A DNA stretch of 64,000 nucleotides from Bacilli bacterium (GTDB lineage: Bacteria; Bacillota_I; Bacilli_A; RF39; UBA660), in the NCBI GenBank assembly GCA_017460175.1, contig JAFUBO010000006.1, forward strand, positions 1-64,000, written 5' to 3'. Shown here piece after piece: positions 1 through 64,000 of the stretch. Every line of letters starts with the position of its first letter. Position 1 is the stretch's first letter. A model generated the notes under the pieces. That model was given only the letters and a program-made list of their open reading frames with translations. It did not search any database and had not been told where the DNA came from. A program made the translations under genes and the position numbers.

Positions 1-147
1 ACACCACTAACTACACTTATATTATATACCAAATAACACATTATTTGATAATTTTTAAAAAAATATCAAATTTCGTGTCTTTTTGTAGTGAATATAATAC
101 CATAAAAATTTAATATTGACAAATCTTAGAATGTCATATATAAATAA

Positions 148-597
148 TTATTTATCCCTTTTTATAGCAAAAAATGAATTCAATATTTTTTTAGATTTCA
201 ACGGTTCAATATTAGTTATTATATTGACTTCTGGATTAGTTTTATCCTTTTTTAATAGTTTTCGAACCAAATCACTGTTTTTATCATCAAAATTATTTAA
301 AGCTGAATATATATTTTTAATTCTGGCCTGTTTAATAGCACTTGCACACATAGGACAAGGATCTAATGTAACATATATATCACAACCATCTAATCTCCAA
401 TTATTGATTTTTTTAGATGCTTTTTTAATTGCAATAATTTCAGCATGATCTAAAACACAATTATTTTTTTCTTTTTGATTATATCCCCAACCTATTATTT
501 TATTATCTTTAACTATAACAGCACCTACAGGAACCTCATTGCTTTTATATGCTTTCATAGCATATTTAAAAGCTAAATCTAAATATTTATGATTCAT
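148..597 (-). CDS. tadA: tRNA-specific adenosine deaminase TadA
   Basis: Deaminates A34 of tRNA-Arg(ACG) to inosine, using one zinc, in the cytoplasm. The 149-aa protein has the cytidine/adenosine deaminase zinc motif in order: HAE at residues 51-53 (His ligand and catalytic Glu) and PCPMC at 80-84 (two Cys ligands). Length is typical. I start at 597 and not at the upstream in-frame ATG at 609, because that ATG lies inside the ribosome site itself (GGAGG at 603-607) and the second ATG is correctly spaced from it. The SRP RNA lies just upstream on the same strand, as tadA and the SRP RNA gene are neighbours in many Bacilli. The wobble-enzyme assignment is firm. Confidence 0.93.
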   Translation of the reverse strand: MNHKYLDLAFKYAMKAYKSNEVPVGAVIVKDNKIIGWGYNQKEKNNCVLDHAEIIAIKKASKKINNWRLDGCDIYVTLDPCPMCASAIKQARIKNIYSALNNFDDKNSDLVRKLLKKDKTNPEVNIITNIEPLKSKKILNSFFAIKRDK

Positions 598-616
598 ATA
601 ATCCTCCATAAAAAAA

Positions 617-689
617 TGTGCACATGAAAGGCGGACCTTAAGGCTGCTACGTTCCCGTCCTGACCTGGTTCAATCACTTTCATTGCACG
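617..689 (-). ncRNA. ffs: Signal recognition particle RNA (small bacterial 4.5S type)
   Basis: Read on the minus strand, the sequence contains the conserved SRP helix 8 core: CCAGGTCAGG, then CGGGAACGTAGCAGCC. The ends pair with each other (GTGCAATGAAAG at the 5' side with CTTTCATGTGCAC at the 3' side), closing one long hairpin, and a T-run follows at 611-616. It scaffolds Ffh for co-translational membrane targeting. It is the short form without an Alu domain, unlike the longer RNA of Bacillus subtilis. End positions are estimated from the pairing. Confidence 0.93.
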
Positions 690-694
690 TTATT

Positions 695-723
695 ATTTTA
701 ATATAAACAATATAAAAAGTAAA
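695..723 (-). promoter_or_regulatory. Promoter of the SRP RNA
   Basis: Minus-strand TTTACT (718-723) and TAAAAT (695-700) are separated by 17 bases. The RNA start lies about 6 bases downstream of the -10, matching the 5' end inferred from the terminal pairing of the SRP RNA. Confidence 0.6.
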
Positions 724-754
724 TATTTTCTTTATTATTTAATATATTTATCTA

Positions 755-991
755 TGTTTCACGTGAAACATTATATTTTTATTATCAAATTATTTCCCAT
801 GAAATATTTTCTACCTATGTTTCACGTGAAACATTATATTTTCTCACCAAATTATTTCCCAGGAAATATTTTCTACCTATGTTTCACGTGAAACATTATA
901 TTTTTTCACCAAATTATTTCCCAGGAAATATTTTCTACCTATGTTTCACGTGAAACATTATATTTTTTCACCAAATTATTTCCCAGGAAAT
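755..991. repeat. Four-unit ~62-bp tandem repeat of alternating parS and Noc-box palindromes
   Basis: Four exact copies of the parS palindrome TGTTTCACGTGAAACA lie at 755-770, 818-833, 880-895 and 942-957. Each is followed by a Noc-box-like palindrome: ATTTCCCATGAAAT at 792-805, then ATTTCCCAGGAAAT at 854-867, 916-929 and 978-991. The period is 62-63 bp. Centre-to-centre distances are about 35 bp from parS to Noc box and 27 bp from Noc box to the next parS. The parS sequence equals the Bacillus Spo0J consensus. The Noc consensus is ATTTCCCGGGAAAT, so the three AGG copies carry one central change and the first copy two. Spacer sequences are also repeated, so the array grew by duplication. It lies about 9 kb from oriC, and both cognate genes (noc, parB) are in this window. 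Confidence 0.93.
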
Positions 992-1007
992 ATTTTTATT
1001 ATATATA

Positions 1008-1298
1008 TTATTTTAAATTTTTATAAGTATTAATAATAATTTCACATAATTCTTCTGAATCATATATATTATCAAGTTTGTACATAGATTTAGCTCCACC
1101 ATATGGTATTTCTTCAGATAATTCATATTTCTTATTAGATTCTACCTTTTTTATTAATAATCTATCATCATATATACCACCAAATAATACGCCACGATAA
1201 TATAATAAATATTCACCTATCATAGGTTTATAAGAAATATTATCTAATGAACTTAGTTGTTTTAAAACATAATCTTTATATTCTTTAGTACTGGCCAT
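1008..1298 (-). CDS. TfoX N-terminal domain family protein
   Basis: This 96-aa protein resembles the N-terminal domain of TfoX/Sxy, seen in the stretch PMIGEYLLYYRGVLFGGIYD followed by a short basic strand and the segment YGGAKSMYKLD. In Gammaproteobacteria TfoX activates competence. The single-domain forms common in Firmicutes have no established role, so function is not assigned. Length fits the one-domain form. A ribosome site (GGAGATGAT) precedes the ATG. It sits between the fourth repeat of the parS/Noc-box array and a fifth pair, so it may have been inserted into, or surrounded by, the array. Confidence 0.75.
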   Translation of the reverse strand: MASTKEYKDYVLKQLSSLDNISYKPMIGEYLLYYRGVLFGGIYDDRLLIKKVESNKKYELSEEIPYGGAKSMYKLDNIYDSEELCEIIINTYKNLK

Positions 1299-1333
1299 AG
1301 TATCATCTCCTATAAAAATTATAATTTGAAATT

Positions 1334-1374
1334 ATTTCCCGGGAAATAATTTTACTTATGTTTCACGTGAAACA
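1334..1374. promoter_or_regulatory. Fifth Noc-box/parS pair (perfect palindromes)
   Basis: ATTTCCCGGGAAAT at 1334-1347 is a perfect match to the Noc binding site. TGTTTCACGTGAAACA at 1359-1374 is a perfect ParB parS site. Their centres are 26 bp apart, in the same order and almost the same spacing as the Noc-to-parS step in the upstream array, so this looks like a fifth unit separated from the array by the TfoX-N gene. Confidence 0.92.
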
Positions 1375-1389
1375 TTAAAATTTTGTATA

Positions 1390-1418
1390 AAAAAGAAGTA
1401 ACTATTTAGTTACCTCTT
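1390..1418 (-). terminator. Rho-independent terminator of the gyrB-gyrA operon
   Basis: On the minus strand GAAGAGGTAAC pairs with GTTACTTC around a TAAATA loop and is followed by a T-run. The gyrA stop codon lies in the loop. Confidence 0.8.
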
Positions 1419-3852
1419 CACTATTTTCTTTAGATTCTTCCTCATTTAATACTAAAGCCACAGTAGATACTTTTTGTTCATCTTTTAAATTGATTAATCT
1501 AACACCCTGTGTAGCTCTCTTTAATATAGATACTTGATCCAATGGTAATTTAATAATAATACCACTATCTGTAATAATCATTAAATCTAACTTAGCCTCA
1601 GGATTTAAACATTTTAATGCAGCCATTTGACCATTCTTTTCAGTAACATTTAATGCTTTAACACCCTTACTACCTCTATGAGTTAATCTATACTCATCAA
1701 TTACAGTTTGTTTTCCATAACCTTTTTCAGTAACGATTAATACCATATGTCCAGGTTCTACTACTTCAGCACCCACAACATGAGCACCATCTAATTCAAT
1801 ACCCTTAACTCCAGAAGAACTTCTACCCATAGAACGAACTTCATCTTCTTTAAATCTTACTAATCGACCATTACTTGCACCAATAACTATTTCATTTTTT
1901 CCACAAGTACCTTTTACACTTATAAGTTCATCATTTTCTTTTAATACTATAGCAATCTTACCACTCTTACGAATATTATCAAATTCTTCTATTGGAGTAC
2001 GCTTAACAATACCATTTTTAGTAGCAAACATTAAATATTTAACAAAATCATCATTTTGTTTAACACTTATTATCGAACTAATGTTCTCATCTTTTTCTAA
2101 TGGTAATAAGTTAATTATCGGTAATCCTTTAGATTGTCTAGAAAATTCTGGTACTTCATAACCCTTCATACGATATACTCTACCTCTATTAGAGAAGAAT
2201 AATATATAATCATGTGTATTCATTGTAATTAAATGCTCTACAAAGTCTTCTTCATTAGTTGTCATACCTTTAATTCCAACTCCACCACGATTTTGAGTCT
2301 TATATGTATCAGTTCTAAGACGTTTAATATAACCATTCTTAGTTAAATTAATAATAATTTCCTCTTCAGGTATTAAAGATTCATCCTCAATATATTCAAT
2401 AGCTGTCATATCAATGTTAGTACGTCTTTCATCAGCATATTTTTGTTTAATTTCAAGTAATTCATTTTTAATTACTTCTAATACTTTAGCATCTGATGCT
2501 AATATTGCTTTTAATTCAGCAATTGTTTTCATTAATTCATTTAATTCATCTTCAATTTTACTTCTTTCTAAACCAGTTAAACGTCTTAATTTCATTTCTA
2601 GAATAGCATTAGCTTGTATTTCATCTAATCCAAATCCATTAATTAATCCATTTTTAGCATCTTCATCAGTTTTAGATCCACGAATTACTTTAATAACAGC
2701 ATCAATATTATCTAGTGCTATTTTTAATCCCTCTAAGATATGAACACGTTTTTCCGCAACATCTAAATCAAATTTAGTTCTTCTAATTATAACTTCTTTT
2801 TGATAATCTATATATTTAGCTATTATTTCCTTTAATCCTAATGTTTTTGGTACACCTTGATCAAGCATCAAGAAAATAATTCCATATGTTGTTTGAAATT
2901 GAGTATGCTTATATAATTTATTTAAAACAACTTGAGCATTTGCATCTCTTTTTAGTGTAATAGTAATTTTAATACCATCTTTTAAATCAGAATGATAATC
3001 TGCAATACCTTCAATTGTTTTATTATGAACAAGTTCTGCTACTTTATTTTTTAATTCTAAAGTGTTTACACCATATGGTACTTCATCAATTATTATTAAT
3101 TGTTTACCATTTTCTTCTTGTATAGTAGCTTTACTACGTATTGTAATAGATCCACGACCTGTTTCATAAGCTTTTCTTATTCCACTATTTCCTAAAATTA
3201 TAGCTCCTGTAGGAAAATCTGGTCCTTTAATATATTGCATTAATTCATCTAATTCAATATCAGGTTTATCAATATATGCTACACATCCATCAATAACCTC
3301 ACCTAAATTATGAGGTGGAATATTTGTAGCCATACCAACAGCAATACCTGTAGTTCCATTTACTAATATATTAGGGAATCTTGAAGGTAAAACTTCAGGT
3401 TCTCTTTCACTTTCATCAAAGTTTGGAGTGAAATTAACAGTATCTTTATTAATATTTCTAAGTAATTCAAGAGAAATCTTAGATAAACGAGACTCTGTAT
3501 AACGCATTGCAGCAGCTCCATAACCTTCAATATTACCAAAGTTACCATGTCCATCTACTAACATATAACGATATGAGAAATCTTGTGCCATTCTAACCAT
3601 AGCTTCATAAATTGAAGAATCACCATGTGGGTGATATTTTCCCATAACGTCTCCGACAATTCTAGCACTCTTTTTGTGAGGTTTATCAGGTGTATAACCA
3701 GATTCATACATAGAATATAAAATACGTCTATGAACAGGTTTTAAACCATCTCTTAGGTCAGGTAATGCACGAGCAACAATAACACTCATTGAATACTCTA
3801 AAAATGAATCTTGTACTTCTTTAACTATATTGTTTTTTTCTAATCTATCCAT
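1402..3852 (-). CDS. gyrA: DNA gyrase subunit A
   Basis: Breakage-reunion subunit of gyrase, which introduces negative supercoils as a GyrA2GyrB2 complex. The 816-aa protein has the winged-helix core with catalytic Tyr118 in AAMRYTE. The quinolone-determining region [17 protein letters not shown] begins near residue 74, with Ser79 and Glu83 at the positions equivalent to E. coli Ser83 and Asp87 (a sensitive-type Ser). Six beta-propeller blades form the C-terminal half. The GyrA box, which separates gyrase from topoisomerase IV, is present but altered (QNRGGVG instead of QRRGGRG). It follows gyrB by 12 bp in one operon. Glu83 is a normal variant in Firmicutes. Confidence 0.97.
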
Positions 3853-3864
3853 TTCTAAACCCTC

Positions 3865-5796
3865 CTAAATATCTAAGTTTTCTACATAAGTTGCATTTGT
3901 TTCAATAAATTCACGACGAGGTTCTACTTCCTCACCCATTAATTTTGAAAATACTTCATCTGCAGCTATAGCATCATCTACTGTAATTTGTCTTAAAACT
4001 CTTGTTTTTATATCCATTGTTGTTTCATTTAATTCTTCGGCATCCATCTCTCCAAGACCTTTCATACGAGTAATCTCATATTTTGCACCTTTTTCATTTA
4101 ATGCAGCCAAATACTCATCACGCTCTTCCTCATTTAAAACATATTTTATAGTTTTTCCATGTTTTATACAGAAAAGCGGTGGTTGAGCAGCATATACATG
4201 TCCTGCTTCAACAATTGGTCTAAAGAAACGATAAAATAAAGTTAATAAAAGTACACGAATATGACTTCCATCAACATCTGCATCTGTCATGATAATTATT
4301 TTATGATATCTGAGTTTAGATAAATCAAATTCTTCACCAATACCAGTACCAAATGCAGTAATTATAGTTCTAATTTCTTCATTACCTAAAGCCCTATCAA
4401 GTCTAGCTTTCTCTACATTTAAAATCTTACCACGTAATGGTAGAATTGCTTGAGTCATAGAGTCACGACCTTTAATAGCACTTCCACCTGCAGAATCACC
4501 CTCGACTAAGAATATTTCACTTACTGTTGCATCTTTACTCTTACAATCAGAAAGTTTTCCATAGAAATTAGTAACATCTAAATCACCTTTTCTACGTGTT
4601 AATTCACGAGCTTTCTTTGCAGCAACTCTAGCACGAGAAGCTGTCATAGCCTTATCTAATATAATCTTAGCCTCATCAGGATTTTCTAATAAAAATCTTT
4701 CAAATGCTTCACTAAATATCTTATCAGCAATACCACGTACTTCACTGTTTCCAAGTTTTGTCTTAGTTTGTCCTTCAAATTGTGGATTAGGATGTTTACA
4801 AGAAATAATCATTGTAATACCTTCTCTTACATCTTCACCAGTTAAAGGATCATCTTTTTCTTTTAAAATATTGTTAGTAGTAGCATATTTATTAAGAATT
4901 CTTGTTAATGCTCTTTTTACACCATCTTCATGAGTTCCACCTTCAGGTGTAGTAATATTATTAACAAATGAATAAACACTTTCATTATAACTTTCATTAT
5001 ATTGTAATGCTACTTCAATACTAATATCATTTTCTTTTCCTGCAACATCCACTATTGTCTCATGAATTGGTCCTTTATTTTTATTAAGCATTTGAACATA
5101 TTCAACAAGCCCACCTTCATAATAAAAAGAATCTTTTTTATCTGTTTCACGATCATCATATAAAGTTATTCTTAAACCTTTATTTAAAAAAGCTAATTCC
5201 TTTAATCTATTTTTTAAAATATCATAATCATATACTGTAGTTTCAGTAAAAATTTCATCATCTGGTAAAAAATGAACTGTAGTTCCTGTTCTATCTTTAT
5301 CACAATTATCAATTATTTTTAATTCACCTTCTGGATGTCCTCCATGACTATAACGTTGAAAATAAACATTTCCATCACGATATACCTTAACTTCTAACCA
5401 ATCTGATAATGCATTAACTACTGATGCACCAACACCATGAAGTCCTCCAGATACTTTGTATCCACCACCACCAAATTTACCACCAGCATGTAATACTGTA
5501 TAAACAGTCTCTACAGTACTCTTACCAGTTTTTGGATGGATATCTGTTGGAATACCACGTCCATCATCTTTAACAATAATACTATTATCCTTACAAATAG
5601 TAACTTCTATATGACTACAATATCCAGCAAGTGCTTCATCAATAGCATTATCTACTATTTCCCAAACTAAATGATGAAGTCCACGAGAACTAGTAGTACC
5701 TATATACATACCAGGACGTTTTCTAACAGCCTCTAGACCCTCTAATACTTGTATTGCGGATGAATCATATTCTTTTTCTACTTTTTCTTCATTCAT
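3865..5796 (-). CDS. gyrB: DNA gyrase subunit B
   Basis: ATPase subunit of gyrase. The 643-aa protein has a GHKL ATPase domain (Glu46 as general base in [14 protein letters not shown], then DDGRGIP and [15 protein letters not shown]) and a TOPRIM domain (EGDSAGGSA and [10 protein letters not shown], the metal-binding acidic residues). The C-terminal tail ends in the usual region that docks GyrA. Length matches other Firmicutes. It lies between recF and gyrA with gaps of 8 and 12 bp, as in Bacillus subtilis except that the small yaaB gene is missing. Confidence 0.97.
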
Positions 5797-5804
5797 TTTA
5801 ATAC

Positions 5805-6917
5805 CTACTTTCTCTCTATAATACCCTTACTAACATTATAAATATTAGCATTTTCTAAGTATTTTTTATTAATATTTTTTAAATCTGTAGTAGTAATAAT
5901 ACTTTGTATTTCATCATTATTAATAATTTTTAATAACTTATTTCTTTTTTTAATATCTAATTCACTAAAAATATCATCTAATAATAATACAGGTAAAGTA
6001 CCACAAAATTCATTAAATATTGGTATTTCAGCTAATTTAAATGATAATATAGCCAATTTTTGTTGTCCTTGAGACCCATAGTATTTTAAATCATTATTAG
6101 AATATTCAAAATAAAAATCATCTCTATGAGGACCATACATTGTCATACCATAATTTAATTCTTTTAAATAATTTTTTTTATATGTATGTTTCATTTTCTT
6201 ACGAATACTTTCACTATCATACTCTTCTATATTAATATTAGGAATATATTTAATACTTAAACCATCATCATTTCCTATTTCTTTATAATATTTATTGATA
6301 TTAAGATTTATATACTCTATATATTCTTTTCTTTTTTGATAAATTAAAATAGCTTTTTCTATTAATTTATCAGTAACAATATCTAAGTATGTAGCATCAG
6401 CAATACTATTATTAAAAAGAATTTTTAAATATTCATTACGAGTTTTTAATAATTTATTATACTCATTATAATATTTCAAATAATCTTTAGATATTTGAGA
6501 TAATTGAATATTTAATAAATTTCTCCTTACATTTGGGGATCCTTTTATTATTTCTAAATCATCTGGTGTAAAAATAATAATATTTAAGTGTGATATATAA
6601 TCAGCAACTTTTTTTATATCAGTTTTATTTATTTTCAATTTTTTATTTTCATCAGATATTTCTATTTCCAATTTAGAAATTATTTTTTCTTTTTTTACTA
6701 TTCCACTTAACTTACATTTATCTTTACCAAACATAATTATATTTGGACTAATACCTATTCTATGAGATTTAGTAAGTGCTAAAATAGTTATTCCTTCTAA
6801 TATATTTGTTTTTCCTTGAGCATTATCTCCAACAAATATATTCATATGGTTACCAAATTCAATAGTTGTGTTCAAATAATTTCTAAATCCAACTAAGTTA
6901 ATTTTAGTGATTTTCAT
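5805..6917 (-). CDS. recF: DNA replication and repair protein RecF
   Basis: SMC-like ABC ATPase that helps load RecA at single-strand gaps together with RecO and RecR. The 370-aa protein has a Walker A at residues 30-38 (GDNAQGKTN), an ABC signature-like region ([19 protein letters not shown]) and a Walker B/D-loop ([11 protein letters not shown]). Length is normal. It lies in the dnaN-recF-gyrB order; the upstream neighbour is a ComK-family gene and not the S4-domain gene yaaA. Confidence 0.95.
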
Positions 6918-7004
6918 TTAAACCTCATTATAAGCCCCATATAATCACCTATCCCCTAACTTCGTATTCCTATACATACATACCTATTATAGCATAAAAT
7001 ACCT

Positions 7005-7041
7005 AAAAAAAAACAAAAAATAGTTATTTTTAACTATTTTT
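7005..7041 (-). terminator. Terminator downstream of the comK-like gene
   Basis: On the minus strand AAAATAGTTA pairs with TAACTATTTT and is followed by a long T-rich run. The comK-like stop codon lies in the loop. This separates the gene from recF. Confidence 0.7.
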
Positions 7042-7476
7042 ATGGTTTCTAAGTATTAGATCTAATCTAGAAGCACGTGATAATTGATTTTCTATTGTTC
7101 TATAAGAACTATCTACTATTATTTCTCTTTTATTATCAAATATTATTTTAGTATTTATATTGTCTATTTTTTCTATTTTTTCAACTCTTTTTAAAGATAT
7201 CCAAACACAATCTTCTGCTTGCGGAGATGTAGTTGGAAATAGTATTAAATTACTACTATCTTCTACTATTATAGGTACTTTATACTCAGCACCTAACATA
7301 TTTTTAGCACCGTTTTTTCTGCCTTCATAAGTACTTCCAAAATATTTACAACTTTCCTCCATTATTTCAAATGGACTTTGATGAATTATATATCTTTCAT
7401 CATCTTCATAAACTAAACTACTATTTTTTTCATTAGGTAAAATAGCTAAAGTCCCCTTACTTACTTCATATTTCAT
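7030..7476 (-). CDS. comK: ComK-family competence transcription factor
   Basis: The 148-aa protein aligns by eye with Bacillus ComK: the N-terminal TLAILPNE, the block SCKYFGSTYEGRKNGAK (residues 42-58), a region with VPIIVEDSSNLILFPTTSP, the conserved CVWISL, and the C-terminal SYRTIENQLSRASRLDL. ComK binds AT-boxes and activates the DNA-uptake genes in Bacillus. B. subtilis ComK is 192 aa; this one lacks the C-terminal tail, as many non-Bacillus homologues do. It occupies the place between dnaN and recF where Bacillus has yaaA. A promoter and a palindrome lie directly upstream. Family assignment is good; whether the organism is competent cannot be seen here. Confidence 0.85.
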   Translation of the reverse strand: MKYEVSKGTLAILPNEKNSSLVYEDDERYIIHQSPFEIMEESCKYFGSTYEGRKNGAKNMLGAEYKVPIIVEDSSNLILFPTTSPQAEDCVWISLKRVEKIEKIDNINTKIIFDNKREIIVDSSYRTIENQLSRASRLDLILRNHKNS

Positions 7477-7490
7477 AATTTTCCCCCTTA

Positions 7491-7541
7491 GAAAACCTAT
7501 TTACTGGTTTTCATAATATTTATAACAAATATTTTTGTCTA
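7491..7541 (-). promoter_or_regulatory. Promoter and palindromic operator/hairpin of the comK-like gene
   Basis: Minus-strand TAGACA (7536-7541) and TATTAT (7513-7518) are 17 bases apart. Directly downstream lies a perfect inverted repeat GAAAACC...GGTTTTC (7491-7512, 8-base spacer). It would cover the transcription start and ends just before the ribosome site GGGGG. It could be a repressor operator or a 5' UTR hairpin. It is not a canonical ComK AT-box (AAAA-N5-TTTT), because its A and T tracts are 14 bases apart. Confidence 0.6.
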
Positions 7542-7613
7542 AATTTATCTATTTTTGTAGAATAAAGTAATTTATTCTCTATTTATATAATACGCAAAAA
7601 AATAATTTTTTCA

Positions 7614-7637
7614 CAAAAAAAGAGAAAAATTCTCTTT
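7614..7637 (-). terminator. Terminator downstream of dnaN
   Basis: On the minus strand AAAGAGAA pairs with the downstream TTCTCTTT segment and a T-run follows, just after the dnaN stop. Confidence 0.7.
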
Positions 7638-7640
7638 CTT

Positions 7641-8768
7641 TTAATATGTTCTTATTGGTAAAACAAGTTGTGTAAGAGTTTCATCTTCTTTAGATTTTAT
7701 TAAAATTGGTTTTATTTCCCCTACAAAATGAATATCCACAGATTCTGTTGAAAAACTCTTTAAAGCTTCCATCATATATTTAGCACTAAATGATATCTTT
7801 ATATTTTCATCATTATTCTTCTTAATAATCATTTTTTCCTCTACTCTACCTATTTCTACAGAACTACTTTTTAATATTAATGTATTTCCTTCAGTTTCTA
7901 AAGTAACAATATTTTTTTCTTTATCACTTGTTAAAATACTAACACGATCTATAACATTATAAAAATCACTTAAACTTGTACTAACTATCACTAAAGAATC
8001 TTCTGGTAATAAATTTGAAGTATTTGGATATGTTCCATTTATTAACCTAGATTCAAATTTTAAATTACCTGTTTTAAATAATATTTTATTATTAAATATA
8101 TGTAATTCTACATCTTCCATTTCTCCATCTAAAATTCTTGTAAATTCAATTAAATTACGACTTGGTATTACAATATTATAATTCTCATCACTTACCTTAT
8201 TTAATTTAACAACCTTTCTAGCTAATCTATAAGAATCTGTAGAATTACATTCTAATATATCCCCTACTATATTAAAATTAATTCCAGTAAGAACAGGTTT
8301 ACTTTCTTCATTAGAAGAAGCAAAAGCTGTTTGAACTACTATACTTTTTAAAATACTAGATTTTATATCTATTTTTTTCTTACTTTCTTCTAATCCTATA
8401 TTAGGATATTCACTTTCTGAAATACCATTTAAATTAAATTCACTATTTTCTGTGTAAATAAGTATTTTTAAATCATCTATAACTTCTATATTAATATACT
8501 CATCTGGTAATTTTCTAACAATATCTAATATATATTTACCAGTAATAACAATACTTCCCTCATTTTCTATTTTAAATTCTTCTTCTTTTATAGATTCAAT
8601 AGTTGTTTGAATAGTAATATCATTATCACTAGCTGTTAAAATTAATTTTTTCTTTTTTAATTCAAATTTTATTCCTGCAAGTACAGGTATTAAGTTTTTA
8701 GTAGATATTGCTTTTGATACTTTATTTAAAGCCTCCAATAAAATTTCTCTTTTAATTGTAAATTTCAT
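7641..8768 (-). CDS. dnaN: DNA polymerase III beta sliding clamp
   Basis: The ring-shaped processivity clamp that tethers PolC/DnaE to DNA. The 375-aa protein has the three-domain clamp length and typical motifs: KRE..LEAL at the N terminus, ANIKFELKK-like strands around residue 45, and the C-terminal TQLVLPIRTY, where the last residues form the protein-binding pocket edge. It lies downstream of dnaA with a 132-bp gap that carries one DnaA-box-like sequence (TGTGGAAAA, 8809-8817). Position and length make the assignment secure. Confidence 0.96.
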   Translation of the reverse strand: MKFTIKREILLEALNKVSKAISTKNLIPVLAGIKFELKKKKLILTASDNDITIQTTIESIKEEEFKIENEGSIVITGKYILDIVRKLPDEYINIEVIDDLKILIYTENSEFNLNGISESEYPNIGLEESKKKIDIKSSILKSIVVQTAFASSNEESKPVLTGINFNIVGDILECNSTDSYRLARKVVKLNKVSDENYNIVIPSRNLIEFTRILDGEMEDVELHIFNNKILFKTGNLKFESRLINGTYPNTSNLLPEDSLVIVSTSLSDFYNVIDRVSILTSDKEKNIVTLETEGNTLILKSSSVEIGRVEEKMIIKKNNDENIKISFSAKYMMEALKSFSTESVDIHFVGEIKPILIKSKEDETLTQLVLPIRTY

Positions 8769-8900
8769 ATATATTCCTTCTTTCTTATATTATTTTATTA
8801 TTTATAATGTGGAAAAAGTTTAAAACCATATTTTTTCTCTTATTTTCAAAGATTTAACTAAATTTTTAATTGTTAATAAAATGTTTATAATATTTATTTT

Positions 8901-10283
8901 TTACACAATACCAATATTCTTCTTTAATTTTTCAATTGTATTAGCTAAATCTTTATTTTCTTTTAATTCTTTTTCAATCTTTTCAACTGAATGCATTACA
9001 GTAGAATGATCTTTACCTCCAAATTCTACTCCTATTTTAGGAAAAGATTCATCTGTCATATTTCTACATAAATACATAGCAACTTGCCTTGGTATAGCTA
9101 TAATAGAACTTCTTTTTTTACTTCTCATATCTTCCACAGATATTTGAAATTCTTCAGCTACAATCCTTTGTATTCTTTTAATACTATTTTTTTCTTGAGA
9201 ACCTTTATTAACCGCATCTTTTAAAGCTTCAATAGCAAGATCTAAATTTATATCTTTAGCTCCCCACATAGCCGCATAAGCCATTAATCTATTGATAGCA
9301 CCTTCTAATTGCCTAACATCAGGTCCAATATTATTAGCAATATAATCTATAACATCATCAGGAATATTATCTTGAAAATTAATAGCTTTAACATTATTTT
9401 TAAGAATATTCTTTTTTAATTCAAAGTCTGGTGGATATATATTAACAGATAATCCCCAAGAAAATCTTGTCATTAATCTATCTTCTAAAATTTTTAAATC
9501 ATTTGGTGATCTATCAGAAGAAATAATAATTTGTTTATTATCATTATATAAAGTATTATATGTATGAAAGAATTCTTCTTGAGTCTTAGTAGCTCCATTT
9601 AAAAATTGAATATCATCTATCAGTAAAACGTCTATATTTCTATATTTTTCTTTAAAAAATTCAATGTAATTAAAATTTGTTCCACTTTCATCTTTTCTAA
9701 AAGCTTTAGTATATTCATCTCTAAATTGTTCAGATGTAACATATAAGACCTTTTTATTAGAATTTTCAACAATATAATTACCTATAGCATGCATCAAATG
9801 AGTTTTTCCAAAACCACTATTACCATATAAAAATAAAGGATTATATATTTTTCCAGGATTTTCAGCAACACTCAATGCTGCAGCATGAGCAAGTTTATTA
9901 GTATTTCCAACAATAAAATTATCAAAAGTATATTTTTTTAATAGATTATTATTAATATTATCATTTACAACATCATTTTTATCATTATCATTAATCAATG
10001 GTGTATCATTAATTTTATTATTTTCTAATTCATCAATATCCTCTTTTAAATAAAATTTTAATTCATAATTTGAATCTGTAATATTATTAAGTTTAGAAAT
10101 AATTAATTCACCATAATTATCACTTAAATGTTTTTTATGAATAGGCATCGGCACTATTATATAAGCTTTTCCATTATCTAATTTATATAATTTCGTTTCA
10201 GAAAACCAAGTATTATAAGCTAGAGAAGATAGTTCATCTTTTAATTGATCTAAAATTTTTGACCATAAAATATCTGTATTCAT
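8901..10283 (-). CDS. dnaA: Chromosomal replication initiator DnaA
   Basis: AAA+ initiator that binds DnaA boxes and unwinds oriC. The 460-aa protein has domain I (about 1-85), a short Asn/Asp-rich domain II linker (about 85-115), AAA+ domain III with Walker A GNSGFGKTH (about residues 154-162) and Walker B LLIDDIQFL, and domain IV with the DNA-binding signature KDHSTVMHSVEKI. I start at 10283 because GGGGAG precedes that ATG at good spacing; an upstream TTG at 10299-10301 would add six residues overlapping the ribosome site. It reads away from oriC. Confidence 0.96.
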   Translation of the reverse strand: MNTDILWSKILDQLKDELSSLAYNTWFSETKLYKLDNGKAYIIVPMPIHKKHLSDNYGELIISKLNNITDSNYELKFYLKEDIDELENNKINDTPLINDNDKNDVVNDNINNNLLKKYTFDNFIVGNTNKLAHAAALSVAENPGKIYNPLFLYGNSGFGKTHLMHAIGNYIVENSNKKVLYVTSEQFRDEYTKAFRKDESGTNFNYIEFFKEKYRNIDVLLIDDIQFLNGATKTQEEFFHTYNTLYNDNKQIIISSDRSPNDLKILEDRLMTRFSWGLSVNIYPPDFELKKNILKNNVKAINFQDNIPDDVIDYIANNIGPDVRQLEGAINRLMAYAAMWGAKDINLDLAIEALKDAVNKGSQEKNSIKRIQRIVAEEFQISVEDMRSKKRSSIIAIPRQVAMYLCRNMTDESFPKIGVEFGGKDHSTVMHSVEKIEKELKENKDLANTIEKLKKNIGIV

Positions 10284-10301
10284 TCTACCATCTCCCCACA
10301 A

Positions 10302-10692
10302 GATTAAATTCCAAAAACTATTCTACCCTACTTTATTTAAAAAGCAAACACTTTTTTTATAAATTTTTTTATATAATAAAAATGATAGAATGTCTTGTAT
10401 TACCAATTATTCTATATTAAATTGTTTAAAAAATAAACATAAAAATCAAAAAAAAAATTCTCCACAAAAAATTCACAATTTTTTCCACCAATAAAAATAT
10501 TAAAAATTAAATAAAAACGACACTTTTCAACAATTTTCACAAATTTTTATTTAAACATGCCTAAAAAGTTTTGCACATGCCTGTGGAAAATGTGAATAAT
10601 TATAAAAAATAAATAAAAAATAAAGGTTTTAATTGACAAAAACAATTAAATATTTATATAATAATGTAGATTTATGACTGGAGGTGGAACGA
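10302..10692. other. oriC: Chromosomal replication origin oriC (dnaA-rpmH intergenic)
   Basis: About 390 bp without a gene, extremely AT-rich, at the strand switch between dnaA (minus) and rpmH (plus). DnaA-box matches: a perfect TTATTCACA on the minus strand (10591-10599); one-mismatch boxes TTTTCCACA on the minus strand (10582-10590), TTTTGCACA (10569-10577) and TTCTCCACA (10458-10466); and weaker CACA-containing sites around 10470 and 10530. Boxes cluster on the rpmH side and long A/T tracts lie between them and dnaA, as expected for an unwinding region. Assignment rests on gene order plus boxes; the exact unwinding element was not determined. Confidence 0.85.
10633..10662 (+). promoter_or_regulatory. 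rpmH promoter
   Basis: Consensus TTGACA (10633-10638) and TATAAT (10657-10662) with an 18-base spacer, followed by GGAGGTGG before the rpmH ATG. Confidence 0.85.
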
Positions 10693-10815
10693 ATGAAAAG
10701 AACATATCAACCAAATAATCATAAAAAATCAAAAAAATTAGGATTTTTTGCACGTAAAAAAACAAATATATTAAATCGTCGTCGTCGTAAAGGACGTAAA
10801 AGTCTTTGTAAATAA
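10693..10815 (+). CDS. rpmH: 50S ribosomal protein L34
   Basis: A 40-aa basic protein with the L34 signatures MKRTYQP at the start and RRRRKGRKSL at the end. The family is normally 44 aa; here about four residues are missing in the middle, where the usual RMSTKNGRKVLARRRR is replaced by the shorter RKKTNILNRRRR. It has a strong ribosome site (GGAGGTGG) and a consensus promoter. It is the first plus-strand gene after oriC, followed by a hairpin and rnpA as in nearly all Bacilli. It is too short for most automatic gene finders. Confidence 0.95.
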   Translation: MKRTYQPNNHKKSKKLGFFARKKTNILNRRRRKGRKSLCK

Positions 10816-10818
10816 AAT

Positions 10819-10847
10819 ACCGCTGATAGAATCAACAGTGGTTTTTT
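10819..10847 (+). terminator. Hairpin with T-run between rpmH and rnpA
   Basis: ACCGCTG pairs with CAGTGGT (one mismatch) and is followed by six T. It probably attenuates read-through so that L34 is made in excess over the RNase P protein. Confidence 0.8.
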
Positions 10848-10866
10848 ACTCTAAAGGAATGATATT

Positions 10867-11193
10867 ATGAGAAAATTATATATAGTAAAAAATAATAGAG
10901 ATTTTGAAAATATTATATCTACAGGAAAATGTTTAAAAAATAAATATTTTGTAGTTCATTATAAAAATAATGAATTAAAGTATGATAGATTTGGAATATC
11001 TGTAAGTAAAAAATTAGGTAATTCTGTATTTAGAAATAAATATAAAAGAATTATTAGATCAATATTAGATAATTATAAAAAACTATATATAAATAATGAA
11101 GATTATATTATAATATTAAGAAAAGAAGCAATTAATAAAGATTTTAATATATTACAAAAAGAATTATTTTCTTTATTAAATAAGAAAGGATAA
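10867..11193 (+). CDS. rnpA: Ribonuclease P protein component
   Basis: Protein cofactor of the tRNA 5'-processing ribozyme. The 108-aa basic protein has the RNR-type motif region NSVFRNKYKRIIRSI (residues about 50-65) and the preceding RFGISVSKKLG strand that lines the pre-tRNA leader cleft. Length is typical (about 110-120). It lies between rpmH and yidC in the conserved order. The RNA partner rnpB was not found in this window. Confidence 0.95.
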   Translation: MRKLYIVKNNRDFENIISTGKCLKNKYFVVHYKNNELKYDRFGISVSKKLGNSVFRNKYKRIIRSILDNYKKLYINNEDYIIILRKEAINKDFNILQKELFSLLNKKG

Positions 11194-11197
11194 TATC

Positions 11198-12130
11198 ATG
11201 AATAAAAAAAGAAAACAAATAATAATATTATTTTTATTAATACTATTTTTAACTACAGGATGTACAAAAACATTAACTGATAGTAATAAGAAAGTAGTAA
11301 AAAACCCAACAACAGGACAAACTTTAACAAAAAATATATTGTGTAGACCAACAAATAATAAGACAGCAGAAATTTATAAAAAATATAAAGTAAAAATAGA
11401 AAAATTACCAGAATGTAAAAATTTTAAAATTAATTCAGGTAAATATGAAGGTTTATGGACAACTGTTTTTGTTAAACCACTTGCATTTATATTACTAGTA
11501 TTAGGAAGATTTGTTAAAAATTATGGTTTATCAGTAATAATAATAAGTTTATTAATAAGATTGATAGCCTACCCTATTACAAAAAAGACAGCAATGCAAT
11601 CAGAAATTATGAAAAAAGCTCAACCTGAAATAAATAGAATTCAAAAAAAATATGAAGGTAAGCAAGATCAAGAATCAATGATGAAACAAAACCAAGAAAT
11701 AATGGCAGTATATAAAAAATATAATATAAATCCAATGGCTGGTTGTTTATTTGCTATGTTACAATTACCAATATTTATTGCATTTTTTGAAGCTGTACAA
11801 AGAACACCTGTTATATTTGAAGATAAATTTTTAGGATTACAATTAGGAACAACTCCAGCTGTTGGAATAAATTCTATAACATTTTATGCTTATATAATAT
11901 TAATGATTTTAATAGCAGCAACAACATTCTTCTCATTTAAAATGAATTCAACAGGTAATATGCAAGATCAATCAATGAAAATGATGCCATTAATGATGTC
12001 AGGAATGATTGTAGTAACAGGATTCTTCATGCCAACAGGTTTGGGAATTTATTGGGTAACATCTAATGTATTTACAATAATTCAAAATATATTAGTTAAA
12101 AGGAGTAAGGAAGTAAATGGAAAAGCATAA
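11198..12130 (+). CDS. yidC: Membrane protein insertase YidC/OxaA (SpoIIIJ type, lipoprotein)
   Basis: Inserts membrane proteins alone or with Sec. The 310-aa protein has a lipoprotein signal peptide with lipobox LTTGC and acylated Cys22, an extracytoplasmic stretch, and then the five-helix insertase core starting near residue 95. The hydrophilic hairpin between the first two core helices (KKAQPEINRIQKKYEGKQ) and the terminal GLGIYWVTSNVFTIIQN segment are characteristic. The gene overlaps jag by 14 bp. In Bacillus this family member (SpoIIIJ) is needed for sporulation; that role here is inference. Confidence 0.95.
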   Translation: MNKKRKQIIILFLLILFLTTGCTKTLTDSNKKVVKNPTTGQTLTKNILCRPTNNKTAEIYKKYKVKIEKLPECKNFKINSGKYEGLWTTVFVKPLAFILLVLGRFVKNYGLSVIIISLLIRLIAYPITKKTAMQSEIMKKAQPEINRIQKKYEGKQDQESMMKQNQEIMAVYKKYNINPMAGCLFAMLQLPIFIAFFEAVQRTPVIFEDKFLGLQLGTTPAVGINSITFYAYIILMILIAATTFFSFKMNSTGNMQDQSMKMMPLMMSGMIVVTGFFMPTGLGIYWVTSNVFTIIQNILVKRSKEVNGKA

Positions 12131-12734
12131 TTACATAGGAAAAACAAAAGAAGATGCTATTAAATTAGCAAAAGAAGAATTACAAGAGGTTGAAGAAAAC
12201 TTATTCATTAAAGAAATAGAAGTAACACAAGGTGGTTTATTTAAAAAAGGAAAAGTTGAAATAGAAGTAATAGAAAAAAGAGAAGTTGTTCAAGATATTA
12301 AGAAATTTTTAATAAAATTACTTAAAGATATGGGTTATTCAGCAAAAATAGAAATAAAAAATAAAGAAGAAGTACCTAAATATATTATTTTCTCTGATAA
12401 TGATGCATTATTGATAGGAAAAAATGGAAAAAATTTGAAAGCATTATCAACAATAGTTAATGGATATTTAAATAATGAATTAGGAAAAACATATAAATTT
12501 ATTATAGATGTTAATGAATATAAAGAAAAAAGAGAACATTCATTAGAAAGATTAGCAAAAAGAGTAGCTAGAGAAGTAGCTACTACTAAAATAGAAGCAA
12601 AACTTGATTCAATGAACTCATATGAAAGAAGAATTATTCATAATATATTAGGAAATAACAAGAGAGTTTATACAGAAAGTGAAGGAGAAGAACCTAATCG
12701 TTATGTAGTAATCAAACCTAAAGAAGATGAATAA
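12117..12734 (+). CDS. jag: RNA-binding protein Jag/KhpB (EloR)
   Basis: The 205-aa protein has a Jag-N domain (about 1-50), a KH-II domain with the signature LLIGKNGKNLKALSTIVN (about 98-116) and an R3H domain ending in ERRIIHNILGNNKRVYTESEGEEPNRYVVIKP. KhpB pairs with KhpA to bind RNA and affects cell elongation and division in streptococci. It overlaps the end of yidC, the usual pairing. The short linker between Jag-N and KH is within the family range. Confidence 0.92.
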   Translation: MEKHNYIGKTKEDAIKLAKEELQEVEENLFIKEIEVTQGGLFKKGKVEIEVIEKREVVQDIKKFLIKLLKDMGYSAKIEIKNKEEVPKYIIFSDNDALLIGKNGKNLKALSTIVNGYLNNELGKTYKFIIDVNEYKEKREHSLERLAKRVAREVATTKIEAKLDSMNSYERRIIHNILGNNKRVYTESEGEEPNRYVVIKPKEDE

Positions 12735-12749
12735 TCTTCTTTTTTTTTT
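12723..12749 (+). terminator. Terminator after jag
   Basis: GAAGAT pairs with ATCTTC across the stop codon, followed by a run of about ten T. It ends the rpmH-jag unit. Confidence 0.85.
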
Positions 12750-12852
12750 ACATTATTTACACCCTATTCTATTTATTTTAAATCAAATAAATAAATAGAA
12801 ATGATAAAATTATAATAATATGGAGTATTATGTAGTAAAAATAATCAAAGTA

Positions 12853-12861
12853 TGTTATAAT
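12853..12861 (+). promoter_or_regulatory. Extended -10 promoter of mnmE
   Basis: TGTTATAAT is an extended -10 (TGn plus TATAAT at 12856-12861) about 25 bases before the AAGGAGG ribosome site of mnmE; no good -35 is visible. Confidence 0.6.
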
Positions 12862-12886
12862 ACATTAGTCAAAAAGGAGGGATACC

Positions 12887-14248
12887 ATGGAAGATACAAT
12901 TTGTGCTATTTCAACAAGTCAAGGTATAGGTGCAATCTCAATAGTAAGAGTATCAGGACCTGAAGCAATATCTATAGTAAATAAAATATTTAAAGGTAAA
13001 GACCTTACTAAAGTAGAATCACATACAATTAATTATGGTTATATTATAGATAAAGATAATATAGTAGATGAAGTATTAGTATCAGTAATGAAATCACCAA
13101 AAACATTCACAACCGAAGATATAGTAGAGATAAATACCCATGGTGGTGTAGCTCCTACCAATAAAGTATTAGAATTATTATTAGAAAATGGTTGTTGCCT
13201 AGCAGAACCAGGTGAATTCACAAAACGTGCTTTTCTAAATGGAAGAATTGATCTTTTAGAAGCAGAATCAGTAATGGATATGATTGATTCAAAGACTGAT
13301 ATACAAAGAAAAATGGCTATGAATGGTATTAATGGTAAAACATCAAGTCTTATAAATGAATTAAGAAGTGATATGGTTCAAATAATATCTAATATAAATG
13401 TTAATATAGATTATCCAGAATATGATGATGTAGATATAATCACAAATGAAGTATTAATACCTAAAATAACAAATTTAAAAAATAAAATTAATAAAATATT
13501 AAAAGAATCAGAAAACGGTAAAATCATTAAAGATGGAATTAAAACAGCAATTATTGGTAAACCAAATGTAGGAAAAAGTTCTCTATTAAATGCTCTTCTA
13601 GAAGAAGATAAAGCAATAGTTACAGATATTGCAGGAACTACAAGAGATATAGTAGAAGGAACTATCTCTATAAATGGTATTATTCTAAATATGATAGACA
13701 CTGCAGGAATTAGAAATACTAATGATATTATAGAAAACATAGGTGTCGAAAAAAGTAGAAAAATAATGAAAGAAGCAGATTTAGTATTATTCATGTTAAA
13801 TAATAATGAAGAAGTAACAGAAGATTTAATAGAATTATCCACTAATCTTGTGGATAAAAAATACTTAGTATTAATAAATAAAAATGATTTAGAAAACAAA
13901 TTAGATATATTAAAATTAAATATAGATAAAGATAAAATAATAAATCTAAGTATTATTAATAATCAAGGTATCGATGAATTAAAAGATAGAATAATAGATT
14001 TATTTAAATTGAATGAATTAGAAATGAAAGATCCAACATACTTAAATAATACAAGAAGTATAAGTATATTAAAGAATTGTTTGAAGAAGACAGAAGAAAT
14101 AGAAAAATCTTTAAAAGAAAATCTTCCAATAGATATGATAGAACTTGATATAAAAAATATTTGGGAAGAATTAGGTAAAATAAATGGTTCAACTTATGAA
14201 GAAGAATTATTAGATGAAATGTTTAAAAGATTTTGTTTAGGAAAATAA
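12887..14248 (+). CDS. mnmE: tRNA modification GTPase MnmE (TrmE)
   Basis: With MnmG it makes the 5-carboxymethylaminomethyl group on U34 of certain tRNAs, using tetrahydrofolate. The 453-aa protein has an N-terminal folate-binding domain (1-118), a helical domain, an inserted GTPase domain with G1 at about 224-232 (GKPNVGKSS), G3 DTAG and G4 NKND, and the invariant C-terminal CLGK with Cys at residue 451. mnmG follows after 13 bp, consistent with the MnmEG complex. Confidence 0.96.
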   Translation: MEDTICAISTSQGIGAISIVRVSGPEAISIVNKIFKGKDLTKVESHTINYGYIIDKDNIVDEVLVSVMKSPKTFTTEDIVEINTHGGVAPTNKVLELLLENGCCLAEPGEFTKRAFLNGRIDLLEAESVMDMIDSKTDIQRKMAMNGINGKTSSLINELRSDMVQIISNINVNIDYPEYDDVDIITNEVLIPKITNLKNKINKILKESENGKIIKDGIKTAIIGKPNVGKSSLLNALLEEDKAIVTDIAGTTRDIVEGTISINGIILNMIDTAGIRNTNDIIENIGVEKSRKIMKEADLVLFMLNNNEEVTEDLIELSTNLVDKKYLVLINKNDLENKLDILKLNIDKDKIINLSIINNQGIDELKDRIIDLFKLNELEMKDPTYLNNTRSISILKNCLKKTEEIEKSLKENLPIDMIELDIKNIWEELGKINGSTYEEELLDEMFKRFCLGK

Positions 14249-14261
14249 AGAAGGTGAAAAA

Positions 14262-16130
14262 ATGGTAGAAATTATAGTAGTAGGTGGAGGACATGCTGGA
14301 TGTGAAGCAGCCTATGCTAGTGCTAAAAAAGGTCATAAAACCCTACTAGTTACAAGTAATATAAAAAATATCGCAGATATGCCATGTAATCCACATATAG
14401 GAGGAAGTGCTAAAGGTATAGTTGTCCGTGAAATAGATGCTTTAGGTGGAATTATGGGTAAAGTAGCTGATAAAACACACCTTCAAATAAAAATGTTAAA
14501 TTCTGCTAAGGGACCAGCAGTTCAATCTTTAAGAGCTCAAGGAGATAAAATAGCTTATCCTAGGGAAATGTTGAAAACATTAAATTCTTTAGAAAATCTA
14601 ACTATTAAAGAAGCTATGGTAGAAGATTTAATAGTAGAAAATAATACTGTTAAAGGAATAATCCTAGAAAATGGAGAAAAAATAGAATCAAAAATAGTAA
14701 TACTAACTACAGGAACATATCTAAAAGCAGATATTTTAGTAGGAAATACAAGGACTAGACAAGGTCCACATGGAGAGAAACCATCATTACATTTAAGTGA
14801 TAAGCTAAGAGATTATGGATTTACTATTAAAAGATTAAAAACTGGTACTCCACAAAGAATTGATAGAAAAACAATAGATTTTTCAAAGACTAAGGTAGAA
14901 CCAGGCGATAATAAATATCTTACATTTAGCTTTGATTTAGAACCACAATATAAAATAGAAGACCAAATACCATGTCACTTGACTTATACAACAGAAGAAA
15001 CACATAGAATTATAAGAGAGAATCTTAATAAATCTTCAATGTATGGAGCACTTGATGATATAGAAGGAATTGGTCCAAGATATTGTCCATCTATAGAAGA
15101 TAAAGTAGTACGTTTTAGTGATAAAGAACGTCATCAATTATTCATAGAACCAGAAAGTAGATATTACGATGACATGTATCTACAAGGATTTTCAACATCT
15201 ATGCCACCAGAAATACAAGAAAAAATGGTACATAGCTTACCAGGTTTTGAAAATGCTAAGATATTAAAATATGGCTATGCTATTGAATATGATGCAATTT
15301 ATCCAACACAATTGAAAAACACATTAGAAACAAAAGTATTAGAAAATTTATTCACAGCAGGTCAAATAAATGGAACAAGTGGTTATGAAGAAGCAGCTTG
15401 CCAAGGATTAATGGCTGGAATTAATGCAAGTTTAAAATTAGAAGGAAAAGAACCTCTAATATTAAAAAGAAATGAAGCATATATTGGAGTTCTTATAGAT
15501 GACCTTATAACTAAAGGTATAAGAGATCCATATAGATTATTAACTTCTCGTGCAGAATTTCGTCTATTACTTAGAAGTGATAATGCAGATTTAAGATTAA
15601 GAGATCATGGTTATGAAGTAGGATTAATCTCTGAAGAACAAAAACAAAAACTAGATAATAAAAGAAATTTAATTAAAGAATGCTTAGATTATTTAGCATA
15701 CAACAAATTAAAAATTACTGAAGATATAAGAAAAGTGTTTGAAGAGAATAATATTCAAGTACCTAATGCTACTATGTCTTTAGAAAATTTATTAAGAAGA
15801 CCGGAAATAACTACAGAATTCTTAGAAAAAATGGTAGAAATTCCATATAGTGACGAAATAAAAGAACAAGTATCAATTAATCTAAAATATGAAGGATATA
15901 TTACTAAAGCATATAAAGAAGCAGAAAAAATGCTAAAACTAGAAGAAAAACAAATACCAAAAGATATTGATTATGATAAAGTAAAAAATATTGCTAGTGA
16001 AGCAAGACAAAAACTAAAAGAAGTAAGACCAAATACTATAGCTCAAGCAATACGTATTTCAGGAGTTAATCCATCAGATATTTCAATACTTTCAGTATAT
16101 TTAAAGAAGGAGTATGCTAAAAATGACTAA
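14262..16130 (+). CDS. mnmG: tRNA uridine-5-carboxymethylaminomethyl synthesis enzyme MnmG (GidA)
   Basis: FAD-dependent partner of MnmE. The 622-aa protein has the N-terminal dinucleotide-binding motif GGGHAGCEAA (residues 7-16), the conserved NPHIGGSAKG segment and the GidA signatures GPRYCPSIEDK and FTAGQINGTSGYEEAA, plus the C-terminal helical domain that binds MnmE. Length is normal. It overlaps rsmG at its 3' end. Confidence 0.96.
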   Translation: MVEIIVVGGGHAGCEAAYASAKKGHKTLLVTSNIKNIADMPCNPHIGGSAKGIVVREIDALGGIMGKVADKTHLQIKMLNSAKGPAVQSLRAQGDKIAYPREMLKTLNSLENLTIKEAMVEDLIVENNTVKGIILENGEKIESKIVILTTGTYLKADILVGNTRTRQGPHGEKPSLHLSDKLRDYGFTIKRLKTGTPQRIDRKTIDFSKTKVEPGDNKYLTFSFDLEPQYKIEDQIPCHLTYTTEETHRIIRENLNKSSMYGALDDIEGIGPRYCPSIEDKVVRFSDKERHQLFIEPESRYYDDMYLQGFSTSMPPEIQEKMVHSLPGFENAKILKYGYAIEYDAIYPTQLKNTLETKVLENLFTAGQINGTSGYEEAACQGLMAGINASLKLEGKEPLILKRNEAYIGVLIDDLITKGIRDPYRLLTSRAEFRLLLRSDNADLRLRDHGYEVGLISEEQKQKLDNKRNLIKECLDYLAYNKLKITEDIRKVFEENNIQVPNATMSLENLLRRPEITTEFLEKMVEIPYSDEIKEQVSINLKYEGYITKAYKEAEKMLKLEEKQIPKDIDYDKVKNIASEARQKLKEVRPNTIAQAIRISGVNPSDISILSVYLKKEYAKND

Positions 16131-16758
16131 AGAAGAGTTCATAAAGTACTTAGAAGAATTAAATATATATCCTACAGATGATCAATTAATAAAATTAGAT
16201 AAGTTCTATCATTTATTAATTAATTGGAATGAAAAGATTAATTTAACAAGAATTACAGAAGAAAAAGATGTTTATCTAAAACACTTTTATGATAGCCTAA
16301 CTATTACTAAAGAAATAGATTTATCTAAAGTAAATACACTATGTGATGTAGGAACAGGTGCAGGTTTTCCAGGTATAGTATTAAAAATAATGTATCCTAA
16401 TCTTAAAGTAACTTTAATAGATTCTCTATTAAAAAGAGTAAATTATTTAAATGAAATTATTAAAGAATTAGAATTAACAGATATAAAAGCAATACATACT
16501 AGAGGAGAAGATTATAAAGAAAAGTTTGATGTAGTAACAAGTAGAGCAGTAGCAAACATCGAAAAATTAGTTACTTTTACTATGCATCTTGTGGATAAAG
16601 ATGGTATGTTTATTGCCATGAAAGGTAATATAGATAATGAATTAACAATTTCTGTGGAAAAAAACATTTCAAAGAAATATAAAATAATAAAAATAAATAA
16701 ATTTCACCTTCCTATAGAAGAATCAGATAGAAGTTTAGTTGTAATAAAAAATATGTAG
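16123..16758 (+). CDS. rsmG: 16S rRNA (guanine-527-N7) methyltransferase RsmG
   Basis: Methylates G527 of 16S rRNA in the 530 loop. The 211-aa protein has the GidB fold: LINWNEKINLTRI near the N terminus, SAM motif I CDVGTGAGFPGIVLKI, and the conserved VTSRAVANIEKL. I use the ATG at 16123, ten bases from GGAG; the ATG at 16114 is only one base past it. It overlaps mnmG by 8 bp. Loss of rsmG gives low-level streptomycin resistance in other bacteria; nothing here suggests loss. Confidence 0.94.
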   Translation: MTKEEFIKYLEELNIYPTDDQLIKLDKFYHLLINWNEKINLTRITEEKDVYLKHFYDSLTITKEIDLSKVNTLCDVGTGAGFPGIVLKIMYPNLKVTLIDSLLKRVNYLNEIIKELELTDIKAIHTRGEDYKEKFDVVTSRAVANIEKLVTFTMHLVDKDGMFIAMKGNIDNELTISVEKNISKKYKIIKINKFHLPIEESDRSLVVIKNM

Positions 16759-16774
16759 AAATACATATTTTTTT
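16745..16774 (+). terminator. Terminator after rsmG
   Basis: AAAAATATGTA pairs with TACATATTTTT across the stop codon, followed by T residues. Confidence 0.75.
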
Positions 16775-16851
16775 AGTTGAAAGAAAACTTCTTTTCGTGT
16801 ATAATGCTATTATAGGGTTACTAATAAGAAGAATAGGAAGAGGGGAATTTT

Positions 16852-18138
16852 ATGTATCCAGAAGAAAAAGACGAAGTCGTACAATTATATTTAGATGATA
16901 TTATTCCAAATAGATTTCAACCCCGTGAAGTATTTGATGAAAAAGCATTGAAAGAACTAGCGGTATCAATAAAAGAACACGGTGTCATACAACCAATTAT
17001 TGTTAGAAGTGTAAACGGAAAATATGAAATAATTGCCGGTGAGAGAAGATATAAAGCTAGTGCATTAGCTGGTCTTACTAAAATTCCTGCAATTATAAGA
17101 GATTTAGATGACAAAGAAAGTTCAAAAGTTGCATTACTAGAAAATCTACAAAGAAAAAACTTAAATCCAATAGAAGAAGCAAGAACATATCAAAAAATAT
17201 TAGAATTAGATGAAATGACACAAGAAGAACTTGCTAAAACAATGGGAAAAAGTCAATCAGCAGTAGCTAATAAAATAAGACTTTTATCACTAAGTGATGC
17301 TGTTCAAGAAGCCTTATTAAAAGAAGAAATATCAGAAAGACATGCAAGAACATTATTAAATATACCAGATGCTAAAAAACAAAAAGAAATGTTAAAAAAA
17401 GTAATAGATGAAAAAATGAACGTTAGAGTACTAGAAGAAGAAATTAAAAAAATGTATCCAAAAGAAGAAAAAGACGAAGTTGTAGAAACACCAAAAGAAG
17501 AAAAAGAAGTAATTGCTTCTTCTGAAGCTTTTGTAAACACTAATCCATTAACACCAACAGCAGATTTACCTGATGATGCATCAAATTATGGAAAAGTAAC
17601 AATTGCGCCTCCTGAAGGAGAAGATTTACCTGAAACTAATAAATATATAAATTATGGAGAAATAGGTAAAGAAACAGAAGAACAAGAAGAAATACCAAGG
17701 GAGACAACAACACTAGATGTAGATACAATAAAAGACAATGCTACAGATATTGCAATAAAAGAAGGAACAACTTCATTAGATAATTTATTAAATATTGGAG
17801 ATGCAACATCATCACAAAATAAGTCACAATTCATAACGCCTGCAGAAAAAATAGTAAAAACAGGTGTAGTAGATGATGATCAAGAAGAATCTTCAGATTA
17901 CTTCAGTATGCCTGAAGAATTTACACCATTAGAGATTAGTTCTACAGTAGGAAATCAACAAAACAATGATATTTTTGCAGCTAATTCATCAAATGAAAAA
18001 ATTACAATAGATGATGCAATTAATAGAATAAAAGATTTAATAGATGATCTAAAAGAAAAAGGAATAAATATGGAAATAAATGATATGAATTTTGAAAAAT
18101 CATATCAAATGATTATTAAAATAAATAAAGAAAATTAA
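16852..18138 (+). CDS. noc: Nucleoid occlusion protein Noc (ParB-family CTPase)
   Basis: The 428-aa ParB-fold protein lies between rsmG and parA, the Noc position in Bacillus. It has the CTP-binding GERRYKAS (63-70), ENLQRKNL (97-104) and an HTH with GKSQSAVANK (132-141). Gln135 and Lys141 match the residues reported to make Noc, as opposed to ParB, prefer its own box. Two oddities: the short N terminus (MYPEEKDEVVQLYLDD) lacks the basic amphipathic membrane helix of Bacillus Noc, and a long acidic linker (about 205-375) precedes a C-terminal dimerisation-like segment, making it about 145 aa longer than B. subtilis Noc. The start is supported by GAGGGG at good spacing. Confidence 0.88.
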   Translation: MYPEEKDEVVQLYLDDIIPNRFQPREVFDEKALKELAVSIKEHGVIQPIIVRSVNGKYEIIAGERRYKASALAGLTKIPAIIRDLDDKESSKVALLENLQRKNLNPIEEARTYQKILELDEMTQEELAKTMGKSQSAVANKIRLLSLSDAVQEALLKEEISERHARTLLNIPDAKKQKEMLKKVIDEKMNVRVLEEEIKKMYPKEEKDEVVETPKEEKEVIASSEAFVNTNPLTPTADLPDDASNYGKVTIAPPEGEDLPETNKYINYGEIGKETEEQEEIPRETTTLDVDTIKDNATDIAIKEGTTSLDNLLNIGDATSSQNKSQFITPAEKIVKTGVVDDDQEESSDYFSMPEEFTPLEISSTVGNQQNNDIFAANSSNEKITIDDAINRIKDLIDDLKEKGINMEINDMNFEKSYQMIIKINKEN

Positions 18139-18165
18139 AAGTAGATTAAAAAATCTACTTTTTTT
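18139..18165 (+). terminator. Terminator after noc
   Basis: AAGTAGATT pairs with AATCTACTT, followed by seven T. Confidence 0.85.
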
Positions 18166-18234
18166 ATCAAAAACATTTAAAAAAAAGCTAATATTTGATA
18201 CAATAAATAAGTAATATGAAAAATGGGTGATAAG

Positions 18235-19020
18235 ATGGGAAAGATTATTTCTTTAGTAAATCAAAAAGGTGGAGTAGGTAAGACTACCACTAGTATTAAT
18301 CTTTCTGCATCATTAGCAGTATTAGGAAAAAAAGTATTATTAATAGACTTAGATCCTCAAGGAAATACAACTACTGGTGTAGGAATAAATAAAGGAGAAA
18401 TCCAAAGTAGTATTTATGAAGTACTAATAGGTGAAAGAAAAATAACAGAAACTATGTTAAAAACAAAATATAAAGACTTTTACATAGTACCTTCATCAAT
18501 AAATATGGCTGGTTTAGGTAATGAATTAATTGAAAAAGCAAGAGCAGAAGTTGGATTTAAAGAAGGAGAACAATTAAAGAATTGTTTAGAAGACATAAAA
18601 GACAGTTTTGATTACATAATTATAGATTGTCCTCCATCATTAGATATTATTATCAAAAATGCTTTAGCAGCATCAAATTCAGTAATAATACCAGTGCAAT
18701 GTGAATTCTTTGCATTAGAAGGAATTACTCAATTATTAAGAACAATAATGTTAGCACAAAAAAGTTTAAATCCAACACTTGATATTGAAGGAGTACTTCT
18801 AACTATGTATGATGCGAGAACTAACTTAGGACTAGAAGTAGTAGAAGATATAAGAAAATTCTTTAAAGAAAAAGTTTATAATACAATAATTCCAAGATTA
18901 GTAAGATTAACAGAAGCTCCATCACATGGGGAGCCAATAATAGCATATGATCCAAAAAGTAGAGGATCTGAAGCATATATCAATCTAGCGAAGGAAGTGA
19001 TTGAAAGAAATGGAAAATAA
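18235..19020 (+). CDS. parA: Chromosome partitioning ATPase ParA (Soj)
   Basis: The 261-aa protein is a deviant Walker ATPase with KGGVGKTT at residues 11-18, DLDPQGN (switch I) and DCPPSLD (Walker B). It drives ParB-parS segregation and, in Bacillus, regulates DnaA. I choose the ATG at 18235 because GGGTGAT precedes it in the arrangement used repeatedly in this genome (GGTGAT, 3-4 bases, ATG); the in-frame ATG at 18223 would lie upstream of that site. It overlaps parB. Confidence 0.96.
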   Translation: MGKIISLVNQKGGVGKTTTSINLSASLAVLGKKVLLIDLDPQGNTTTGVGINKGEIQSSIYEVLIGERKITETMLKTKYKDFYIVPSSINMAGLGNELIEKARAEVGFKEGEQLKNCLEDIKDSFDYIIIDCPPSLDIIIKNALAASNSVIIPVQCEFFALEGITQLLRTIMLAQKSLNPTLDIEGVLLTMYDARTNLGLEVVEDIRKFFKEKVYNTIIPRLVRLTEAPSHGEPIIAYDPKSRGSEAYINLAKEVIERNGK

Positions 19021-19921
19021 TAATATTACAGAAACAGGAATACCAAGAAGAAGAGCATTAGGAAGAGGTTTAGAAGAATTATTTAATAATGAAGTACTAG
19101 ACTATAGTGCTGTAGAAAAGAAAATAGTTAATGAAACACCAAAAGAAGAAATAGTAATGTTAAATTTAGATGAATTAAGATCAAATCCATATCAACCACG
19201 TAAGGTTTTTGATCCTAAAGCACTACAAGAATTAGCAGATTCTATTAAAGAACATGGTGTATTCCAACCAATTATTGTCAAAAAATCAATTAAAGGTTAT
19301 GAAATAATTGCTGGTGAAAGACGTGTTAAAGCATCACAATTAGCCGGAAAAAAAGAAATACCTGCTATTATTAGAAATTTTAATGATGATGAAATGATGG
19401 AAATTGCCCTTCTTGAAAATTTACAAAGAGAAAACTTAAATGCAATAGAAGAAGCAACTGCGTATAAAAAATTACAAGAAACATTAGCTGTTACACAAGA
19501 AGAATTAGCTAAAAGATTAGGTAAAAGTAGAAGTCACATTACAAACATGATTGGTATACTTACGTTACCTAAAAATATTCAAGAAGAAATAAGTAAAAAC
19601 AATATAAGCATGGGTCATGCTAGAGTACTTAGTAAATTAGATTCAGAAGTACAACAACAAGAACTAGTGGATAGAATAATAAAAGAAGGTATTAGTGTTA
19701 GAGAATTAGAAGTATTAACACAAGAACCAAGAATTATTAAAAGTAATCCACAAAAACATAAAATAGAAAAAAATAATGAATATACATATCTACAAAATGA
19801 ATTAAGTGAAAAATTAGGTACTAAAGTAATAATAAAGAAAAATAAAATAGAAATAAGTTTTGTTAATAATAATGATTTAAACAGATTATTAGAATATATG
19901 AATATTGAGGTAGGAAAATAA
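19010..19921 (+). CDS. parB: Chromosome partitioning protein ParB (Spo0J)
   Basis: parS-binding CTP-dependent clamp. The 303-aa protein starts with the ParA-stimulating basic motif RRRALGRGLEELF (residues 13-25), then has the ParB core with GERRVKAS (102-109) and ENLQRENL (137-144), an HTH GKSRSHITNM (171-180) with the ParB-type Arg174, and a C-terminal dimerisation domain. Its likely targets are the exact parS copies at 755-957 and 1359-1374. The ATG at 19010 is chosen over a TTG at 19001. It overlaps parA by 11 bp. Confidence 0.96.
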   Translation: MENNNITETGIPRRRALGRGLEELFNNEVLDYSAVEKKIVNETPKEEIVMLNLDELRSNPYQPRKVFDPKALQELADSIKEHGVFQPIIVKKSIKGYEIIAGERRVKASQLAGKKEIPAIIRNFNDDEMMEIALLENLQRENLNAIEEATAYKKLQETLAVTQEELAKRLGKSRSHITNMIGILTLPKNIQEEISKNNISMGHARVLSKLDSEVQQQELVDRIIKEGISVRELEVLTQEPRIIKSNPQKHKIEKNNEYTYLQNELSEKLGTKVIIKKNKIEISFVNNNDLNRLLEYMNIEVGK

Positions 19922-19922
19922 T

Positions 19923-20738
19923 ATGAAAGTAAATCTATTAGGTTATACAATTAATATTAAATTATTAATTATCCCAGTAGTCTATATTTTAATAGGTATT
20001 ATTATATTTAGTTTAATAAAAAGAATTATTAATAAAGCATCCAATAGAAATAGAGTACTAAAAACAGCACAAAAACAAAGACTAAAAACAATAAGTACAT
20101 TAATCCTTAATATTATTAAATATATAATAGTAATCTTAGTGCTATTAGCCATTCTTTCTCTTTATGGAGTAAATGTAAAATCAATCTTAGCAGGCTTAGG
20201 TATAGGAACTGCTATCATAGGATTAGCTTTTCAAGATTTAGCAAAAGATCTAATTGCAGGATTTTCAATCATCACAGAAGGTGAATATGAAATAGGAGAT
20301 ACAATAGAAGTAGATGGATTCATGGGAGAAGTTGTTTTTATAGGACTTAGAACTACAAGAATACGTGATTTTAAAGGAGCTACAAAGATAATAGGTAACC
20401 ATTATATGGATAATATTATTAATTATAGTATTAATAATTCTTTAGCAGTAGTAGATGTTTCAATATCTTATGAAACAAATGAAAAATTAATAGAAGATAC
20501 ATTTGATAATTTATTTAAAAAATTAAATAAAGAACTTGAATATGCAACAAAAGATATAGAAGTATGGGGAGTACATGATTTATCAGATTCAGCAGTAATA
20601 TATAGAGTAGTCGTAGAAACCAAGCCAATGAAACATATTTATACTGAAAGAGTTTTAAGAAAAGAAATAAAAAAAGCATTTGATAAAGTTGGTATAAAAA
20701 TACCATATACTCAGATAGAGGTGCATAATGGAAAATAA
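19923..20738 (+). CDS. Small-conductance mechanosensitive channel, MscS family
   Basis: The 271-aa protein has an N-terminal helix (about 12-32), a second (about 58-80) and the pore-lining TM3, recognisable from the Ala/Gly-rich stretch ILAGLGIGTAIIGLAFQDLA. The cytoplasmic beta domain GEYEIGDTIEVDGFMGEVVFIGLRTTRIRD and a mixed alpha/beta cage follow. It releases solutes on hypo-osmotic shock. It starts 2 bp after parB and overlaps the DUF951 gene, so these are co-transcribed. An MscS gene next to parB is seen in other Firmicutes. Confidence 0.92.
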   Translation: MKVNLLGYTINIKLLIIPVVYILIGIIIFSLIKRIINKASNRNRVLKTAQKQRLKTISTLILNIIKYIIVILVLLAILSLYGVNVKSILAGLGIGTAIIGLAFQDLAKDLIAGFSIITEGEYEIGDTIEVDGFMGEVVFIGLRTTRIRDFKGATKIIGNHYMDNIINYSINNSLAVVDVSISYETNEKLIEDTFDNLFKKLNKELEYATKDIEVWGVHDLSDSAVIYRVVVETKPMKHIYTERVLRKEIKKAFDKVGIKIPYTQIEVHNGK

Positions 20739-20916
20739 AGAATATAAATTAGGATCTATTGTAATAATGAAAAAACAACATCCTTGTGGAACAAATGAAT
20801 GGGAGATTGTAAGAGTAGGTGCAGACATAAAAATAAAATGTCTAAACTGTGGAAGAACAGTATTAATACCTAGAATAGATTTTAATAAAAAACTAAAAAA
20901 GATAGAGAGGATTTAA
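20728..20916 (+). CDS. DUF951 family protein (YyzM-like)
   Basis: A 62-aa protein with the family pattern: LGSIVIMKKQHPCGTNEWEIVRVGADIKIKCLNCGR then a basic tail. The two Cys of CLNCG and the Cys of HPCG are family features suggesting a small OB-like or zinc-linked fold; function is unknown. In Bacillus yyzM lies in the same parB-ychF neighbourhood, and here it sits between an MscS channel and AbgT with an overlap and a 1-bp gap. Confidence 0.85.
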   Translation: MENKEYKLGSIVIMKKQHPCGTNEWEIVRVGADIKIKCLNCGRTVLIPRIDFNKKLKKIERI

Positions 20917-20917
20917 T

Positions 20918-22513
20918 ATGAAAGACAGAAGAAAATTAAAACTTAAGAAATTTTATTTTCATCCAATAACTATTTTCGTATTTTTATCTGCCTTAGTTGT
21001 AGTTTTAACAGGAATACTATCTTTGTTTCAAACACAAGCAACATATAACGTAGTAAATACAAATAGCAAAGATTTGGAACCTGTATTAGTAACAGTAGAA
21101 AATTTATTTTCTTTTGATGGATTAAAATTTATTATAAGTAACGCATCAAAAAATTTCTTAAGCTTTGCCCCATTAGGAACATTATTATTATCCTTAATAG
21201 GATTGACAATAGCTGAAGGAACTGGATTTATTGAAACATTAACAAAAAGACATTTTAGTAAAATACCAAAATGGACATTTACTTTTTTAGTAATATTAAT
21301 AGCTACTATATCTTCATTAATAAATGAAGTAGGATATGCAATTTTAATCCCATTGGTAGCATTAATATATTTTATTAATAATAGAAATCCAATATTAGGA
21401 ATAGTAACTGCTTTTTGTGGAGTATCATTTGGATACGGAGTTTCAATATTTATAGGATCAATGGAAGTATCATTGATGAATTATACTAAAACAGCAGCAA
21501 TATTAGTAGATGAAACAAGTCATATTGCCTTAAGTTCAAATTTAATATTTATAATAATAGCCACAATTATTATTTCTATAGTAGGAACAATAGTTATAGA
21601 AAAAATAATAGCCCCAATTATTGGTAAATACAAAAAGGAAGAAGAAATGGCAAAAACAGAGCAATATAAAACATTTAACAGCGAAGAACAAGAACAAATA
21701 CTTTTAGAAAAAGATAAATATGAAAAAAAAGGATTAAGATCAGCATTAATAGTTTCAATAATAATATTACTTATATTTGTTTATTCATTAATCCCAAATT
21801 TACCATTCTCTGGAATGCTTCTTGATATGAAAGAAACAATATACCTAAACCAATTATTTGGAGATAATTCATATTTTCAAGATGGATTTACATATTTAGT
21901 TTCATTAGTATTTATTTTATCTGGAATTGCTTATGGTATTGGAAGTAAATCAATAAAAAATGATAAACAAATAATAGAAAATGCTGGTAAGAAATTTTCT
22001 TCATTAGGTACAATATTTATACTAATATTTGTTGCTAGTCAATTTATTGCTATATTTAGAAAAAGTAATATAGGTCTAGTTGTTACCTCATGGTTAGCCA
22101 GTTTATTAAATTATTTGAATTTAACTGGTATTCCATTAATTATAGTAACTTTATTATTAATAGCTATATCAAACTTATTACTAACATCGCCAACTAGTAA
22201 ATGGATGATATTTTCACCAGTAGTTGTTCCGATGTTTATGCAGTCAAATATATCACCACAATTTGCTCAAATAGTTATGAGAGTAGCTGATTCAATGACC
22301 AAAGGATTTACACCTTTACTTGCATCATTTGTAATATATATAGGTTATTTAAATATATATAATTTACATAAAGATAAACCATTCACAATAAGAAAGTCAC
22401 TACAAATAATAACACCATATTTCTTAATAATATCAGCAACATGGATATTATTAGTAATAGGATGGTACATTATAGGATTACCTATAGGACCAGGAGTTTC
22501 TCCAACACTATAA
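20918..22513 (+). CDS. AbgT family transporter
   Basis: A 531-aa membrane protein with about 11-13 hydrophobic segments. AbgT signatures are the N-terminal HPITIFVFLSALVVVLTGI, the re-entrant region SLINEVGYAILIPL, and TSPTSKWMIFSPVVVPMFM near residue 428. E. coli AbgT imports p-aminobenzoyl-glutamate, while several other family members export sulfonamides; substrate here cannot be assigned. The hydrophilic loop KYKKEEEMAKTEQYKTFNSE (about 240-260) is typical. A terminator follows. Confidence 0.88.
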   Translation: MKDRRKLKLKKFYFHPITIFVFLSALVVVLTGILSLFQTQATYNVVNTNSKDLEPVLVTVENLFSFDGLKFIISNASKNFLSFAPLGTLLLSLIGLTIAEGTGFIETLTKRHFSKIPKWTFTFLVILIATISSLINEVGYAILIPLVALIYFINNRNPILGIVTAFCGVSFGYGVSIFIGSMEVSLMNYTKTAAILVDETSHIALSSNLIFIIIATIIISIVGTIVIEKIIAPIIGKYKKEEEMAKTEQYKTFNSEEQEQILLEKDKYEKKGLRSALIVSIIILLIFVYSLIPNLPFSGMLLDMKETIYLNQLFGDNSYFQDGFTYLVSLVFILSGIAYGIGSKSIKNDKQIIENAGKKFSSLGTIFILIFVASQFIAIFRKSNIGLVVTSWLASLLNYLNLTGIPLIIVTLLLIAISNLLLTSPTSKWMIFSPVVVPMFMQSNISPQFAQIVMRVADSMTKGFTPLLASFVIYIGYLNIYNLHKDKPFTIRKSLQIITPYFLIISATWILLVIGWYIIGLPIGPGVSPTL

Positions 22514-22537
22514 AAGAAGAATAAATTCTTCTTTTTT
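22513..22537 (+). terminator. Terminator after the AbgT gene
   Basis: AAAGAAGAAT pairs with ATTCTTCTTT, then T residues. Confidence 0.8.
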
Positions 22538-22548
22538 ATTTGTTATTA

Positions 22549-22557
22549 TGATATAAT
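22549..22557 (+). promoter_or_regulatory. Extended -10 promoter of ychF
   Basis: TGA-TATAAT (22549-22557) lies 22 bases before the ychF start, so the 5' leader is short. Confidence 0.6.
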
Positions 22558-22579
22558 ACAAGACGAAAGAAGTGATATT

Positions 22580-23680
22580 ATGAGTTTAACAGCAGGAATA
22601 GTAGGACTACCTAATGTAGGAAAAAGTACTTTATTTAATGCAATAACAAATCAAAAAATATTAGCAGAAAACTATCCATTTGCTACAATAGAACCAAATG
22701 TAGGAGTAGTAACAGTACCAGATGAAAGAATGGATAAATTAAAAGAAATGTATGATCCAAATAGATTTATTCCAACTGCATATGAATTTACCGATATTGC
22801 AGGACTTGTAAAAGGTGCATCTCAAGGAGAAGGTCTAGGTAATAAATTCTTATCTCATATAAGAGAAGTAGATGCTATTGTTGAAGTAGTAAGATGCTTT
22901 GATGATGGTAAAATAATCCATGTAGAAGGAAACATTGATCCAATAAGAGATATTGAAACGATAAATTTAGAATTATCTATTGCAGACCTTGACGTTATTA
23001 ACAATAGATTAGAGCGTGTTGCTAAAAAAGCAAGAACTACTAAAGATAAAGATGATATTTTAGAAACAGAAGTATTGACCAAATGTAAAAAAGCTTTAGA
23101 AGAAAATATACCTTTAAGAAAATTAGAACTTACTAAAGAAGAACAAAAAGTAATTAAATCATATAGCTTTCTTACATTAAAACCAATAATCTATCTAGCA
23201 AATATAAAAGAAAGTGAATTAACTAATCCTGACAACGAATATGTTAAATTAGTTAAAGATTATGCATCTCGTGAAAATGCCCGTGTAGTAAGTTTATGTG
23301 CCAAAGTAGAAGAAGATTTATCAGAACTTTCAAAAGAAGACAAGCAAGAGATGTTAGAAGCCCTAGGATTAGATGGCAGTGGTTTAGATAGATTAATAAA
23401 AGCTACCTATGATATCTTAGGACTAGCTACATACTTCACTGTAGGAAAAGACGAAGTAAGGGCTTGGACATTTAAAAAAGGTATGAATGCTAGAGAATGT
23501 GCTGGAATTATTCATACAGATTTTGAAAAAGGTTTCATACGAGCAGAAGTAATATCATATAATGATTTAATAGAATGTGGTAGTGAATTAAAAGTAAAAG
23601 AAGCCGGTCGTGCTCGTCTTGAAGGTAAAGATTATTTAATGCAAGATGGAGATATATGTCACTTTAGATTTAATGTTTAA
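22580..23680 (+). CDS. ychF: Redox-regulated ATPase YchF (Obg family)
   Basis: The 366-aa protein has G1 GLPNVGKSTLFNAIT (residues 8-22), a G3 DIAGLVKGASQGEGLGN, a coiled-coil insertion (about 130-180) and a C-terminal TGS domain ending EAGRARLEGKDYLMQDGDICHFRFNV. The usual G4 NKxD is replaced by LANIKE, which is the YchF hallmark giving ATP preference. It binds ribosomes and is linked to stress responses. Length is typical. Confidence 0.95.
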   Translation: MSLTAGIVGLPNVGKSTLFNAITNQKILAENYPFATIEPNVGVVTVPDERMDKLKEMYDPNRFIPTAYEFTDIAGLVKGASQGEGLGNKFLSHIREVDAIVEVVRCFDDGKIIHVEGNIDPIRDIETINLELSIADLDVINNRLERVAKKARTTKDKDDILETEVLTKCKKALEENIPLRKLELTKEEQKVIKSYSFLTLKPIIYLANIKESELTNPDNEYVKLVKDYASRENARVVSLCAKVEEDLSELSKEDKQEMLEALGLDGSGLDRLIKATYDILGLATYFTVGKDEVRAWTFKKGMNARECAGIIHTDFEKGFIRAEVISYNDLIECGSELKVKEAGRARLEGKDYLMQDGDICHFRFNV

Positions 23681-23691
23681 GGAGGAATATA

Positions 23692-24546
23692 ATGATTAAA
23701 CATCTTGAAATAAACACACAAAAGGTAAAACAAACAACAAAACTATTACTAATATCTGATCTTCATCAAACATTAAATTCAAAACATGATAACTTAACAA
23801 AATTAAAAAAAGAATTACAAGAAGAATTTAAAAGTATAGATTATATATTAATAACGGGAGATATCATAGATAATGGTATTTATCTAAAAAACAAAAGTTT
23901 TTGTAATCAATTTATAGATTCTATGAAAAAATTTACAGAAGGAAAAAAAACATATTATGTACTTGGAAACCATGATATTACAATTAAAGAAAGAAACAAT
24001 CAAACAGAAACAAAAAAAATAGAAGAATTATTAGGTAAATTAAATAATTTTTATTACCTAAAAAACAATGAATTATTTAAAATTAATAATATTTCGTTAT
24101 TAGGATTTAATCCAAATCTATATTATTACTTAGAATCACGTGGCTCTAAAGAAGAATTTCAAAAACAATTTGAAGAAAACAATTCACAAGAATTTCCTAA
24201 AAATACATTTAATATATTTCTAACACATGATCCTTCATCAATTATAGAATTAAGCAAAGATAAAAATAAGTGTATAAAAAACAATACAGATCTAGTAATT
24301 TCAGGACATATGCATGATGGTTTAATGCCGTCTATACTACAAAAAATAACAAACCACCATGGAATAGTAGGACCATATAATACAAAATTTCCTAAATATT
24401 CACATGGTATAGTAGATATAGATAATACAAAATATATTATATTAGGACCTGTTAATACATATATAAAAAGCAAAACAATAAATAAAGTATATTCACCAAA
24501 AGCTTATATATTAACAATTAATCCAACAAAAAAAATAGTCAAGTAA
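23692..24546 (+). CDS. Calcineurin-like metallophosphoesterase
   Basis: The 284-aa protein has the five phosphoesterase blocks: SDLHQ (D-x-H, near residue 22), TGDIIDNG, GNHD (near residue 95), LTHDP and SGHMHDG. These form the dinuclear metal centre. It resembles the YkuE/YaeI group but has no signal or twin-arginine sequence, so it is probably cytoplasmic or peripheral. Substrate is unknown. It lies 11 bp after ychF with GGAGG before its ATG, and converges on the next gene across a bidirectional terminator. Confidence 0.85.
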   Translation: MIKHLEINTQKVKQTTKLLLISDLHQTLNSKHDNLTKLKKELQEEFKSIDYILITGDIIDNGIYLKNKSFCNQFIDSMKKFTEGKKTYYVLGNHDITIKERNNQTETKKIEELLGKLNNFYYLKNNELFKINNISLLGFNPNLYYYLESRGSKEEFQKQFEENNSQEFPKNTFNIFLTHDPSSIIELSKDKNKCIKNNTDLVISGHMHDGLMPSILQKITNHHGIVGPYNTKFPKYSHGIVDIDNTKYIILGPVNTYIKSKTINKVYSPKAYILTINPTKKIVK

Positions 24547-24562
24547 TAATACTTGACTATTT
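24533..24562. terminator. Bidirectional terminator between convergent genes
   Basis: AAATAGTCAAGT and ACTTGACTATTT form a 12-bp perfect stem with T-runs on both strands. It overlaps the 3' ends of both genes. Confidence 0.88.
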
Positions 24563-25309
24563 TTCTACAATTTTATAATCTTTTTCATATTGTTTAATAA
24601 CTTTTTCATACAAAGTATCCATATCAGGATAACCATAAGAATAATCAGAATGTTCTAAATTAAAATAATATTCATCTGCAACAATTCTACCATTTCCTAT
24701 ACTAAATGCTATAGAATTATTTTTTGATTTAATATTTCTATATTCCACTGGAATATATATAGTGTGTTTAAACTCTTCACTTTTATCAAAAACATTTTCA
24801 TAAACTACTTTATAAACAGGTATCAATATATTAGTTTTTTTACTAGAAATAATATATATTTTTTCCCTCTTATAATCTCCTTTTACCATATATTCAGTAG
24901 TAGTACCAGTAGTTTCTTTAAGAATAGTGATTCGAGAATTTAAATCCAAAGTATCATAATCATTATTAGATAAATCACTAGCTGTTGTAACAAAATTAGT
25001 ATTATCATTAAAAATAGAATTTGAATCATTAAGACCTTTAACAATATTAAATGAAATAAAAACTATAATAGCAAAAACAAATAAAAAAACAATAAAATGA
25101 CTAATAAAAGTACCAAATGTAATATAAGAAAATATTTTTAGAGGAGTTTTTAATTCTAATAAATTAAATTGTTCTTCTAACTTTTTTTTATTTTCATCTC
25201 TTTCTATTTCAAATTCCCTTTTACAATATTCACATTTACAAGAAGTATCTTCCTTCGTAAAAGATAAGGAAGCTCCACAATTAGGACATTCTTTTTCAAT
25301 TAGTTTCAT
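24557..25309 (-). CDS. Zinc-ribbon membrane protein, function unknown
   Basis: The 250-aa protein starts with a zinc ribbon (CPNCG at residues 8-12 and CKCEYC at about 29-34), then a charged linker, one hydrophobic segment (about 65-95), and an extracytoplasmic domain of about 150 aa with many Asp, Asn, Thr and Tyr and no motif I recognise. The architecture (cytoplasmic zinc ribbon, one TM, outer domain) occurs in many uncharacterised Firmicutes proteins. Reads convergently with the phosphoesterase gene. Confidence 0.6.
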   Translation of the reverse strand: MKLIEKECPNCGASLSFTKEDTSCKCEYCKREFEIERDENKKKLEEQFNLLELKTPLKIFSYITFGTFISHFIVFLFVFAIIVFISFNIVKGLNDSNSIFNDNTNFVTTASDLSNNDYDTLDLNSRITILKETTGTTTEYMVKGDYKREKIYIISSKKTNILIPVYKVVYENVFDKSEEFKHTIYIPVEYRNIKSKNNSIAFSIGNGRIVADEYYFNLEHSDYSYGYPDMDTLYEKVIKQYEKDYKIVEK

Positions 25310-25352
25310 AACATCACCTGAAAATATTATATAAAAAATTAAAGAAATAATC

Positions 25353-25381
25353 TAGACATTTATATATAATTTTGTTATAAT
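25353..25381 (+). promoter_or_regulatory. Promoter of the rpsF-ssb-rpsR operon
   Basis: TAGACA (25353-25358), 17 bases, then an extended -10 TGT-TATAAT (TATAAT 25376-25381). Confidence 0.8.
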
Positions 25382-25385
25382 ACCT

Positions 25386-25434
25386 TCGAGTATTTTGAAT
25401 ACTCCTTACTGCATTAAGCAGTCTATAAGTCCAA
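25386..25434 (+). promoter_or_regulatory. 5' leader of rpsF with two hairpins
   Basis: Between the promoter and the AAGGAGGTG ribosome site lie two hairpins: GAGTATT-TTG-AATACTC and ACTGC-ATTAA-GCAGT. rpsF operons are often autoregulated by an S6:S18-binding leader; I do not see a clear CCG-bulge of that known motif, so this is a candidate only. Confidence 0.4.
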
Positions 25435-25449
25435 AAGGAGGTGCGAAGA

Positions 25450-25737
25450 ATGAATAAATATGAAATTATGTTCATTGTAAAACCAGATATGGAAGAAGCA
25501 GCTATTAAAAAAGAAGCTGATAACATGAAAAAGGTTTTAACAGACGCAAAAGCAAAAATAATCGAAGAAAAAGCTATGGGTCAAAGAGAATTAGCTTATG
25601 AGATTAGAAAGTATAATACTGGATATTATTACTTATTTGTTGTTGAAGCTTCAAAAGAAGCAGAACAAGAATTTACTCGTGTTGCTAGAATCAATGAAAA
25701 TCTACTTCGTCATTTAATCGTAAAAGTAGAAGAATAA
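25450..25737 (+). CDS. rpsF: 30S ribosomal protein S6
   Basis: The 95-aa protein begins MNKYEIMFIVKPDMEE and has the S6 motif MGQRELAYEIRKYNTGYYYLFVVEA. It binds S18 in the 30S platform. The ATG at 25450 is preceded by AAGGAGGTG; an upstream in-frame GTG at 25441 lies inside that site and is rejected. First gene of the rpsF-ssb-rpsR operon. Confidence 0.96.
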   Translation: MNKYEIMFIVKPDMEEAAIKKEADNMKKVLTDAKAKIIEEKAMGQRELAYEIRKYNTGYYYLFVVEASKEAEQEFTRVARINENLLRHLIVKVEE

Positions 25738-25758
25738 TATAAATAAAGAGGTAATTAT

Positions 25759-26235
25759 ATGAATAAAGTTGTTTTAATAGGAAGATTAACTAGAGATCCT
25801 GAATTAAGATATACTGGTAGTAATACTCCAGTAGCTACATTTTCTCTAGCAGTAAATAGAAATTTTACTAACCAAAATGGAGAAAGAGAAGCAGATTTCA
25901 TTAACATAGTTGTATGGAGAAAACAAGCAGAAAATGTAAAAAACTTTTTAACACAAGGAAGTCAAGTTGCTGTTGAAGGAAGAATTCAAACAAGAACTTA
26001 TGATGGACAAGATGGTCAAAAAAGATATATTACAGAAGTTGTAGCTGATAACGTTGAATTTTTAGGATCAAAAAATTCCTCAAACAATTCTAATAGCGGT
26101 TCAAGTAAAAACACTGAACCAACACCTTATGACTTTGGAGATATGCCAGAGCCAAAAGGAACAGATGTAGATAGTAATCCATTTGCTGATTTTGGTGCAA
26201 GTATCGAAATTAGTGATGATGAATTACCATTTTAA
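25759..26235 (+). CDS. ssb: Single-stranded DNA-binding protein
   Basis: The 158-aa protein has an N-terminal OB fold (MNKVVLIGRLTRDPELRYT through GRIQTRTYDGQDGQKRY, about 1-110), a Ser/Asn/Gly-rich linker and the acidic tail DDELPF, which recruits replication and repair partners. Located between rpsF and rpsR as in Bacillus ssbA. Confidence 0.96.
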   Translation: MNKVVLIGRLTRDPELRYTGSNTPVATFSLAVNRNFTNQNGEREADFINIVVWRKQAENVKNFLTQGSQVAVEGRIQTRTYDGQDGQKRYITEVVADNVEFLGSKNSSNNSNSGSSKNTEPTPYDFGDMPEPKGTDVDSNPFADFGASIEISDDELPF

Positions 26236-26257
26236 TTCAAATAAAGGAGGATAGAAA

Positions 26258-26473
26258 ATGGCAGAATTCAATCGTAGAAAGAAAAAAGTATGTATGATGT
26301 GTGCTGGTAAAACTTTAGATTACAAGGACGTTGAAACATTAAAAAAATATACAAATGAAAAAGGTAAAATAGTTCCAAGACGTGTTACAGGAACATGTGC
26401 AAAACATCAAAGAACTGTTTCACAACAAGTTAAAAGAGCAAGAGCTATAGCTTTAATGCCTTATACAAGATAA
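26258..26473 (+). CDS. rpsR: 30S ribosomal protein S18
   Basis: The 71-aa basic protein contains [31 protein letters not shown] and the conserved [29 protein letters not shown]. It forms a heterodimer with S6. Three Cys in a CxxC...C arrangement suggest the zinc-binding form. Strong ribosome site AAAGGAGG. Confidence 0.96.
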
Positions 26474-26498
26474 GAAGTAGTAATACTTCTTTTTTTTT
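26473..26498 (+). terminator. Terminator after rpsR
   Basis: AGAAGTA pairs with TACTTCT, followed by T8. Confidence 0.85.
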
Positions 26499-26566
26499 GA
26501 CGTCAAGTGTAAAAAAAAGAACTTAAAAATTATCCATAAAGAAAAAAGTTATGCTACAATAAAATT

Positions 26567-26767
26567 GTCTAAAAGATATATTGGTAAAACCGACCAAGGA
26601 AATTATACGGGAATTCGAGACATCAATCGGTGTTGAAAGCCTTCCATAGAGTAGGAATCCTAAAGATTGAGTAAGAACAACCACCTGCACATAGCGGGTT
26701 TTATTAAATAAGATTTTAGACTTTTTATTGTGTAACAAAAGGAAAAAATAACATTTTTTCCTTTTTT
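26567..26767 (+). ncRNA. Structured non-coding RNA, possible 6S RNA
   Basis: The 358-bp gap between rpsR and the next gene holds no ORF with a ribosome site. A promoter-like TGC-TACAAT lies at 26553-26561. GTCTAAAA (26567-26574) pairs perfectly with TTTTAGAC (26714-26721); inside it TAAAACC (585-591) can pair with GGTTTTA (697-703), and a distal stem TCAATC...GATTGA (623-628 with 665-670) caps the molecule, leaving a large internal bubble with a small hairpin ACCTGC-ACATA-GCGGGT. A rod with a central bubble and this length resembles 6S RNA, which sequesters RNA polymerase. A terminator (GGAAAAAAT/ATTTTTTCC plus T-run) ends near 26767. RNA identity is tentative; the existence of a structured transcript is better supported. 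Confidence 0.5.
26740..26767 (+). terminator. Terminator downstream of the structured RNA
   Basis: GGAAAAAATAAC followed by ATTTTTTCC and T6. Confidence 0.75.
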
Positions 26768-26798
26768 ATTTAACCTTTTCAAACTGCTATATTTATTA

Positions 26799-26804
26799 TA
26801 TAAT
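26799..26804 (+). promoter_or_regulatory. -10 element before the DHH phosphodiesterase gene
   Basis: TATAAT 28 bases upstream of the ATG, with no convincing -35. Confidence 0.45.
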
Positions 26805-26831
26805 AAATATAGAACTTTTATAGGAGGACTT

Positions 26832-27818
26832 ATGAGTATAATTAGAGAAAGAAGAAAAATTAATAAAGCACTTAGAAAAAGTAAAATAATTTTTTTAATG
26901 GCTCATAAAAATCTAGATTTAGATGCCTTAGGCAGCTCAATAGGGATGCTTAAATTTTTAGAAAAAAGAAGAAAAAAAGTTTATTTTATAATAGATGATA
27001 GAAATCATGAACAAGGCGTTGAAAAAGTATTAAGAGAACTTGAAGGATGTCTACAAATAATAAGAAGTGAAAATATAGATGAATATCTACATCAAAAAGC
27101 AAATAAAAATCTACTTATTGTATTAGATACTAATAAACAAGAATTAGTACAAAGTGAAAAAATTCTAAAGAAAATAGAAAATAAACTAGTAATAGATCAC
27201 CATGATCTAGGTAAAACCACTATTAAAAATGCAACTATGATAATAGATAATAAAATATCTTCTACTTGCGAAATGATAACTAATTTAATAGAATATTATG
27301 ATATAGAAATTGATTCGTATTATGCAACAATTCTATTAGCTGGTATTACATTAGATACAAATAATTATACGTTGAATACAACAGCAGAAACATTCTACAC
27401 ATCATATTATTTAACATCATTAGGTGCTAGTGCTAGAAAAGTTCAATACTTATTAAAACAAGATATAAATGAATATGCAGAAAGACAAAAATTATTAACT
27501 TCAATAGAAACAATAAATGGAAAAATTGCTATCACAAAAGCGAGTCCATATACTCAATACAGAAGAGAAGATCTTGCTAAAGTTGCAGATACATTATTGT
27601 TCTTTAATAATATAGAAGCGTCTTTCGTAATAGGACATATTAATAAAGATACAATTGGTATAAGTGCTAGGAGCCTAGGTGCTTATGATATTGCTAAAAT
27701 ACTTTCTAAATTAGGAGGGGGAGGAGATGCTTATGGAGGAGCAGCTGCTTTCCAAAATACTACTATTAGTAATGTAGAAAAAGAATTGAAAACATTAATA
27801 AAAGAAGAAGGAGAATAA
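26832..27818 (+). CDS. DHH/DHHA1 phosphodiesterase in the gdpP position
   Basis: A 328-aa DHH phosphoesterase between rpsR and rplI, where Bacilli carry gdpP (c-di-AMP phosphodiesterase). It has motif DLDALGSS (about residue 30), LDTN, DHH in VIDHHDLG, and a C-terminal DHHA1 GGGGDAYGGAAAFQ. GdpP is about 650 aa with two TM helices, a PAS and a degenerate GGDEF domain; all of that is absent and the start (AGGAGG, ATG) is firm, so this is a soluble form. In the DHHA1 loop the common GGGGH reads GGGGD. Likely substrates are c-di-AMP, pApA or nano-RNA; position favours c-di-AMP, but this is inference. Confidence 0.75.
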   Translation: MSIIRERRKINKALRKSKIIFLMAHKNLDLDALGSSIGMLKFLEKRRKKVYFIIDDRNHEQGVEKVLRELEGCLQIIRSENIDEYLHQKANKNLLIVLDTNKQELVQSEKILKKIENKLVIDHHDLGKTTIKNATMIIDNKISSTCEMITNLIEYYDIEIDSYYATILLAGITLDTNNYTLNTTAETFYTSYYLTSLGASARKVQYLLKQDINEYAERQKLLTSIETINGKIAITKASPYTQYRREDLAKVADTLLFFNNIEASFVIGHINKDTIGISARSLGAYDIAKILSKLGGGGDAYGGAAAFQNTTISNVEKELKTLIKEEGE

Positions 27819-27819
27819 T

Positions 27820-28257
27820 ATGGAAGTTATTTTTATCAAAGATTTAAAAAATCAAGGTAAAAAGGGGCAAGTCAAAAATGTAAAAGATGGATATGCACAA
27901 AACTTTTTAATTAAAAATGGTTATGCAGTAATAAAAAATAAAGAAAATCTTGCTAAACTAAATCATGAAATTAAAAAGAAACAACAAGAAAATGAAGAAC
28001 ATAAAAAAATAGCTTTATCATTAAAAACAAAATTAGATAAAGAAATAATAGAATTTAAAGTAAAAACAGGAGTTGGAGATAAAGTCTTTGGAAGTATTAG
28101 TGTTAAACAAATAAAAGAAGAATTAGAAAAAAAAGGATATAAAATTGAAAAAAGTATGATTGAACATACTACTATAGCTACTTTAGGATTTCATAACGTA
28201 GATATTAATCTATATAATGACATAATAGCAACAATAAAAGTACACGTAATAAAATAG
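27820..28257 (+). CDS. rplI: 50S ribosomal protein L9
   Basis: The 145-aa protein has the L9 N-terminal signature VIFIKDLKNQGKKGQVKNVKDGYAQNFLI, the long connecting helix (about 40-75) and the C-terminal RNA-binding domain with GDKVFGSISVKQI. Starts 2 bp after the preceding stop. Confidence 0.95.
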   Translation: MEVIFIKDLKNQGKKGQVKNVKDGYAQNFLIKNGYAVIKNKENLAKLNHEIKKKQQENEEHKKIALSLKTKLDKEIIEFKVKTGVGDKVFGSISVKQIKEELEKKGYKIEKSMIEHTTIATLGFHNVDINLYNDIIATIKVHVIK

Positions 28258-28267
28258 AGGTGATAAT

Positions 28268-29629
28268 ATGCCAATTAGAACTTTACCAAATAACATAGAA
28301 GCAGAACAGTCAGTATTAGGAGCATGTTTTTTATCTAAATATGCACTAGAAAAAGCAATTGAAAACTTAACAGTTGACTCTTTTTATAATGAAAAAAATG
28401 GTAAGATATTTGAGGCAATGGCCAATTTAGCAGACAAAAAAACAGCTATTGATATCACAACAGTTACAAGTTATTTAAAAAACAATAATCAATTAAATGA
28501 AGTTGGTGGAGTAGAGTATTTAACAGAAATATTAAACTTTGTTCCTACTGCTAGTAATATAGATTACTATATTCAAAGTGTAGAAGAATCAGCATTATTA
28601 AGAGGTTTAATAACAACAGCTGAAGAAATAGCAGCAGAAGGATATAGAACAGATGAAACAGTAAATGAAATATTAGATAATTCAGAAAAGAAAATATTAA
28701 ATATTGTTAAAAATAGAAAATCAAGTGAATTTAGATCTATTAAAGATGTATTAGCAAAAGCTCATTCAGATTTAGAAAGACTAGCAGAACATAAAGGTGA
28801 AATTACAGGTTTAGCTACAGGTTGGTATGATTTTGATAGATTAACTACAGGATTACATCCAAACGAATTAATTATCATTGCCGCTCGTCCTGCTATGGGT
28901 AAAACGGCATTTGCACTTAATTTAGCTACTCATGTTGCCATGGAACAAGACAAATCAGTTGCTTTGTTTAACTTGGAAATGAGTGCTGAGCAATTAGCAA
29001 TGCGTATATTAGCATCTTTAGGTCAAATAGATGGCTTTAAGATAAGAACAGGAAATCTTTTAAATAATGATTGGAAGAGAATAAACGAAGCAATTTCACA
29101 ATTATCAAATAGTAATTTAGTAATAGATGACACTCCAGGTATTACAATAGGAGAAATTAGAGCTAAATGTAGAAGATTAGCTAGTAGCGAAAAAGGTCTA
29201 TCTTTAGTAGTAATTGACTATTTACAATTAATTTCAGGAGGAAGAAATTATGGTGCTAACCGTCAACAAGAAGTATCAGATATATCTCGTAGTTTAAAAA
29301 CACTAGCTATGGAATTAGGAGTACCAGTAATAGCATTATCTCAATTATCTCGTGGTGTAGAAGCACGTGAAGATAAACGTCCATTAATGAGTGATTTACG
29401 TGAATCAGGATCTATTGAACAAGATGCAGATATTGTAATGTTTTTATACAGAGATGATTACTATAAAAAAGAATTACGTACAGAAGATAACAATAGCATA
29501 AGTGAATTAATTATAGGAAAACACCGTAATGGTCCAACCGCAACACTAGAATTATTATTTAAGAAAAATACATCTACTTTTGTTAATTTAAGAAAAGATA
29601 AAAATATGGAGGGGAATACTAGTGAATAA
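28268..29629 (+). CDS. dnaB: Replicative DNA helicase DnaB
   Basis: Hexameric 5'-3' helicase (called DnaC in B. subtilis). The 453-aa protein has an N-terminal helical domain with PNNIEAEQSVLGACF, and a RecA-type motor domain with Walker A ARPAMGKTAFALN (about residue 207), Walker B VVIDYLQLI and the arginine-finger region RQQEVSDISRSLK. Length is standard. It follows rplI as in Bacillus. Its 3' end overlaps the GTG start of the next gene. Confidence 0.96.
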   Translation: MPIRTLPNNIEAEQSVLGACFLSKYALEKAIENLTVDSFYNEKNGKIFEAMANLADKKTAIDITTVTSYLKNNNQLNEVGGVEYLTEILNFVPTASNIDYYIQSVEESALLRGLITTAEEIAAEGYRTDETVNEILDNSEKKILNIVKNRKSSEFRSIKDVLAKAHSDLERLAEHKGEITGLATGWYDFDRLTTGLHPNELIIIAARPAMGKTAFALNLATHVAMEQDKSVALFNLEMSAEQLAMRILASLGQIDGFKIRTGNLLNNDWKRINEAISQLSNSNLVIDDTPGITIGEIRAKCRRLASSEKGLSLVVIDYLQLISGGRNYGANRQQEVSDISRSLKTLAMELGVPVIALSQLSRGVEAREDKRPLMSDLRESGSIEQDADIVMFLYRDDYYKKELRTEDNNSISELIIGKHRNGPTATLELLFKKNTSTFVNLRKDKNMEGNTSE

Positions 29630-31130
29630 AAAAACAAAATTACTAGTGATTTTAGTAATAATACTATCAACTGCTTTCACAACAGGATTTAAAACAATTT
29701 CAAGAAATCCTCAAACAGTGTATCGAGTATATTTAGAAGGAAAATCACTTGGAATCATAAAATCAAAAAAATCATTTGAAGAATACATAGATAAAAAACA
29801 AAATGAAATAAAAGAAAAATACCAAGTTAATAAAGTGTATACTCCAGCTGAATTAGATATTGTTAAAGAAATAACATTCGAAAGGAATATTAAAAGTAAT
29901 GAAGAAATTTATAATAAAATTAAAGATATTTCTTCATTTACAATTGACGGTTATGTAGTAAAAATAAAAGGTTTAGATACAAAAGATGAAACAACTGGAA
30001 AAACTAAAAAAGGGAAAATACAATATATTTATGTTTTAGATAAAAAAGTATTTACAGATTCTGTTTTAAAAACAGTAAAATCATTTATAAAAGAAGAAGA
30101 TTTTAATAATTATGCTAATAATACACAAAAAGAAATACAAGAAACAGGGACAATAATAGATAATATTTATATTAAAAACAAAATAACTATTAAAAAAGAT
30201 AAAATACCAATAGATAAACCAATATATACAACAGAAGAAGATTTAAGTAAGTATTTATTATTTGGAACTACAGAGGATCAATCAAAATATACAATTCAAG
30301 ATGGAGATACAATTAGTGAAGTAGCTTTTAATAACAAAGTATCAGTAGAAGAATTTTTAGTAGCAAATCCTTCTTTTAAAGATGAAAATAGTTTATTATC
30401 ACCAGGACAAATAGTTACAATAGGTATTTTAAAACCACAAATAAGTGTTGTTGAAGAAGATCATGTAGTAAAAGATGAAGAACAAAAATACACAACTAAA
30501 ACAGAAGAAGATCCAAACCAATATACTAACTATAGAGTAGTTAAACAAGCAGGAGAAAATGGACTTAATAGAGTAACTCAAAAAGTTCAAAAAATAAATG
30601 GAGAAACAACATCTGTAGTTGGTATACCTGCTGCTACAGAAGTGTTGAAAGTACCAGTAGAAGAAATAGTAGTAAAAGGTACAAAACAACAAGCAGATTA
30701 CTATAGTGGTGGAGGCTATGGAAATTTAATTATCACAAAAGGTATGTTTGGTTGGCCTGCATCATGTTCAACAGTTTCATCTGGATTTGGATGGCGTTGG
30801 GGAGTACTTCATGATGGTATGGATATAGCTGGATGTGGATACGGCTCAAACATCTTTGCCATAGAATCAGGAACAGTAACAGCTTCTGGTTATAGGTATG
30901 ATAATGGACAATATATCACAATAAGACATGATAATGGATATTACGCAATATATGCCCATTTATGTAATGGATGTAGATATAAAAATGTTGGTGACAGAGT
31001 ACAAAGAGGAGAAGTAATCGGAGGTATGGGACAAACCGGTTTCGCAACAGGAGTTCACTTACACTTAGGTATTTGGACAGGACCACCATATTATGGAGGA
31101 ACAGCTCTTAACCCAGCTGCATTCTACTAA
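29622..31130 (+). CDS. Secreted M23 peptidoglycan endopeptidase with LysM and G5 domains
   Basis: The 502-aa protein has an N-terminal signal or anchor helix (about 6-23), a long N-terminal region, a LysM domain (about 222-267, YTIQDGDTISEVAFNNKVSVEEFLVANP), a G5 domain (about 270-355) and a C-terminal M23 metallopeptidase. Zinc motif residues are intact: HDGMDIA (His, Asp) and HLHLG. It probably cleaves peptide cross-links in the wall. It starts with GTG, supported by GGAGGGG seven bases upstream and overlapping dnaB. In Bacillus this place holds the walRKHI genes; here the peptidase adjoins walJ instead. Confidence 0.88.
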   Translation: MNKKTKLLVILVIILSTAFTTGFKTISRNPQTVYRVYLEGKSLGIIKSKKSFEEYIDKKQNEIKEKYQVNKVYTPAELDIVKEITFERNIKSNEEIYNKIKDISSFTIDGYVVKIKGLDTKDETTGKTKKGKIQYIYVLDKKVFTDSVLKTVKSFIKEEDFNNYANNTQKEIQETGTIIDNIYIKNKITIKKDKIPIDKPIYTTEEDLSKYLLFGTTEDQSKYTIQDGDTISEVAFNNKVSVEEFLVANPSFKDENSLLSPGQIVTIGILKPQISVVEEDHVVKDEEQKYTTKTEEDPNQYTNYRVVKQAGENGLNRVTQKVQKINGETTSVVGIPAATEVLKVPVEEIVVKGTKQQADYYSGGGYGNLIITKGMFGWPASCSTVSSGFGWRWGVLHDGMDIAGCGYGSNIFAIESGTVTASGYRYDNGQYITIRHDNGYYAIYAHLCNGCRYKNVGDRVQRGEVIGGMGQTGFATGVHLHLGIWTGPPYYGGTALNPAAFY

Positions 31131-31885
31131 TGAAGATAAAAACATTATCAAGTGGTTCAAAAGGAAATTGTTCAATTGTGTTATGTAATGATACAAATTT
31201 AATAATAGATATGGGAATTTCCTACTTGACTTTAAAAAGAAGTTTAGAAGAAAATTCCCTTTCTTTTTTAGATTTTCAAGGAATATTAATAACACATTGT
31301 CATAAGGACCATACAAGTGGATTATCCACTTTAATAAAAAAAACTAAATTAAATGTCTATATACCGCAAGAAATGTATAACAGTTTAAAAGAATACGTCC
31401 CAAAAGATAGATGTATATTTATAGAAGATAAGTTTAATATCAATGATGTATTTATAGAATTAATACATACATCACATGATGCTCCATCATCTGTAGGATA
31501 CATTATAGAATACAAAAATAGGAATCTAGTATATGTAACTGATACAGGATACATTAATAGAAAATATTTAAATAAGATGGTAAATAAAAATCTTTATTTA
31601 ATAGAAAGCAACCATGATGAAGTAATGTTAATGGATGGCCCTTATCCAAGATTTTTAAAAGAAAGAGTAATCTCTGATACAGGCCATTTATCCAACACAA
31701 CAACATCTAAATACTTAAAAAAAATAATAGGTAATAATACAAAGACTATTATTTTAGCGCATTTAAGTGAAAAAAATAATACAGAAGAAAAAGCCTTAGA
31801 AGCAATTCATAATGAAGGTATAGATAAAAATATAAAAGTGCTAATCGCAAGGCAGTATGAAGAAAGTGAAATGATAGAAGTATGA
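31130..31885 (+). CDS. walJ: MBL-fold hydrolase WalJ (YycJ)
   Basis: The 251-aa metallo-beta-lactamase-fold protein has SGSKGNC near the start, the metal motif THCHKDH (H-x-H-x-D-H, residues about 54-60), a later His in SHDAPSSVGY, DTG in YVTDTGY and a C-terminal LAHLSEKNN. YycJ/WalJ is a 5'-exonuclease-like protein linked to cell division and mismatch-repair coordination. It overlaps the M23 gene by 1 bp and rlmH by 4 bp. The WalR/WalK two-component genes that normally precede it are not here, nor is htrA after it. Confidence 0.9.
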   Translation: MKIKTLSSGSKGNCSIVLCNDTNLIIDMGISYLTLKRSLEENSLSFLDFQGILITHCHKDHTSGLSTLIKKTKLNVYIPQEMYNSLKEYVPKDRCIFIEDKFNINDVFIELIHTSHDAPSSVGYIIEYKNRNLVYVTDTGYINRKYLNKMVNKNLYLIESNHDEVMLMDGPYPRFLKERVISDTGHLSNTTTSKYLKKIIGNNTKTIILAHLSEKNNTEEKALEAIHNEGIDKNIKVLIARQYEESEMIEV

Positions 31886-32337
31886 TAAAAATAATAACAG
31901 TAGGATCTATTAAAGAAAAATATTTAAAAGATGCCATTGAAGAGTATAAAAAAAGATTATCAAAGTATACTAATATAGAAATAATAGAAGTAAAAGATGA
32001 AGGATTAGTAGAACCACAAAAAGCAATTAAATTGGAAGAAGAAAAAATATTAAAACACGTAAGCGAAAAAGATTATATAATTACTTTAGAAATAGAGGGA
32101 AAACAGTTTTCATCAGAAGAATTTGCTTATAAATTAGATAGAATACAATTAGAATCTAGTAATATAACCTTTATAATAGGTGGAAGTTATGGATTATCTG
32201 AAAATATAAAAAATAAAAGCAAACTACATCTATCATTTTCAAAAATGACTTTTCCTCATCAATTATTTAGAGTACTCTTATTAGAACAAATATATCGTGC
32301 TTATAAAATTAATAACAATGAAAGTTATCATAAGTAG
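31882..32337 (+). CDS. rlmH: 23S rRNA pseudouridine-1915 N3-methyltransferase RlmH
   Basis: SPOUT methyltransferase of 23S helix 69. The 151-aa protein starts MIKIITVGSIKEKYLKDAI, has the SAM-binding knot FIIGGSYGLSE and the C-terminal FPHQLFRVLLLEQIYRAYKI with the conserved YR. Length is slightly below the usual 155-160. ATGA overlap with walJ. Confidence 0.95.
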   Translation: MIKIITVGSIKEKYLKDAIEEYKKRLSKYTNIEIIEVKDEGLVEPQKAIKLEEEKILKHVSEKDYIITLEIEGKQFSSEEFAYKLDRIQLESSNITFIIGGSYGLSENIKNKSKLHLSFSKMTFPHQLFRVLLLEQIYRAYKINNNESYHK

Positions 32338-32345
32338 GTGATAAA

Positions 32346-33008
32346 ATGATAGGTAATAAATGGGATAAAGTATTAAGTGAAGAATTCAAAAAAGAATACT
32401 TTACTAATCTTATGAATTTTGTAAAAAATGAATATAAAACAAAAACAATATATCCAAAACAAAATGAAGTATTTAATGCCTTCAGATATACAGATTTTGA
32501 TAATGTAAAAGTAATTATACTAGGACAAGATCCATATCATGGACCTAATCAAGCAGAAGGACTTTCATTTTCAGTAAGTAATGAAGTATTAAAACCACCT
32601 TCTTTAAAAAACATTTTTAAGGAACTAGAAAGTGATTTAGGAATACATTTTCCAGAAGCAAACTCACTTAAAGCATGGGCTAAACAAGGAGTTTTACTTC
32701 TTAATGCTGTACTTACAGTAGAAGAACATAAACCAACATCTCATAAAGATAAAGGATGGGAGACATTTACTGATAATGTTATAAAAATATTAAATGAAAG
32801 AAATACTCCTACAGTATTCATATTATGGGGAGCATATGCGAGAGAAAAGAAATGCTTAATTACAAACCCAAAACATTTGATAATAGAATCAGCACATCCA
32901 TCTCCATTTTCCGCAAGAAATGGATTCTTTGGAAGTAAGCCATTTTCAAAAACAAATGAATTTTTAAAAAAGAATAATATAAAAGAAATTGATTGGAGAA
33001 TAGAATGA
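32346..33008 (+). CDS. ung: Uracil-DNA glycosylase (family 1)
   Basis: Removes uracil from DNA. The 220-aa protein has motif A GQDPYHGPNQAEGLSFS (catalytic Asp in QDPYH, near residue 64), the uracil-contacting region WAKQGVLLLN, and motif B HPSPFSARNGFFG. Length is normal. Ends in TGA that overlaps the next ATG (ATGA), showing TGA is a stop in this genome. Confidence 0.95.
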   Translation: MIGNKWDKVLSEEFKKEYFTNLMNFVKNEYKTKTIYPKQNEVFNAFRYTDFDNVKVIILGQDPYHGPNQAEGLSFSVSNEVLKPPSLKNIFKELESDLGIHFPEANSLKAWAKQGVLLLNAVLTVEEHKPTSHKDKGWETFTDNVIKILNERNTPTVFILWGAYAREKKCLITNPKHLIIESAHPSPFSARNGFFGSKPFSKTNEFLKKNNIKEIDWRIE

Positions 33009-33751
33009 AAAGGATTTTAGAAAAATTTTCAAATTATTATATTATATTTTGTATATATGCATTGATAGGTTGGTTATATGAAGTATTATTAATGTGGTTT
33101 GTCTTTGAACCACATAAATTTGTAAATAGAGGAGTGCTTTTTGGACCATTTCTTCCTATATATGGCTTTGGAGTATTGATACTGATATTATGTTTAAATA
33201 AATTTATGAAAAAACATCATACATTGGAAAACCCAATATATTTAATAACCTCAGTAATAACTTTAACCTCATTTATATATATAACTATAATAGAATATAC
33301 TACTCCAAAGATATATCATGTTACTTATTTGTTTAATAATTATGGAATTAAAATAATATTAACTAATATAATAGTAATCATTACAGTTTTTTTACTTACT
33401 AAAATAAATAAAAAAATAAAAAATGTAGATGTAACAATAATATTAGTTTTTTTATCTATTTGGATAATAACAACTCTACTCGAATATGTATCTCACTTTG
33501 TAATAGATAAATATTTTCATAAAATACTATGGGATTATTCAAAAGACTTCTTAAATATAAATACAAGAGTTAATTGGGATGCTTCAAGAAATTTTGCAAT
33601 AGGAGGTACAATAGCTTTATATTTAATTCAACCATTAGTTAATAAAATTTTAAATAAAATAAAACCTACAAGAAAAAAAATAATAGCTTTAGTAATATTA
33701 TTATTAATGATTCTAGATTATTTATTTCATACAGTACTACATTTTTTCTAA
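33005..33751 (+). CDS. Putative ABC transporter permease, CmpB/DUF1113 family
   Basis: The 248-aa membrane protein has about six hydrophobic segments and the family motifs WLYEV, the FVNRGVLFGPFLPIYGFG stretch near residue 42, and LWDYSKDFLNINTRVNWDAS. PF06541 members are annotated as transporter permeases without experimental proof. No ATPase partner is adjacent. Start at 33005 is supported by GGAG six bases upstream and by the ATGA overlap with ung. Confidence 0.75.
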   Translation: MKRILEKFSNYYIIFCIYALIGWLYEVLLMWFVFEPHKFVNRGVLFGPFLPIYGFGVLILILCLNKFMKKHHTLENPIYLITSVITLTSFIYITIIEYTTPKIYHVTYLFNNYGIKIILTNIIVIITVFLLTKINKKIKNVDVTIILVFLSIWIITTLLEYVSHFVIDKYFHKILWDYSKDFLNINTRVNWDASRNFAIGGTIALYLIQPLVNKILNKIKPTRKKIIALVILLLMILDYLFHTVLHFF

Positions 33752-33756
33752 TAAAA

Positions 33757-33795
33757 AAATATCCACAAAAACTGTGGATATTTTGTTTTGTTAGA
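33757..33795. terminator. Bidirectional terminator
   Basis: AATATCCACA pairs with TGTGGATATT, with T-rich tails on both sides, between convergent genes. Confidence 0.85.
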
Positions 33796-34696
33796 AACTA
33801 TGGCCTCCTCCACCACCGGAGAATCCGCCACCGCCTCCTCCTCCGCCACCAGAAGATCCGCCACCACTTCCTCCACTAGACTGAGGACTATATACACGAT
33901 GGCTTCCTGTTTTAATTGCGGAAGATTCGCCAATTTCAAATTCTATATCACAATTCTTAACAATTGATTTAAGACTTGCTTTTACGATTCTAGATTTACT
34001 TAAAATAAATATAAAACTAAAAAATAATGCTAGAGTTAAAGATATAAATAAGTTACTAGTATAACGCATAGGTTCTGCAATTTTCCCGCCATTAAGAATG
34101 GTAAATACTTGCTTATATGCAACAGATGCACAACCATAATAATCTTGTCGTGATGCATATTTATAAACGTTATCTGTAATAGAATAAGCTTTACTATCAG
34201 TGATAAGTCTGTAGTTTGCACCATTTGAAACTATATATATTTTTCTATTACTCATATCAATAATAAATATAGTTCCACTTTGATTATTAAAGTTAGATTG
34301 ATAATAATTAGCAGCAAAAACATTTACAGAAGAAGAATTATTATCAGTAGATACAAATCCTATATGACCATAAGTAGTTAAAGGTTTCATCTCTTCAAAC
34401 AACTTTTCTTTTTCTTCAAGTGATAATAAATTAGCTTTATCATCTATAAATGCAGTGTAATTAGTTTCTTCATTAATATATTTATACTCTTTATATAATG
34501 TTTCATCTTGATTATCTATAGAAGAATCATTAATCTCATTATTATAATTTTGTGTTTCATTTACTTCTTGATTAGTATTTTCGTTTTCATTTACTTGTTG
34601 TTCAGTAATTACATCAGTGAAATCAACTGCATAAGCATTTTTAATATTAAATGTAAATATAGTTAAAATGATTAAAAAGATAATCTTCTTATTCAT
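33791..34696 (-). CDS. Secreted TPM-domain protein with Gly-rich tail
   Basis: The 301-aa protein has a signal peptide (KIIFLIILTIFTFNIKNAYA), an Asn/Glu-rich spacer, a TPM domain (about 80-190, with YTAFIDDKANLLS and GTIFIIDMSNRKIYIVSNG), one TM helix (about 215-235) and a tail of about 30 residues that is mostly Gly with Ser, ending GGHSF. TPM proteins (YgcG, TLP18.3) are membrane-associated and occur with LemA-type or zinc-ribbon proteins; function is unclear. Start at 34696 follows GAGGAGGTGAT; an upstream ATG lies within that site. It overlaps the upstream gene by 8 bp. Confidence 0.8.
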   Translation of the reverse strand: MNKKIIFLIILTIFTFNIKNAYAVDFTDVITEQQVNENENTNQEVNETQNYNNEINDSSIDNQDETLYKEYKYINEETNYTAFIDDKANLLSLEEKEKLFEEMKPLTTYGHIGFVSTDNNSSSVNVFAANYYQSNFNNQSGTIFIIDMSNRKIYIVSNGANYRLITDSKAYSITDNVYKYASRQDYYGCASVAYKQVFTILNGGKIAEPMRYTSNLFISLTLALFFSFIFILSKSRIVKASLKSIVKNCDIEFEIGESSAIKTGSHRVYSPQSSGGSGGGSSGGGGGGGGGFSGGGGGHSF

Positions 34697-36089
34697 TTTC
34701 ATCACCTCCTCTTTTTTCAAGTTGAGGTATTGGTCTTGATACTAAAACATTGTGAATTTTAACTAAATCATAGAAAGACCATATAACTAATATTAATCCA
34801 ATAATTGATGCTCCATAATAGAATGAATCTTGTACAGGATTTATAATTAATACAAATAATGGAATCAACATTGAAATTAAATATTTTACCCAATATTTAG
34901 CTTTTACCTTATATTTTTTAATTTTTTTAGGTTTTATTATTTTACCATTTTCAGTTACCTCAACTGATTTAGAAGATATTCCTTTATCACTATACCTTCC
35001 ATATCTATCATTACATTTTGATATCTGTACAGCACATATTATCCATGCTGTTATTGACATTAACATTGTAAATACACATATTATTTGAGGTAAAATAACA
35101 GGGAATAAATTTATAAATAAAAATATTGGTACAGTAATTATTAATGAGAAAAGAATATATTTAAAAAATGAAATAGGTATATCAGCAGCAACAGCACCAG
35201 TTTGACCATTGATAACAGCATAATGAAGATGTTCATTATCTTTATCCTTTATAGCTAAGAAATATAAAGGAAACAAACCAACTTTTTTCTCAGTAATATT
35301 AAAATATACTTTAGGAGTAACACAACCATATTTAGAAAAAATACGATCTTTCTTTAAAAATCTTGAAGAATCATTAACACCTACATTAACCGCATCATCA
35401 TAATATGTATCTGCATCAACATCTTTACTATCTGCATAAAATCCAGGTAAATAATTAGGATTAAACTCTTCTGCCTCTTTAGCGTTAAAAGGTATTGATT
35501 GACTATATTCATCATAAAACTTAGATAATAAATCAAATGAAATACCACCATAAGTAGCGTTTACCATAGCATGAATATCATAGTCATCATAATAAACATA
35601 ATCCCCAGAACGATGACTATATTTTTTTCCTTTATTAATAGAATCTCCATGATGTTCTAGTTTATATAGACCATAAGGCATATAAATACCCCTAAATTTT
35701 TTAACAATCATATCAGATTTCATATAACCAGGAGCAAATAAGAAACTAGATATTTTTTTCTTATAATTATTTATACATTCTTCTTGATTTTTAGAAAATG
35801 GAATAATAACATCAGGTGCTGTTTCTTTTATCATTTTATCTTCAATCATATTTTGAGAACCACAATAACTACAGAATGTAATAGCAGTTTCATCAAAAGT
35901 CATTAAAGTAGCACCACATTGAGTACAACTATAGCAATACCCTTTTAATAAATTCTCTTTCTTTTTAGAAACTTTAACTTTTGTTTTTAATTCTTTAGGA
36001 TTAAAATCAGATCCACAATAATCACAATGTACTAATTTTGATTTAGCATTATACTTAAATTCTGCTCCACAATGAGGACATTTTATCAT
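34689..36089 (-). CDS. Double zinc-ribbon membrane protein
   Basis: The 466-aa protein begins with two zinc ribbons (CPHCG...CDYCG at about 4-27; CTQCG...CSYCG at about 55-78), then a soluble region of about 200 aa that is Tyr- and Asp-rich, and four hydrophobic segments in two pairs (about 315-365 and 405-450). It resembles uncharacterised TFIIB-type zinc-ribbon membrane proteins found with TPM genes. The overlap with the TPM gene suggests the two act together. Function unknown. Confidence 0.6.
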   Translation of the reverse strand: MIKCPHCGAEFKYNAKSKLVHCDYCGSDFNPKELKTKVKVSKKKENLLKGYCYSCTQCGATLMTFDETAITFCSYCGSQNMIEDKMIKETAPDVIIPFSKNQEECINNYKKKISSFLFAPGYMKSDMIVKKFRGIYMPYGLYKLEHHGDSINKGKKYSHRSGDYVYYDDYDIHAMVNATYGGISFDLLSKFYDEYSQSIPFNAKEAEEFNPNYLPGFYADSKDVDADTYYDDAVNVGVNDSSRFLKKDRIFSKYGCVTPKVYFNITEKKVGLFPLYFLAIKDKDNEHLHYAVINGQTGAVAADIPISFFKYILFSLIITVPIFLFINLFPVILPQIICVFTMLMSITAWIICAVQISKCNDRYGRYSDKGISSKSVEVTENGKIIKPKKIKKYKVKAKYWVKYLISMLIPLFVLIINPVQDSFYYGASIIGLILVIWSFYDLVKIHNVLVSRPIPQLEKRGGDENE

Positions 36090-36102
36090 GTTAATACTCC
36101 TT

Positions 36103-37095
36103 TCATTTTTGTTGTGCTTGAACAGCGGTTATTGCAACAACGCCAACAATTTCATCTACACTAGAACCTCTAGATAAATCATTTACAGGATTAGCCATAC
36201 CTTGCGTAATAGGCCCGTATGCCTTAGCATGAGCAAATCTCTCCACTAACTTATAACCTATATTACCTGCTTCTATATTAGGAAAAATTAAGACATTAGC
36301 GTGACCGGCAACATCACTATTTGGAGCTTTTCTCTTAGCTATCTCAGGTACAATAGCTGTATCTAACTGTAATTCTCCATCAATTCTATATTTACTATAT
36401 TTTTCTTTAGCTATTTTTGTAGCTTCAATTACTTTTTCAACATATTCTCCCTTAGCGCTCCCTTTAGTAGAATATGAAAGCATTGCAACAATAGGATCAT
36501 CTCCCACTAAAAATTTAAAACTTGTAGCACTCATACCTGCAATTTCTGCAAGCATCCTACTGTCAGGATATTCAATAATACCACAATCAGAAAATACTAA
36601 TATACCATTGTATCCGAACGCTGGATCTAAAGTTTCCATTACAAAAAATGATGATACAAAATCGTAATTATTATCATTCTTAATAATTTGTAATGCCGGT
36701 ACTAAAGTATCTTTGGTAGTATGACAAGCACCTGATACAATACCATCAGCAATGCCTTTTTTTACTAACATACATGCAAAATACATATAATCATTATGTA
36801 TTAATTCACGAGCTTTATCATAAGTCATACCTTTGTTTTTACGAAGTTCAACTAAATCATTGATTAACTCTTCAGTACGATAATATGTATTTGGATCTAT
36901 TATAGTAGCTTTAATTATATTATATTTGTAAGAATTATTAATATCCTCTTTATTACCAATAATAATAAGATTACAGATATCTTCATCCAATATAATAGCA
37001 GCAGCCTTCATTACTCTTTCATCCATAGCTTCTGTTAATACAATAGTTTTTTTATCACTTTTAGCTCTTATCTTAATTTTATTAATAAAATCCAT
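36103..37095 (-). CDS. pta: Phosphate acetyltransferase
   Basis: Interconverts acetyl-CoA and acetyl phosphate. The 330-aa protein has the short PTA form with KTIVLTEAMDERVMKAAA, GIVSGACHTT (the substrate-site Ser), MLSYSTKGSAKGEYV, and the C-terminal VLIFPNIEAGNIGYKL and GPITQGMANPVNDLSRG. With acetate kinase (not seen here) it would make ATP from acetyl-CoA in fermentation. Confidence 0.94.
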   Translation of the reverse strand: MDFINKIKIRAKSDKKTIVLTEAMDERVMKAAAIILDEDICNLIIIGNKEDINNSYKYNIIKATIIDPNTYYRTEELINDLVELRKNKGMTYDKARELIHNDYMYFACMLVKKGIADGIVSGACHTTKDTLVPALQIIKNDNNYDFVSSFFVMETLDPAFGYNGILVFSDCGIIEYPDSRMLAEIAGMSATSFKFLVGDDPIVAMLSYSTKGSAKGEYVEKVIEATKIAKEKYSKYRIDGELQLDTAIVPEIAKRKAPNSDVAGHANVLIFPNIEAGNIGYKLVERFAHAKAYGPITQGMANPVNDLSRGSSVDEIVGVVAITAVQAQQK

Positions 37096-37103
37096 AACAT
37101 CAC

Positions 37104-37634
37104 CTAATCTTTATTTAATATCTCAAATATCTCCCTTTTTTCATTATTATAAAAATCCATCTTTTTATATCTCTTAAATAAAGCAATTATATTAGAAGGA
37201 AATGATACGACTAATTTATTAAATTCTACTACAGTATCATTATAAAACTTGATAGCTCCAATTATATCTTCTTCAGTATTATTTAATTCATCAAGTATTT
37301 TAACTAAAGCATCACTCTTATATAATTTCTCATGTTCATCCAAAGCTTTAAAAAGCTCATTATATATCTTTTTAAGCATAGAATTAACTTCAATATTTGG
37401 TGCATCTACTGGTATTTTATCTAAATCTTCCATAAACTCTTTAGTCTTTAAAGCTTTTTTTATAATAGGTCTAGTCCTATCTAATAATTCTATTTTTTTC
37501 TTTAAATAAAGTTCAATATCCTCATTAGCCTTGTCTATTTTAATATTTACTAATTCATACTTGTTGTTAAATATAACAAATATAAATGATAAAAATGATA
37601 TAATAACAATAATACCTATAATTATCTCTATCAT
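37104..37634 (-). CDS. LemA family protein
   Basis: The 176-aa protein has one N-terminal TM helix (about 3-24) and a helical bundle ending in the LemA-like block YNDTVVEFNKLVVSFPSNIIALFKRYKKMDF. LemA proteins have no settled biochemical function. A TPM-domain gene three genes away is a known LemA associate. It lies 8 bp upstream of pta on the same strand. Confidence 0.75.
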   Translation of the reverse strand: MIEIIIGIIVIISFLSFIFVIFNNKYELVNIKIDKANEDIELYLKKKIELLDRTRPIIKKALKTKEFMEDLDKIPVDAPNIEVNSMLKKIYNELFKALDEHEKLYKSDALVKILDELNNTEEDIIGAIKFYNDTVVEFNKLVVSFPSNIIALFKRYKKMDFYNNEKREIFEILNKD

Positions 37635-37706
37635 AATATTACCTCCATACTATTAAAATTATAACAAAAACCTTTTAAAGGTACAAGGTTAATATATAAT
37701 AAAATA

Positions 37707-37736
37707 AAAGAAAAGAAGAAAAAATTTCTTCTTTTT
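37707..37736 (-). terminator. Terminator after the class A PBP gene
   Basis: On the minus strand AAAGAAGAAA pairs with TTTCTTCTTT, then a T-rich tail. Confidence 0.75.
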
Positions 37737-39681
37737 AATTACTACTTATTTCATCAAATGTAGGGTCTGTTTCTTTAGGTTCAGTTCCTTTTAAAAAATA
37801 AACAAGCTTAGTATTTTTTGATTGATCACTACTAGGTTTACCAGATATAGGTTCTACTAATTCACCCACAATATTTTTAGGTTTCTCGTACCATCCATCC
37901 TCTTCTTTTACATCTTTTTCAATTTCTTCTATAGTCTTATACCAAATATTTTGCGCATATTTATAATCTTTTGTTGTTAATTCTTTATTATCATCATGTC
38001 CTACCCAAACTGCACATAAAACATTTTTATTAAATCCAATATTCCAATTATCTGTATTAGTAGTACCACTTTTTAAAGCATATTTATGTCTTAATTTAGA
38101 AGACAAAGAAATAGCTGTAGGATAATTATAATCTATATATAAAGGATCATATGTTGAAGTTAATAAATTATTTAATATAAACACTAAACTAGGATTTAAT
38201 ACTAATTCTTTTTCTTCATTAGCTTTATATAAAACATTGCCTTTTCCATCTTCAACTTTTTTTATAAAATGAGGATTAACTTTATATCCTAAATTAGCAA
38301 AAGCAGAGTAACCACTAGCCATATTTAAAATATTTATTTCATTAGTACCCAAAGGAAGAGATGGAATACTTTCTAATTTTTCAGTAATTCCTACACGTCT
38401 AGCAACATTAATTAAAGCATCATATCCTAAAAACATATGAGTTTTAACTGCATATATGTTTTCAGAATAAGCAATGGCTGTAGCCATAGAAATAGGCTTG
38501 TTTCCATATTTATTATTATAATTAATAGGAGAATATGTTTTATTATCTTCAATTGGAAAAGTTGTTTGTTCTGATAAAAACTCACTAGATGCAGTAAAAC
38601 CGTTTTCAAGTGCTGCATAATACAAATAAGGTTTCATTGTAGAACCTACTTGTCTAGAAGAAGATATAACTCTGTTATATGATGATTTATTATAATCTCT
38701 TCCCCCAACAATAGCTAATACACCACCTGTATTAGGATCCATTACTACTGAAGAAGTTTCAAGAGAATCATTATCTTCAAATACTTCTTTAACATTCTTT
38801 TCTAATATTTTTTGTGAATTATAATCCATAGTAGTATATATTTTTAATCCATTAACATCACTATAATTATTAGGAATTGTACTTATATTTTTTAACTCAT
38901 TCATTACAGCATCTTGAAAAAAATTAATACTAGATAAATCTTCATCTTCATTATAACCAATTATATTTAATTTTTCATTATATGCATCTTCTTTTTCTTT
39001 TTCACTAATAACATTATTATTTACTAAATTATCAAGTATAAATAATTGTCTTTGCTTAGTAGTATCTAAATTACTAATAGGGTCATATTTACTGGGAGCT
39101 TTAGGAATAGCAGTAAGTAAAGTTGCTTCCGCAAGATCTAAATCTTTTGCAGATTTACCAAAATAAAACTTAGAAGCATTTTCAATTCCATATTTACCAT
39201 GTCCGTAATTAATAGTATTTAAATATCCCTCCAGTATTTCATCCTTACTATAGTTAGCCTCAATTCTTAATGTATACCACATTTCATCCCATTTTCTTTT
39301 CCAAGTTTTATCAAAATCTAAAAATAAGTTTTTTGCATATTGTTGAGTGATAGTAGAAGCACCTTGATCCATACTTTTATTTTTAAAATTAGTTATCATA
39401 GCTTTTCCAATTCTTAAAAAGTCAAAACCAAAATGTTGATAAAAATGCTTATCTTCCGTATAAATAGTACTATTTATTAGATATTTACTTATATCATTTA
39501 ATTCTACCCATTCCTTCTTTTCACTCCCTTTAAAATATATATTATTATCTTTATCATATAAAGTAATATTATTAGCACTATTAATAATTATTTTAGGAGA
39601 TAATTTAACATATAATAAAACACCAACTAAAGAAATAATAAATAAAATAATAAATATTTTTAATAACTTAGTAAATTTCAT
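37735..39681 (-). CDS. Class A penicillin-binding protein (bifunctional transglycosylase/transpeptidase)
   Basis: Polymerises and cross-links peptidoglycan outside the membrane. The 648-aa protein has one N-terminal TM helix (about 8-27), a GT51 domain with TEDKHFYQHFGFD (catalytic Glu) and GASTITQQYAKNLFL, and a transpeptidase domain with the active-site Ser in STMK, the SEN motif in YSENIYAV and KSGTTN near the end. It resembles PBP1a/2c. Start at 39681 follows GGGAGGGG; an upstream reading of 20 extra residues is not supported by a ribosome site. Confidence 0.92.
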   Translation of the reverse strand: MKFTKLLKIFIILFIISLVGVLLYVKLSPKIIINSANNITLYDKDNNIYFKGSEKKEWVELNDISKYLINSTIYTEDKHFYQHFGFDFLRIGKAMITNFKNKSMDQGASTITQQYAKNLFLDFDKTWKRKWDEMWYTLRIEANYSKDEILEGYLNTINYGHGKYGIENASKFYFGKSAKDLDLAEATLLTAIPKAPSKYDPISNLDTTKQRQLFILDNLVNNNVISEKEKEDAYNEKLNIIGYNEDEDLSSINFFQDAVMNELKNISTIPNNYSDVNGLKIYTTMDYNSQKILEKNVKEVFEDNDSLETSSVVMDPNTGGVLAIVGGRDYNKSSYNRVISSSRQVGSTMKPYLYYAALENGFTASSEFLSEQTTFPIEDNKTYSPINYNNKYGNKPISMATAIAYSENIYAVKTHMFLGYDALINVARRVGITEKLESIPSLPLGTNEINILNMASGYSAFANLGYKVNPHFIKKVEDGKGNVLYKANEEKELVLNPSLVFILNNLLTSTYDPLYIDYNYPTAISLSSKLRHKYALKSGTTNTDNWNIGFNKNVLCAVWVGHDDNKELTTKDYKYAQNIWYKTIEEIEKDVKEEDGWYEKPKNIVGELVEPISGKPSSDQSKNTKLVYFLKGTEPKETDPTFDEISSN

Positions 39682-39746
39682 AAGACCCCTCCCACTATTA
39701 GTATTAAAAATAAAAGAAAAATTATGTATTAAAAAAAACAATATTG

Positions 39747-39755
39747 TGTTATAAT
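39747..39755 (+). promoter_or_regulatory. Extended -10 promoter of the ywiB-argS operon
   Basis: TGT-TATAAT (TATAAT 39750-39755) in the divergent gap between the PBP gene and the DUF1934 gene. Confidence 0.6.
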
Positions 39756-39784
39756 CATTACAGTATTTTTAAGTGGGTGAAGTT

Positions 39785-40108
39785 ATGCCTAAAATTAAAG
39801 TAAGTATAGATAATGTAGAAAGTATTGTAGATTATAGTATCGACTCTGAAGTAATTAATTATAAAGAATATGATAATACTGTTGTTTTTTATGATTTAAA
39901 AAATAATATACTAATAAGAGATAATGAAGATATACATATGATATATGATTTTAATAATAAAAAAGGTAATATTCATATTAAAGAAATGGATAGAGAATTA
40001 GAAATAAGTATAGATAATATAGAAATAGAAAGAATTAAAAATAATATAAGAATTAATTATTCTATTGAAAATAGCGATTTTATGTATGAATTGGAGGTAT
40101 TGGAATGA
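39785..40108 (+). CDS. DUF1934 family protein (YwiB-like)
   Basis: The 107-aa protein consists of short beta strands (calycin-like pattern, KIKVSIDNVESIVDYSIDSE and repeated strand-turn units). The family lies directly before argS in many Bacilli, as here with an ATGA overlap. Function unknown. Start at 39785 follows GGGTGAAG. Identification rests on position plus the beta pattern. Confidence 0.7.
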   Translation: MPKIKVSIDNVESIVDYSIDSEVINYKEYDNTVVFYDLKNNILIRDNEDIHMIYDFNNKKGNIHIKEMDRELEISIDNIEIERIKNNIRINYSIENSDFMYELEVLE

Positions 40109-41850
40109 GTATTTTAAAAGAATTAGAAAAAGATTTAAAAACTATAATAAAAAATGCAGGGTATGAAGAAGAGTCTATCGCATTAGAACCATCTAATAGA
40201 AGAGATTTAGGAGAATACCAATTAAATGATGCAATGCAGTTAGTTAAAATTTACCATAAAAATCCAAAAGAAATAGCAGAAGACATTGTAAAAGAATTAC
40301 AAAAAGATAACAGATTTACTGATATTAATATTGCGGGACCTGGATTTATAAATTTTAGTCTAAGTAATGAATATACATACGAAATTTTAAATAAAATAAA
40401 CTTAGATATCTATTCTAATATTGATAAAAAAGAAAAAAAGAAAATAATTATTGATTATGGTGGAGCTAATGTTTCAAAAGCATTACATGTAGGACATTTA
40501 AGAAGTGCCAACATTGGAGAAGCTCTAAAAAGATTAGCTATTTTACTAGGGTATGATGCTTTAGGAGATGCCCATTTAGGTGATTTTGGAAGACCATTAG
40601 GATTAGTAATAAAAGAAATAAAAGAAGAATATCCTAATCTTCCATACTTTGATCCTAATTATGAAGGAGATTATAGTGAAATAGAATTACCAATTACTAA
40701 TGAAGATTTAGAAAGAATTTATCCACTTGCTTCAAATAAATCAAAAGAAGATGAAGAATACTTAGAAGATGCTAGAGACATAACTATGAAATTCCAATCT
40801 AAAGAAAAAGGTTACTATGAGTTATGGAAGAAAATAGTAGATATATCAAAAGCAGATATTAAAAATACATATGATTCATTAAATACAAACTTTGAAATTT
40901 GGAATGGTGAATCAGATGAAATGGAATTTTTTGATGAATTATATAAAATATGTGATGAACAAGGACTTATCACAGATAGTGAAGGAGCTAAAGTAATAGA
41001 AGTAGAGAAAAGTGATGATAATTCACCAATGCCACCATTAATGATGGTTAAATCAAATGGAACAATGTCATATGATTCTACAGATTTAGCTGCTATCTTA
41101 GAAAGAAAAGTAAACTTCAATCCAGATGAAATGTGGTATGTAGTAGATGGAAGACAATCTCTTCACTTTGAACAAGTATTTCGTGCTGCAAGATTAGCAA
41201 AAATAGTAGATGATAATGTATCATTAGAACACATCGGTTTTGGAACAATGAATGGAAAAGATGGAAAACCATTTAAAACTAGAGATGGTGGAGTCATGTC
41301 TCTTAAAAATTTAATAGAATTAGTAAATAATGAAACATATAAAAGAATAACCAATGAAAGTATTTCTCAAGAAGAAAAGAAAGAAATATCTAAAGAAGTA
41401 GGGTTGGCTGCTCTAAAATATGCCGATTTATTACCATATAGGGGTACAGATTACATATTTGAAATAGAAAAATTTGCTGATTTAGAAGGAAAAACAGGTC
41501 CATACTTACTTTATTCAACAATAAGAATGAAATCACTTTTAAATAAAGCAAAATATACAGAAGGTATAGTTACTAAGTTAAAAGGAAATTCTGAAAAAGA
41601 TATAGCTTTAACATTATTAGAATTACCTAATGTATTAGACAGATCATTAAACACTAAAACACTAAATGAAATCGCAGAATATTTATATAAACTAACAGCT
41701 TTATATAATAAATTCTATGCTGATAATAAAGTATTAGTAGAATCTGATGAAGAATTAAGAAATAGTTGGTTAACTTTAACTAATGTAGTTTATAAAGTAA
41801 ATTTACTACTTTTAGATACCTTAGGAATAAAAGTACCTAATAAAATGTAA
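40105..41850 (+). CDS. argS: Arginyl-tRNA synthetase
   Basis: Class I synthetase charging tRNA-Arg. The 581-aa protein has an N-terminal additional domain (1-100), the HIGH motif as HVGH in VSKALHVGHLRSANIGEAL (about residue 129), a KMSK-equivalent loop FKTRDGGVMSL and a C-terminal DALR anticodon-binding domain with AEYLYKLTALYNKFYADNKV. Length fits the Bacillus-type enzyme. Confidence 0.95.
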   Translation: MSILKELEKDLKTIIKNAGYEEESIALEPSNRRDLGEYQLNDAMQLVKIYHKNPKEIAEDIVKELQKDNRFTDINIAGPGFINFSLSNEYTYEILNKINLDIYSNIDKKEKKKIIIDYGGANVSKALHVGHLRSANIGEALKRLAILLGYDALGDAHLGDFGRPLGLVIKEIKEEYPNLPYFDPNYEGDYSEIELPITNEDLERIYPLASNKSKEDEEYLEDARDITMKFQSKEKGYYELWKKIVDISKADIKNTYDSLNTNFEIWNGESDEMEFFDELYKICDEQGLITDSEGAKVIEVEKSDDNSPMPPLMMVKSNGTMSYDSTDLAAILERKVNFNPDEMWYVVDGRQSLHFEQVFRAARLAKIVDDNVSLEHIGFGTMNGKDGKPFKTRDGGVMSLKNLIELVNNETYKRITNESISQEEKKEISKEVGLAALKYADLLPYRGTDYIFEIEKFADLEGKTGPYLLYSTIRMKSLLNKAKYTEGIVTKLKGNSEKDIALTLLELPNVLDRSLNTKTLNEIAEYLYKLTALYNKFYADNKVLVESDEELRNSWLTLTNVVYKVNLLLLDTLGIKVPNKM

Positions 41851-41959
41851 AAAAGTATTGCTAATATAAGATATATATGTTATAAAATTATTGGTAATTT
41901 TTTATACCACACAAAAAAAGTATTTAAACATATAATGTTTTGATATAGGAGGTCTGCTT

Positions 41960-42403
41960 ATGAGCATCAAATCAATGAAAAAAGAAGAATTAGAATTAAT
42001 GTCTAATAAAGATATAGCTTATATGATTATGGAAGAATCAAAAAGAAAGCTAAATACAGCCGATTTATTTAAAAAAATAATAAAACTTTTAGATTTACCT
42101 GAAAGTACATTTGAAAAGAAAATCGCAGATTTTTATACAGCTCTTTCTACTGATAAAAGATTTATCTTATTAGATAATGGTAAATGGGATTTAAGAAGTA
42201 ATCATACATCAGATAAAGTTTTAAAAGTATCAGATGAAGAAGATGATGAAGAAACAGATGAAGAAGATGAAAATGATGATATAGACGAAATAGAAGAAGA
42301 CAATTTTGATGATACAGATGATACTGATTATGACGATGATACTAATGAAGAATTAAAAGATTTAGTAGTAATTGATGAAGATGAATTAGAACTAGAAGAA
42401 TAA
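41960..42403 (+). CDS. rpoE: DNA-directed RNA polymerase delta subunit
   Basis: Firmicutes-specific polymerase subunit that speeds recycling. The 147-aa protein has a folded HARE-HTH domain (about 1-90, MKKEELELMSNKDIAYMIMEE through FILLDNGKWDLR) and a disordered tail made almost entirely of Asp and Glu (about 95-147), which is the hallmark of delta. Not the sigma-E factor. Own ribosome site TAGGAGG and a terminator downstream. Confidence 0.93.
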   Translation: MSIKSMKKEELELMSNKDIAYMIMEESKRKLNTADLFKKIIKLLDLPESTFEKKIADFYTALSTDKRFILLDNGKWDLRSNHTSDKVLKVSDEEDDEETDEEDENDDIDEIEEDNFDDTDDTDYDDDTNEELKDLVVIDEDELELEE

Positions 42404-42415
42404 TCTAGTTTTTTT
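42390..42415 (+). terminator. Terminator after rpoE
   Basis: AACTAGA pairs with TCTAGTT across the stop, then T-run. Confidence 0.85.
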
Positions 42416-42463
42416 CATAATAAAATGATATAATAAGTCTATTCAAGAAAGAAGGTTTAAAAT

Positions 42464-43531
42464 ATGATAGAAAGATTAGAAGCAACTTTAGAAAAATATA
42501 ATAATTTAGAAAAAGAATTAACTAAACCTGAAGTATTAAGTGATATTAAATTAACTAGACAATATTCAAAAGAAATGTCTGATTTAGAAGATATAGTTAA
42601 TTGTTATAAAAAGTATAAAAAAATACTAACTGGTATTGAAGATGCTAAAGAAATGATGAAAGACTCAGAACTTGGGGAAATGGCTAAAGAAGAATTAAAA
42701 GAACTAGAAGAAGAAAAAACTAAGTTAGACTCTGAATTAGAAGTATTATTAATACCAAAGGATCCTAATGATTCTAAGAATGTTATTATGGAAATAAGAG
42801 GAGCTGCAGGTGGAGATGAAGCTAATATCTTCGCAGGAGACTTATTTAGAATGTACACAAGATACGCTGAGAAACAAGGGTTCTCATATGAAGTATTTAA
42901 CTCAGTAGAAGGTACTGCAGGTGGGTTTGCTCAGATAGAATTTATTATTAAAGGAAAAGGTGCTTACTCATTATTAAAATATGAATCAGGATCACATAGA
43001 GTACAAAGAGTACCTGTAACTGAATCAAATGGACGTCTTCAAACATCTACCGCTACAGTACTTGTAATGCCAGAAGCAGACGATGATGTAGAAATAGAAA
43101 TAAATCCAAATGATCTAAGAATCGATATTTATCGATCAAGTGGTTGTGGTGGACAAGGAGTTAATACAACAGACTCTGCAGTTAGAATTACTCATTTACC
43201 TACAGGATTAGTAGTAACTTGTCAAAATGAAAGAAGTCAAATTCAAAATAAAGAACAAGCAATGAAAGTATTAAAATCACGTCTTTATGAACTACAAGAA
43301 CAAGAAAGATTAGAAAAAGAAGGTAATGAAAGACGTAGTAAGATTGGTACAGGAGATAGAGCAGAAAAAATAAGAACTTATAACTATCCACAAAATAGAG
43401 TAACTGATCATAGAATTGGATTTACTACTAACAATTTAGATAGAATAATGGATGGTGCCTTAGATGATGTTATTAATGCCTTAATTCAAGAAGATCAAAA
43501 ACGAAAACTTCAAGGTGAAACAAATGAATAA
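42464..43531 (+). CDS. prfA: Peptide chain release factor 1
   Basis: Recognises UAA and UAG. The 355-aa protein has the catalytic GGQ in SSGCGGQGVNTTDSA and the RF1 codon-recognition tripeptide as PVT in HRVQRVPVTESNGRLQTS, a minor variant of PAT. Length is normal. It overlaps the following zinc-ribbon gene and prmC, which methylates the GGQ glutamine, follows: a functional cluster. Confidence 0.95.
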   Translation: MIERLEATLEKYNNLEKELTKPEVLSDIKLTRQYSKEMSDLEDIVNCYKKYKKILTGIEDAKEMMKDSELGEMAKEELKELEEEKTKLDSELEVLLIPKDPNDSKNVIMEIRGAAGGDEANIFAGDLFRMYTRYAEKQGFSYEVFNSVEGTAGGFAQIEFIIKGKGAYSLLKYESGSHRVQRVPVTESNGRLQTSTATVLVMPEADDDVEIEINPNDLRIDIYRSSGCGGQGVNTTDSAVRITHLPTGLVVTCQNERSQIQNKEQAMKVLKSRLYELQEQERLEKEGNERRSKIGTGDRAEKIRTYNYPQNRVTDHRIGFTTNNLDRIMDGALDDVINALIQEDQKRKLQGETNE

Positions 43532-43775
43532 AAAAGTAACTCCAACATCATTGATATGTCCAGAATGTGGTAACATTTCTAAAATATGGAGAAGCACCAA
43601 TAAACAAAAAGAAATGTATCACAAAAAGAAATTATATTGTGTAATATGTAAGAAAGAAATTAATCATATTGAATTAAAAGATATAGATTTCTTTATAGCA
43701 GGATTAAAATTTAAAGAAGAATTAACAGAAGAAGAAATAAAAATAAAAACTTTAATAAAAAAAAGAGGTGAATAG
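43524..43775 (+). CDS. Small zinc-ribbon protein, function unknown
   Basis: An 83-aa protein with ICPECGNISKIWR, then YCVICKKEIN: two CxxC knuckles spaced about 30 residues, followed by a charged helical tail. It overlaps prfA (ATG within the stop region) and its stop falls just before the prmC ATG, so it is translated with both. It could be a ribosome- or release-factor-associated protein, but that is only context. Confidence 0.7.
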   Translation: MNKKVTPTSLICPECGNISKIWRSTNKQKEMYHKKKLYCVICKKEINHIELKDIDFFIAGLKFKEELTEEEIKIKTLIKKRGE

Positions 43776-43776
43776 T

Positions 43777-44601
43777 ATGACTATTGAAGAATTACTAGTA
43801 TTTGGTAAAAGTCATTGTCATTCAGATCACGCTAAAATTCTACTTGCAGAACTTTTAAATAAAAATCCTTTAGAACTATTAACTTGTCTACAAGAACAAG
43901 TTCCAATCGATAAAGTAGAATTATATAAAAAAGAAGTAATTGCCTTAGAAGAAGGAACTCCTCTTCAATATGTGATTGGATCTGTTAATTTTTATGGTAA
44001 TAAGTTCTATGTAGATAAAAGATGCTTAATACCCAGATTTGAAACAGAAGAATTAGTTGAGAATACTATTAATTATATTAATAAATATTTTGATGAACCT
44101 GTGGATATAATAGATCTAGGTACAGGATCAGGAGTAATTGGATTAACCTTAGAAAAAAAAGTTTCCACAAAATCTGTGGATTTAATAGATATTTCTAAAG
44201 ATACTTTAGAAGTTACTAAAATAAATAAAAATAATTTAAACAGTAATGCTAATATAATTGAAAGTAATTTTTTTGATAACATCAATAAAAAATATGAAGT
44301 TATTATAAGCAATCCACCATACATAAAAGAAGCAGAAGAAATAGAAGAAATAGTAAAAAACAATGAACCTCATTTAGCATTATATGCAGGAAAAGATGGT
44401 TTAGATTGCTACAACAAAATATTAAAAGATATATCCAATCATATGAAAGATAAATGTTTAATAGCCTTTGAAATAGGCTATCACCAAGCAAACGACATCA
44501 TTAATTTAATTAATAAATATTTAAATAATGTAAGAATAGAAGTAAAAAAAGATTTATCTGGCAAAGATAGAATGTTGTTTATTTTTAAGAATTTAGAATA
44601 A
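43777..44601 (+). CDS. prmC: Release factor glutamine methyltransferase PrmC (HemK)
   Basis: Methylates the Gln of the GGQ motif in RF1 and RF2. The 274-aa protein has an N-terminal helical domain, LIPRFETEELVE, SAM motif IIDLGTGSGVIGLTL and the catalytic NPPY in ISNPPYIKEAEE. Start at 43777 follows AGAGGTGAA. Adjacent to its substrate gene prfA. Confidence 0.95.
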   Translation: MTIEELLVFGKSHCHSDHAKILLAELLNKNPLELLTCLQEQVPIDKVELYKKEVIALEEGTPLQYVIGSVNFYGNKFYVDKRCLIPRFETEELVENTINYINKYFDEPVDIIDLGTGSGVIGLTLEKKVSTKSVDLIDISKDTLEVTKINKNNLNSNANIIESNFFDNINKKYEVIISNPPYIKEAEEIEEIVKNNEPHLALYAGKDGLDCYNKILKDISNHMKDKCLIAFEIGYHQANDIINLINKYLNNVRIEVKKDLSGKDRMLFIFKNLE

Positions 44602-44615
44602 AAAAAGAAAAAAAA

Positions 44616-44646
44616 TCTCACTATTATTATGAAAGTGAGGTTTTTT
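44616..44646 (+). terminator. Terminator/RBS-sequestering hairpin before spoIIR
   Basis: CTCACT (44617-44622) pairs with AGTGAG (44634-44639), followed by T6. The 3' arm GTGAGG is also the only ribosome site for the gene starting at 44648, so the hairpin both terminates upstream transcription and could hide that site in read-through RNA. Confidence 0.7.
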
Positions 44647-44647
44647 A

Positions 44648-45154
44648 ATGAAAAAAACTATTATTATACTAACTATATTCATATTAGTATTATCATTAAA
44701 TAAACATGAAAAATATAGAATACCAAAAGAATCCATTAGATTTAGAGTGGTTGCTAATACAAATGATGCAAATGACCAAAAAATAAAAAGAAAAGTAGTT
44801 AAAAATCTAAAAACAAATTTGTTAAAAACAAATAAATTTAAAAATATAGAAGAAACAAGAAATTATATGAAAAATGAATTACCTGAATTCACAAATATTG
44901 TGGAAAAAACATTAAAAGATAACAATTATGATAAAAATTTCCACATAAACTATGGAAAAAACTATTTTCCACAAAAAACATATGAAAATGAACTATACCC
45001 TCAAGGTGAATACGAATCACTTGTAGTAACATTAGGAGATGGAGAAGGAGATAACTTCTGGTGTGTATTATTTCCTCCATTATGTTTTAATGAAACAAAA
45101 GATTATCATTATAAATCATTAATAAAAGAAATAATTAATAAGATATTTGAATAA
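44648..45154 (+). CDS. spoIIR: Stage II sporulation protein R (SpoIIR)
   Basis: Secreted forespore signal that activates the SpoIIGA protease and hence sigma-E in the mother cell. The 168-aa protein has an N-terminal signal helix, the block IRFRVVANTNDANDQKIKRKV (about 30-50), and the C-terminal signature NYFPQKTYENELYPQGEYESL then GDNFWCVLFPPLCF. Length is a little shorter than in Bacillus (about 220). A sporulation-specific gene here argues that the organism sporulates or recently did. The ribosome site is inside the terminator hairpin. Confidence 0.88.
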   Translation: MKKTIIILTIFILVLSLNKHEKYRIPKESIRFRVVANTNDANDQKIKRKVVKNLKTNLLKTNKFKNIEETRNYMKNELPEFTNIVEKTLKDNNYDKNFHINYGKNYFPQKTYENELYPQGEYESLVVTLGDGEGDNFWCVLFPPLCFNETKDYHYKSLIKEIINKIFE

Positions 45155-45172
45155 AATATATAAGGTGATAAA

Positions 45173-45700
45173 ATGAATAGCCTTATATATTTTTTTGTAG
45201 GTATAGGACTTAGTATGGATGCCTTTTCCTTATCTCTTTCCATAGGAACAACATCCCCAAGTAAAAAGAACATAATAAAAACTTCTATAATAGTAGGCAT
45301 ATTTCATTTTATTATGCCACTATTAGGATATTTTATAGGAAATATCTTTAAATATAAAATAATTGGAATAAATATTCTTACTTTTTTAATATTTATTATA
45401 TTAGCATTTGAAATGTATAAAAACAAAGACGAAGAAAACAAATCTATTTTAAACAATTTAACAATTCTTTTAATAGCACTTAGTGTAAGTATAGATTCAC
45501 TTACAGTAGGAATAGCCTTTGGATTAAATAGTGAATTTATTATTATCTCTAGTATAATATTTTCACTCACAAGTTCGTTTTTTACATATATAGGATTTAA
45601 TTTAGGCAAAGATTTAGAATACAAATATAAAAATAAAGCTACATATTTAGGAATAATACTTCTCATAATAGTAGCATTAAAATACCTGTTAAACGTCTAA
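45173..45700 (+). CDS. mntP: Manganese efflux pump, MntP family
   Basis: The 175-aa membrane protein has six hydrophobic segments and the duplicated MntP motif: GLSMDAFSLSLSIG (about residue 12) and SVSIDSLTVGIAFGL (about residue 104), each with the conserved Asp in TM. It exports Mn2+. No yybP-ykoY riboswitch is visible in the short upstream gap, which it shares with spoIIR. Confidence 0.85.
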   Translation: MNSLIYFFVGIGLSMDAFSLSLSIGTTSPSKKNIIKTSIIVGIFHFIMPLLGYFIGNIFKYKIIGINILTFLIFIILAFEMYKNKDEENKSILNNLTILLIALSVSIDSLTVGIAFGLNSEFIIISSIIFSLTSSFFTYIGFNLGKDLEYKYKNKATYLGIILLIIVALKYLLNV

Positions 45701-45735
45701 TTTATGACAAATATCAATGATTTATCATGATTTAA

Positions 45736-45764
45736 TTGACAAAAAAAAATTAATTTCTTATGAT
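45736..45764 (+). promoter_or_regulatory. Promoter of fba
   Basis: TTGACA (45736-45741), 17 bases, TATGAT (45759-45764). Confidence 0.8.
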
Positions 45765-45781
45765 TAAGTTGGGTGAAAAGA

Positions 45782-46624
45782 ATGCTTGTAAATTTTATTG
45801 AAATGTTAAAAAAAGCTAAGAAAGAACAATTTGCTGTTCCTCATTTTAATATTAATAACTTAGAGTGGACTAAATATATATTAGAAGAATGTCAAAAATT
45901 AGACATACCAGTAATCTTAGGAGTTAGTGATGGTGCAGCTAAATATATGGGTGGATATGATGTGATATATGGTATGGTAACAGGGTTAATTAAAGATTTA
46001 AATATTACTATACCAGTATGCTTACACGTAGATCATGGTTGTAGCGAAACTTGTAAAAAAGCAATAGATGCAGGTTTTACTTCAGTAATGATAGATGCAT
46101 CTAAATTACCATTAGAAGAAAATATAAGAATAACTAAAGAAGTAGTAGATTATGCACATCCTAAAGGCGTATCAGTAGAAGCAGAAGTAGGACATATTGG
46201 TGGTACTGAAGATAATATTACTAGTACTGAAACAAATGCTACATTAGATGAATGCATTAAACTAGTAGAAGGTACGAAAATAGATGCTATAGCTCCTGCG
46301 CTAGGAAGTGTACATGGTTTCTATAAAGGTGAGCCAAATTTAGATTTTGAAAGAATGAAATTAATAAATGAAACACTAGATATACCTCTAGTACTACATG
46401 GAGGTAGTGGTATTCCAGATGATCAAATTAAGAAAGCAATTGAATGTGGAACATCAAAGATTAATGTTAATACAGAATTACAATATGCTTGGAGTAAAGG
46501 TGTAAGAGAAAAACTAAATACAGATATTGAAGTATATGATCCAAGAAAAGTAATAGGTAGTGGAGAAAATAATCTAAAAGAAATAATTGATCATAAAGTA
46601 AATTTATTTGGAACAAAAAAATAG
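45782..46624 (+). CDS. fba: Class II fructose-1,6-bisphosphate aldolase
   Basis: Glycolytic zinc aldolase. The 280-aa protein has the zinc ligands in LHVDHGCS (His of DHG), EAEVGHIGGTEDN and the LHGGSGIP motif, and NVNTELQ near the C terminus. It resembles the GatY/FbaA family, whose tagatose-bisphosphate members are close relatives; glycolytic use is the default. Start at 45782 after GGGTGA; the GTG at 45773 overlaps that site. Confidence 0.92.
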   Translation: MLVNFIEMLKKAKKEQFAVPHFNINNLEWTKYILEECQKLDIPVILGVSDGAAKYMGGYDVIYGMVTGLIKDLNITIPVCLHVDHGCSETCKKAIDAGFTSVMIDASKLPLEENIRITKEVVDYAHPKGVSVEAEVGHIGGTEDNITSTETNATLDECIKLVEGTKIDAIAPALGSVHGFYKGEPNLDFERMKLINETLDIPLVLHGGSGIPDDQIKKAIECGTSKINVNTELQYAWSKGVREKLNTDIEVYDPRKVIGSGENNLKEIIDHKVNLFGTKK

Positions 46625-46636
46625 TAGGAGGTATAT

Positions 46637-47893
46637 ATGAAAGTAATTGAAATAGAAGGAAATCGTGAATTATCAGGACAAATAAGAATAAGTGGAGCTA
46701 AAAATGCTACAGTTGCTTTAATACCAGCTGCTATTTTAACAGATGAAGAAGCAACTATTTGTAATGTACCTGAAATAACTGATACAGATGCATTATGCGA
46801 TATTTTAAAAGAATTAAATGTTAATGTTAATCGTTCAACTGAAAGCTTAGTAATTAATCCCAAAGATATGAAAAACATTGAAATAAAAGAAGAATTTTCA
46901 AAAAAATTAAGAGCTTCATATTATTTTATGGGAGCACTTCTTGGCAAATATAAAAAAGCTGTAATGTATTTTCCAGGAGGATGTTCAATAGGAGCTAGAC
47001 CAATAGATCTTCACTTAAAAGGATTTGAAGCATTAGGAGCAACAGTAACTAATGATAAAAATAAATATATAGTAGAAGCCGAAGAATTAAAAGGAGCTAA
47101 TATATACTTAGATATAGCTTCAGTAGGAGCTACTATTAATATCATGTTAGCGGCAGTAAAAGCAAAAGGTAAAACAATAATTGATAATGCAGCTAAAGAA
47201 CCAGAAATAGTAAATGTTGCTACATTTTTAAATAATATGGGAGCTAAAATCACTGGTGCTGGTACTTCAACTATTAAAATAGAAGGAGTAGACCACTTAC
47301 ATAAATGTTTCCATGAAGTAATTCCAGATAGAATTGAAGCAGGAACATATTTAATAATCGCAGCTTTATGTGGAAAAGATCTAAGAATAGATAATGTTAT
47401 TCCAGAACATATTGATTCACTTACTTCCAAATTAGAGGAAATGGGAATTGAACTAGAAATAGGATTAGATTATATTAAAGTATTAAATGTTCCAGAAAAA
47501 CTAAAATCAACAAATATTAAAACAGCAGTTTATCCAGGTTTTCCAACAGATTTACAACAACCATTCACAGTACTTCTTACACAAGCAAGTGGTAAAAGTA
47601 AAGTAACTGAAACAATTTGGGAAAACAGATTTATGCATATACCACATTTAAATAACCTAGGAGCTGACATAGTAGTAAAAAATCAAACAGCTACAGTATT
47701 AGGTCCAACAGAATTAAAAGGTGCTGATGTAGTTGCTACAGATTTAAGAGCAGGTGCTGCGATGGTAGCCGCAGGATTAAAAGCAAGTGGGAAAACAACA
47801 ATAACTAATTCAGAACACATTCTAAGAGGATATGAATCAATAATAGAAAAACTTACTAATGTAGGTGCTAAAATAACTCTAAAAGAAATATAA
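46637..47893 (+). CDS. murA: UDP-N-acetylglucosamine 1-carboxyvinyltransferase MurA
   Basis: First committed step of peptidoglycan synthesis. The 418-aa protein has the catalytic loop FPGGCSIGARPIDLHL with Cys116, the residue alkylated by fosfomycin, plus the N-terminal SGAKNA (Lys22, Asn23) and TDLRAGAAMVAAGL. Starts 12 bp after fba and is co-transcribed with it. A terminator follows. Confidence 0.95.
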   Translation: MKVIEIEGNRELSGQIRISGAKNATVALIPAAILTDEEATICNVPEITDTDALCDILKELNVNVNRSTESLVINPKDMKNIEIKEEFSKKLRASYYFMGALLGKYKKAVMYFPGGCSIGARPIDLHLKGFEALGATVTNDKNKYIVEAEELKGANIYLDIASVGATINIMLAAVKAKGKTIIDNAAKEPEIVNVATFLNNMGAKITGAGTSTIKIEGVDHLHKCFHEVIPDRIEAGTYLIIAALCGKDLRIDNVIPEHIDSLTSKLEEMGIELEIGLDYIKVLNVPEKLKSTNIKTAVYPGFPTDLQQPFTVLLTQASGKSKVTETIWENRFMHIPHLNNLGADIVVKNQTATVLGPTELKGADVVATDLRAGAAMVAAGLKASGKTTITNSEHILRGYESIIEKLTNVGAKITLKEI

Positions 47894-47918
47894 TTAAATA
47901 GTTATATTTCTTTTTTTT
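47881..47918 (+). terminator. Terminator after murA
   Basis: AAAAGAAATATAA pairs with TTATATTTCTTTT, ending in a T-run. Overlaps the stop codon. Confidence 0.85.
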
Positions 47919-47929
47919 ATGGAGGGATT

Positions 47930-48592
47930 ATGTCTAGACCTATAAAACTTTTAATATTAATTATTTTATCTCTATCAGTATACTTTATATATCAAAGTAC
48001 AAAAGAAACTAATATAAAAATTTTAACCTTGGCAGATGGCTTATCCCTAGGAATAAACTCCTTTGGCATTAAAGAATACAGTTATGTAGATTACTATAAA
48101 GATTACTTAGAAAAAACAAATAAAAAAGTAAATTTAATAAAATATTCAAAAGAAGATTTATCTATTCATGAAGCCTTAAAAGAAATAAAAAATAATAACA
48201 CTTTAAAAAGAGATTTATTAGAATCCCATATATTAATTATTAATTTAGGATATAATGATTTAGTATATAAAATGAGTTTAGAAGAAGATATTACTATATC
48301 TGAATTAAATAAAATAGTAAAAGAAATAGATAAAGAGTATAAATTGTTAATAAAAGAAATAAGAAAATATTATAAAAAAGAAATAATTGTAATAGGATAT
48401 CCTAAATCAAATAAAGAAGATTATTACTCTAATATTGGTATTAGAAAACTAAATAAAGTATTAAACACTAATACCTTTATAGATACATATAGCTTACTTT
48501 ATAATAGAAATAAGTATTTTTCTAATCCTAATAGTTATTATCCTAATAGAAATGGATATTTAAAAATAGCACAAGAACTAAAACAAAATTGA
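47930..48592 (+). CDS. Membrane-anchored SGNH/GDSL-like protein
   Basis: The 220-aa protein has an N-terminal TM helix (about 5-22) and an SGNH-type fold: block I as LADGLSLGIN (Ser retained, but the usual GDS order is changed to DGLS), block III NLGYNDL (Gly, Asn, Asp), and block V YPNRNGYLKIA, where the catalytic DxxH is replaced by NRNG. The missing His suggests an inactive or altered esterase. It sits between murA and an uncharacterised gene, so a wall-related role is possible but unproven. Confidence 0.6.
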   Translation: MSRPIKLLILIILSLSVYFIYQSTKETNIKILTLADGLSLGINSFGIKEYSYVDYYKDYLEKTNKKVNLIKYSKEDLSIHEALKEIKNNNTLKRDLLESHILIINLGYNDLVYKMSLEEDITISELNKIVKEIDKEYKLLIKEIRKYYKKEIIVIGYPKSNKEDYYSNIGIRKLNKVLNTNTFIDTYSLLYNRNKYFSNPNSYYPNRNGYLKIAQELKQN

Positions 48593-48647
48593 TTTATTTA
48601 ATTCTTTATGATACAATAATGCCACTATTTAAAGAGGAGGAATAATC

Positions 48648-49607
48648 ATGGAAAAATTTGATTATTTAATAGAAGCTGTAAATAGTGATGAATTTATAGA
48701 AAATGCAATGAATAATTACTGTAATTTCTTATATTTAAATAAAGATAATAATTTAGAAAGAACAGCTCAAAATATGGAAAAATTTATTTCATATTTAAAA
48801 GCACAATATATAAAAGAATTTTTTGAAACAGACGATGAAGAAATACAAGAAGCAATCATTGAGTCAGCTTTTATGGGAAAAGTTTATCCTAATAGAATTT
48901 ATTGGATATTTGATAACATAAATATTAGTAGTGCAAAAGTAGGACAATTTATGAACCTAGATGGTGTAAAAAAAATAAAAGAATTACAACAGTATTTAAA
49001 TAATCCAATGTATAAAGAATTATCAAAAAAAGATGAATATATTAAAAAAAGTATAATTGAAAATCAAAAATATAATACGATTGAGGAAATAGAAAATGGA
49101 AAATATATTCAACATAAGGGCTATACACTTGATAAAGAAGAAATTCAAACTATTAAAAATGCCAAGCTGATTCCTACTATAAATAGGACAATTCATGTTT
49201 TATACGATGAATATGATGAATATAGAATTTCATATTGTGAATATGAAGATATAGATGATGAAATATTAAAGAAATTTGCATTTCATACAAATAAAAATAA
49301 TCCAGAATTTAATATTATTTTTGAAGATGGTACTATAGTAAATTATTTCTATGGAGATATAAGAGTAATGCCATATAAACTTGAAGATTATTTAACTTAT
49401 ACTAAACTACATATGATAGAAGAAATGGAACAATCTAATGATAAAGAATTTCAAAATGATGAATTTGAATTATTAATGACAATAGGAATAGTCCGCACAA
49501 CAATTGTTTTATTACTATTACAAGAAGTTTATACTAAAAAGATGATAAACAGATCAAAAGAAAAATTAAATGATTTAAAACAACTTGTAAAAAAGTATAA
49601 TTTATAA
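48648..49607 (+). CDS. Hypothetical protein
   Basis: The 319-aa protein is soluble, mostly helical and acidic, with no signal peptide and no motif I recognise. Residues 1-170 look helical (an FLYLNKDNNLERTAQNMEKF region), residues 180-260 contain alternating strands (HVLYDEYDEYRISYCEYED, FNIIFEDGTIVNYFYGD), and the last 60 residues are again helical with one Leu-rich stretch (TIVLLLLQEV). It has a good ribosome site (GAGGAGG) and coding character like its neighbours. No function assigned. Confidence 0.65.
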   Translation: MEKFDYLIEAVNSDEFIENAMNNYCNFLYLNKDNNLERTAQNMEKFISYLKAQYIKEFFETDDEEIQEAIIESAFMGKVYPNRIYWIFDNINISSAKVGQFMNLDGVKKIKELQQYLNNPMYKELSKKDEYIKKSIIENQKYNTIEEIENGKYIQHKGYTLDKEEIQTIKNAKLIPTINRTIHVLYDEYDEYRISYCEYEDIDDEILKKFAFHTNKNNPEFNIIFEDGTIVNYFYGDIRVMPYKLEDYLTYTKLHMIEEMEQSNDKEFQNDEFELLMTIGIVRTTIVLLLLQEVYTKKMINRSKEKLNDLKQLVKKYNL

Positions 49608-49615
49608 AAAAACAC

Positions 49616-49644
49616 TTGATAAATAAGAAAATATTTGATATATT
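49616..49644 (+). promoter_or_regulatory. Promoter of rpmE
   Basis: TTGATA (49616-49621), 17 bases, TATATT (49639-49644). The leader that follows contains ATGAC...GTCAT, a small hairpin (49664-49681) before the ribosome site, a possible L31 autoregulatory leader. Confidence 0.65.
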
Positions 49645-49699
49645 AATAACGCATTGAATTACTATGACTAAATGTTGTCATGGCGGAAGGAGAGATAAT

Positions 49700-49915
49700 A
49701 TGAAAAAGGATATACATCCAGAAATAAAAGATTGTAAAGTTACATGTGCATGTGGAAATACATTTACTTGTAAATCAACAAAATCAGAAATCAATGTTGA
49801 AATTTGTTCAGAATGTCATCCATTCTATACAGGAAAACAAAGTAGAGCATCACGTGCTGGTAGAGTTGATAAATTCAATAAGAAATATGGATTTACTACA
49901 AAAGAAGCAGAATAA
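49700..49915 (+). CDS. rpmE: 50S ribosomal protein L31 (zinc-binding type A)
   Basis: The 71-aa protein begins MKKDIHPE and has four zinc ligands: CAC (VTCACGNTF) and CSEC (EICSECHPF). The tail [20 protein letters not shown] is the L31 RNA-binding part. It carries the CxxC motif of the zinc-requiring form. Start at 49700 follows GGAGAG; the ATG at 49664 lies in the leader hairpin and is not conserved. Confidence 0.93.
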
Positions 49916-49928
49916 TGCTTCTTTTTTT
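49901..49928 (+). terminator. Terminator after rpmE
   Basis: AAGAAGCA pairs with TGCTTCTT across the stop, then T-run. Confidence 0.85.
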
Positions 49929-50019
49929 ATTTAAAAAGTAAATAATTTGAAAAATAATAATGATTTATTGTATAATATATTTAATAAAAAACTTATAATA
50001 TACTTATATAGGAGGATAT

Positions 50020-50463
50020 ATGAAAGTAGGTATAACAAGTGATCATAGAGGTTATGATTTAAAAGAATTGATAAAGAAAGAATTTAAACATGATGGAGTA
50101 GAACTAATTGATTATGGTACTACATCAGAAGAAGCTGTAGATTACCCGGATTTTGCATTTAAGTTAGCAAATGATGTAAGAGATAAAAAAGTTGATTTTG
50201 GAGTAACTATCTGTGGATCTGGATTTGGTATGAGTATAGCTTGCAATAAAGTAAAAGGCATACGTTGCGCTAGAGTAAAGGATGTAGAAGATGTTATTTT
50301 AACAAGAAATGATAATGATGCTAATATGATATCATTCTCAGGTAGATCATCATTGGAACTTGCGACAGCAATTTTAAATAGAATGATTGATACACCATTT
50401 TCAAATGAAGAAAGACATATTAGAAGAATCAATAAAATCAAAGAATATGAGGCGAATAATTAA
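50020..50463 (+). CDS. rpiB: Ribose 5-phosphate isomerase B
   Basis: Interconverts ribulose- and ribose-5-phosphate. The 147-aa protein has KVGITSDHRGYDLK at the start, CGSGFGMSIACNKVKGIRCA (active-site Cys in the CGSG loop) and the C-terminal RHIRRINKI. It belongs to the LacA/RpiB fold; the isolated gene and the Cys favour RpiB over the galactose-6-phosphate isomerase subunits. Confidence 0.9.
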   Translation: MKVGITSDHRGYDLKELIKKEFKHDGVELIDYGTTSEEAVDYPDFAFKLANDVRDKKVDFGVTICGSGFGMSIACNKVKGIRCARVKDVEDVILTRNDNDANMISFSGRSSLELATAILNRMIDTPFSNEERHIRRINKIKEYEANN

Positions 50464-50657
50464 TGGGAAAATTCTTCTTATATCTAATAGTTACTTTAGT
50501 AGTAATTTGGGCTATGGATTCTATTAATATAAATGGAATATTTAAGAAAAACAAAATTGCTCAAGCTAGAGTACTATACTTTTTATTAGGAATATCTTTA
50601 ATTTATTTAGTAACTAACTTTTTAATGGATTTATTCACTACTATAAAATTCTTTTAA
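50463..50657 (+). CDS. DUF1146 family membrane protein (YwzB-like)
   Basis: A 64-aa protein with two TM helices (about 4-17 and 38-58) around a short loop that contains DSININGIFKK. The family is small, found before spoIID/murA-type genes in Bacilli, function unknown. The ATG overlaps the rpiB stop by 1 bp. Confidence 0.65.
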   Translation: MGKFFLYLIVTLVVIWAMDSININGIFKKNKIAQARVLYFLLGISLIYLVTNFLMDLFTTIKFF

Positions 50658-50708
50658 AAAAGTGTATAAATCTTTTTTTTTGGGTAAAACTTATATTGAG
50701 GTGATAAT

Positions 50709-51329
50709 ATGACTAAGGTAAGATTAAAACTTCCTTTCCTTTTATTACTTGTAATGGCACTAGTAGTTTTACCCTTTTTAACTATGAAGTTTGTAAGTAA
50801 TGATCTAAAAGAAGAAGAAGCAGATTATACAATTGATGAAGTAATTGAAAGTGATGTACCAGTAGTTAATACAACTACAATAATAAATCCATATTTAGAT
50901 CAATCTGTGACTATAAAAAAAGGATATTATGATTATAAAGCAGAAGAAAAAAATCAAGTAGATTCCATAATAAAACACGATGATACATATATTCAAAATA
51001 AAGGTATTGATTATGTAGGAGACAATGTTTTTGATGTAATAGCAATCTTAAATGGAACAGTTAGTTCAGTGAAAGAAGATGAAGAATTAGGCAAAACAGT
51101 AGAAATAAAACATGATAATGGAATGATTTCAATTTATCAAAGTTTAAGTGAAGTAAACGTTAAAAAAGGTGATATTATTAGTCAAGGGTATGTAATAGGA
51201 AAAAGCGGAGAAAATAAGTTAGATAAAGATTTAGGAAACCATCTACATTTTGAAATATATAATAATGGTTCATCTGTTAATCCTCTAAATTATTTAAATA
51301 CTGAGGTTTCATTAGAAAAGGAAAATTAA
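50709..51329 (+). CDS. spoIIQ: SpoIIQ-like degenerate M23 peptidase
   Basis: The 206-aa protein has an N-terminal TM helix (about 8-26) and a LytM/M23 domain. The first zinc motif HxGxD is changed to NKGID (Asn97 in place of His) while HLHFEIYNNG and NPLNYL are kept, so it is probably not an active hydrolase. Bacillus SpoIIQ is likewise catalytically dead and forms the SpoIIQ-SpoIIIAH channel around the engulfing forespore. It lies before an mbl-type gene, the Bacillus spoIIQ-(spoIIID)-mbl order, without spoIIID. I name it SpoIIQ-like on synteny plus the missing His. Confidence 0.75.
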   Translation: MTKVRLKLPFLLLLVMALVVLPFLTMKFVSNDLKEEEADYTIDEVIESDVPVVNTTTIINPYLDQSVTIKKGYYDYKAEEKNQVDSIIKHDDTYIQNKGIDYVGDNVFDVIAILNGTVSSVKEDEELGKTVEIKHDNGMISIYQSLSEVNVKKGDIISQGYVIGKSGENKLDKDLGNHLHFEIYNNGSSVNPLNYLNTEVSLEKEN

Positions 51330-51342
51330 TTCCTTTTTTTTT
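51315..51342 (+). terminator. Terminator after the spoIIQ-like gene
   Basis: AAAAGGAA pairs with TTCCTTTT across the stop, then T-run. Confidence 0.85.
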
Positions 51343-51384
51343 ATTTCTATATTTGATAGAATAATATTGAAAGGAATGATAATT

Positions 51385-52380
51385 ATGCTAGCAAAAGATA
51401 TAGGAATAGACTTAGGAACAGCTAACGTATTAATTTACTTAAAAGGAAAAGGAATAGTTTTAAATGAGCCGAGTGTAGTTGTCATTGATACAGATACTAA
51501 AAAAGTTATAGCTGTGGGACATGATGCTAATGAAATGTTAGGAAGAACACCTGAAAAAGTAAAAGCAATTAAACCAATGAAAGATGGTGTTATTGCAGAC
51601 TTTGAATTAACTGAAATTATGTTAAATGAATTTATAAAAAAAGCAAAAGCAAGAAGAGTAATTGCAAGACCAAGAATATTAATATGTTGCCCTACTAATA
51701 TTACTCAAGTAGAAAAAAATGCTATTAAAGAAGCTGCAGAAAGAACTGGTGCTAGAAAAGTTTATATTGAATATGAACCTAAAGTAGCCGCAGTAGGAGC
51801 AGGAATGGATATTTCAAAAGCTCAAGCAAATATGGTATTAGATATTGGTGGAGGTACTACTGATATAGCAGTATTATCATTAAATGGTATAGTATCATCT
51901 ACCTCAGTTAAAATAGCTGGAAATCAATTAGATGAAGATTTGATCAAATATATTCATGATAAATATAAATTATTAATAGGTGAAAAAACAGCCGAAGATA
52001 TTAAAATAAACTTTGCTAATGTATATAAACCTAAATCTAAAGAAAAATTAGAGATAAGAGGAAGAGATCTAATTACAGGTCTTCCCAAAGCTTTAACAAT
52101 AACTCAAGTTGAAACAAAAGAAGCAATGGAAGATAGCATTAAAAAGATAATTAAATCCTGTCAAAGAGTTTTAGAACAAACACCTCCAGAGTTATCCGCA
52201 GATATTGTGGAAAAAGGAGTAATCCTAACAGGTGGAGGAGCACTACTCAATGGTTTAATGGAAAGACTAGAAGAAGAATTAACAATACCAGTTCTTATTG
52301 CAGAAACACCACTTACGTGTGTAGCTGAAGGAACAGGAATATTACTTTCTAACACAAAATTATTAGAAGAAGATCAATAA
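51385..52380 (+). CDS. mbl: Actin-like cell-shape protein Mbl/MreB
   Basis: Guides lateral wall synthesis. The 331-aa protein has the phosphate-1 motif IGIDLGTANVLIYLKGKG, LDIGGGTTDIAVLSL, the adenosine motif LTGGGALLNGL, and a normal MreB length. Synteny after spoIIQ indicates the Mbl paralogue. The start at 51385 follows AAGGAATGAT; an upstream ATG-containing extension overlaps that site. Next gene is tagO. Confidence 0.93.
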   Translation: MLAKDIGIDLGTANVLIYLKGKGIVLNEPSVVVIDTDTKKVIAVGHDANEMLGRTPEKVKAIKPMKDGVIADFELTEIMLNEFIKKAKARRVIARPRILICCPTNITQVEKNAIKEAAERTGARKVYIEYEPKVAAVGAGMDISKAQANMVLDIGGGTTDIAVLSLNGIVSSTSVKIAGNQLDEDLIKYIHDKYKLLIGEKTAEDIKINFANVYKPKSKEKLEIRGRDLITGLPKALTITQVETKEAMEDSIKKIIKSCQRVLEQTPPELSADIVEKGVILTGGGALLNGLMERLEEELTIPVLIAETPLTCVAEGTGILLSNTKLLEEDQ

Positions 52381-52444
52381 TACCTCTTTTTCTTTTGATT
52401 TAAAACAATATTTGATATAATGGTAATGAAAGAAGTGAAAATAT

Positions 52445-53536
52445 ATGAAATTACAATTATTGAATGCTGCTAAAATAGTTCTTGCTACTTTTATATTCTC
52501 AAGCATAATAATGTATTTAATGAGAATAGTTGCAAAACACATAGGAGCTATGGATAATCCAACAGATGCAGAAGGAAAAAGACACATTCATAAAGTAGCT
52601 ACTCCTAAATTAGGTGGACTAGGAATATTTTTAGGATTCTTATTTGGATATATGCTATTTGGAGAACAAAGTGTAAGAATGAATTCCATTCTTATTGGAA
52701 GTTTCTTAATAATATTGATTGGTATTATAGATGATTTAAATCCAGTTAAGGCTAAATATAGATTTTTAGTTCATATAGTAGCTGCTAGTGTAATAGTATT
52801 CTATGGTGGAATACTTTTAGATAACATTACAGCATTTGGATATTCATTTAGTTTTGGAATGCTTGCATATCCAATCACAATACTATTCTTAGTAGCATGT
52901 ACAGATATAATTGATTTGATAGATGGATTAGATGGATTAAGTGGAGGAATATGCTCTATATTCTATTTAACAATAGCTATCATAGGTTTCTTCCAAGGAA
53001 GAGCAGGAAGTTTAGTAATGATTCTATCACTTATAATGTTAGGATCAACATTAGGTTTCTTATCTCATAACTTTCACCCTGCAAAAATATTTGCAGGAGA
53101 TTGTGTAACATTTATGGGATTCATAATAGGAGTAATTACATTATTAGAATTTAAAGGACCTGCATTAATATCATTCTTTGTACCAATCACAATACTAGGA
53201 ATTCCTATCTTAGATACATTATTTGCAATAATCAGAAGATTGTTAAAAGGACAACCCCCATTCCAAGCAGATAAACAACACTTACATCATCAATTATTAG
53301 GAATGAATTTTTCACAAACAGTAACAGTATTAATAATTTATTTAATAAATATATTATTTGCAACAGCAGCAATATTCTATACACTAAAAGATCCACTAAT
53401 AGGAGAAATAATATTTGTAGTATTATTTATATTAGTAGTATGGTTTGTTTTACACACTACAATTATTTCTGATAAAACACCAGAAAAAACAGAAGAACTT
53501 TTAAATAAAATAAAAATAAAGAAAAAAGAACTTTAA
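52445..53536 (+). CDS. tagO: Undecaprenyl-phosphate GlcNAc-1-phosphate transferase (TagO/WecA)
   Basis: Starts the linkage unit of wall teichoic acid by moving GlcNAc-1-P to undecaprenyl phosphate. The 363-aa membrane protein has about ten TM helices and the MraY-family motifs IDDLNPVKAKYRF, DIIDLIDGLDGLSGGI, FAGDCVTF and the C-terminal His-rich HLHHQLLG. HLHHQL is TagO/WecA-type, unlike MraY. It follows mbl with a normal gap. Confidence 0.92.
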   Translation: MKLQLLNAAKIVLATFIFSSIIMYLMRIVAKHIGAMDNPTDAEGKRHIHKVATPKLGGLGIFLGFLFGYMLFGEQSVRMNSILIGSFLIILIGIIDDLNPVKAKYRFLVHIVAASVIVFYGGILLDNITAFGYSFSFGMLAYPITILFLVACTDIIDLIDGLDGLSGGICSIFYLTIAIIGFFQGRAGSLVMILSLIMLGSTLGFLSHNFHPAKIFAGDCVTFMGFIIGVITLLEFKGPALISFFVPITILGIPILDTLFAIIRRLLKGQPPFQADKQHLHHQLLGMNFSQTVTVLIIYLINILFATAAIFYTLKDPLIGEIIFVVLFILVVWFVLHTTIISDKTPEKTEELLNKIKIKKKEL

Positions 53537-53549
53537 AAGTTCTTTTTTT
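53523..53549 (+). terminator. Terminator after tagO
   Basis: AAAGAACTTT pairs with AAAGTTCTTT around the stop, then T-run. Confidence 0.8.
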
Positions 53550-53590
53550 ATTATACTTTCATGATAAAATTAAAAAAGGTGCGTGATAAG

Positions 53591-54298
53591 ATGATAGATT
53601 TTATAATAGTAGAAGATGATTTATATTATATAAAAAAGTCTAAAGAAATAATTGATAAAGTAATGATGAATTATGATATAAATTATAATTTTATAGCTCA
53701 TGATAAATATAGAAAAGAGTTTTTAACAAAAGATAATTTTAAAGTATATATATTAGATTATAATAAAAAAGCAGAACAAATAACTAAATATATAAGAGAA
53801 GAATTAGATGATTGGAAATCATTAATTATAATTATGTACAACCATACATCAGAAAAAATAAAAATATTAAAAGAAAACCTTTTCATAGTAGATTATATAA
53901 ATAAAAATAAAGGTTTCAAACAAAAACTATTAAGAAACATTCAAATATGTTTAAAAAATTATGATCAAAGACCTAATTCATTAAAATATACTTATAAAAA
54001 TATTCTATATAATATAGATTATCAAAAAATAATTTATATTGAAAAAGAACAAGATAGTAAGAGATGTATTATAAAGACAATAGATAAAGATTATTACTAC
54101 TTAGGAAGTATAAATAGTTTAGTAAAAATATTAGATAAAAGATTTATAAAATGTAGTCGAAGTTTCATTGTTAACGTAGAACAAATGACTTCATACGACA
54201 TAAAAACTAATTTAATGACGTTTAAAAACAATACTACTTTAAATGCAGTATCTAGAGATAATAAAAAAACTATAATAAATTATTTAAGAGGAATATAA
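53591..54298 (+). CDS. LytTR-family response regulator (orphan)
   Basis: The 235-aa protein has a receiver-like domain (about 1-120; FIIVEDD acidic pocket, LDYN with the putative phospho-acceptor Asp) and a C-terminal LytTR DNA-binding domain (about 135-235; YIEKEQDSKRCIIKT and KCSRSFIVNVEQM). LytTR regulators are common activators of secretion, competence and wall genes. No histidine kinase gene adjoins it. Start at 53591 follows GCGTGATAAG. Confidence 0.85.
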   Translation: MIDFIIVEDDLYYIKKSKEIIDKVMMNYDINYNFIAHDKYRKEFLTKDNFKVYILDYNKKAEQITKYIREELDDWKSLIIIMYNHTSEKIKILKENLFIVDYINKNKGFKQKLLRNIQICLKNYDQRPNSLKYTYKNILYNIDYQKIIYIEKEQDSKRCIIKTIDKDYYYLGSINSLVKILDKRFIKCSRSFIVNVEQMTSYDIKTNLMTFKNNTTLNAVSRDNKKTIINYLRGI

Positions 54299-54440
54299 TT
54301 TGTCGATATTATTCATAAATTTACCAAAAAAAGATTAAAAATAACTAATTAAGGAAAAAACAAATAAATAAGGTCATATTTGCTAGAATAAAAACACCAA
54401 CAGAAAAATGATGGTAGAATGAGAGGTGTTGAAGTAAGTG

Positions 54441-54656
54441 ATGACTGGACGCGTGAAATGGTTTAACAATGATAAAGGTTATGGATTCATTGGATTTAAA
54501 GAAAATGAAGATATCTTTGTTCACTATTCAGCAATTGAATTAGATGGATATAAAACTTTATCAGAAAATCAATTAGTTGAATTCAAACTTATTGAAACAA
54601 GTAAAGGATATCAAGCCATAAATGTTAAACTTCTAAAAGAAACTACAGCTGTGTAA
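54441..54656 (+). CDS. csp: Cold shock protein
   Basis: The 71-aa OB-fold protein has RNP1 KGYGFI (about 13-18) and RNP2 DIFVHYSAI (about 26-34). Single-stranded nucleic-acid binding and RNA chaperone. The 5' region contains AACACC (54397-54402) that can pair with GGTGTT (54425-54430), with an extended -10 TGCTAGAAT upstream; long leaders are typical of csp mRNAs. The start is at 54441; a GTG immediately before is not needed. Ribosome site is weak. Confidence 0.92.
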   Translation: MTGRVKWFNNDKGYGFIGFKENEDIFVHYSAIELDGYKTLSENQLVEFKLIETSKGYQAINVKLLKETTAV

Positions 54657-54673
54657 AAAAGTAGTTTTTTTTT
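54641..54673 (+). terminator. Terminator after csp
   Basis: AACTAC pairs with GTAGTT (54661-54666), then T-run. Confidence 0.8.
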
Positions 54674-54712
54674 ATTTACTGTGATATACTAAAATTACAA
54701 GGAGGCGATAGT

Positions 54713-55246
54713 ATGGAAATAATTATTCATGGAGATAAGATTAAAGTTACAGAGGCTATGAAAGATTATATTGAAGAAAAATTAGGAAGATTAAATAAAT
54801 ACCTAGAAAATAGCGATGATATTCGTGCTAATGTCATAGTTAAAGTAAAAGGACATCTTCAAACAATGGAAATTACCATACCACTAAAATCATTTATTTT
54901 AAGATCAGAGGAAACTCAAGAAGATTTCTATGCAGCAGTTGATAAAACTATTGATAAGTTAGAAAGACAAATTAGAAAGAATAAGACTAGATTAATGTCT
55001 AGAAATTCTAAACCAAGTTATGAATTCAATTTTGCTGATGTAGAAATTGAAGATGAAGAAAAAGAAGAAAACAAAATAGTAAAAAGAAAAACCATTGAAG
55101 TTAAACCAATGGATGAAGAAGAAGCAATACTTCAAATGGAACTTTTAGGACATCAATTTTATATGTATAAAGATGCTGATACTAATAAACCAGCTGTTGT
55201 ATATAAGAGAAACGATGGAAATTATGGAGTAATTGAATCTGAATAA
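54713..55246 (+). CDS. hpf: Ribosome hibernation promoting factor (long form)
   Basis: Dimerises ribosomes into inactive 100S particles in stationary phase. The 177-aa protein has the N-terminal HPF/YfiA beta-alpha domain (about 1-95, ITEAMKDYIEEKLGRLNKYL) and the C-terminal dimerisation domain (about 120-177, VKPMDEEEAILQMELLGHQFYMYKDADTNKPAVVYKRNDGNYG), linked by a charged segment. The long form is standard in Firmicutes. It precedes secA as in Bacillus. Confidence 0.95.
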   Translation: MEIIIHGDKIKVTEAMKDYIEEKLGRLNKYLENSDDIRANVIVKVKGHLQTMEITIPLKSFILRSEETQEDFYAAVDKTIDKLERQIRKNKTRLMSRNSKPSYEFNFADVEIEDEEKEENKIVKRKTIEVKPMDEEEAILQMELLGHQFYMYKDADTNKPAVVYKRNDGNYGVIESE

Positions 55247-55256
55247 TAACAAAAAG

Positions 55257-55288
55257 ACGGGAAAAACTTTATTTTCTCGTTTTTTTTT
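55257..55288 (+). terminator. Terminator between hpf and secA
   Basis: ACGGGAAAA pairs with TTTTCTCGT, then T-run. Confidence 0.85.
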
Positions 55289-55319
55289 GGTAGAATAGTA
55301 TGTTGAAGGAGATAAGGAA

Positions 55320-57812
55320 ATGAACATATTAAAAAAACTATTTGACCATGAATATAAAGAATTAAAAAGATTTACAAATATTGCAAATCAAGTAATGGAT
55401 TTAGAAGAAGAATATTCCAAATTAACAGATACTGAATTGCAAAATAAAACACAAGAATTTAAAGATAGATTAAATAATGGAGAAACACTAGATGATATCT
55501 TAGTAGAAGCTTTTGCTACTGCTAGAGAAGCATCTTGGAGAGTTATTGGAGAAAAACATTTCTATGTACAAATTCTAGGTGGTCTAGCTATACATTATGG
55601 TAATATAGCTGAAATGAAAACAGGAGAAGGAAAAACATTAACTTCAGTACTTCCAGCATATTTAAATGCTTTAACAGGAGAAGGTGTACATATTATCACT
55701 GTTAATGAATATCTTGCTTGCCGTGATGCTGAATGGATGGGAGGAATTCATAAATTCTTAGGATTAACAGTTGGTGTTAATAGAAGAGATATGAATCCGG
55801 AAGAAAAACAAGAAGCATATAACTGTGATATTTTATATTCTACTAATAATGAAATAGGCTTTGATTACTTAAGAGACAACATGGTAGTAAGAAAAGAAGA
55901 TAGAGTACAAAGAAAACTAAACTTTGCTATTATCGATGAAGTTGACTCAGTATTAATAGATGAAGCTAGAACACCATTAATTATATCTGGAGGAGAAATG
56001 GCTAATGCAAATCTTTATATACAAGCAGATCGTTATGCAAAAAGCCTAAAAGAAGATAAAGACTTTATTTATGATGAAAAAACTAAAAGCGTTAATTTAA
56101 CAGAAGCAGGAACAGATAAAGCAGAAGCAATGTTCCATGTAAATAACTTATATGATATTAACAACTCAACATTATTACATTTTATAAATCAAGCATTACG
56201 TGCAAATTATTCAATGAAAAATGATGTAGATTACGTAGTACAAGATGGGGAAGTAGTAATAGTAGATCAATTTACAGGACGTTTAATGAAGGGTAGAGCA
56301 TACTCTGATGGACTTCACCAAGCAATAGAAGCAAAAGAAGGAGTTAATATTAATCAAGAAACAAAAACCCTTGCGACTATTACATTCCAAAACTTATTCA
56401 GAATGTATAAAAAATTATCAGGTATGACTGGTACCGCTAAAACAGAAGAAGAAGAATTTAGAAATATCTATAATATGTATGTTATAGAAATACCAACTAA
56501 TAAACCAGTAATACGTATTGATGCACCAGACTTAGTATATGCAACTAAAGAAGCAAAATATAAGGCAATTATTGAATTTGTAAAAGAAAAATACGAAAAA
56601 GGACAACCAGTTCTTATTGGTACTATCGCAATTGAGACCAGTGAATTAATAAGTCACTTACTAAAACAAGCAAAAATACCACATGAAGTACTAAATGCTA
56701 AAAACCATGAAAGAGAAGCAGAAATAATTTCAAAAATCGGTCTTAATAAATCAGTAACAATCGCTACTAATATGGCTGGTCGTGGTACTGATATTAAACT
56801 ATCAGATGAGATTAGAGATTTAGGAGGACTATGTGTAGTTGGTACAGAACGTCATGAATCACGTCGTATCGATAACCAATTACGTGGTCGTTCAGGACGT
56901 CAAGGAGATCCAGGATACACTCAATTCTTTGTATCAATGAAAGATGATTTAATGGTAAGATTTGGTTCAGACAGAATTGGAACAATGATGCAATCTATGG
57001 GTCTAGGAGATCAAGCAATTCAATCTAAAACATTTACTAAATCTATTGGTACTGCTCAAAAACGTGTAGAAGGAAATAACTTTGATATACGTAAAAACTT
57101 ACTACAATATGATGATGTAATGAATAATCAAAGAGAAATTATTTATAATAAGAGAAATCAAATTTTAGATAATGAATCTATCCATGAAATGGTTTTAACT
57201 ACTTTCCGTCATCATATAGAAGATTTAGTAAAATCACACTTAGTACCTGAAGGCTATTTAACAGAAGATGATTATAAAGATATAAGAGAATTTGCTAATG
57301 AAAATCTCTTAAAAAAAGATGTTAAATTAAAAGATATTCAAAATAAATCAGTAGAAGATTTAATAGATTATCTATCTAAAGCAGTAATTAATGAATATGA
57401 AGATAAGTTAAAAGATATACCACAAGAAGTAACAGAAGAATTTGAAAAAGTAATTACTCTTCAAGTATTAGATAACTATTGGATGGAACAAATCAATACA
57501 ATGTCTCATTTAAGAGAAGGTATTCACTTAAGAGGATATGCTCAAGAAGATCCATTAAGAGCTTATACAATGGAAGGATTCGATTTATTTGATTCTATGT
57601 TGCAAAAAATAGATAAAGATGTATCAATCTTCCTATTAAAAGCAGAAATAAGACAAAACATTGAAAGAAAACCACAAGAAAAGAAATTACTAACTAATGA
57701 TACAGAAGAAAAACCAGTAAAAAAGAAACCTATTAAAAAACAAAAAATAGGTAGAAACGATCCATGTCCATGTGGCTCAGGGAAAAAATACAAACAATGT
57801 TGTGGTAAGTAG
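55320..57812 (+). CDS. secA: Preprotein translocase ATPase SecA
   Basis: Motor of the SecYEG channel. The 830-aa protein has Walker A MKTGEGKT (about residue 100), DEVDSVLIDEARTPLIISG, a second nucleotide-binding fold with MAGRGTDI and the C-terminal zinc motif CPCGSGKKYKQCCG (CxCx8CC) that binds SecB or ribosomes. B. subtilis SecA is 841 aa. prfB normally follows secA; here a mobile element begins right after the stop codon, so prfB is displaced. Confidence 0.96.
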   Translation: MNILKKLFDHEYKELKRFTNIANQVMDLEEEYSKLTDTELQNKTQEFKDRLNNGETLDDILVEAFATAREASWRVIGEKHFYVQILGGLAIHYGNIAEMKTGEGKTLTSVLPAYLNALTGEGVHIITVNEYLACRDAEWMGGIHKFLGLTVGVNRRDMNPEEKQEAYNCDILYSTNNEIGFDYLRDNMVVRKEDRVQRKLNFAIIDEVDSVLIDEARTPLIISGGEMANANLYIQADRYAKSLKEDKDFIYDEKTKSVNLTEAGTDKAEAMFHVNNLYDINNSTLLHFINQALRANYSMKNDVDYVVQDGEVVIVDQFTGRLMKGRAYSDGLHQAIEAKEGVNINQETKTLATITFQNLFRMYKKLSGMTGTAKTEEEEFRNIYNMYVIEIPTNKPVIRIDAPDLVYATKEAKYKAIIEFVKEKYEKGQPVLIGTIAIETSELISHLLKQAKIPHEVLNAKNHEREAEIISKIGLNKSVTIATNMAGRGTDIKLSDEIRDLGGLCVVGTERHESRRIDNQLRGRSGRQGDPGYTQFFVSMKDDLMVRFGSDRIGTMMQSMGLGDQAIQSKTFTKSIGTAQKRVEGNNFDIRKNLLQYDDVMNNQREIIYNKRNQILDNESIHEMVLTTFRHHIEDLVKSHLVPEGYLTEDDYKDIREFANENLLKKDVKLKDIQNKSVEDLIDYLSKAVINEYEDKLKDIPQEVTEEFEKVITLQVLDNYWMEQINTMSHLREGIHLRGYAQEDPLRAYTMEGFDLFDSMLQKIDKDVSIFLLKAEIRQNIERKPQEKKLLTNDTEEKPVKKKPIKKQKIGRNDPCPCGSGKKYKQCCGK

Positions 57813-57837
57813 TAGGAAATATAAGGGTTTACGAGGA

Positions 57838-57958
57838 TTTTGTCCACGTGAAAATTGACCGAAAATTGCCATTTGTCCACATTTTGTCCACGTAAATTTA
57901 AAATTGTGGACAACAGGACAAAAAGTGTTGTGAAATTTAGTACACGTTTTGTGGACAA
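57838..57958. repeat. TTGTCCAC repeat cluster upstream of the integrase (candidate arm-type sites)
   Basis: Three direct copies, TTTTGTCCACGT (57838-57849), ATTTGTCCACA (57871-57881) and TTTTGTCCACGT (57882-57893), and two inverted copies, ATTGTGGACAA (57903-57913) and GTGGACAA (57951-57958), lie in the 216-bp gap between secA and the integrase start. A partial inverted copy (GGACAAAA) is at 57917-57924. Such repeats beside a tyrosine recombinase gene are expected for arm-type binding sites near an attachment site, or for a repressor. The exact att core was not found because the other end is outside the window. Confidence 0.65.
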
Positions 57959-57971
57959 TTTATAAAGATAA

Positions 57972-57996
57972 ATGTCATCATTCGATGGCATTTTTT
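57972..57996 (+). terminator. Hairpin with T-run before the integrase gene
   Basis: ATGTCATC pairs with GATGGCAT, followed by TTTTTT. It can end secA read-through and would insulate the integrase. Confidence 0.75.
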
Positions 57997-58028
57997 GTTT
58001 ACCAATTTTAGAAAAGGAGAGTATAAAA

Positions 58029-59336
58029 ATGGTAAGCGTAAGAAAACGAGGAAAGGTATATGAATACCGATTTGAAACAGCTTCAGTTGATGGCACAAGG
58101 AAATGGATTACTAAATCTGGATTTCCAACAAGACAAGATGCATTAAATCAAGGTGCATTAGATTATACAGAATATTATAAGATAGGAAGAGTTAGAAGAA
58201 ATAAAGATATGTCATATTCTGATTACTTAGATTATTGGATTGATACTTATTGTAACTTTAATCTTAAATATTCAACTATTGTTACATACTTAAATATTAT
58301 TAAGCTTTACTTAAAACCTATGTTAGGAAGATATGCACTATGGCAAATTGATTCTCAAATGTTACAAGAATTTATTAATAAAATATTTGTAGAAAAGAAT
58401 TTATCTAAATGGTATTTAAAAAACATAATGAAAGTAGTTAAAGGTTCATTAAGATATGCATGTTATTCAGTTAATTTTATAAATGAAAATCCTGCTGAAA
58501 AAGTACATATTCCAAGATATGAAGTAGTATGTGGAGATCCAGCACATATATTTACACAAGAAGAAATAGAGAAAATATTAGATAGATTTAAAGATGTTCC
58601 TTATATTTATTATTCTTTTTTAACTGCATATTACACAGGTATGAGAGTATCAGAAGTATATGGATTAACTTGGGATAATATTAATTTTGAAAAAAAGACT
58701 ATAACTATTAATAAAAATATTATTAAAAAGAATAAGTATGGATTACCTAAAAGATATTGTATAAGTAAAGGACACTCTGTTGAGGTATGGAGTTATGGAA
58801 CTTGTAAAAATCCTCAAAGTCAAAGAACAATATCTATAGGAGATACATTAGTCAAAGCATTAAAAGAATATAAGAAACTTCAAGAAGAAAATAAAGAATA
58901 CTATGGCGAATCTTATCTAAAACATTATGAAAAAAGAATAATGAATGAATACACAAATAGACCTGAAATAAAAATAGTTGATGCTAAGGCAGAAATAGAA
59001 GTAGATCTACCTGAAGCTAAATTAGTATTTGTAAGAGCTAATGGGGATTTTAGAGGAACTGAATCACCAAGACATGCATTTAAAGTTATTAATTATGAAC
59101 TTGGAATACCTTGTAGATTTCATGATTTTAGAGATACTCATGCAACTAGATTAATAGAACAAGGTGCAGATATAAAAGCAGTATCAAAAAGGCTAGGACA
59201 TTCAACAATAATGACTACTTATAATATATATGTAAGGGTAACAAATAAAATGGAAACAGAAACAGTTAATAAATTTGAAGATTATGCTAATACTTTAGAT
59301 ATTCCACCTGTACAAGACATAGAATATCAAGATTAG
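58029..59336 (+). CDS. int: Tyrosine recombinase/integrase
   Basis: Site-specific recombinase of a mobile element. The 435-aa protein has an N-terminal AP2-like arm-binding region (residues 1-50, SVRKRGKVYEYRF and WITKSGFPTRQDA), a core-binding SAM-like domain (about 60-165) and a catalytic domain with Arg in TGMRVSE, HxxR in FHDFRDTH, GHS in RLGHSTIM and the nucleophile Tyr in YNIYVRV. All catalytic residues I can identify are intact. Start at 58029 follows AAGGAG; the 19-residue upstream extension overlaps the terminator hairpin. Inserted after secA, which in Bacilli is followed by prfB. Confidence 0.93.
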   Translation: MVSVRKRGKVYEYRFETASVDGTRKWITKSGFPTRQDALNQGALDYTEYYKIGRVRRNKDMSYSDYLDYWIDTYCNFNLKYSTIVTYLNIIKLYLKPMLGRYALWQIDSQMLQEFINKIFVEKNLSKWYLKNIMKVVKGSLRYACYSVNFINENPAEKVHIPRYEVVCGDPAHIFTQEEIEKILDRFKDVPYIYYSFLTAYYTGMRVSEVYGLTWDNINFEKKTITINKNIIKKNKYGLPKRYCISKGHSVEVWSYGTCKNPQSQRTISIGDTLVKALKEYKKLQEENKEYYGESYLKHYEKRIMNEYTNRPEIKIVDAKAEIEVDLPEAKLVFVRANGDFRGTESPRHAFKVINYELGIPCRFHDFRDTHATRLIEQGADIKAVSKRLGHSTIMTTYNIYVRVTNKMETETVNKFEDYANTLDIPPVQDIEYQD

Positions 59337-59355
59337 TCATTCCCTAAATAAGGAA

Positions 59356-59383
59356 TTGACAAATTTTTAAAAAGTGATAATAT
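59356..59383 (+). promoter_or_regulatory. Promoter of the leader-peptide transcript
   Basis: TTGACA (59356-59361), 16 bases, extended -10 TGA-TAATAT (TAATAT 59378-59383). Confidence 0.75.
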
Positions 59384-59428
59384 ATATAACCAATGAAAGA
59401 GGTATTCTCTAGAAATGGAGGTACAGCT

Positions 59429-59494
59429 ATGAAAAAACAATCGAAATTAGTAAATCTTTATAATGAATTATTTAGAGGTGTCGGTAGTATTTAA
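59429..59494 (+). CDS. 21-aa leader-type peptide with terminator built into its end
   Basis: An ATG after a strong GGAGGT ribosome site opens a 21-codon frame (MKKQSKLVNL...) ending in TAA. Its last five codons form the 5' arm of the terminator hairpin at 59477-59522. The promoter, ribosome site, short frame and overlapping hairpin are the arrangement of an attenuator: a ribosome translating the final codons would prevent hairpin formation and permit transcription of the downstream gene. It could instead be a small functional peptide. No homologue recognised. Confidence 0.55.
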   Translation: MKKQSKLVNLYNELFRGVGSI

Positions 59495-59522
59495 ACACTT
59501 TAATACTATTGACACCTTTTTT
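59477..59522 (+). terminator. Strong terminator/attenuator overlapping the leader ORF
   Basis: GGTGTCGGTAGTATT (59477-59491) pairs with AATACTATTGACACC (59502-59516) over 15 bp (two G-U pairs), loop of ten bases, then T6. Confidence 0.85.
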
Positions 59523-59550
59523 CGTAGTATTTAGAAGTAAGGGTGGTAAA

Positions 59551-60174
59551 ATGATTAAAGTAAAGGATGGTAAATTACAAGCTGAATTATTAGATAATAA
59601 AGGAACATTATCTAACAAAATAATTGAACAATATGATTATATTGAACTAAAAAATGATTTTGCTGAAATAGTAGATATATTATCTACAAATATGTTAGTT
59701 CATGCGATGTATCAAGAAGCATTGAAATATGAAATAACTGAAGACTTAGAGTTTAAAATCTTTATTGATGAAAATGTTAAAGATTATACAATGACCTATG
59801 ATTTTGCTACTAATTATACGTATTTTTCTAAAACTAATACTAGTCTAATCACATTAGATAGAAAGAACTATGATAGATCTATAGAAATGTGTATGATTCT
59901 TTTAAAAAAAGTGAAAGCATCTTATGATAAATTAAATGAAGTAGAAAAGTTTATAATTAAATCATTAGAATTTGATAATCCACCCGAAACTGATGAAGAA
60001 TTAATGGATAGATTAATGACATATAAAAATGGTTATTATTTATCAAAGAAAAGTGCATATATTAAAATGGCATTACAATTGAATATTAAAAATGTTGTAA
60101 AAAGAGAGAGAACAGATATAATAAAACAAGCAATGGCAGATGCTTGTATTGTTACAATTTCTGATAATAAATAA
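59551..60174 (+). CDS. Hypothetical mobile-element protein, sigma-region-4-like C terminus
   Basis: The 207-aa protein has no motif I recognise with certainty. Its N-terminal half is mixed alpha/beta. From about residue 125 (YDKLNEVEKFIIKSLEF, then ETDEELMDRLMTYKNGYYLSKKSAYIKMALQLN) it has the helix spacing of ArpU/RinA-type phage activators and sigma-70 region 4, that is, a possible DNA-binding HTH. Start at 59551 follows GGGTGG. It lies downstream of the attenuator-like leader and before the cargo operon, so it may be the element's regulator. Weak assignment. Confidence 0.55.
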   Translation: MIKVKDGKLQAELLDNKGTLSNKIIEQYDYIELKNDFAEIVDILSTNMLVHAMYQEALKYEITEDLEFKIFIDENVKDYTMTYDFATNYTYFSKTNTSLITLDRKNYDRSIEMCMILLKKVKASYDKLNEVEKFIIKSLEFDNPPETDEELMDRLMTYKNGYYLSKKSAYIKMALQLNIKNVVKRERTDIIKQAMADACIVTISDNK

Positions 60175-60176
60175 TA

Positions 60177-60229
60177 ATCGGAAATTAGTAATATTCCGTT
60201 CTTTATAGGTATAAATTTTTATACCTATT
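60177..60229 (+). repeat. Upstream copy of the 22-bp palindrome plus terminator
   Basis: A 22-bp imperfect palindrome (60177-60198: ATCGGAA...ATATTCCG) lies just after the stop codon, followed by a perfect hairpin ATAGGTATAAA/TTTATACCTAT and a T-run. The same 22-bp pattern recurs at 62509-62530 after the cargo operon. Confidence 0.8.
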
Positions 60230-60241
60230 TTTTATGCTTTA

Positions 60242-60286
60242 TTGACTAAACTAATTAGATTAGTTATAATGATAATGTAATTAGTT
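60242..60286 (+). promoter_or_regulatory. TetR promoter with internal palindrome operator
   Basis: TTGACT (60242-60247), 17 bases, TATAAT (60265-60270). A perfect inverted repeat AACTAAT-TAG-ATTAGTT (60249-60265) fills the spacer, and a further ATTAGTT lies at 60280-60286 before the ribosome site. A TetR dimer at that palindrome would block its own promoter. Confidence 0.8.
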
Positions 60287-60297
60287 AGGAGGATATT

Positions 60298-60870
60298 ATG
60301 GCAAGAAATAGTATTAGTGATGAGCTAATTATTGAAACATCTGCTAGACTTTCAAATAAAGTTGGATTAGATAATTTATCTTTAAAAATGATTGCTGAAG
60401 AATTGGATATAAAATCTCCATCTTTATATAACCATATTTCAAGTCTTGATGACATTAAAGAAAAACTAATGATTTATGGTTGGAAAGAATTGGGAGAAAA
60501 GGCAATTGATTCAGCAGTTGGTGTATCTGGTTATGATGCACTAAGAAAAATGTGTTATGCATTTTATGACTATACTACAAATAACAAAGGTGTATTTCAA
60601 GCAATGCTTTGGTATAACAAATTTAAAAGTGATGAAATGGCAAATGCAACAATAAAAATATTTGGCATATTACATAAAATATTAGAACCATTAAATATTA
60701 GTAGTAATAATGTAGAGCATATTATAAGAACTTTAAGAAGTTTTTTAGAAGGTTTTTCTTTATTGGTTAATAATAATTCATTTGGTAATCCAATATCTAT
60801 TAAAGAAAGTTTTGATTTATCATTAGATATTATTATTAATGGAATAAAATCTTTGGAAGGAGTTAAATAA
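60298..60870 (+). CDS. TetR/AcrR family transcriptional repressor
   Basis: The 190-aa protein has an N-terminal HTH (about 8-55, IIETSARLSNKVGLDNLSLKMIAEELDIKSPSLYNHISSLDDIKEKL), with the DNA-recognition helix IKSPSLYNHI, and a C-terminal WHG-type ligand domain. First gene of an operon with the GNAT and radical SAM genes (1-bp gap). The palindrome in its own promoter is the likely binding site. The ligand is unknown; operon partners suggest it senses a small molecule handled by them. Confidence 0.88.
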   Translation: MARNSISDELIIETSARLSNKVGLDNLSLKMIAEELDIKSPSLYNHISSLDDIKEKLMIYGWKELGEKAIDSAVGVSGYDALRKMCYAFYDYTTNNKGVFQAMLWYNKFKSDEMANATIKIFGILHKILEPLNISSNNVEHIIRTLRSFLEGFSLLVNNNSFGNPISIKESFDLSLDIIINGIKSLEGVK

Positions 60871-60871
60871 A

Positions 60872-61615
60872 ATGAATGAGTATATTAATTTAAATGAAAA
60901 GAATATTGATGAAGAACATATTTGTTGTGCAATTGGTGATCCTAAACATCAAGATGGTGTTGATAAAAAGAAAGAATGGATTAAAAGCAAATTAAAAGAT
61001 GGTCATGTATTTAGAAAGTTAAATGCAAGAGGTAAAATCTTTATTGAGTATGAGCCAATAGAAACTGCTTGGGTTCCTATCAATGGTAAAAACTATATGC
61101 ATATTTATTGCTTATGGGTAGCAGGTAGTTTTAAAGGAAAAGGTATTGGTAAAGAATTATTAGAATATGCTATTGAAGATGCTAAATCTAAAAAAATGAG
61201 TGGTGTTTGTACATTGGTATCACAAAAGAAAAAACCATTTATTGGAGATAAGAAATTTTTTGAACATTATGGCTTTAAAGTAGTAGATACAATCAATGAT
61301 TATGAATTAATGGCATTACAATTTGATGATAAAGAAACACCTAAGTTTAGTGATAGTTGTAGAAAAATGGAAATAGATAACAAAGATTTTACTATTTATT
61401 ATTCTAATGAATGTCCTTATGTAGAATATGAGGTTAAAGAATTATCAGATTATGCTAAAGATAAAGGTATTAAATTAAACTTCATAAAAATTGATTCATT
61501 AGAGAAAGCAAAAAATGCTCCATGTATATTTAATAACTGGGCTAATTTCTATAAAGGAAAATTTGTATCTAATACAATATTAAATGCAAATGCATTTGAG
61601 AAACTAATTAAATAG
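60872..61615 (+). CDS. GNAT acetyltransferase with YoaP-like C-terminal domain
   Basis: The 247-aa protein has a GNAT fold with acetyl-CoA motif A around residue 87-100 (YCLWVAGSFKGKGIGKELLEYA) and motif B YGFKVVDTINDYELM. Residues about 165-247 (FTIYYSNECPYVEYEVKELSDYAKDKGIKLNFIKID...) look like the thioredoxin-like YoaP C-terminal domain, with a single Cys in ECPY where thioredoxins have CxxC. Substrate unknown. It is co-transcribed with tetR upstream (1-bp gap) and the radical SAM gene (1-bp gap). Confidence 0.82.
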   Translation: MNEYINLNEKNIDEEHICCAIGDPKHQDGVDKKKEWIKSKLKDGHVFRKLNARGKIFIEYEPIETAWVPINGKNYMHIYCLWVAGSFKGKGIGKELLEYAIEDAKSKKMSGVCTLVSQKKKPFIGDKKFFEHYGFKVVDTINDYELMALQFDDKETPKFSDSCRKMEIDNKDFTIYYSNECPYVEYEVKELSDYAKDKGIKLNFIKIDSLEKAKNAPCIFNNWANFYKGKFVSNTILNANAFEKLIK

Positions 61616-61616
61616 T

Positions 61617-62504
61617 ATGGAATTTGTAAAAGCAAAAACTATACTATCAAAAGTTAAATATGGTGCTGATTGGTATGGTATAGATTATAATATGAATCTT
61701 TATAGAGGTTGCTCTCATGGATGCATATATTGTGATAGTAGAAGTAATTGCTATCATATAGATAATTTTGATGTTCCTAAAGGAAAAGAAAATGCACTAG
61801 CAATATTGGAAAACGAATTATCTAAAAAGAAAGAAAAAGGTGTTGTAGGTATTGGATCAATGTCTGACACTTATAATCCTTTTGAAAAACAATATGAACA
61901 AACAAGAGGTGCATTAAAATTATTATCTAAATATAATTTTGGAGTTTCTATTGATACAAAAAGTGATTTAATATTAAGAGATTTAGATATACTTAAAGAA
62001 ATCAATTCAAAGAACAATGTAATAATTAAATTTACAATAACAACTCCTGATGATGAATTATCAAAAGTAATAGAACCTCGTGTATGTGTTTCATCAAAAA
62101 GATTTGAAGCAATTAAAACTTTAAATGATAATGGAATATTTACAGGGATAATGATGAATCCAGTATTACCGTTTATTACTGATAATGAAGAAGATATTAT
62201 AAAGTTAGTTGCACTAGCACATGAAAGTGGAGCTAAATTTATTCAAACATATATGGGAATGACTTTAAGAGAAAATCAAAGAGATTATTATTTTGAACAA
62301 TTGGATAAACATTTTAAGGGATTAAAAGACAAATATATTAATTATTATGGAGAAAGATATAATTGTGCTGTTCCTAATTATAAATCATTATATAAAGTGT
62401 TTACTAATGAATGTGATAAATATGGAATACTTTATAATATGAAAGATATTATTAAAGCGTATAAAAAAGAAATAAAGGATAATGAACAAATATCATTATT
62501 CTAG
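61617..62504 (+). CDS. Radical SAM protein, spore photoproduct lyase-like (SPL) family
   Basis: The 295-aa protein has the iron-sulfur motif CxxxCxxC at Cys32, Cys36 and Cys39 (RGCSHGCIYCD), an SPL-type motif VGIGSMSDTYNPFEKQY, and a TIM-barrel pattern with KSDLILRDLDIL. It lacks the C-terminal cysteine typical of true spore photoproduct lyase, so it belongs to the broad SPL/Rv2578c family of unknown substrate. It starts 1 bp after the GNAT stop and has no clear ribosome site of its own, indicating translational coupling. Confidence 0.85.
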   Translation: MEFVKAKTILSKVKYGADWYGIDYNMNLYRGCSHGCIYCDSRSNCYHIDNFDVPKGKENALAILENELSKKKEKGVVGIGSMSDTYNPFEKQYEQTRGALKLLSKYNFGVSIDTKSDLILRDLDILKEINSKNNVIIKFTITTPDDELSKVIEPRVCVSSKRFEAIKTLNDNGIFTGIMMNPVLPFITDNEEDIIKLVALAHESGAKFIQTYMGMTLRENQRDYYFEQLDKHFKGLKDKYINYYGERYNCAVPNYKSLYKVFTNECDKYGILYNMKDIIKAYKKEIKDNEQISLF

Positions 62505-62508
62505 AATG

Positions 62509-62565
62509 ATCGGAAGATTAAGATATTCCGAACAAAGTGGGTAGAAATACCTGCTTTTTTTATGT
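62509..62565 (+). repeat. Downstream copy of the 22-bp palindrome plus terminator
   Basis: 62509-62530 (ATCGGAA...ATATTCCG) follows the radical SAM stop. It is followed by GTGGGTA pairing with TACCTGC and T7, a terminator. Compare 60177-60229: same 22-bp design, different terminator. Confidence 0.8.
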
Positions 62566-62649
62566 AGGAAAAATTTAGGAATAATTATTATAGTTTTTTA
62601 GGATAAAAATAGAGAATTTTTTGACATGTTTTAAATAATCAATATTCGA

Positions 62650-62675
62650 GATAATGGTATTGAACAAAGGCCGAT
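62650..62675 (+). promoter_or_regulatory. Regulatory palindrome before the HTH protein gene
   Basis: TTGACA lies at 62621-62626 and a TGAACA...TGTTCA palindrome precedes the AAAGGAG ribosome site of the gene at 62705. No good -10 at standard spacing was found, so promoter placement is uncertain. Confidence 0.4.
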
Positions 62676-62704
62676 GTTCAGTAATTTGAAAGGAGATTAA
62701 AAAC

Positions 62705-63232
62705 ATGGAAGACTATATTGTAATTTATGCAGTAGTACCAAAACATATTTATGAAACAAAATTATTAACACCAGAAGAAAAATTGATTGCTGAACGTATT
62801 ATATACTTATGCAAAAAGGAAGGATATTGTTGGATAACAAATAAAAAACTTTCAGAAATGTATAATATAACAATAGAAACAGCTTCAAGGCATATTAAGA
62901 AATTAGAAAAGATAGGATTAATTAAATGTATTTATGATCACAATGATAAAAATACTAGAAGGGTTATTCAACTAGTTGATGATATATGGGATAAATGGTC
63001 AACTAGAGATAAATCAAATAATCAAGAAGATATTGATTATTCAGTTAAACATAATAATAAATATAATAAAAGAAATAATTATAAATATAATAGTGATAAA
63101 TATGATAAAACACCAGTTCCTTGGTGGCTTAATGAAGATATTAAATCTGAACCTGCTACTCCTGAAGAACAAGCTGAAATGGAAAGAATGATAAGAGAGA
63201 TTACTGGAGAGGATAGTGATTCAGATGAATGA
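62705..63232 (+). CDS. Winged-helix (replication/HTH) protein of the mobile element
   Basis: The 175-aa protein has an HTH of the kind found in phage and plasmid replisome organisers (ITNKKLSEMYNITIETASRHIKKLEKIGLIKCI, about residues 46-80), then an Asn/Tyr/Lys-rich low-complexity region (about 110-140) and a PWWLNEDI segment with an acidic tail. Likely replication or regulation of the element. It overlaps the excisionase-type gene by 8 bp. Confidence 0.7.
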   Translation: MEDYIVIYAVVPKHIYETKLLTPEEKLIAERIIYLCKKEGYCWITNKKLSEMYNITIETASRHIKKLEKIGLIKCIYDHNDKNTRRVIQLVDDIWDKWSTRDKSNNQEDIDYSVKHNNKYNKRNNYKYNSDKYDKTPVPWWLNEDIKSEPATPEEQAEMERMIREITGEDSDSDE

Positions 63233-63455
63233 TAAGTTAGTTTATACAGTTCATGAAGTATCGTCTATATTACATTCTAGTCCAAATTATATTTATGAAT
63301 TAATTAAAAAAGGTTATTTACCTGCTATTAAATTAGGAAGTTTAAAAGTATTAAAATCTTCACTAGAAAGATTCTTAATTCAAAATGAAGGAAAAGATTT
63401 ATCCAATTTATCTGATATTAAAAAGATAGTAATTGAGGTAGAAGTAAATGAGTAA
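63225..63455 (+). CDS. xis: Excisionase-type HTH protein
   Basis: The 76-aa protein has a MerR/excisionase HTH_17 pattern: YTVHEVSSILHSSPNYIYELIKKGYLPAIKLGSLKVLKSSLERFL. It overlaps both the upstream gene and the integrase start (63448), the compact rep-xis-int arrangement of integrative elements. Start at 63225, inside the upstream gene's end. Function as recombination directionality factor is inferred from position. Confidence 0.8.
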   Translation: MNDKLVYTVHEVSSILHSSPNYIYELIKKGYLPAIKLGSLKVLKSSLERFLIQNEGKDLSNLSDIKKIVIEVEVNE

Positions 63456-64000
63456 AATCAATATCAGAAAAAGAGGAAACTTCTATGAATATAGAATTGA
63501 AATAGCAAAGGTAGATAATAAAAGACAATGGTTAAGTAAATCAGGATTTAGAACTAAAGCAGAAGCTTTAGAATCTGGTTCCCTTGCATATACTGAATAC
63601 TTAAATGCAGGTATTCCATTTAAACAATGTGATTTATCTTATTCAGATTATCTTGATTATTGGTTAGAAAATTATTGTATGAATAATCTAAAATATAATA
63701 CTATTCAAACATATAAAATAATAATAAATAAGTATTTAAAAAAGAGTATAGGAAAATATAAGTTATCAACAATAACAAGTGTTGCTTTAAATTCATTTAT
63801 AACTGATTTAGTTAATGAGTATAATCATTCTAAAACTTATTATAAGAATATATTAAAAGTTATTAAAGGATCATTTAGAGATGCATGTAATCTATATGGA
63901 TTTATAAAATATAATCCAGCTCTTACATTAAGACTACCTAAAATAGAAGAAGAACTTAATAATAAAAGACATTATTATACAAATGAAGAAATAGATAAAA
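63448..64000 (+). CDS. int: Tyrosine recombinase, second copy (cut by window end)
   Basis: At least 184 codons are visible, with the frame open to the window edge. The N terminus (SKINIRKRGNFYEYRIE, QWLSKSGFRTKAEA, DLSYSDYLDYW) is clearly homologous to the integrase at 58029 in the same order, including SYSDYLDYW and SYWY-type spacing, but with many differences. The ATG overlaps the xis gene. The catalytic domain lies beyond the window, so intactness is unknown. Confidence 0.9.
   Translation, partial: MSKINIRKRGNFYEYRIEIAKVDNKRQWLSKSGFRTKAEALESGSLAYTEYLNAGIPFKQCDLSYSDYLDYWLENYCMNNLKYNTIQTYKIIINKYLKKSIGKYKLSTITSVALNSFITDLVNEYNHSKTYYKNILKVIKGSFRDACNLYGFIKYNPALTLRLPKIEEELNNKRHYYTNEEIDK

Follow-up and report, generated by a model that had tools for sequence, protein, structure and literature searches.

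A Noc orthologue lacking the membrane helix, with origin-confined binding sites that alternate with parS

Noc of Bacillus subtilis has about 70 dispersed binding sites (NBS), and its classical mechanism requires both widely distributed NBS and a membrane helix (PMC4331003). An N-terminal amphipathic helix was predicted in all Noc homologues examined in that study (PMC4331003). In Staphylococcus aureus, Noc occupies 41 loci detected by ChIP over 1.4 Mb, has a nucleoid-occlusion role and also controls replication initiation (PMC5540599). Reading of NBS involves residues Q173 and R201, and a single Lys at position 179 or 184 suffices (PMC7383237). The distributions of parS and NBS have been termed drastically different (PMC7383237), and Spo0J and Noc of B. 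subtilis are reported to prevent early midcell Z rings jointly (PMC6852036). The accepted contrast places parS at the origin and NBS widely over the chromosome, with Noc bridging DNA and membrane. The lineage described here, a large group of uncultured bacteria of the gut, keeps Noc throughout and breaks both rules; no report of parS-interleaved NBS or of a helix-less Noc was found in the open-access literature, which was covered in part.

The window, the whole 64,000-nucleotide stretch of DNA that was analysed, contains a genuine Noc orthologue (Table 1), in agreement with an earlier note made from the sequence alone. The gene lies in the order mnmE-mnmG-rsmG-noc-parA-parB, which is the arrangement of B. 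subtilis. The product combines this rsmG-noc-parA-parB synteny with Noc-type DNA-reading residues and a Noc-type C-terminal domain. The Gln and Lys recognized earlier (Q173 and K179) are accompanied by R201, with Ser at position 184 (QKSR), so that the residues specifying NBS (Q173, K179 or K184, R201) are present; Q, K and R are retained at these positions in most Noc of the family. The neighboring ParB reads R-M-T-G and has both the ParA-binding LG[RK]GL motif and the parS code R173/G201, neither of which occurs in Noc. For Noc, only ParB_N and HTH_ParB exceeded the cut-off in the Pfam search. Its score against the NCBIfam model nucleoid_noc (TIGR04285) is 294 bits, under the curated cut-off of 315, and its best PDB matches are the Noc structures 7nfu, 7ng0 and 7ol9. 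The C-terminal domain matches Noc domains with an hhalign probability of 97.45%, vs. 0.45% for those of ParB. ParB proteins form their own clade in a core-domain tree (support 100/100), with Noc outside; the tree gives no resolution of the deep Noc root or lineage order, and hence of ancestral vs. derived state. The genome encodes only two ParB_N proteins, ParB and Noc. Conservation of the GERR and ENLQR motifs suggests that Noc forms a CTP-dependent clamp, and its residue code predicts binding to NBS.

The N-terminus of the translated ORF reads MYPEEKDEVVQLYLDDIIPNRFQPR. As had been noticed, it starts with acidic MYPEEKDEVV and enters the ParB fold almost directly, with about 7 residues (MYPEEKD) before the first core strand vs. 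about 25 in B. subtilis Noc; against solved Noc structures, the matched region starts at residue 4-8 here and at residues 23-26 in the chains of Geobacillus and B. subtilis. A missed upstream start with an amphipathic helix is ruled out by an in-frame TAG. This stop lies 15 bp 5′ of the ATG, the gap being filled by a strong ribosome-binding site (AGGAAGAGGGG), and the open frame of 433 codons offers just five additional codons upstream and no alternative start. The resemblance of MYPEEKDEVV to MYPKEEKDEVV early in the linker was also considered as a repeat; because the full repeat is not shared by the relatives read, it is treated as coincidence.

Helix absence and a long acidic linker are lineage traits and not peculiar to one protein. 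A Bacillus-type N-terminal helix is missing from every one of some 70 Noc proteins that represent the same genus plus over 30 further genera of the family, and all family Noc read have acidic linkers, of 90-465 residues. All Noc of family f1 that were examined share the architecture of the protein in the window. Elsewhere in the class, N-termini are of the MGLFDFLG type (family f6) or begin MFNIF or MNIF (f11, f8), and an obvious N-terminal helix is also missing in f9, f13 and f19. In family f17, the Noc of one genome (G098) is encoded in an open frame of 681 codons that starts MALFNRKDKEE (L107), and the five NBS of this genome all lie within about 40 kb of noc; this is possibly a parallel case of a long linker with origin-confined sites.

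The linker of the window protein spans 175-178 residues, close to the 170 or so first estimated, with a net charge of -28. It is probably disordered and is predicted, at low confidence, to be mostly coil; a single-sequence AlphaFold model is likewise of low confidence (mean pLDDT 52.8). Short motifs recur in the same order in linkers across the family: K[FY]IN[YF], D[IV][ND]x[IV]xxxAxDI, LD[SN]LLN, TPAEKI and DYFxMP. Looser forms of these occur, in that order, in 39, 38, 46, 30 and 13 of 65 proteins, whereas shuffled linkers would be expected to give 0.2, 0.3, 1.1, 0.1 and 0.05; as the patterns were written after the alignment had been viewed and the proteins are related, this test speaks for conservation and not for independent origin. 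The linker may therefore be regarded as a candidate effector arm. A scan for helices found no convincing membrane helix in it, with a weak detector by which relatives with likely N-terminal helices (MGLFDFLG in f6, MFNIF in f11) also scored poorly.

In this genome (992 kb, about 95% complete), a search with a 16-bp pattern allowing two mismatches, which sites with three or more escape, located five NBS, all within 560 bp (791-1348). At the same threshold six parS were found, five of them perfect, at 755-1374, and the sixth, with two mismatches, elsewhere. Within the window, 5 NBS-like and 6 parS-like sites were seen vs. 0.56 and 0.28 in shuffled sequence. The two kinds of site alternate: the first eight, from parS at 755 to NBS at 977, make up a 62-bp tandem repeat, and after a gap an NBS at 1333 is followed by a parS at 1359. 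The array is flanked by gyrA on one side and by the SRP RNA and tadA on the other; dnaA is about 8 kb away and noc about 16 kb. It is interrupted by a small gene with a TfoX_N domain (1008-1298, minus strand; Pfam 31.4 bits vs. a cut-off of 30.1), on the far side of which lies the NBS/parS pair at 1333-1374. The bacterial small SRP RNA (Rfam RF00169) occupies 609-694 on the minus strand, between tadA and the array.

Table 1. Coordinates in the window of the noc locus and of the parS/NBS array.
Feature	Position	Strand	Basis
Tandem array of 4.1 composite 62-bp units, each with a parS and an NBS	741..996		
parS, perfect	755..770		
NBS TATTTCCCATGAAATA, 2 mismatches	791..806		
parS, perfect	818..833		
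NBS TATTTCCCAGGAAATA	853..868		
parS, perfect	880..895		
NBS TATTTCCCAGGAAATA	915..930		
parS, perfect	942..957		
NBS TATTTCCCAGGAAATA	977..992		
NBS, perfect TATTTCCCGGGAAATA	1333..1348		
parS, perfect	1359..1374		
In-frame TAG (16834-16836) and 3′ part of ribosome-binding site AGGAAGAGGGG	16834..16851	+	Excludes upstream N-terminal extension
noc (helix-less, long-linker Noc orthologue, 428 aa, ATG start)	16852..18138	+	ORF, profile and structure matches
ParB_N/CTPase domain, aa 8-100, GERR and ENLQR motifs kept	16873..17151	+	Pfam PF02195
HTH_ParB DNA-binding domain, aa 102-201, with Q173, K179, S184, R201 equivalents	17155..17454	+	Pfam; residue roles PMC7383237
Acidic linker, about aa 203-378, net charge -28, mostly coil predicted (low confidence)	17458..17985	+	Composition, structure prediction
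Linker motif KYINY (family form K[FY][IF]N[YF])	17641..17655	+	
Linker motif DVDTIKDNATDI	17716..17751	+	
Linker motif LDNLLN	17776..17793	+	
Linker motif TPAEKI	17836..17853	+	
Linker motif DYFSMP	17896..17913	+	
Noc-type C-terminal dimerization domain, aa 382-428	17995..18135	+	hhalign
parA (Soj)	18223..19020	+	Pfam/ORF
parB (Spo0J), ParA-binding LGRGL, specificity residues R-M-T-G	19001..19921	+	Pfam, alignment

Relatives show the same confinement. Across 16 good genomes of 10 genera, the origin region contains every one of 51 NBS: 47 are no more than 30 kb from parS or noc, 31 of the 51 are within 100 bp of parS, and the remaining four, all in one genome (G042), are placed by their proximity to gyrA or tadA at contig ends with a variant parS nearby. 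Given their location at contig ends, the assembly was probably interrupted by the array. If NBS were placed uniformly, 47 of 51 would have P ~1e-48, a rough value since array copies are not independent. The genomes used are mostly draft or MAG assemblies, and among those of f1 39 of 43 have at least one NBS, the other four having none at one mismatch or fewer. In outer genera (e.g., G057, G067), NBS are found 2-16 kb from parS, without interleaving; in two families of the class in which Noc was not detected (f4, f15), NBS-like sites are almost absent. No genome with Bacillus-like NBS counts was present in the class and phylum samples, and the comparison with Bacillus uses published numbers. 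In three relatives an NBS lies 0.1-1.2 kb from noc (G067:C6:67731, G068:C23:43576, G041:C22:15942), which suggests possible noc autoregulation. The tadA-gyrA interval of G067 (L242) carries ten variant parS (TGTTTCACGTGGAACA) at 37-bp spacing, with interleaved NBS absent.

Composite arrays vary in length and sequence. The longest, beside gyrA in G059 (L239), has 13 NBS and 12 parS in units of about 80 bp, and another genome (G051) has eight composite units. When 85,000 species genomes were scanned, a parS followed by an NBS within 35 bp was found in at least 112 contig stretches; gyrA is present in 93 and tadA in 90 of those listed, and among the listed matches the titles shown are nearly all of uncultured Bacilli, Tenericutes or Erysipelotrichaceae. 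Within the 16 loci with at least three composite units (two of which, L126 and L245, are one and the same array), spacers are 81% alike within a locus and 40% between loci, vs. 39% when shuffled. Because spacers are unrelated between arrays, the parS and NBS pairing has been re-amplified many times. Array loci contain 390 sites of parS type on both halves and 261 of NBS type on both, with a handful of intermediates; the scan had selected one pair per locus, but neither NBS base 1 nor the remaining sites. These two discrete classes match the protein codes RMTG (ParB) and QKSR (Noc).

Both features on which nucleoid occlusion by Noc depends are thus absent: there is no N-terminal amphipathic helix, and NBS do not extend over the chromosome but occupy a single 560-bp stretch, in relatives likewise. 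The earlier note had reasoned that any membrane action must work another way. The missing helix, on which this reasoning stood, is confirmed and extends, on alignment with other Noc of the lineage, to the whole family; the confinement of sites to the origin and their interleaving with parS had not been foreseen. Since NBS are origin-confined and parS-interleaved, bridging of the whole nucleoid to the membrane is unlikely in any form. With the membrane anchor lost and sites only at the origin, alternating with parS, Noc is probably part of the centromere. We therefore favor, with reasonable confidence, a role for Noc as an origin-restricted centromere partner of ParB, a CTP-type clamp with the linker as effector arm in place of the membrane helix. 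With the ParB/Noc clamp core and NBS reading retained, Noc would load nowhere but at the NBS that alternate with parS between gyrA and tadA, some 16 kb from its own gene, so that ParB and Noc clamps would be deposited next to each other at the origin. Lacking the helix, Noc would not form the Bacillus-style bridge between nucleoid and membrane; instead each clamp would carry a long, acidic and disordered arm whose conserved motifs would serve for docking, and this arm may recruit or repel another factor at the segregating origin. The partner of this arm would most likely be a division protein or one that anchors or positions the origin.

Several other readings overlap with this one, which fixes the loading place of Noc and its missing parts, not its partner. 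Noc may exert a local nucleoid occlusion, inhibiting FtsZ around the origin only, through a direct contact of its acidic arm, in place of a membrane helix, with FtsZ or with a membrane protein, in an SlmA-like logic. FtsZ was found in this genome and in most relatives, and MinD was not detected in this genome or its family (58 genomes examined, one of which, outside the family, exceeded the cut-off), so some placement factor is to be expected. The conserved arm motifs and the joint effect of Spo0J and Noc on early Z rings (PMC6852036) point the same way. However, no FtsZ-binding motif was identified in Noc and the classical mechanism needs dispersed NBS and a membrane helix (PMC4331003), which leaves local occlusion rather unlikely. 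Control of replication initiation, with origin-bound Noc restraining DnaA, would have a precedent in S. aureus (PMC5540599) and accords with the roughly 8 kb between array and dnaA; it is improbable, as NBS follow parS and the gyrA-tadA interval and not the dnaA region.

The linker might also serve passively, as a spacer or bristle, while Noc would regulate ParB sliding along the array or act as a roadblock to it. Interleaving would hold ParB clamps between Noc clamps, and linker length is highly variable (90-465 residues), but ordered short motifs are conserved in the linker across many genera, and we consider such a passive role equally improbable. Least plausible by far is a vestigial Noc, with ParB reading the NBS-like palindromes as degenerate parS. 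NBS and parS differ at just two positions per half-site, yet the two changes go together, intermediates being almost absent; the genome has no ParB_N proteins besides these two, which carry the matching codes RMTG and QKSR; and noc is retained and conserved throughout the family.

The reading of Noc as a centromere partner may be extended, tentatively and at somewhat less than even odds, to a bipartite centromere across the family, in which the paralogous ParB and Noc clamps load at alternating sites within a single composite tandem array and Noc is a dedicated origin-bound adaptor acting through its disordered arm. An origin-only Noc may also reflect a state that preceded the spread of NBS across the Bacillus chromosome. 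The lineage separates the clamp function of Noc from nucleoid occlusion, provides a natural array in which the interplay of ParB and Noc clamps loaded side by side can be studied, and offers a way to work out whether the membrane anchor or the dispersal of sites came first in evolution.

Among described systems, Noc of B. subtilis and Geobacillus (7ol9, 7nfu, 7ng0, 6y93) is the closest, sharing the CTPase/ParB_N core, the HTH residues Q173-K179-R201, the Noc-type C-terminal domain and the rsmG-noc-parA-parB synteny. In contrast to the protein described here, it has an N-terminal membrane helix, its linker measures a few tens of residues rather than about 175, and the Bacillus protein has about 70 dispersed sites instead of 5 at a single origin locus. 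S. aureus Noc shares the NBS core, has sites in the origin-proximal half and is linked to the origin through replication control, but its 41 loci are spread out, whereas here there is a single parS-interleaved cluster. Chromosomal ParB (Spo0J) likewise forms a clamp at a multi-site origin-proximal cluster, and its parS sites share one array with NBS; it differs from Noc in its DNA code, its C-terminal domain and the LGRGL motif, which Noc lacks. SlmA of Escherichia coli, a DNA-bound division inhibitor that acts via protein contact from dispersed sites, is a possible analogue in function only, as its TetR fold is unrelated.
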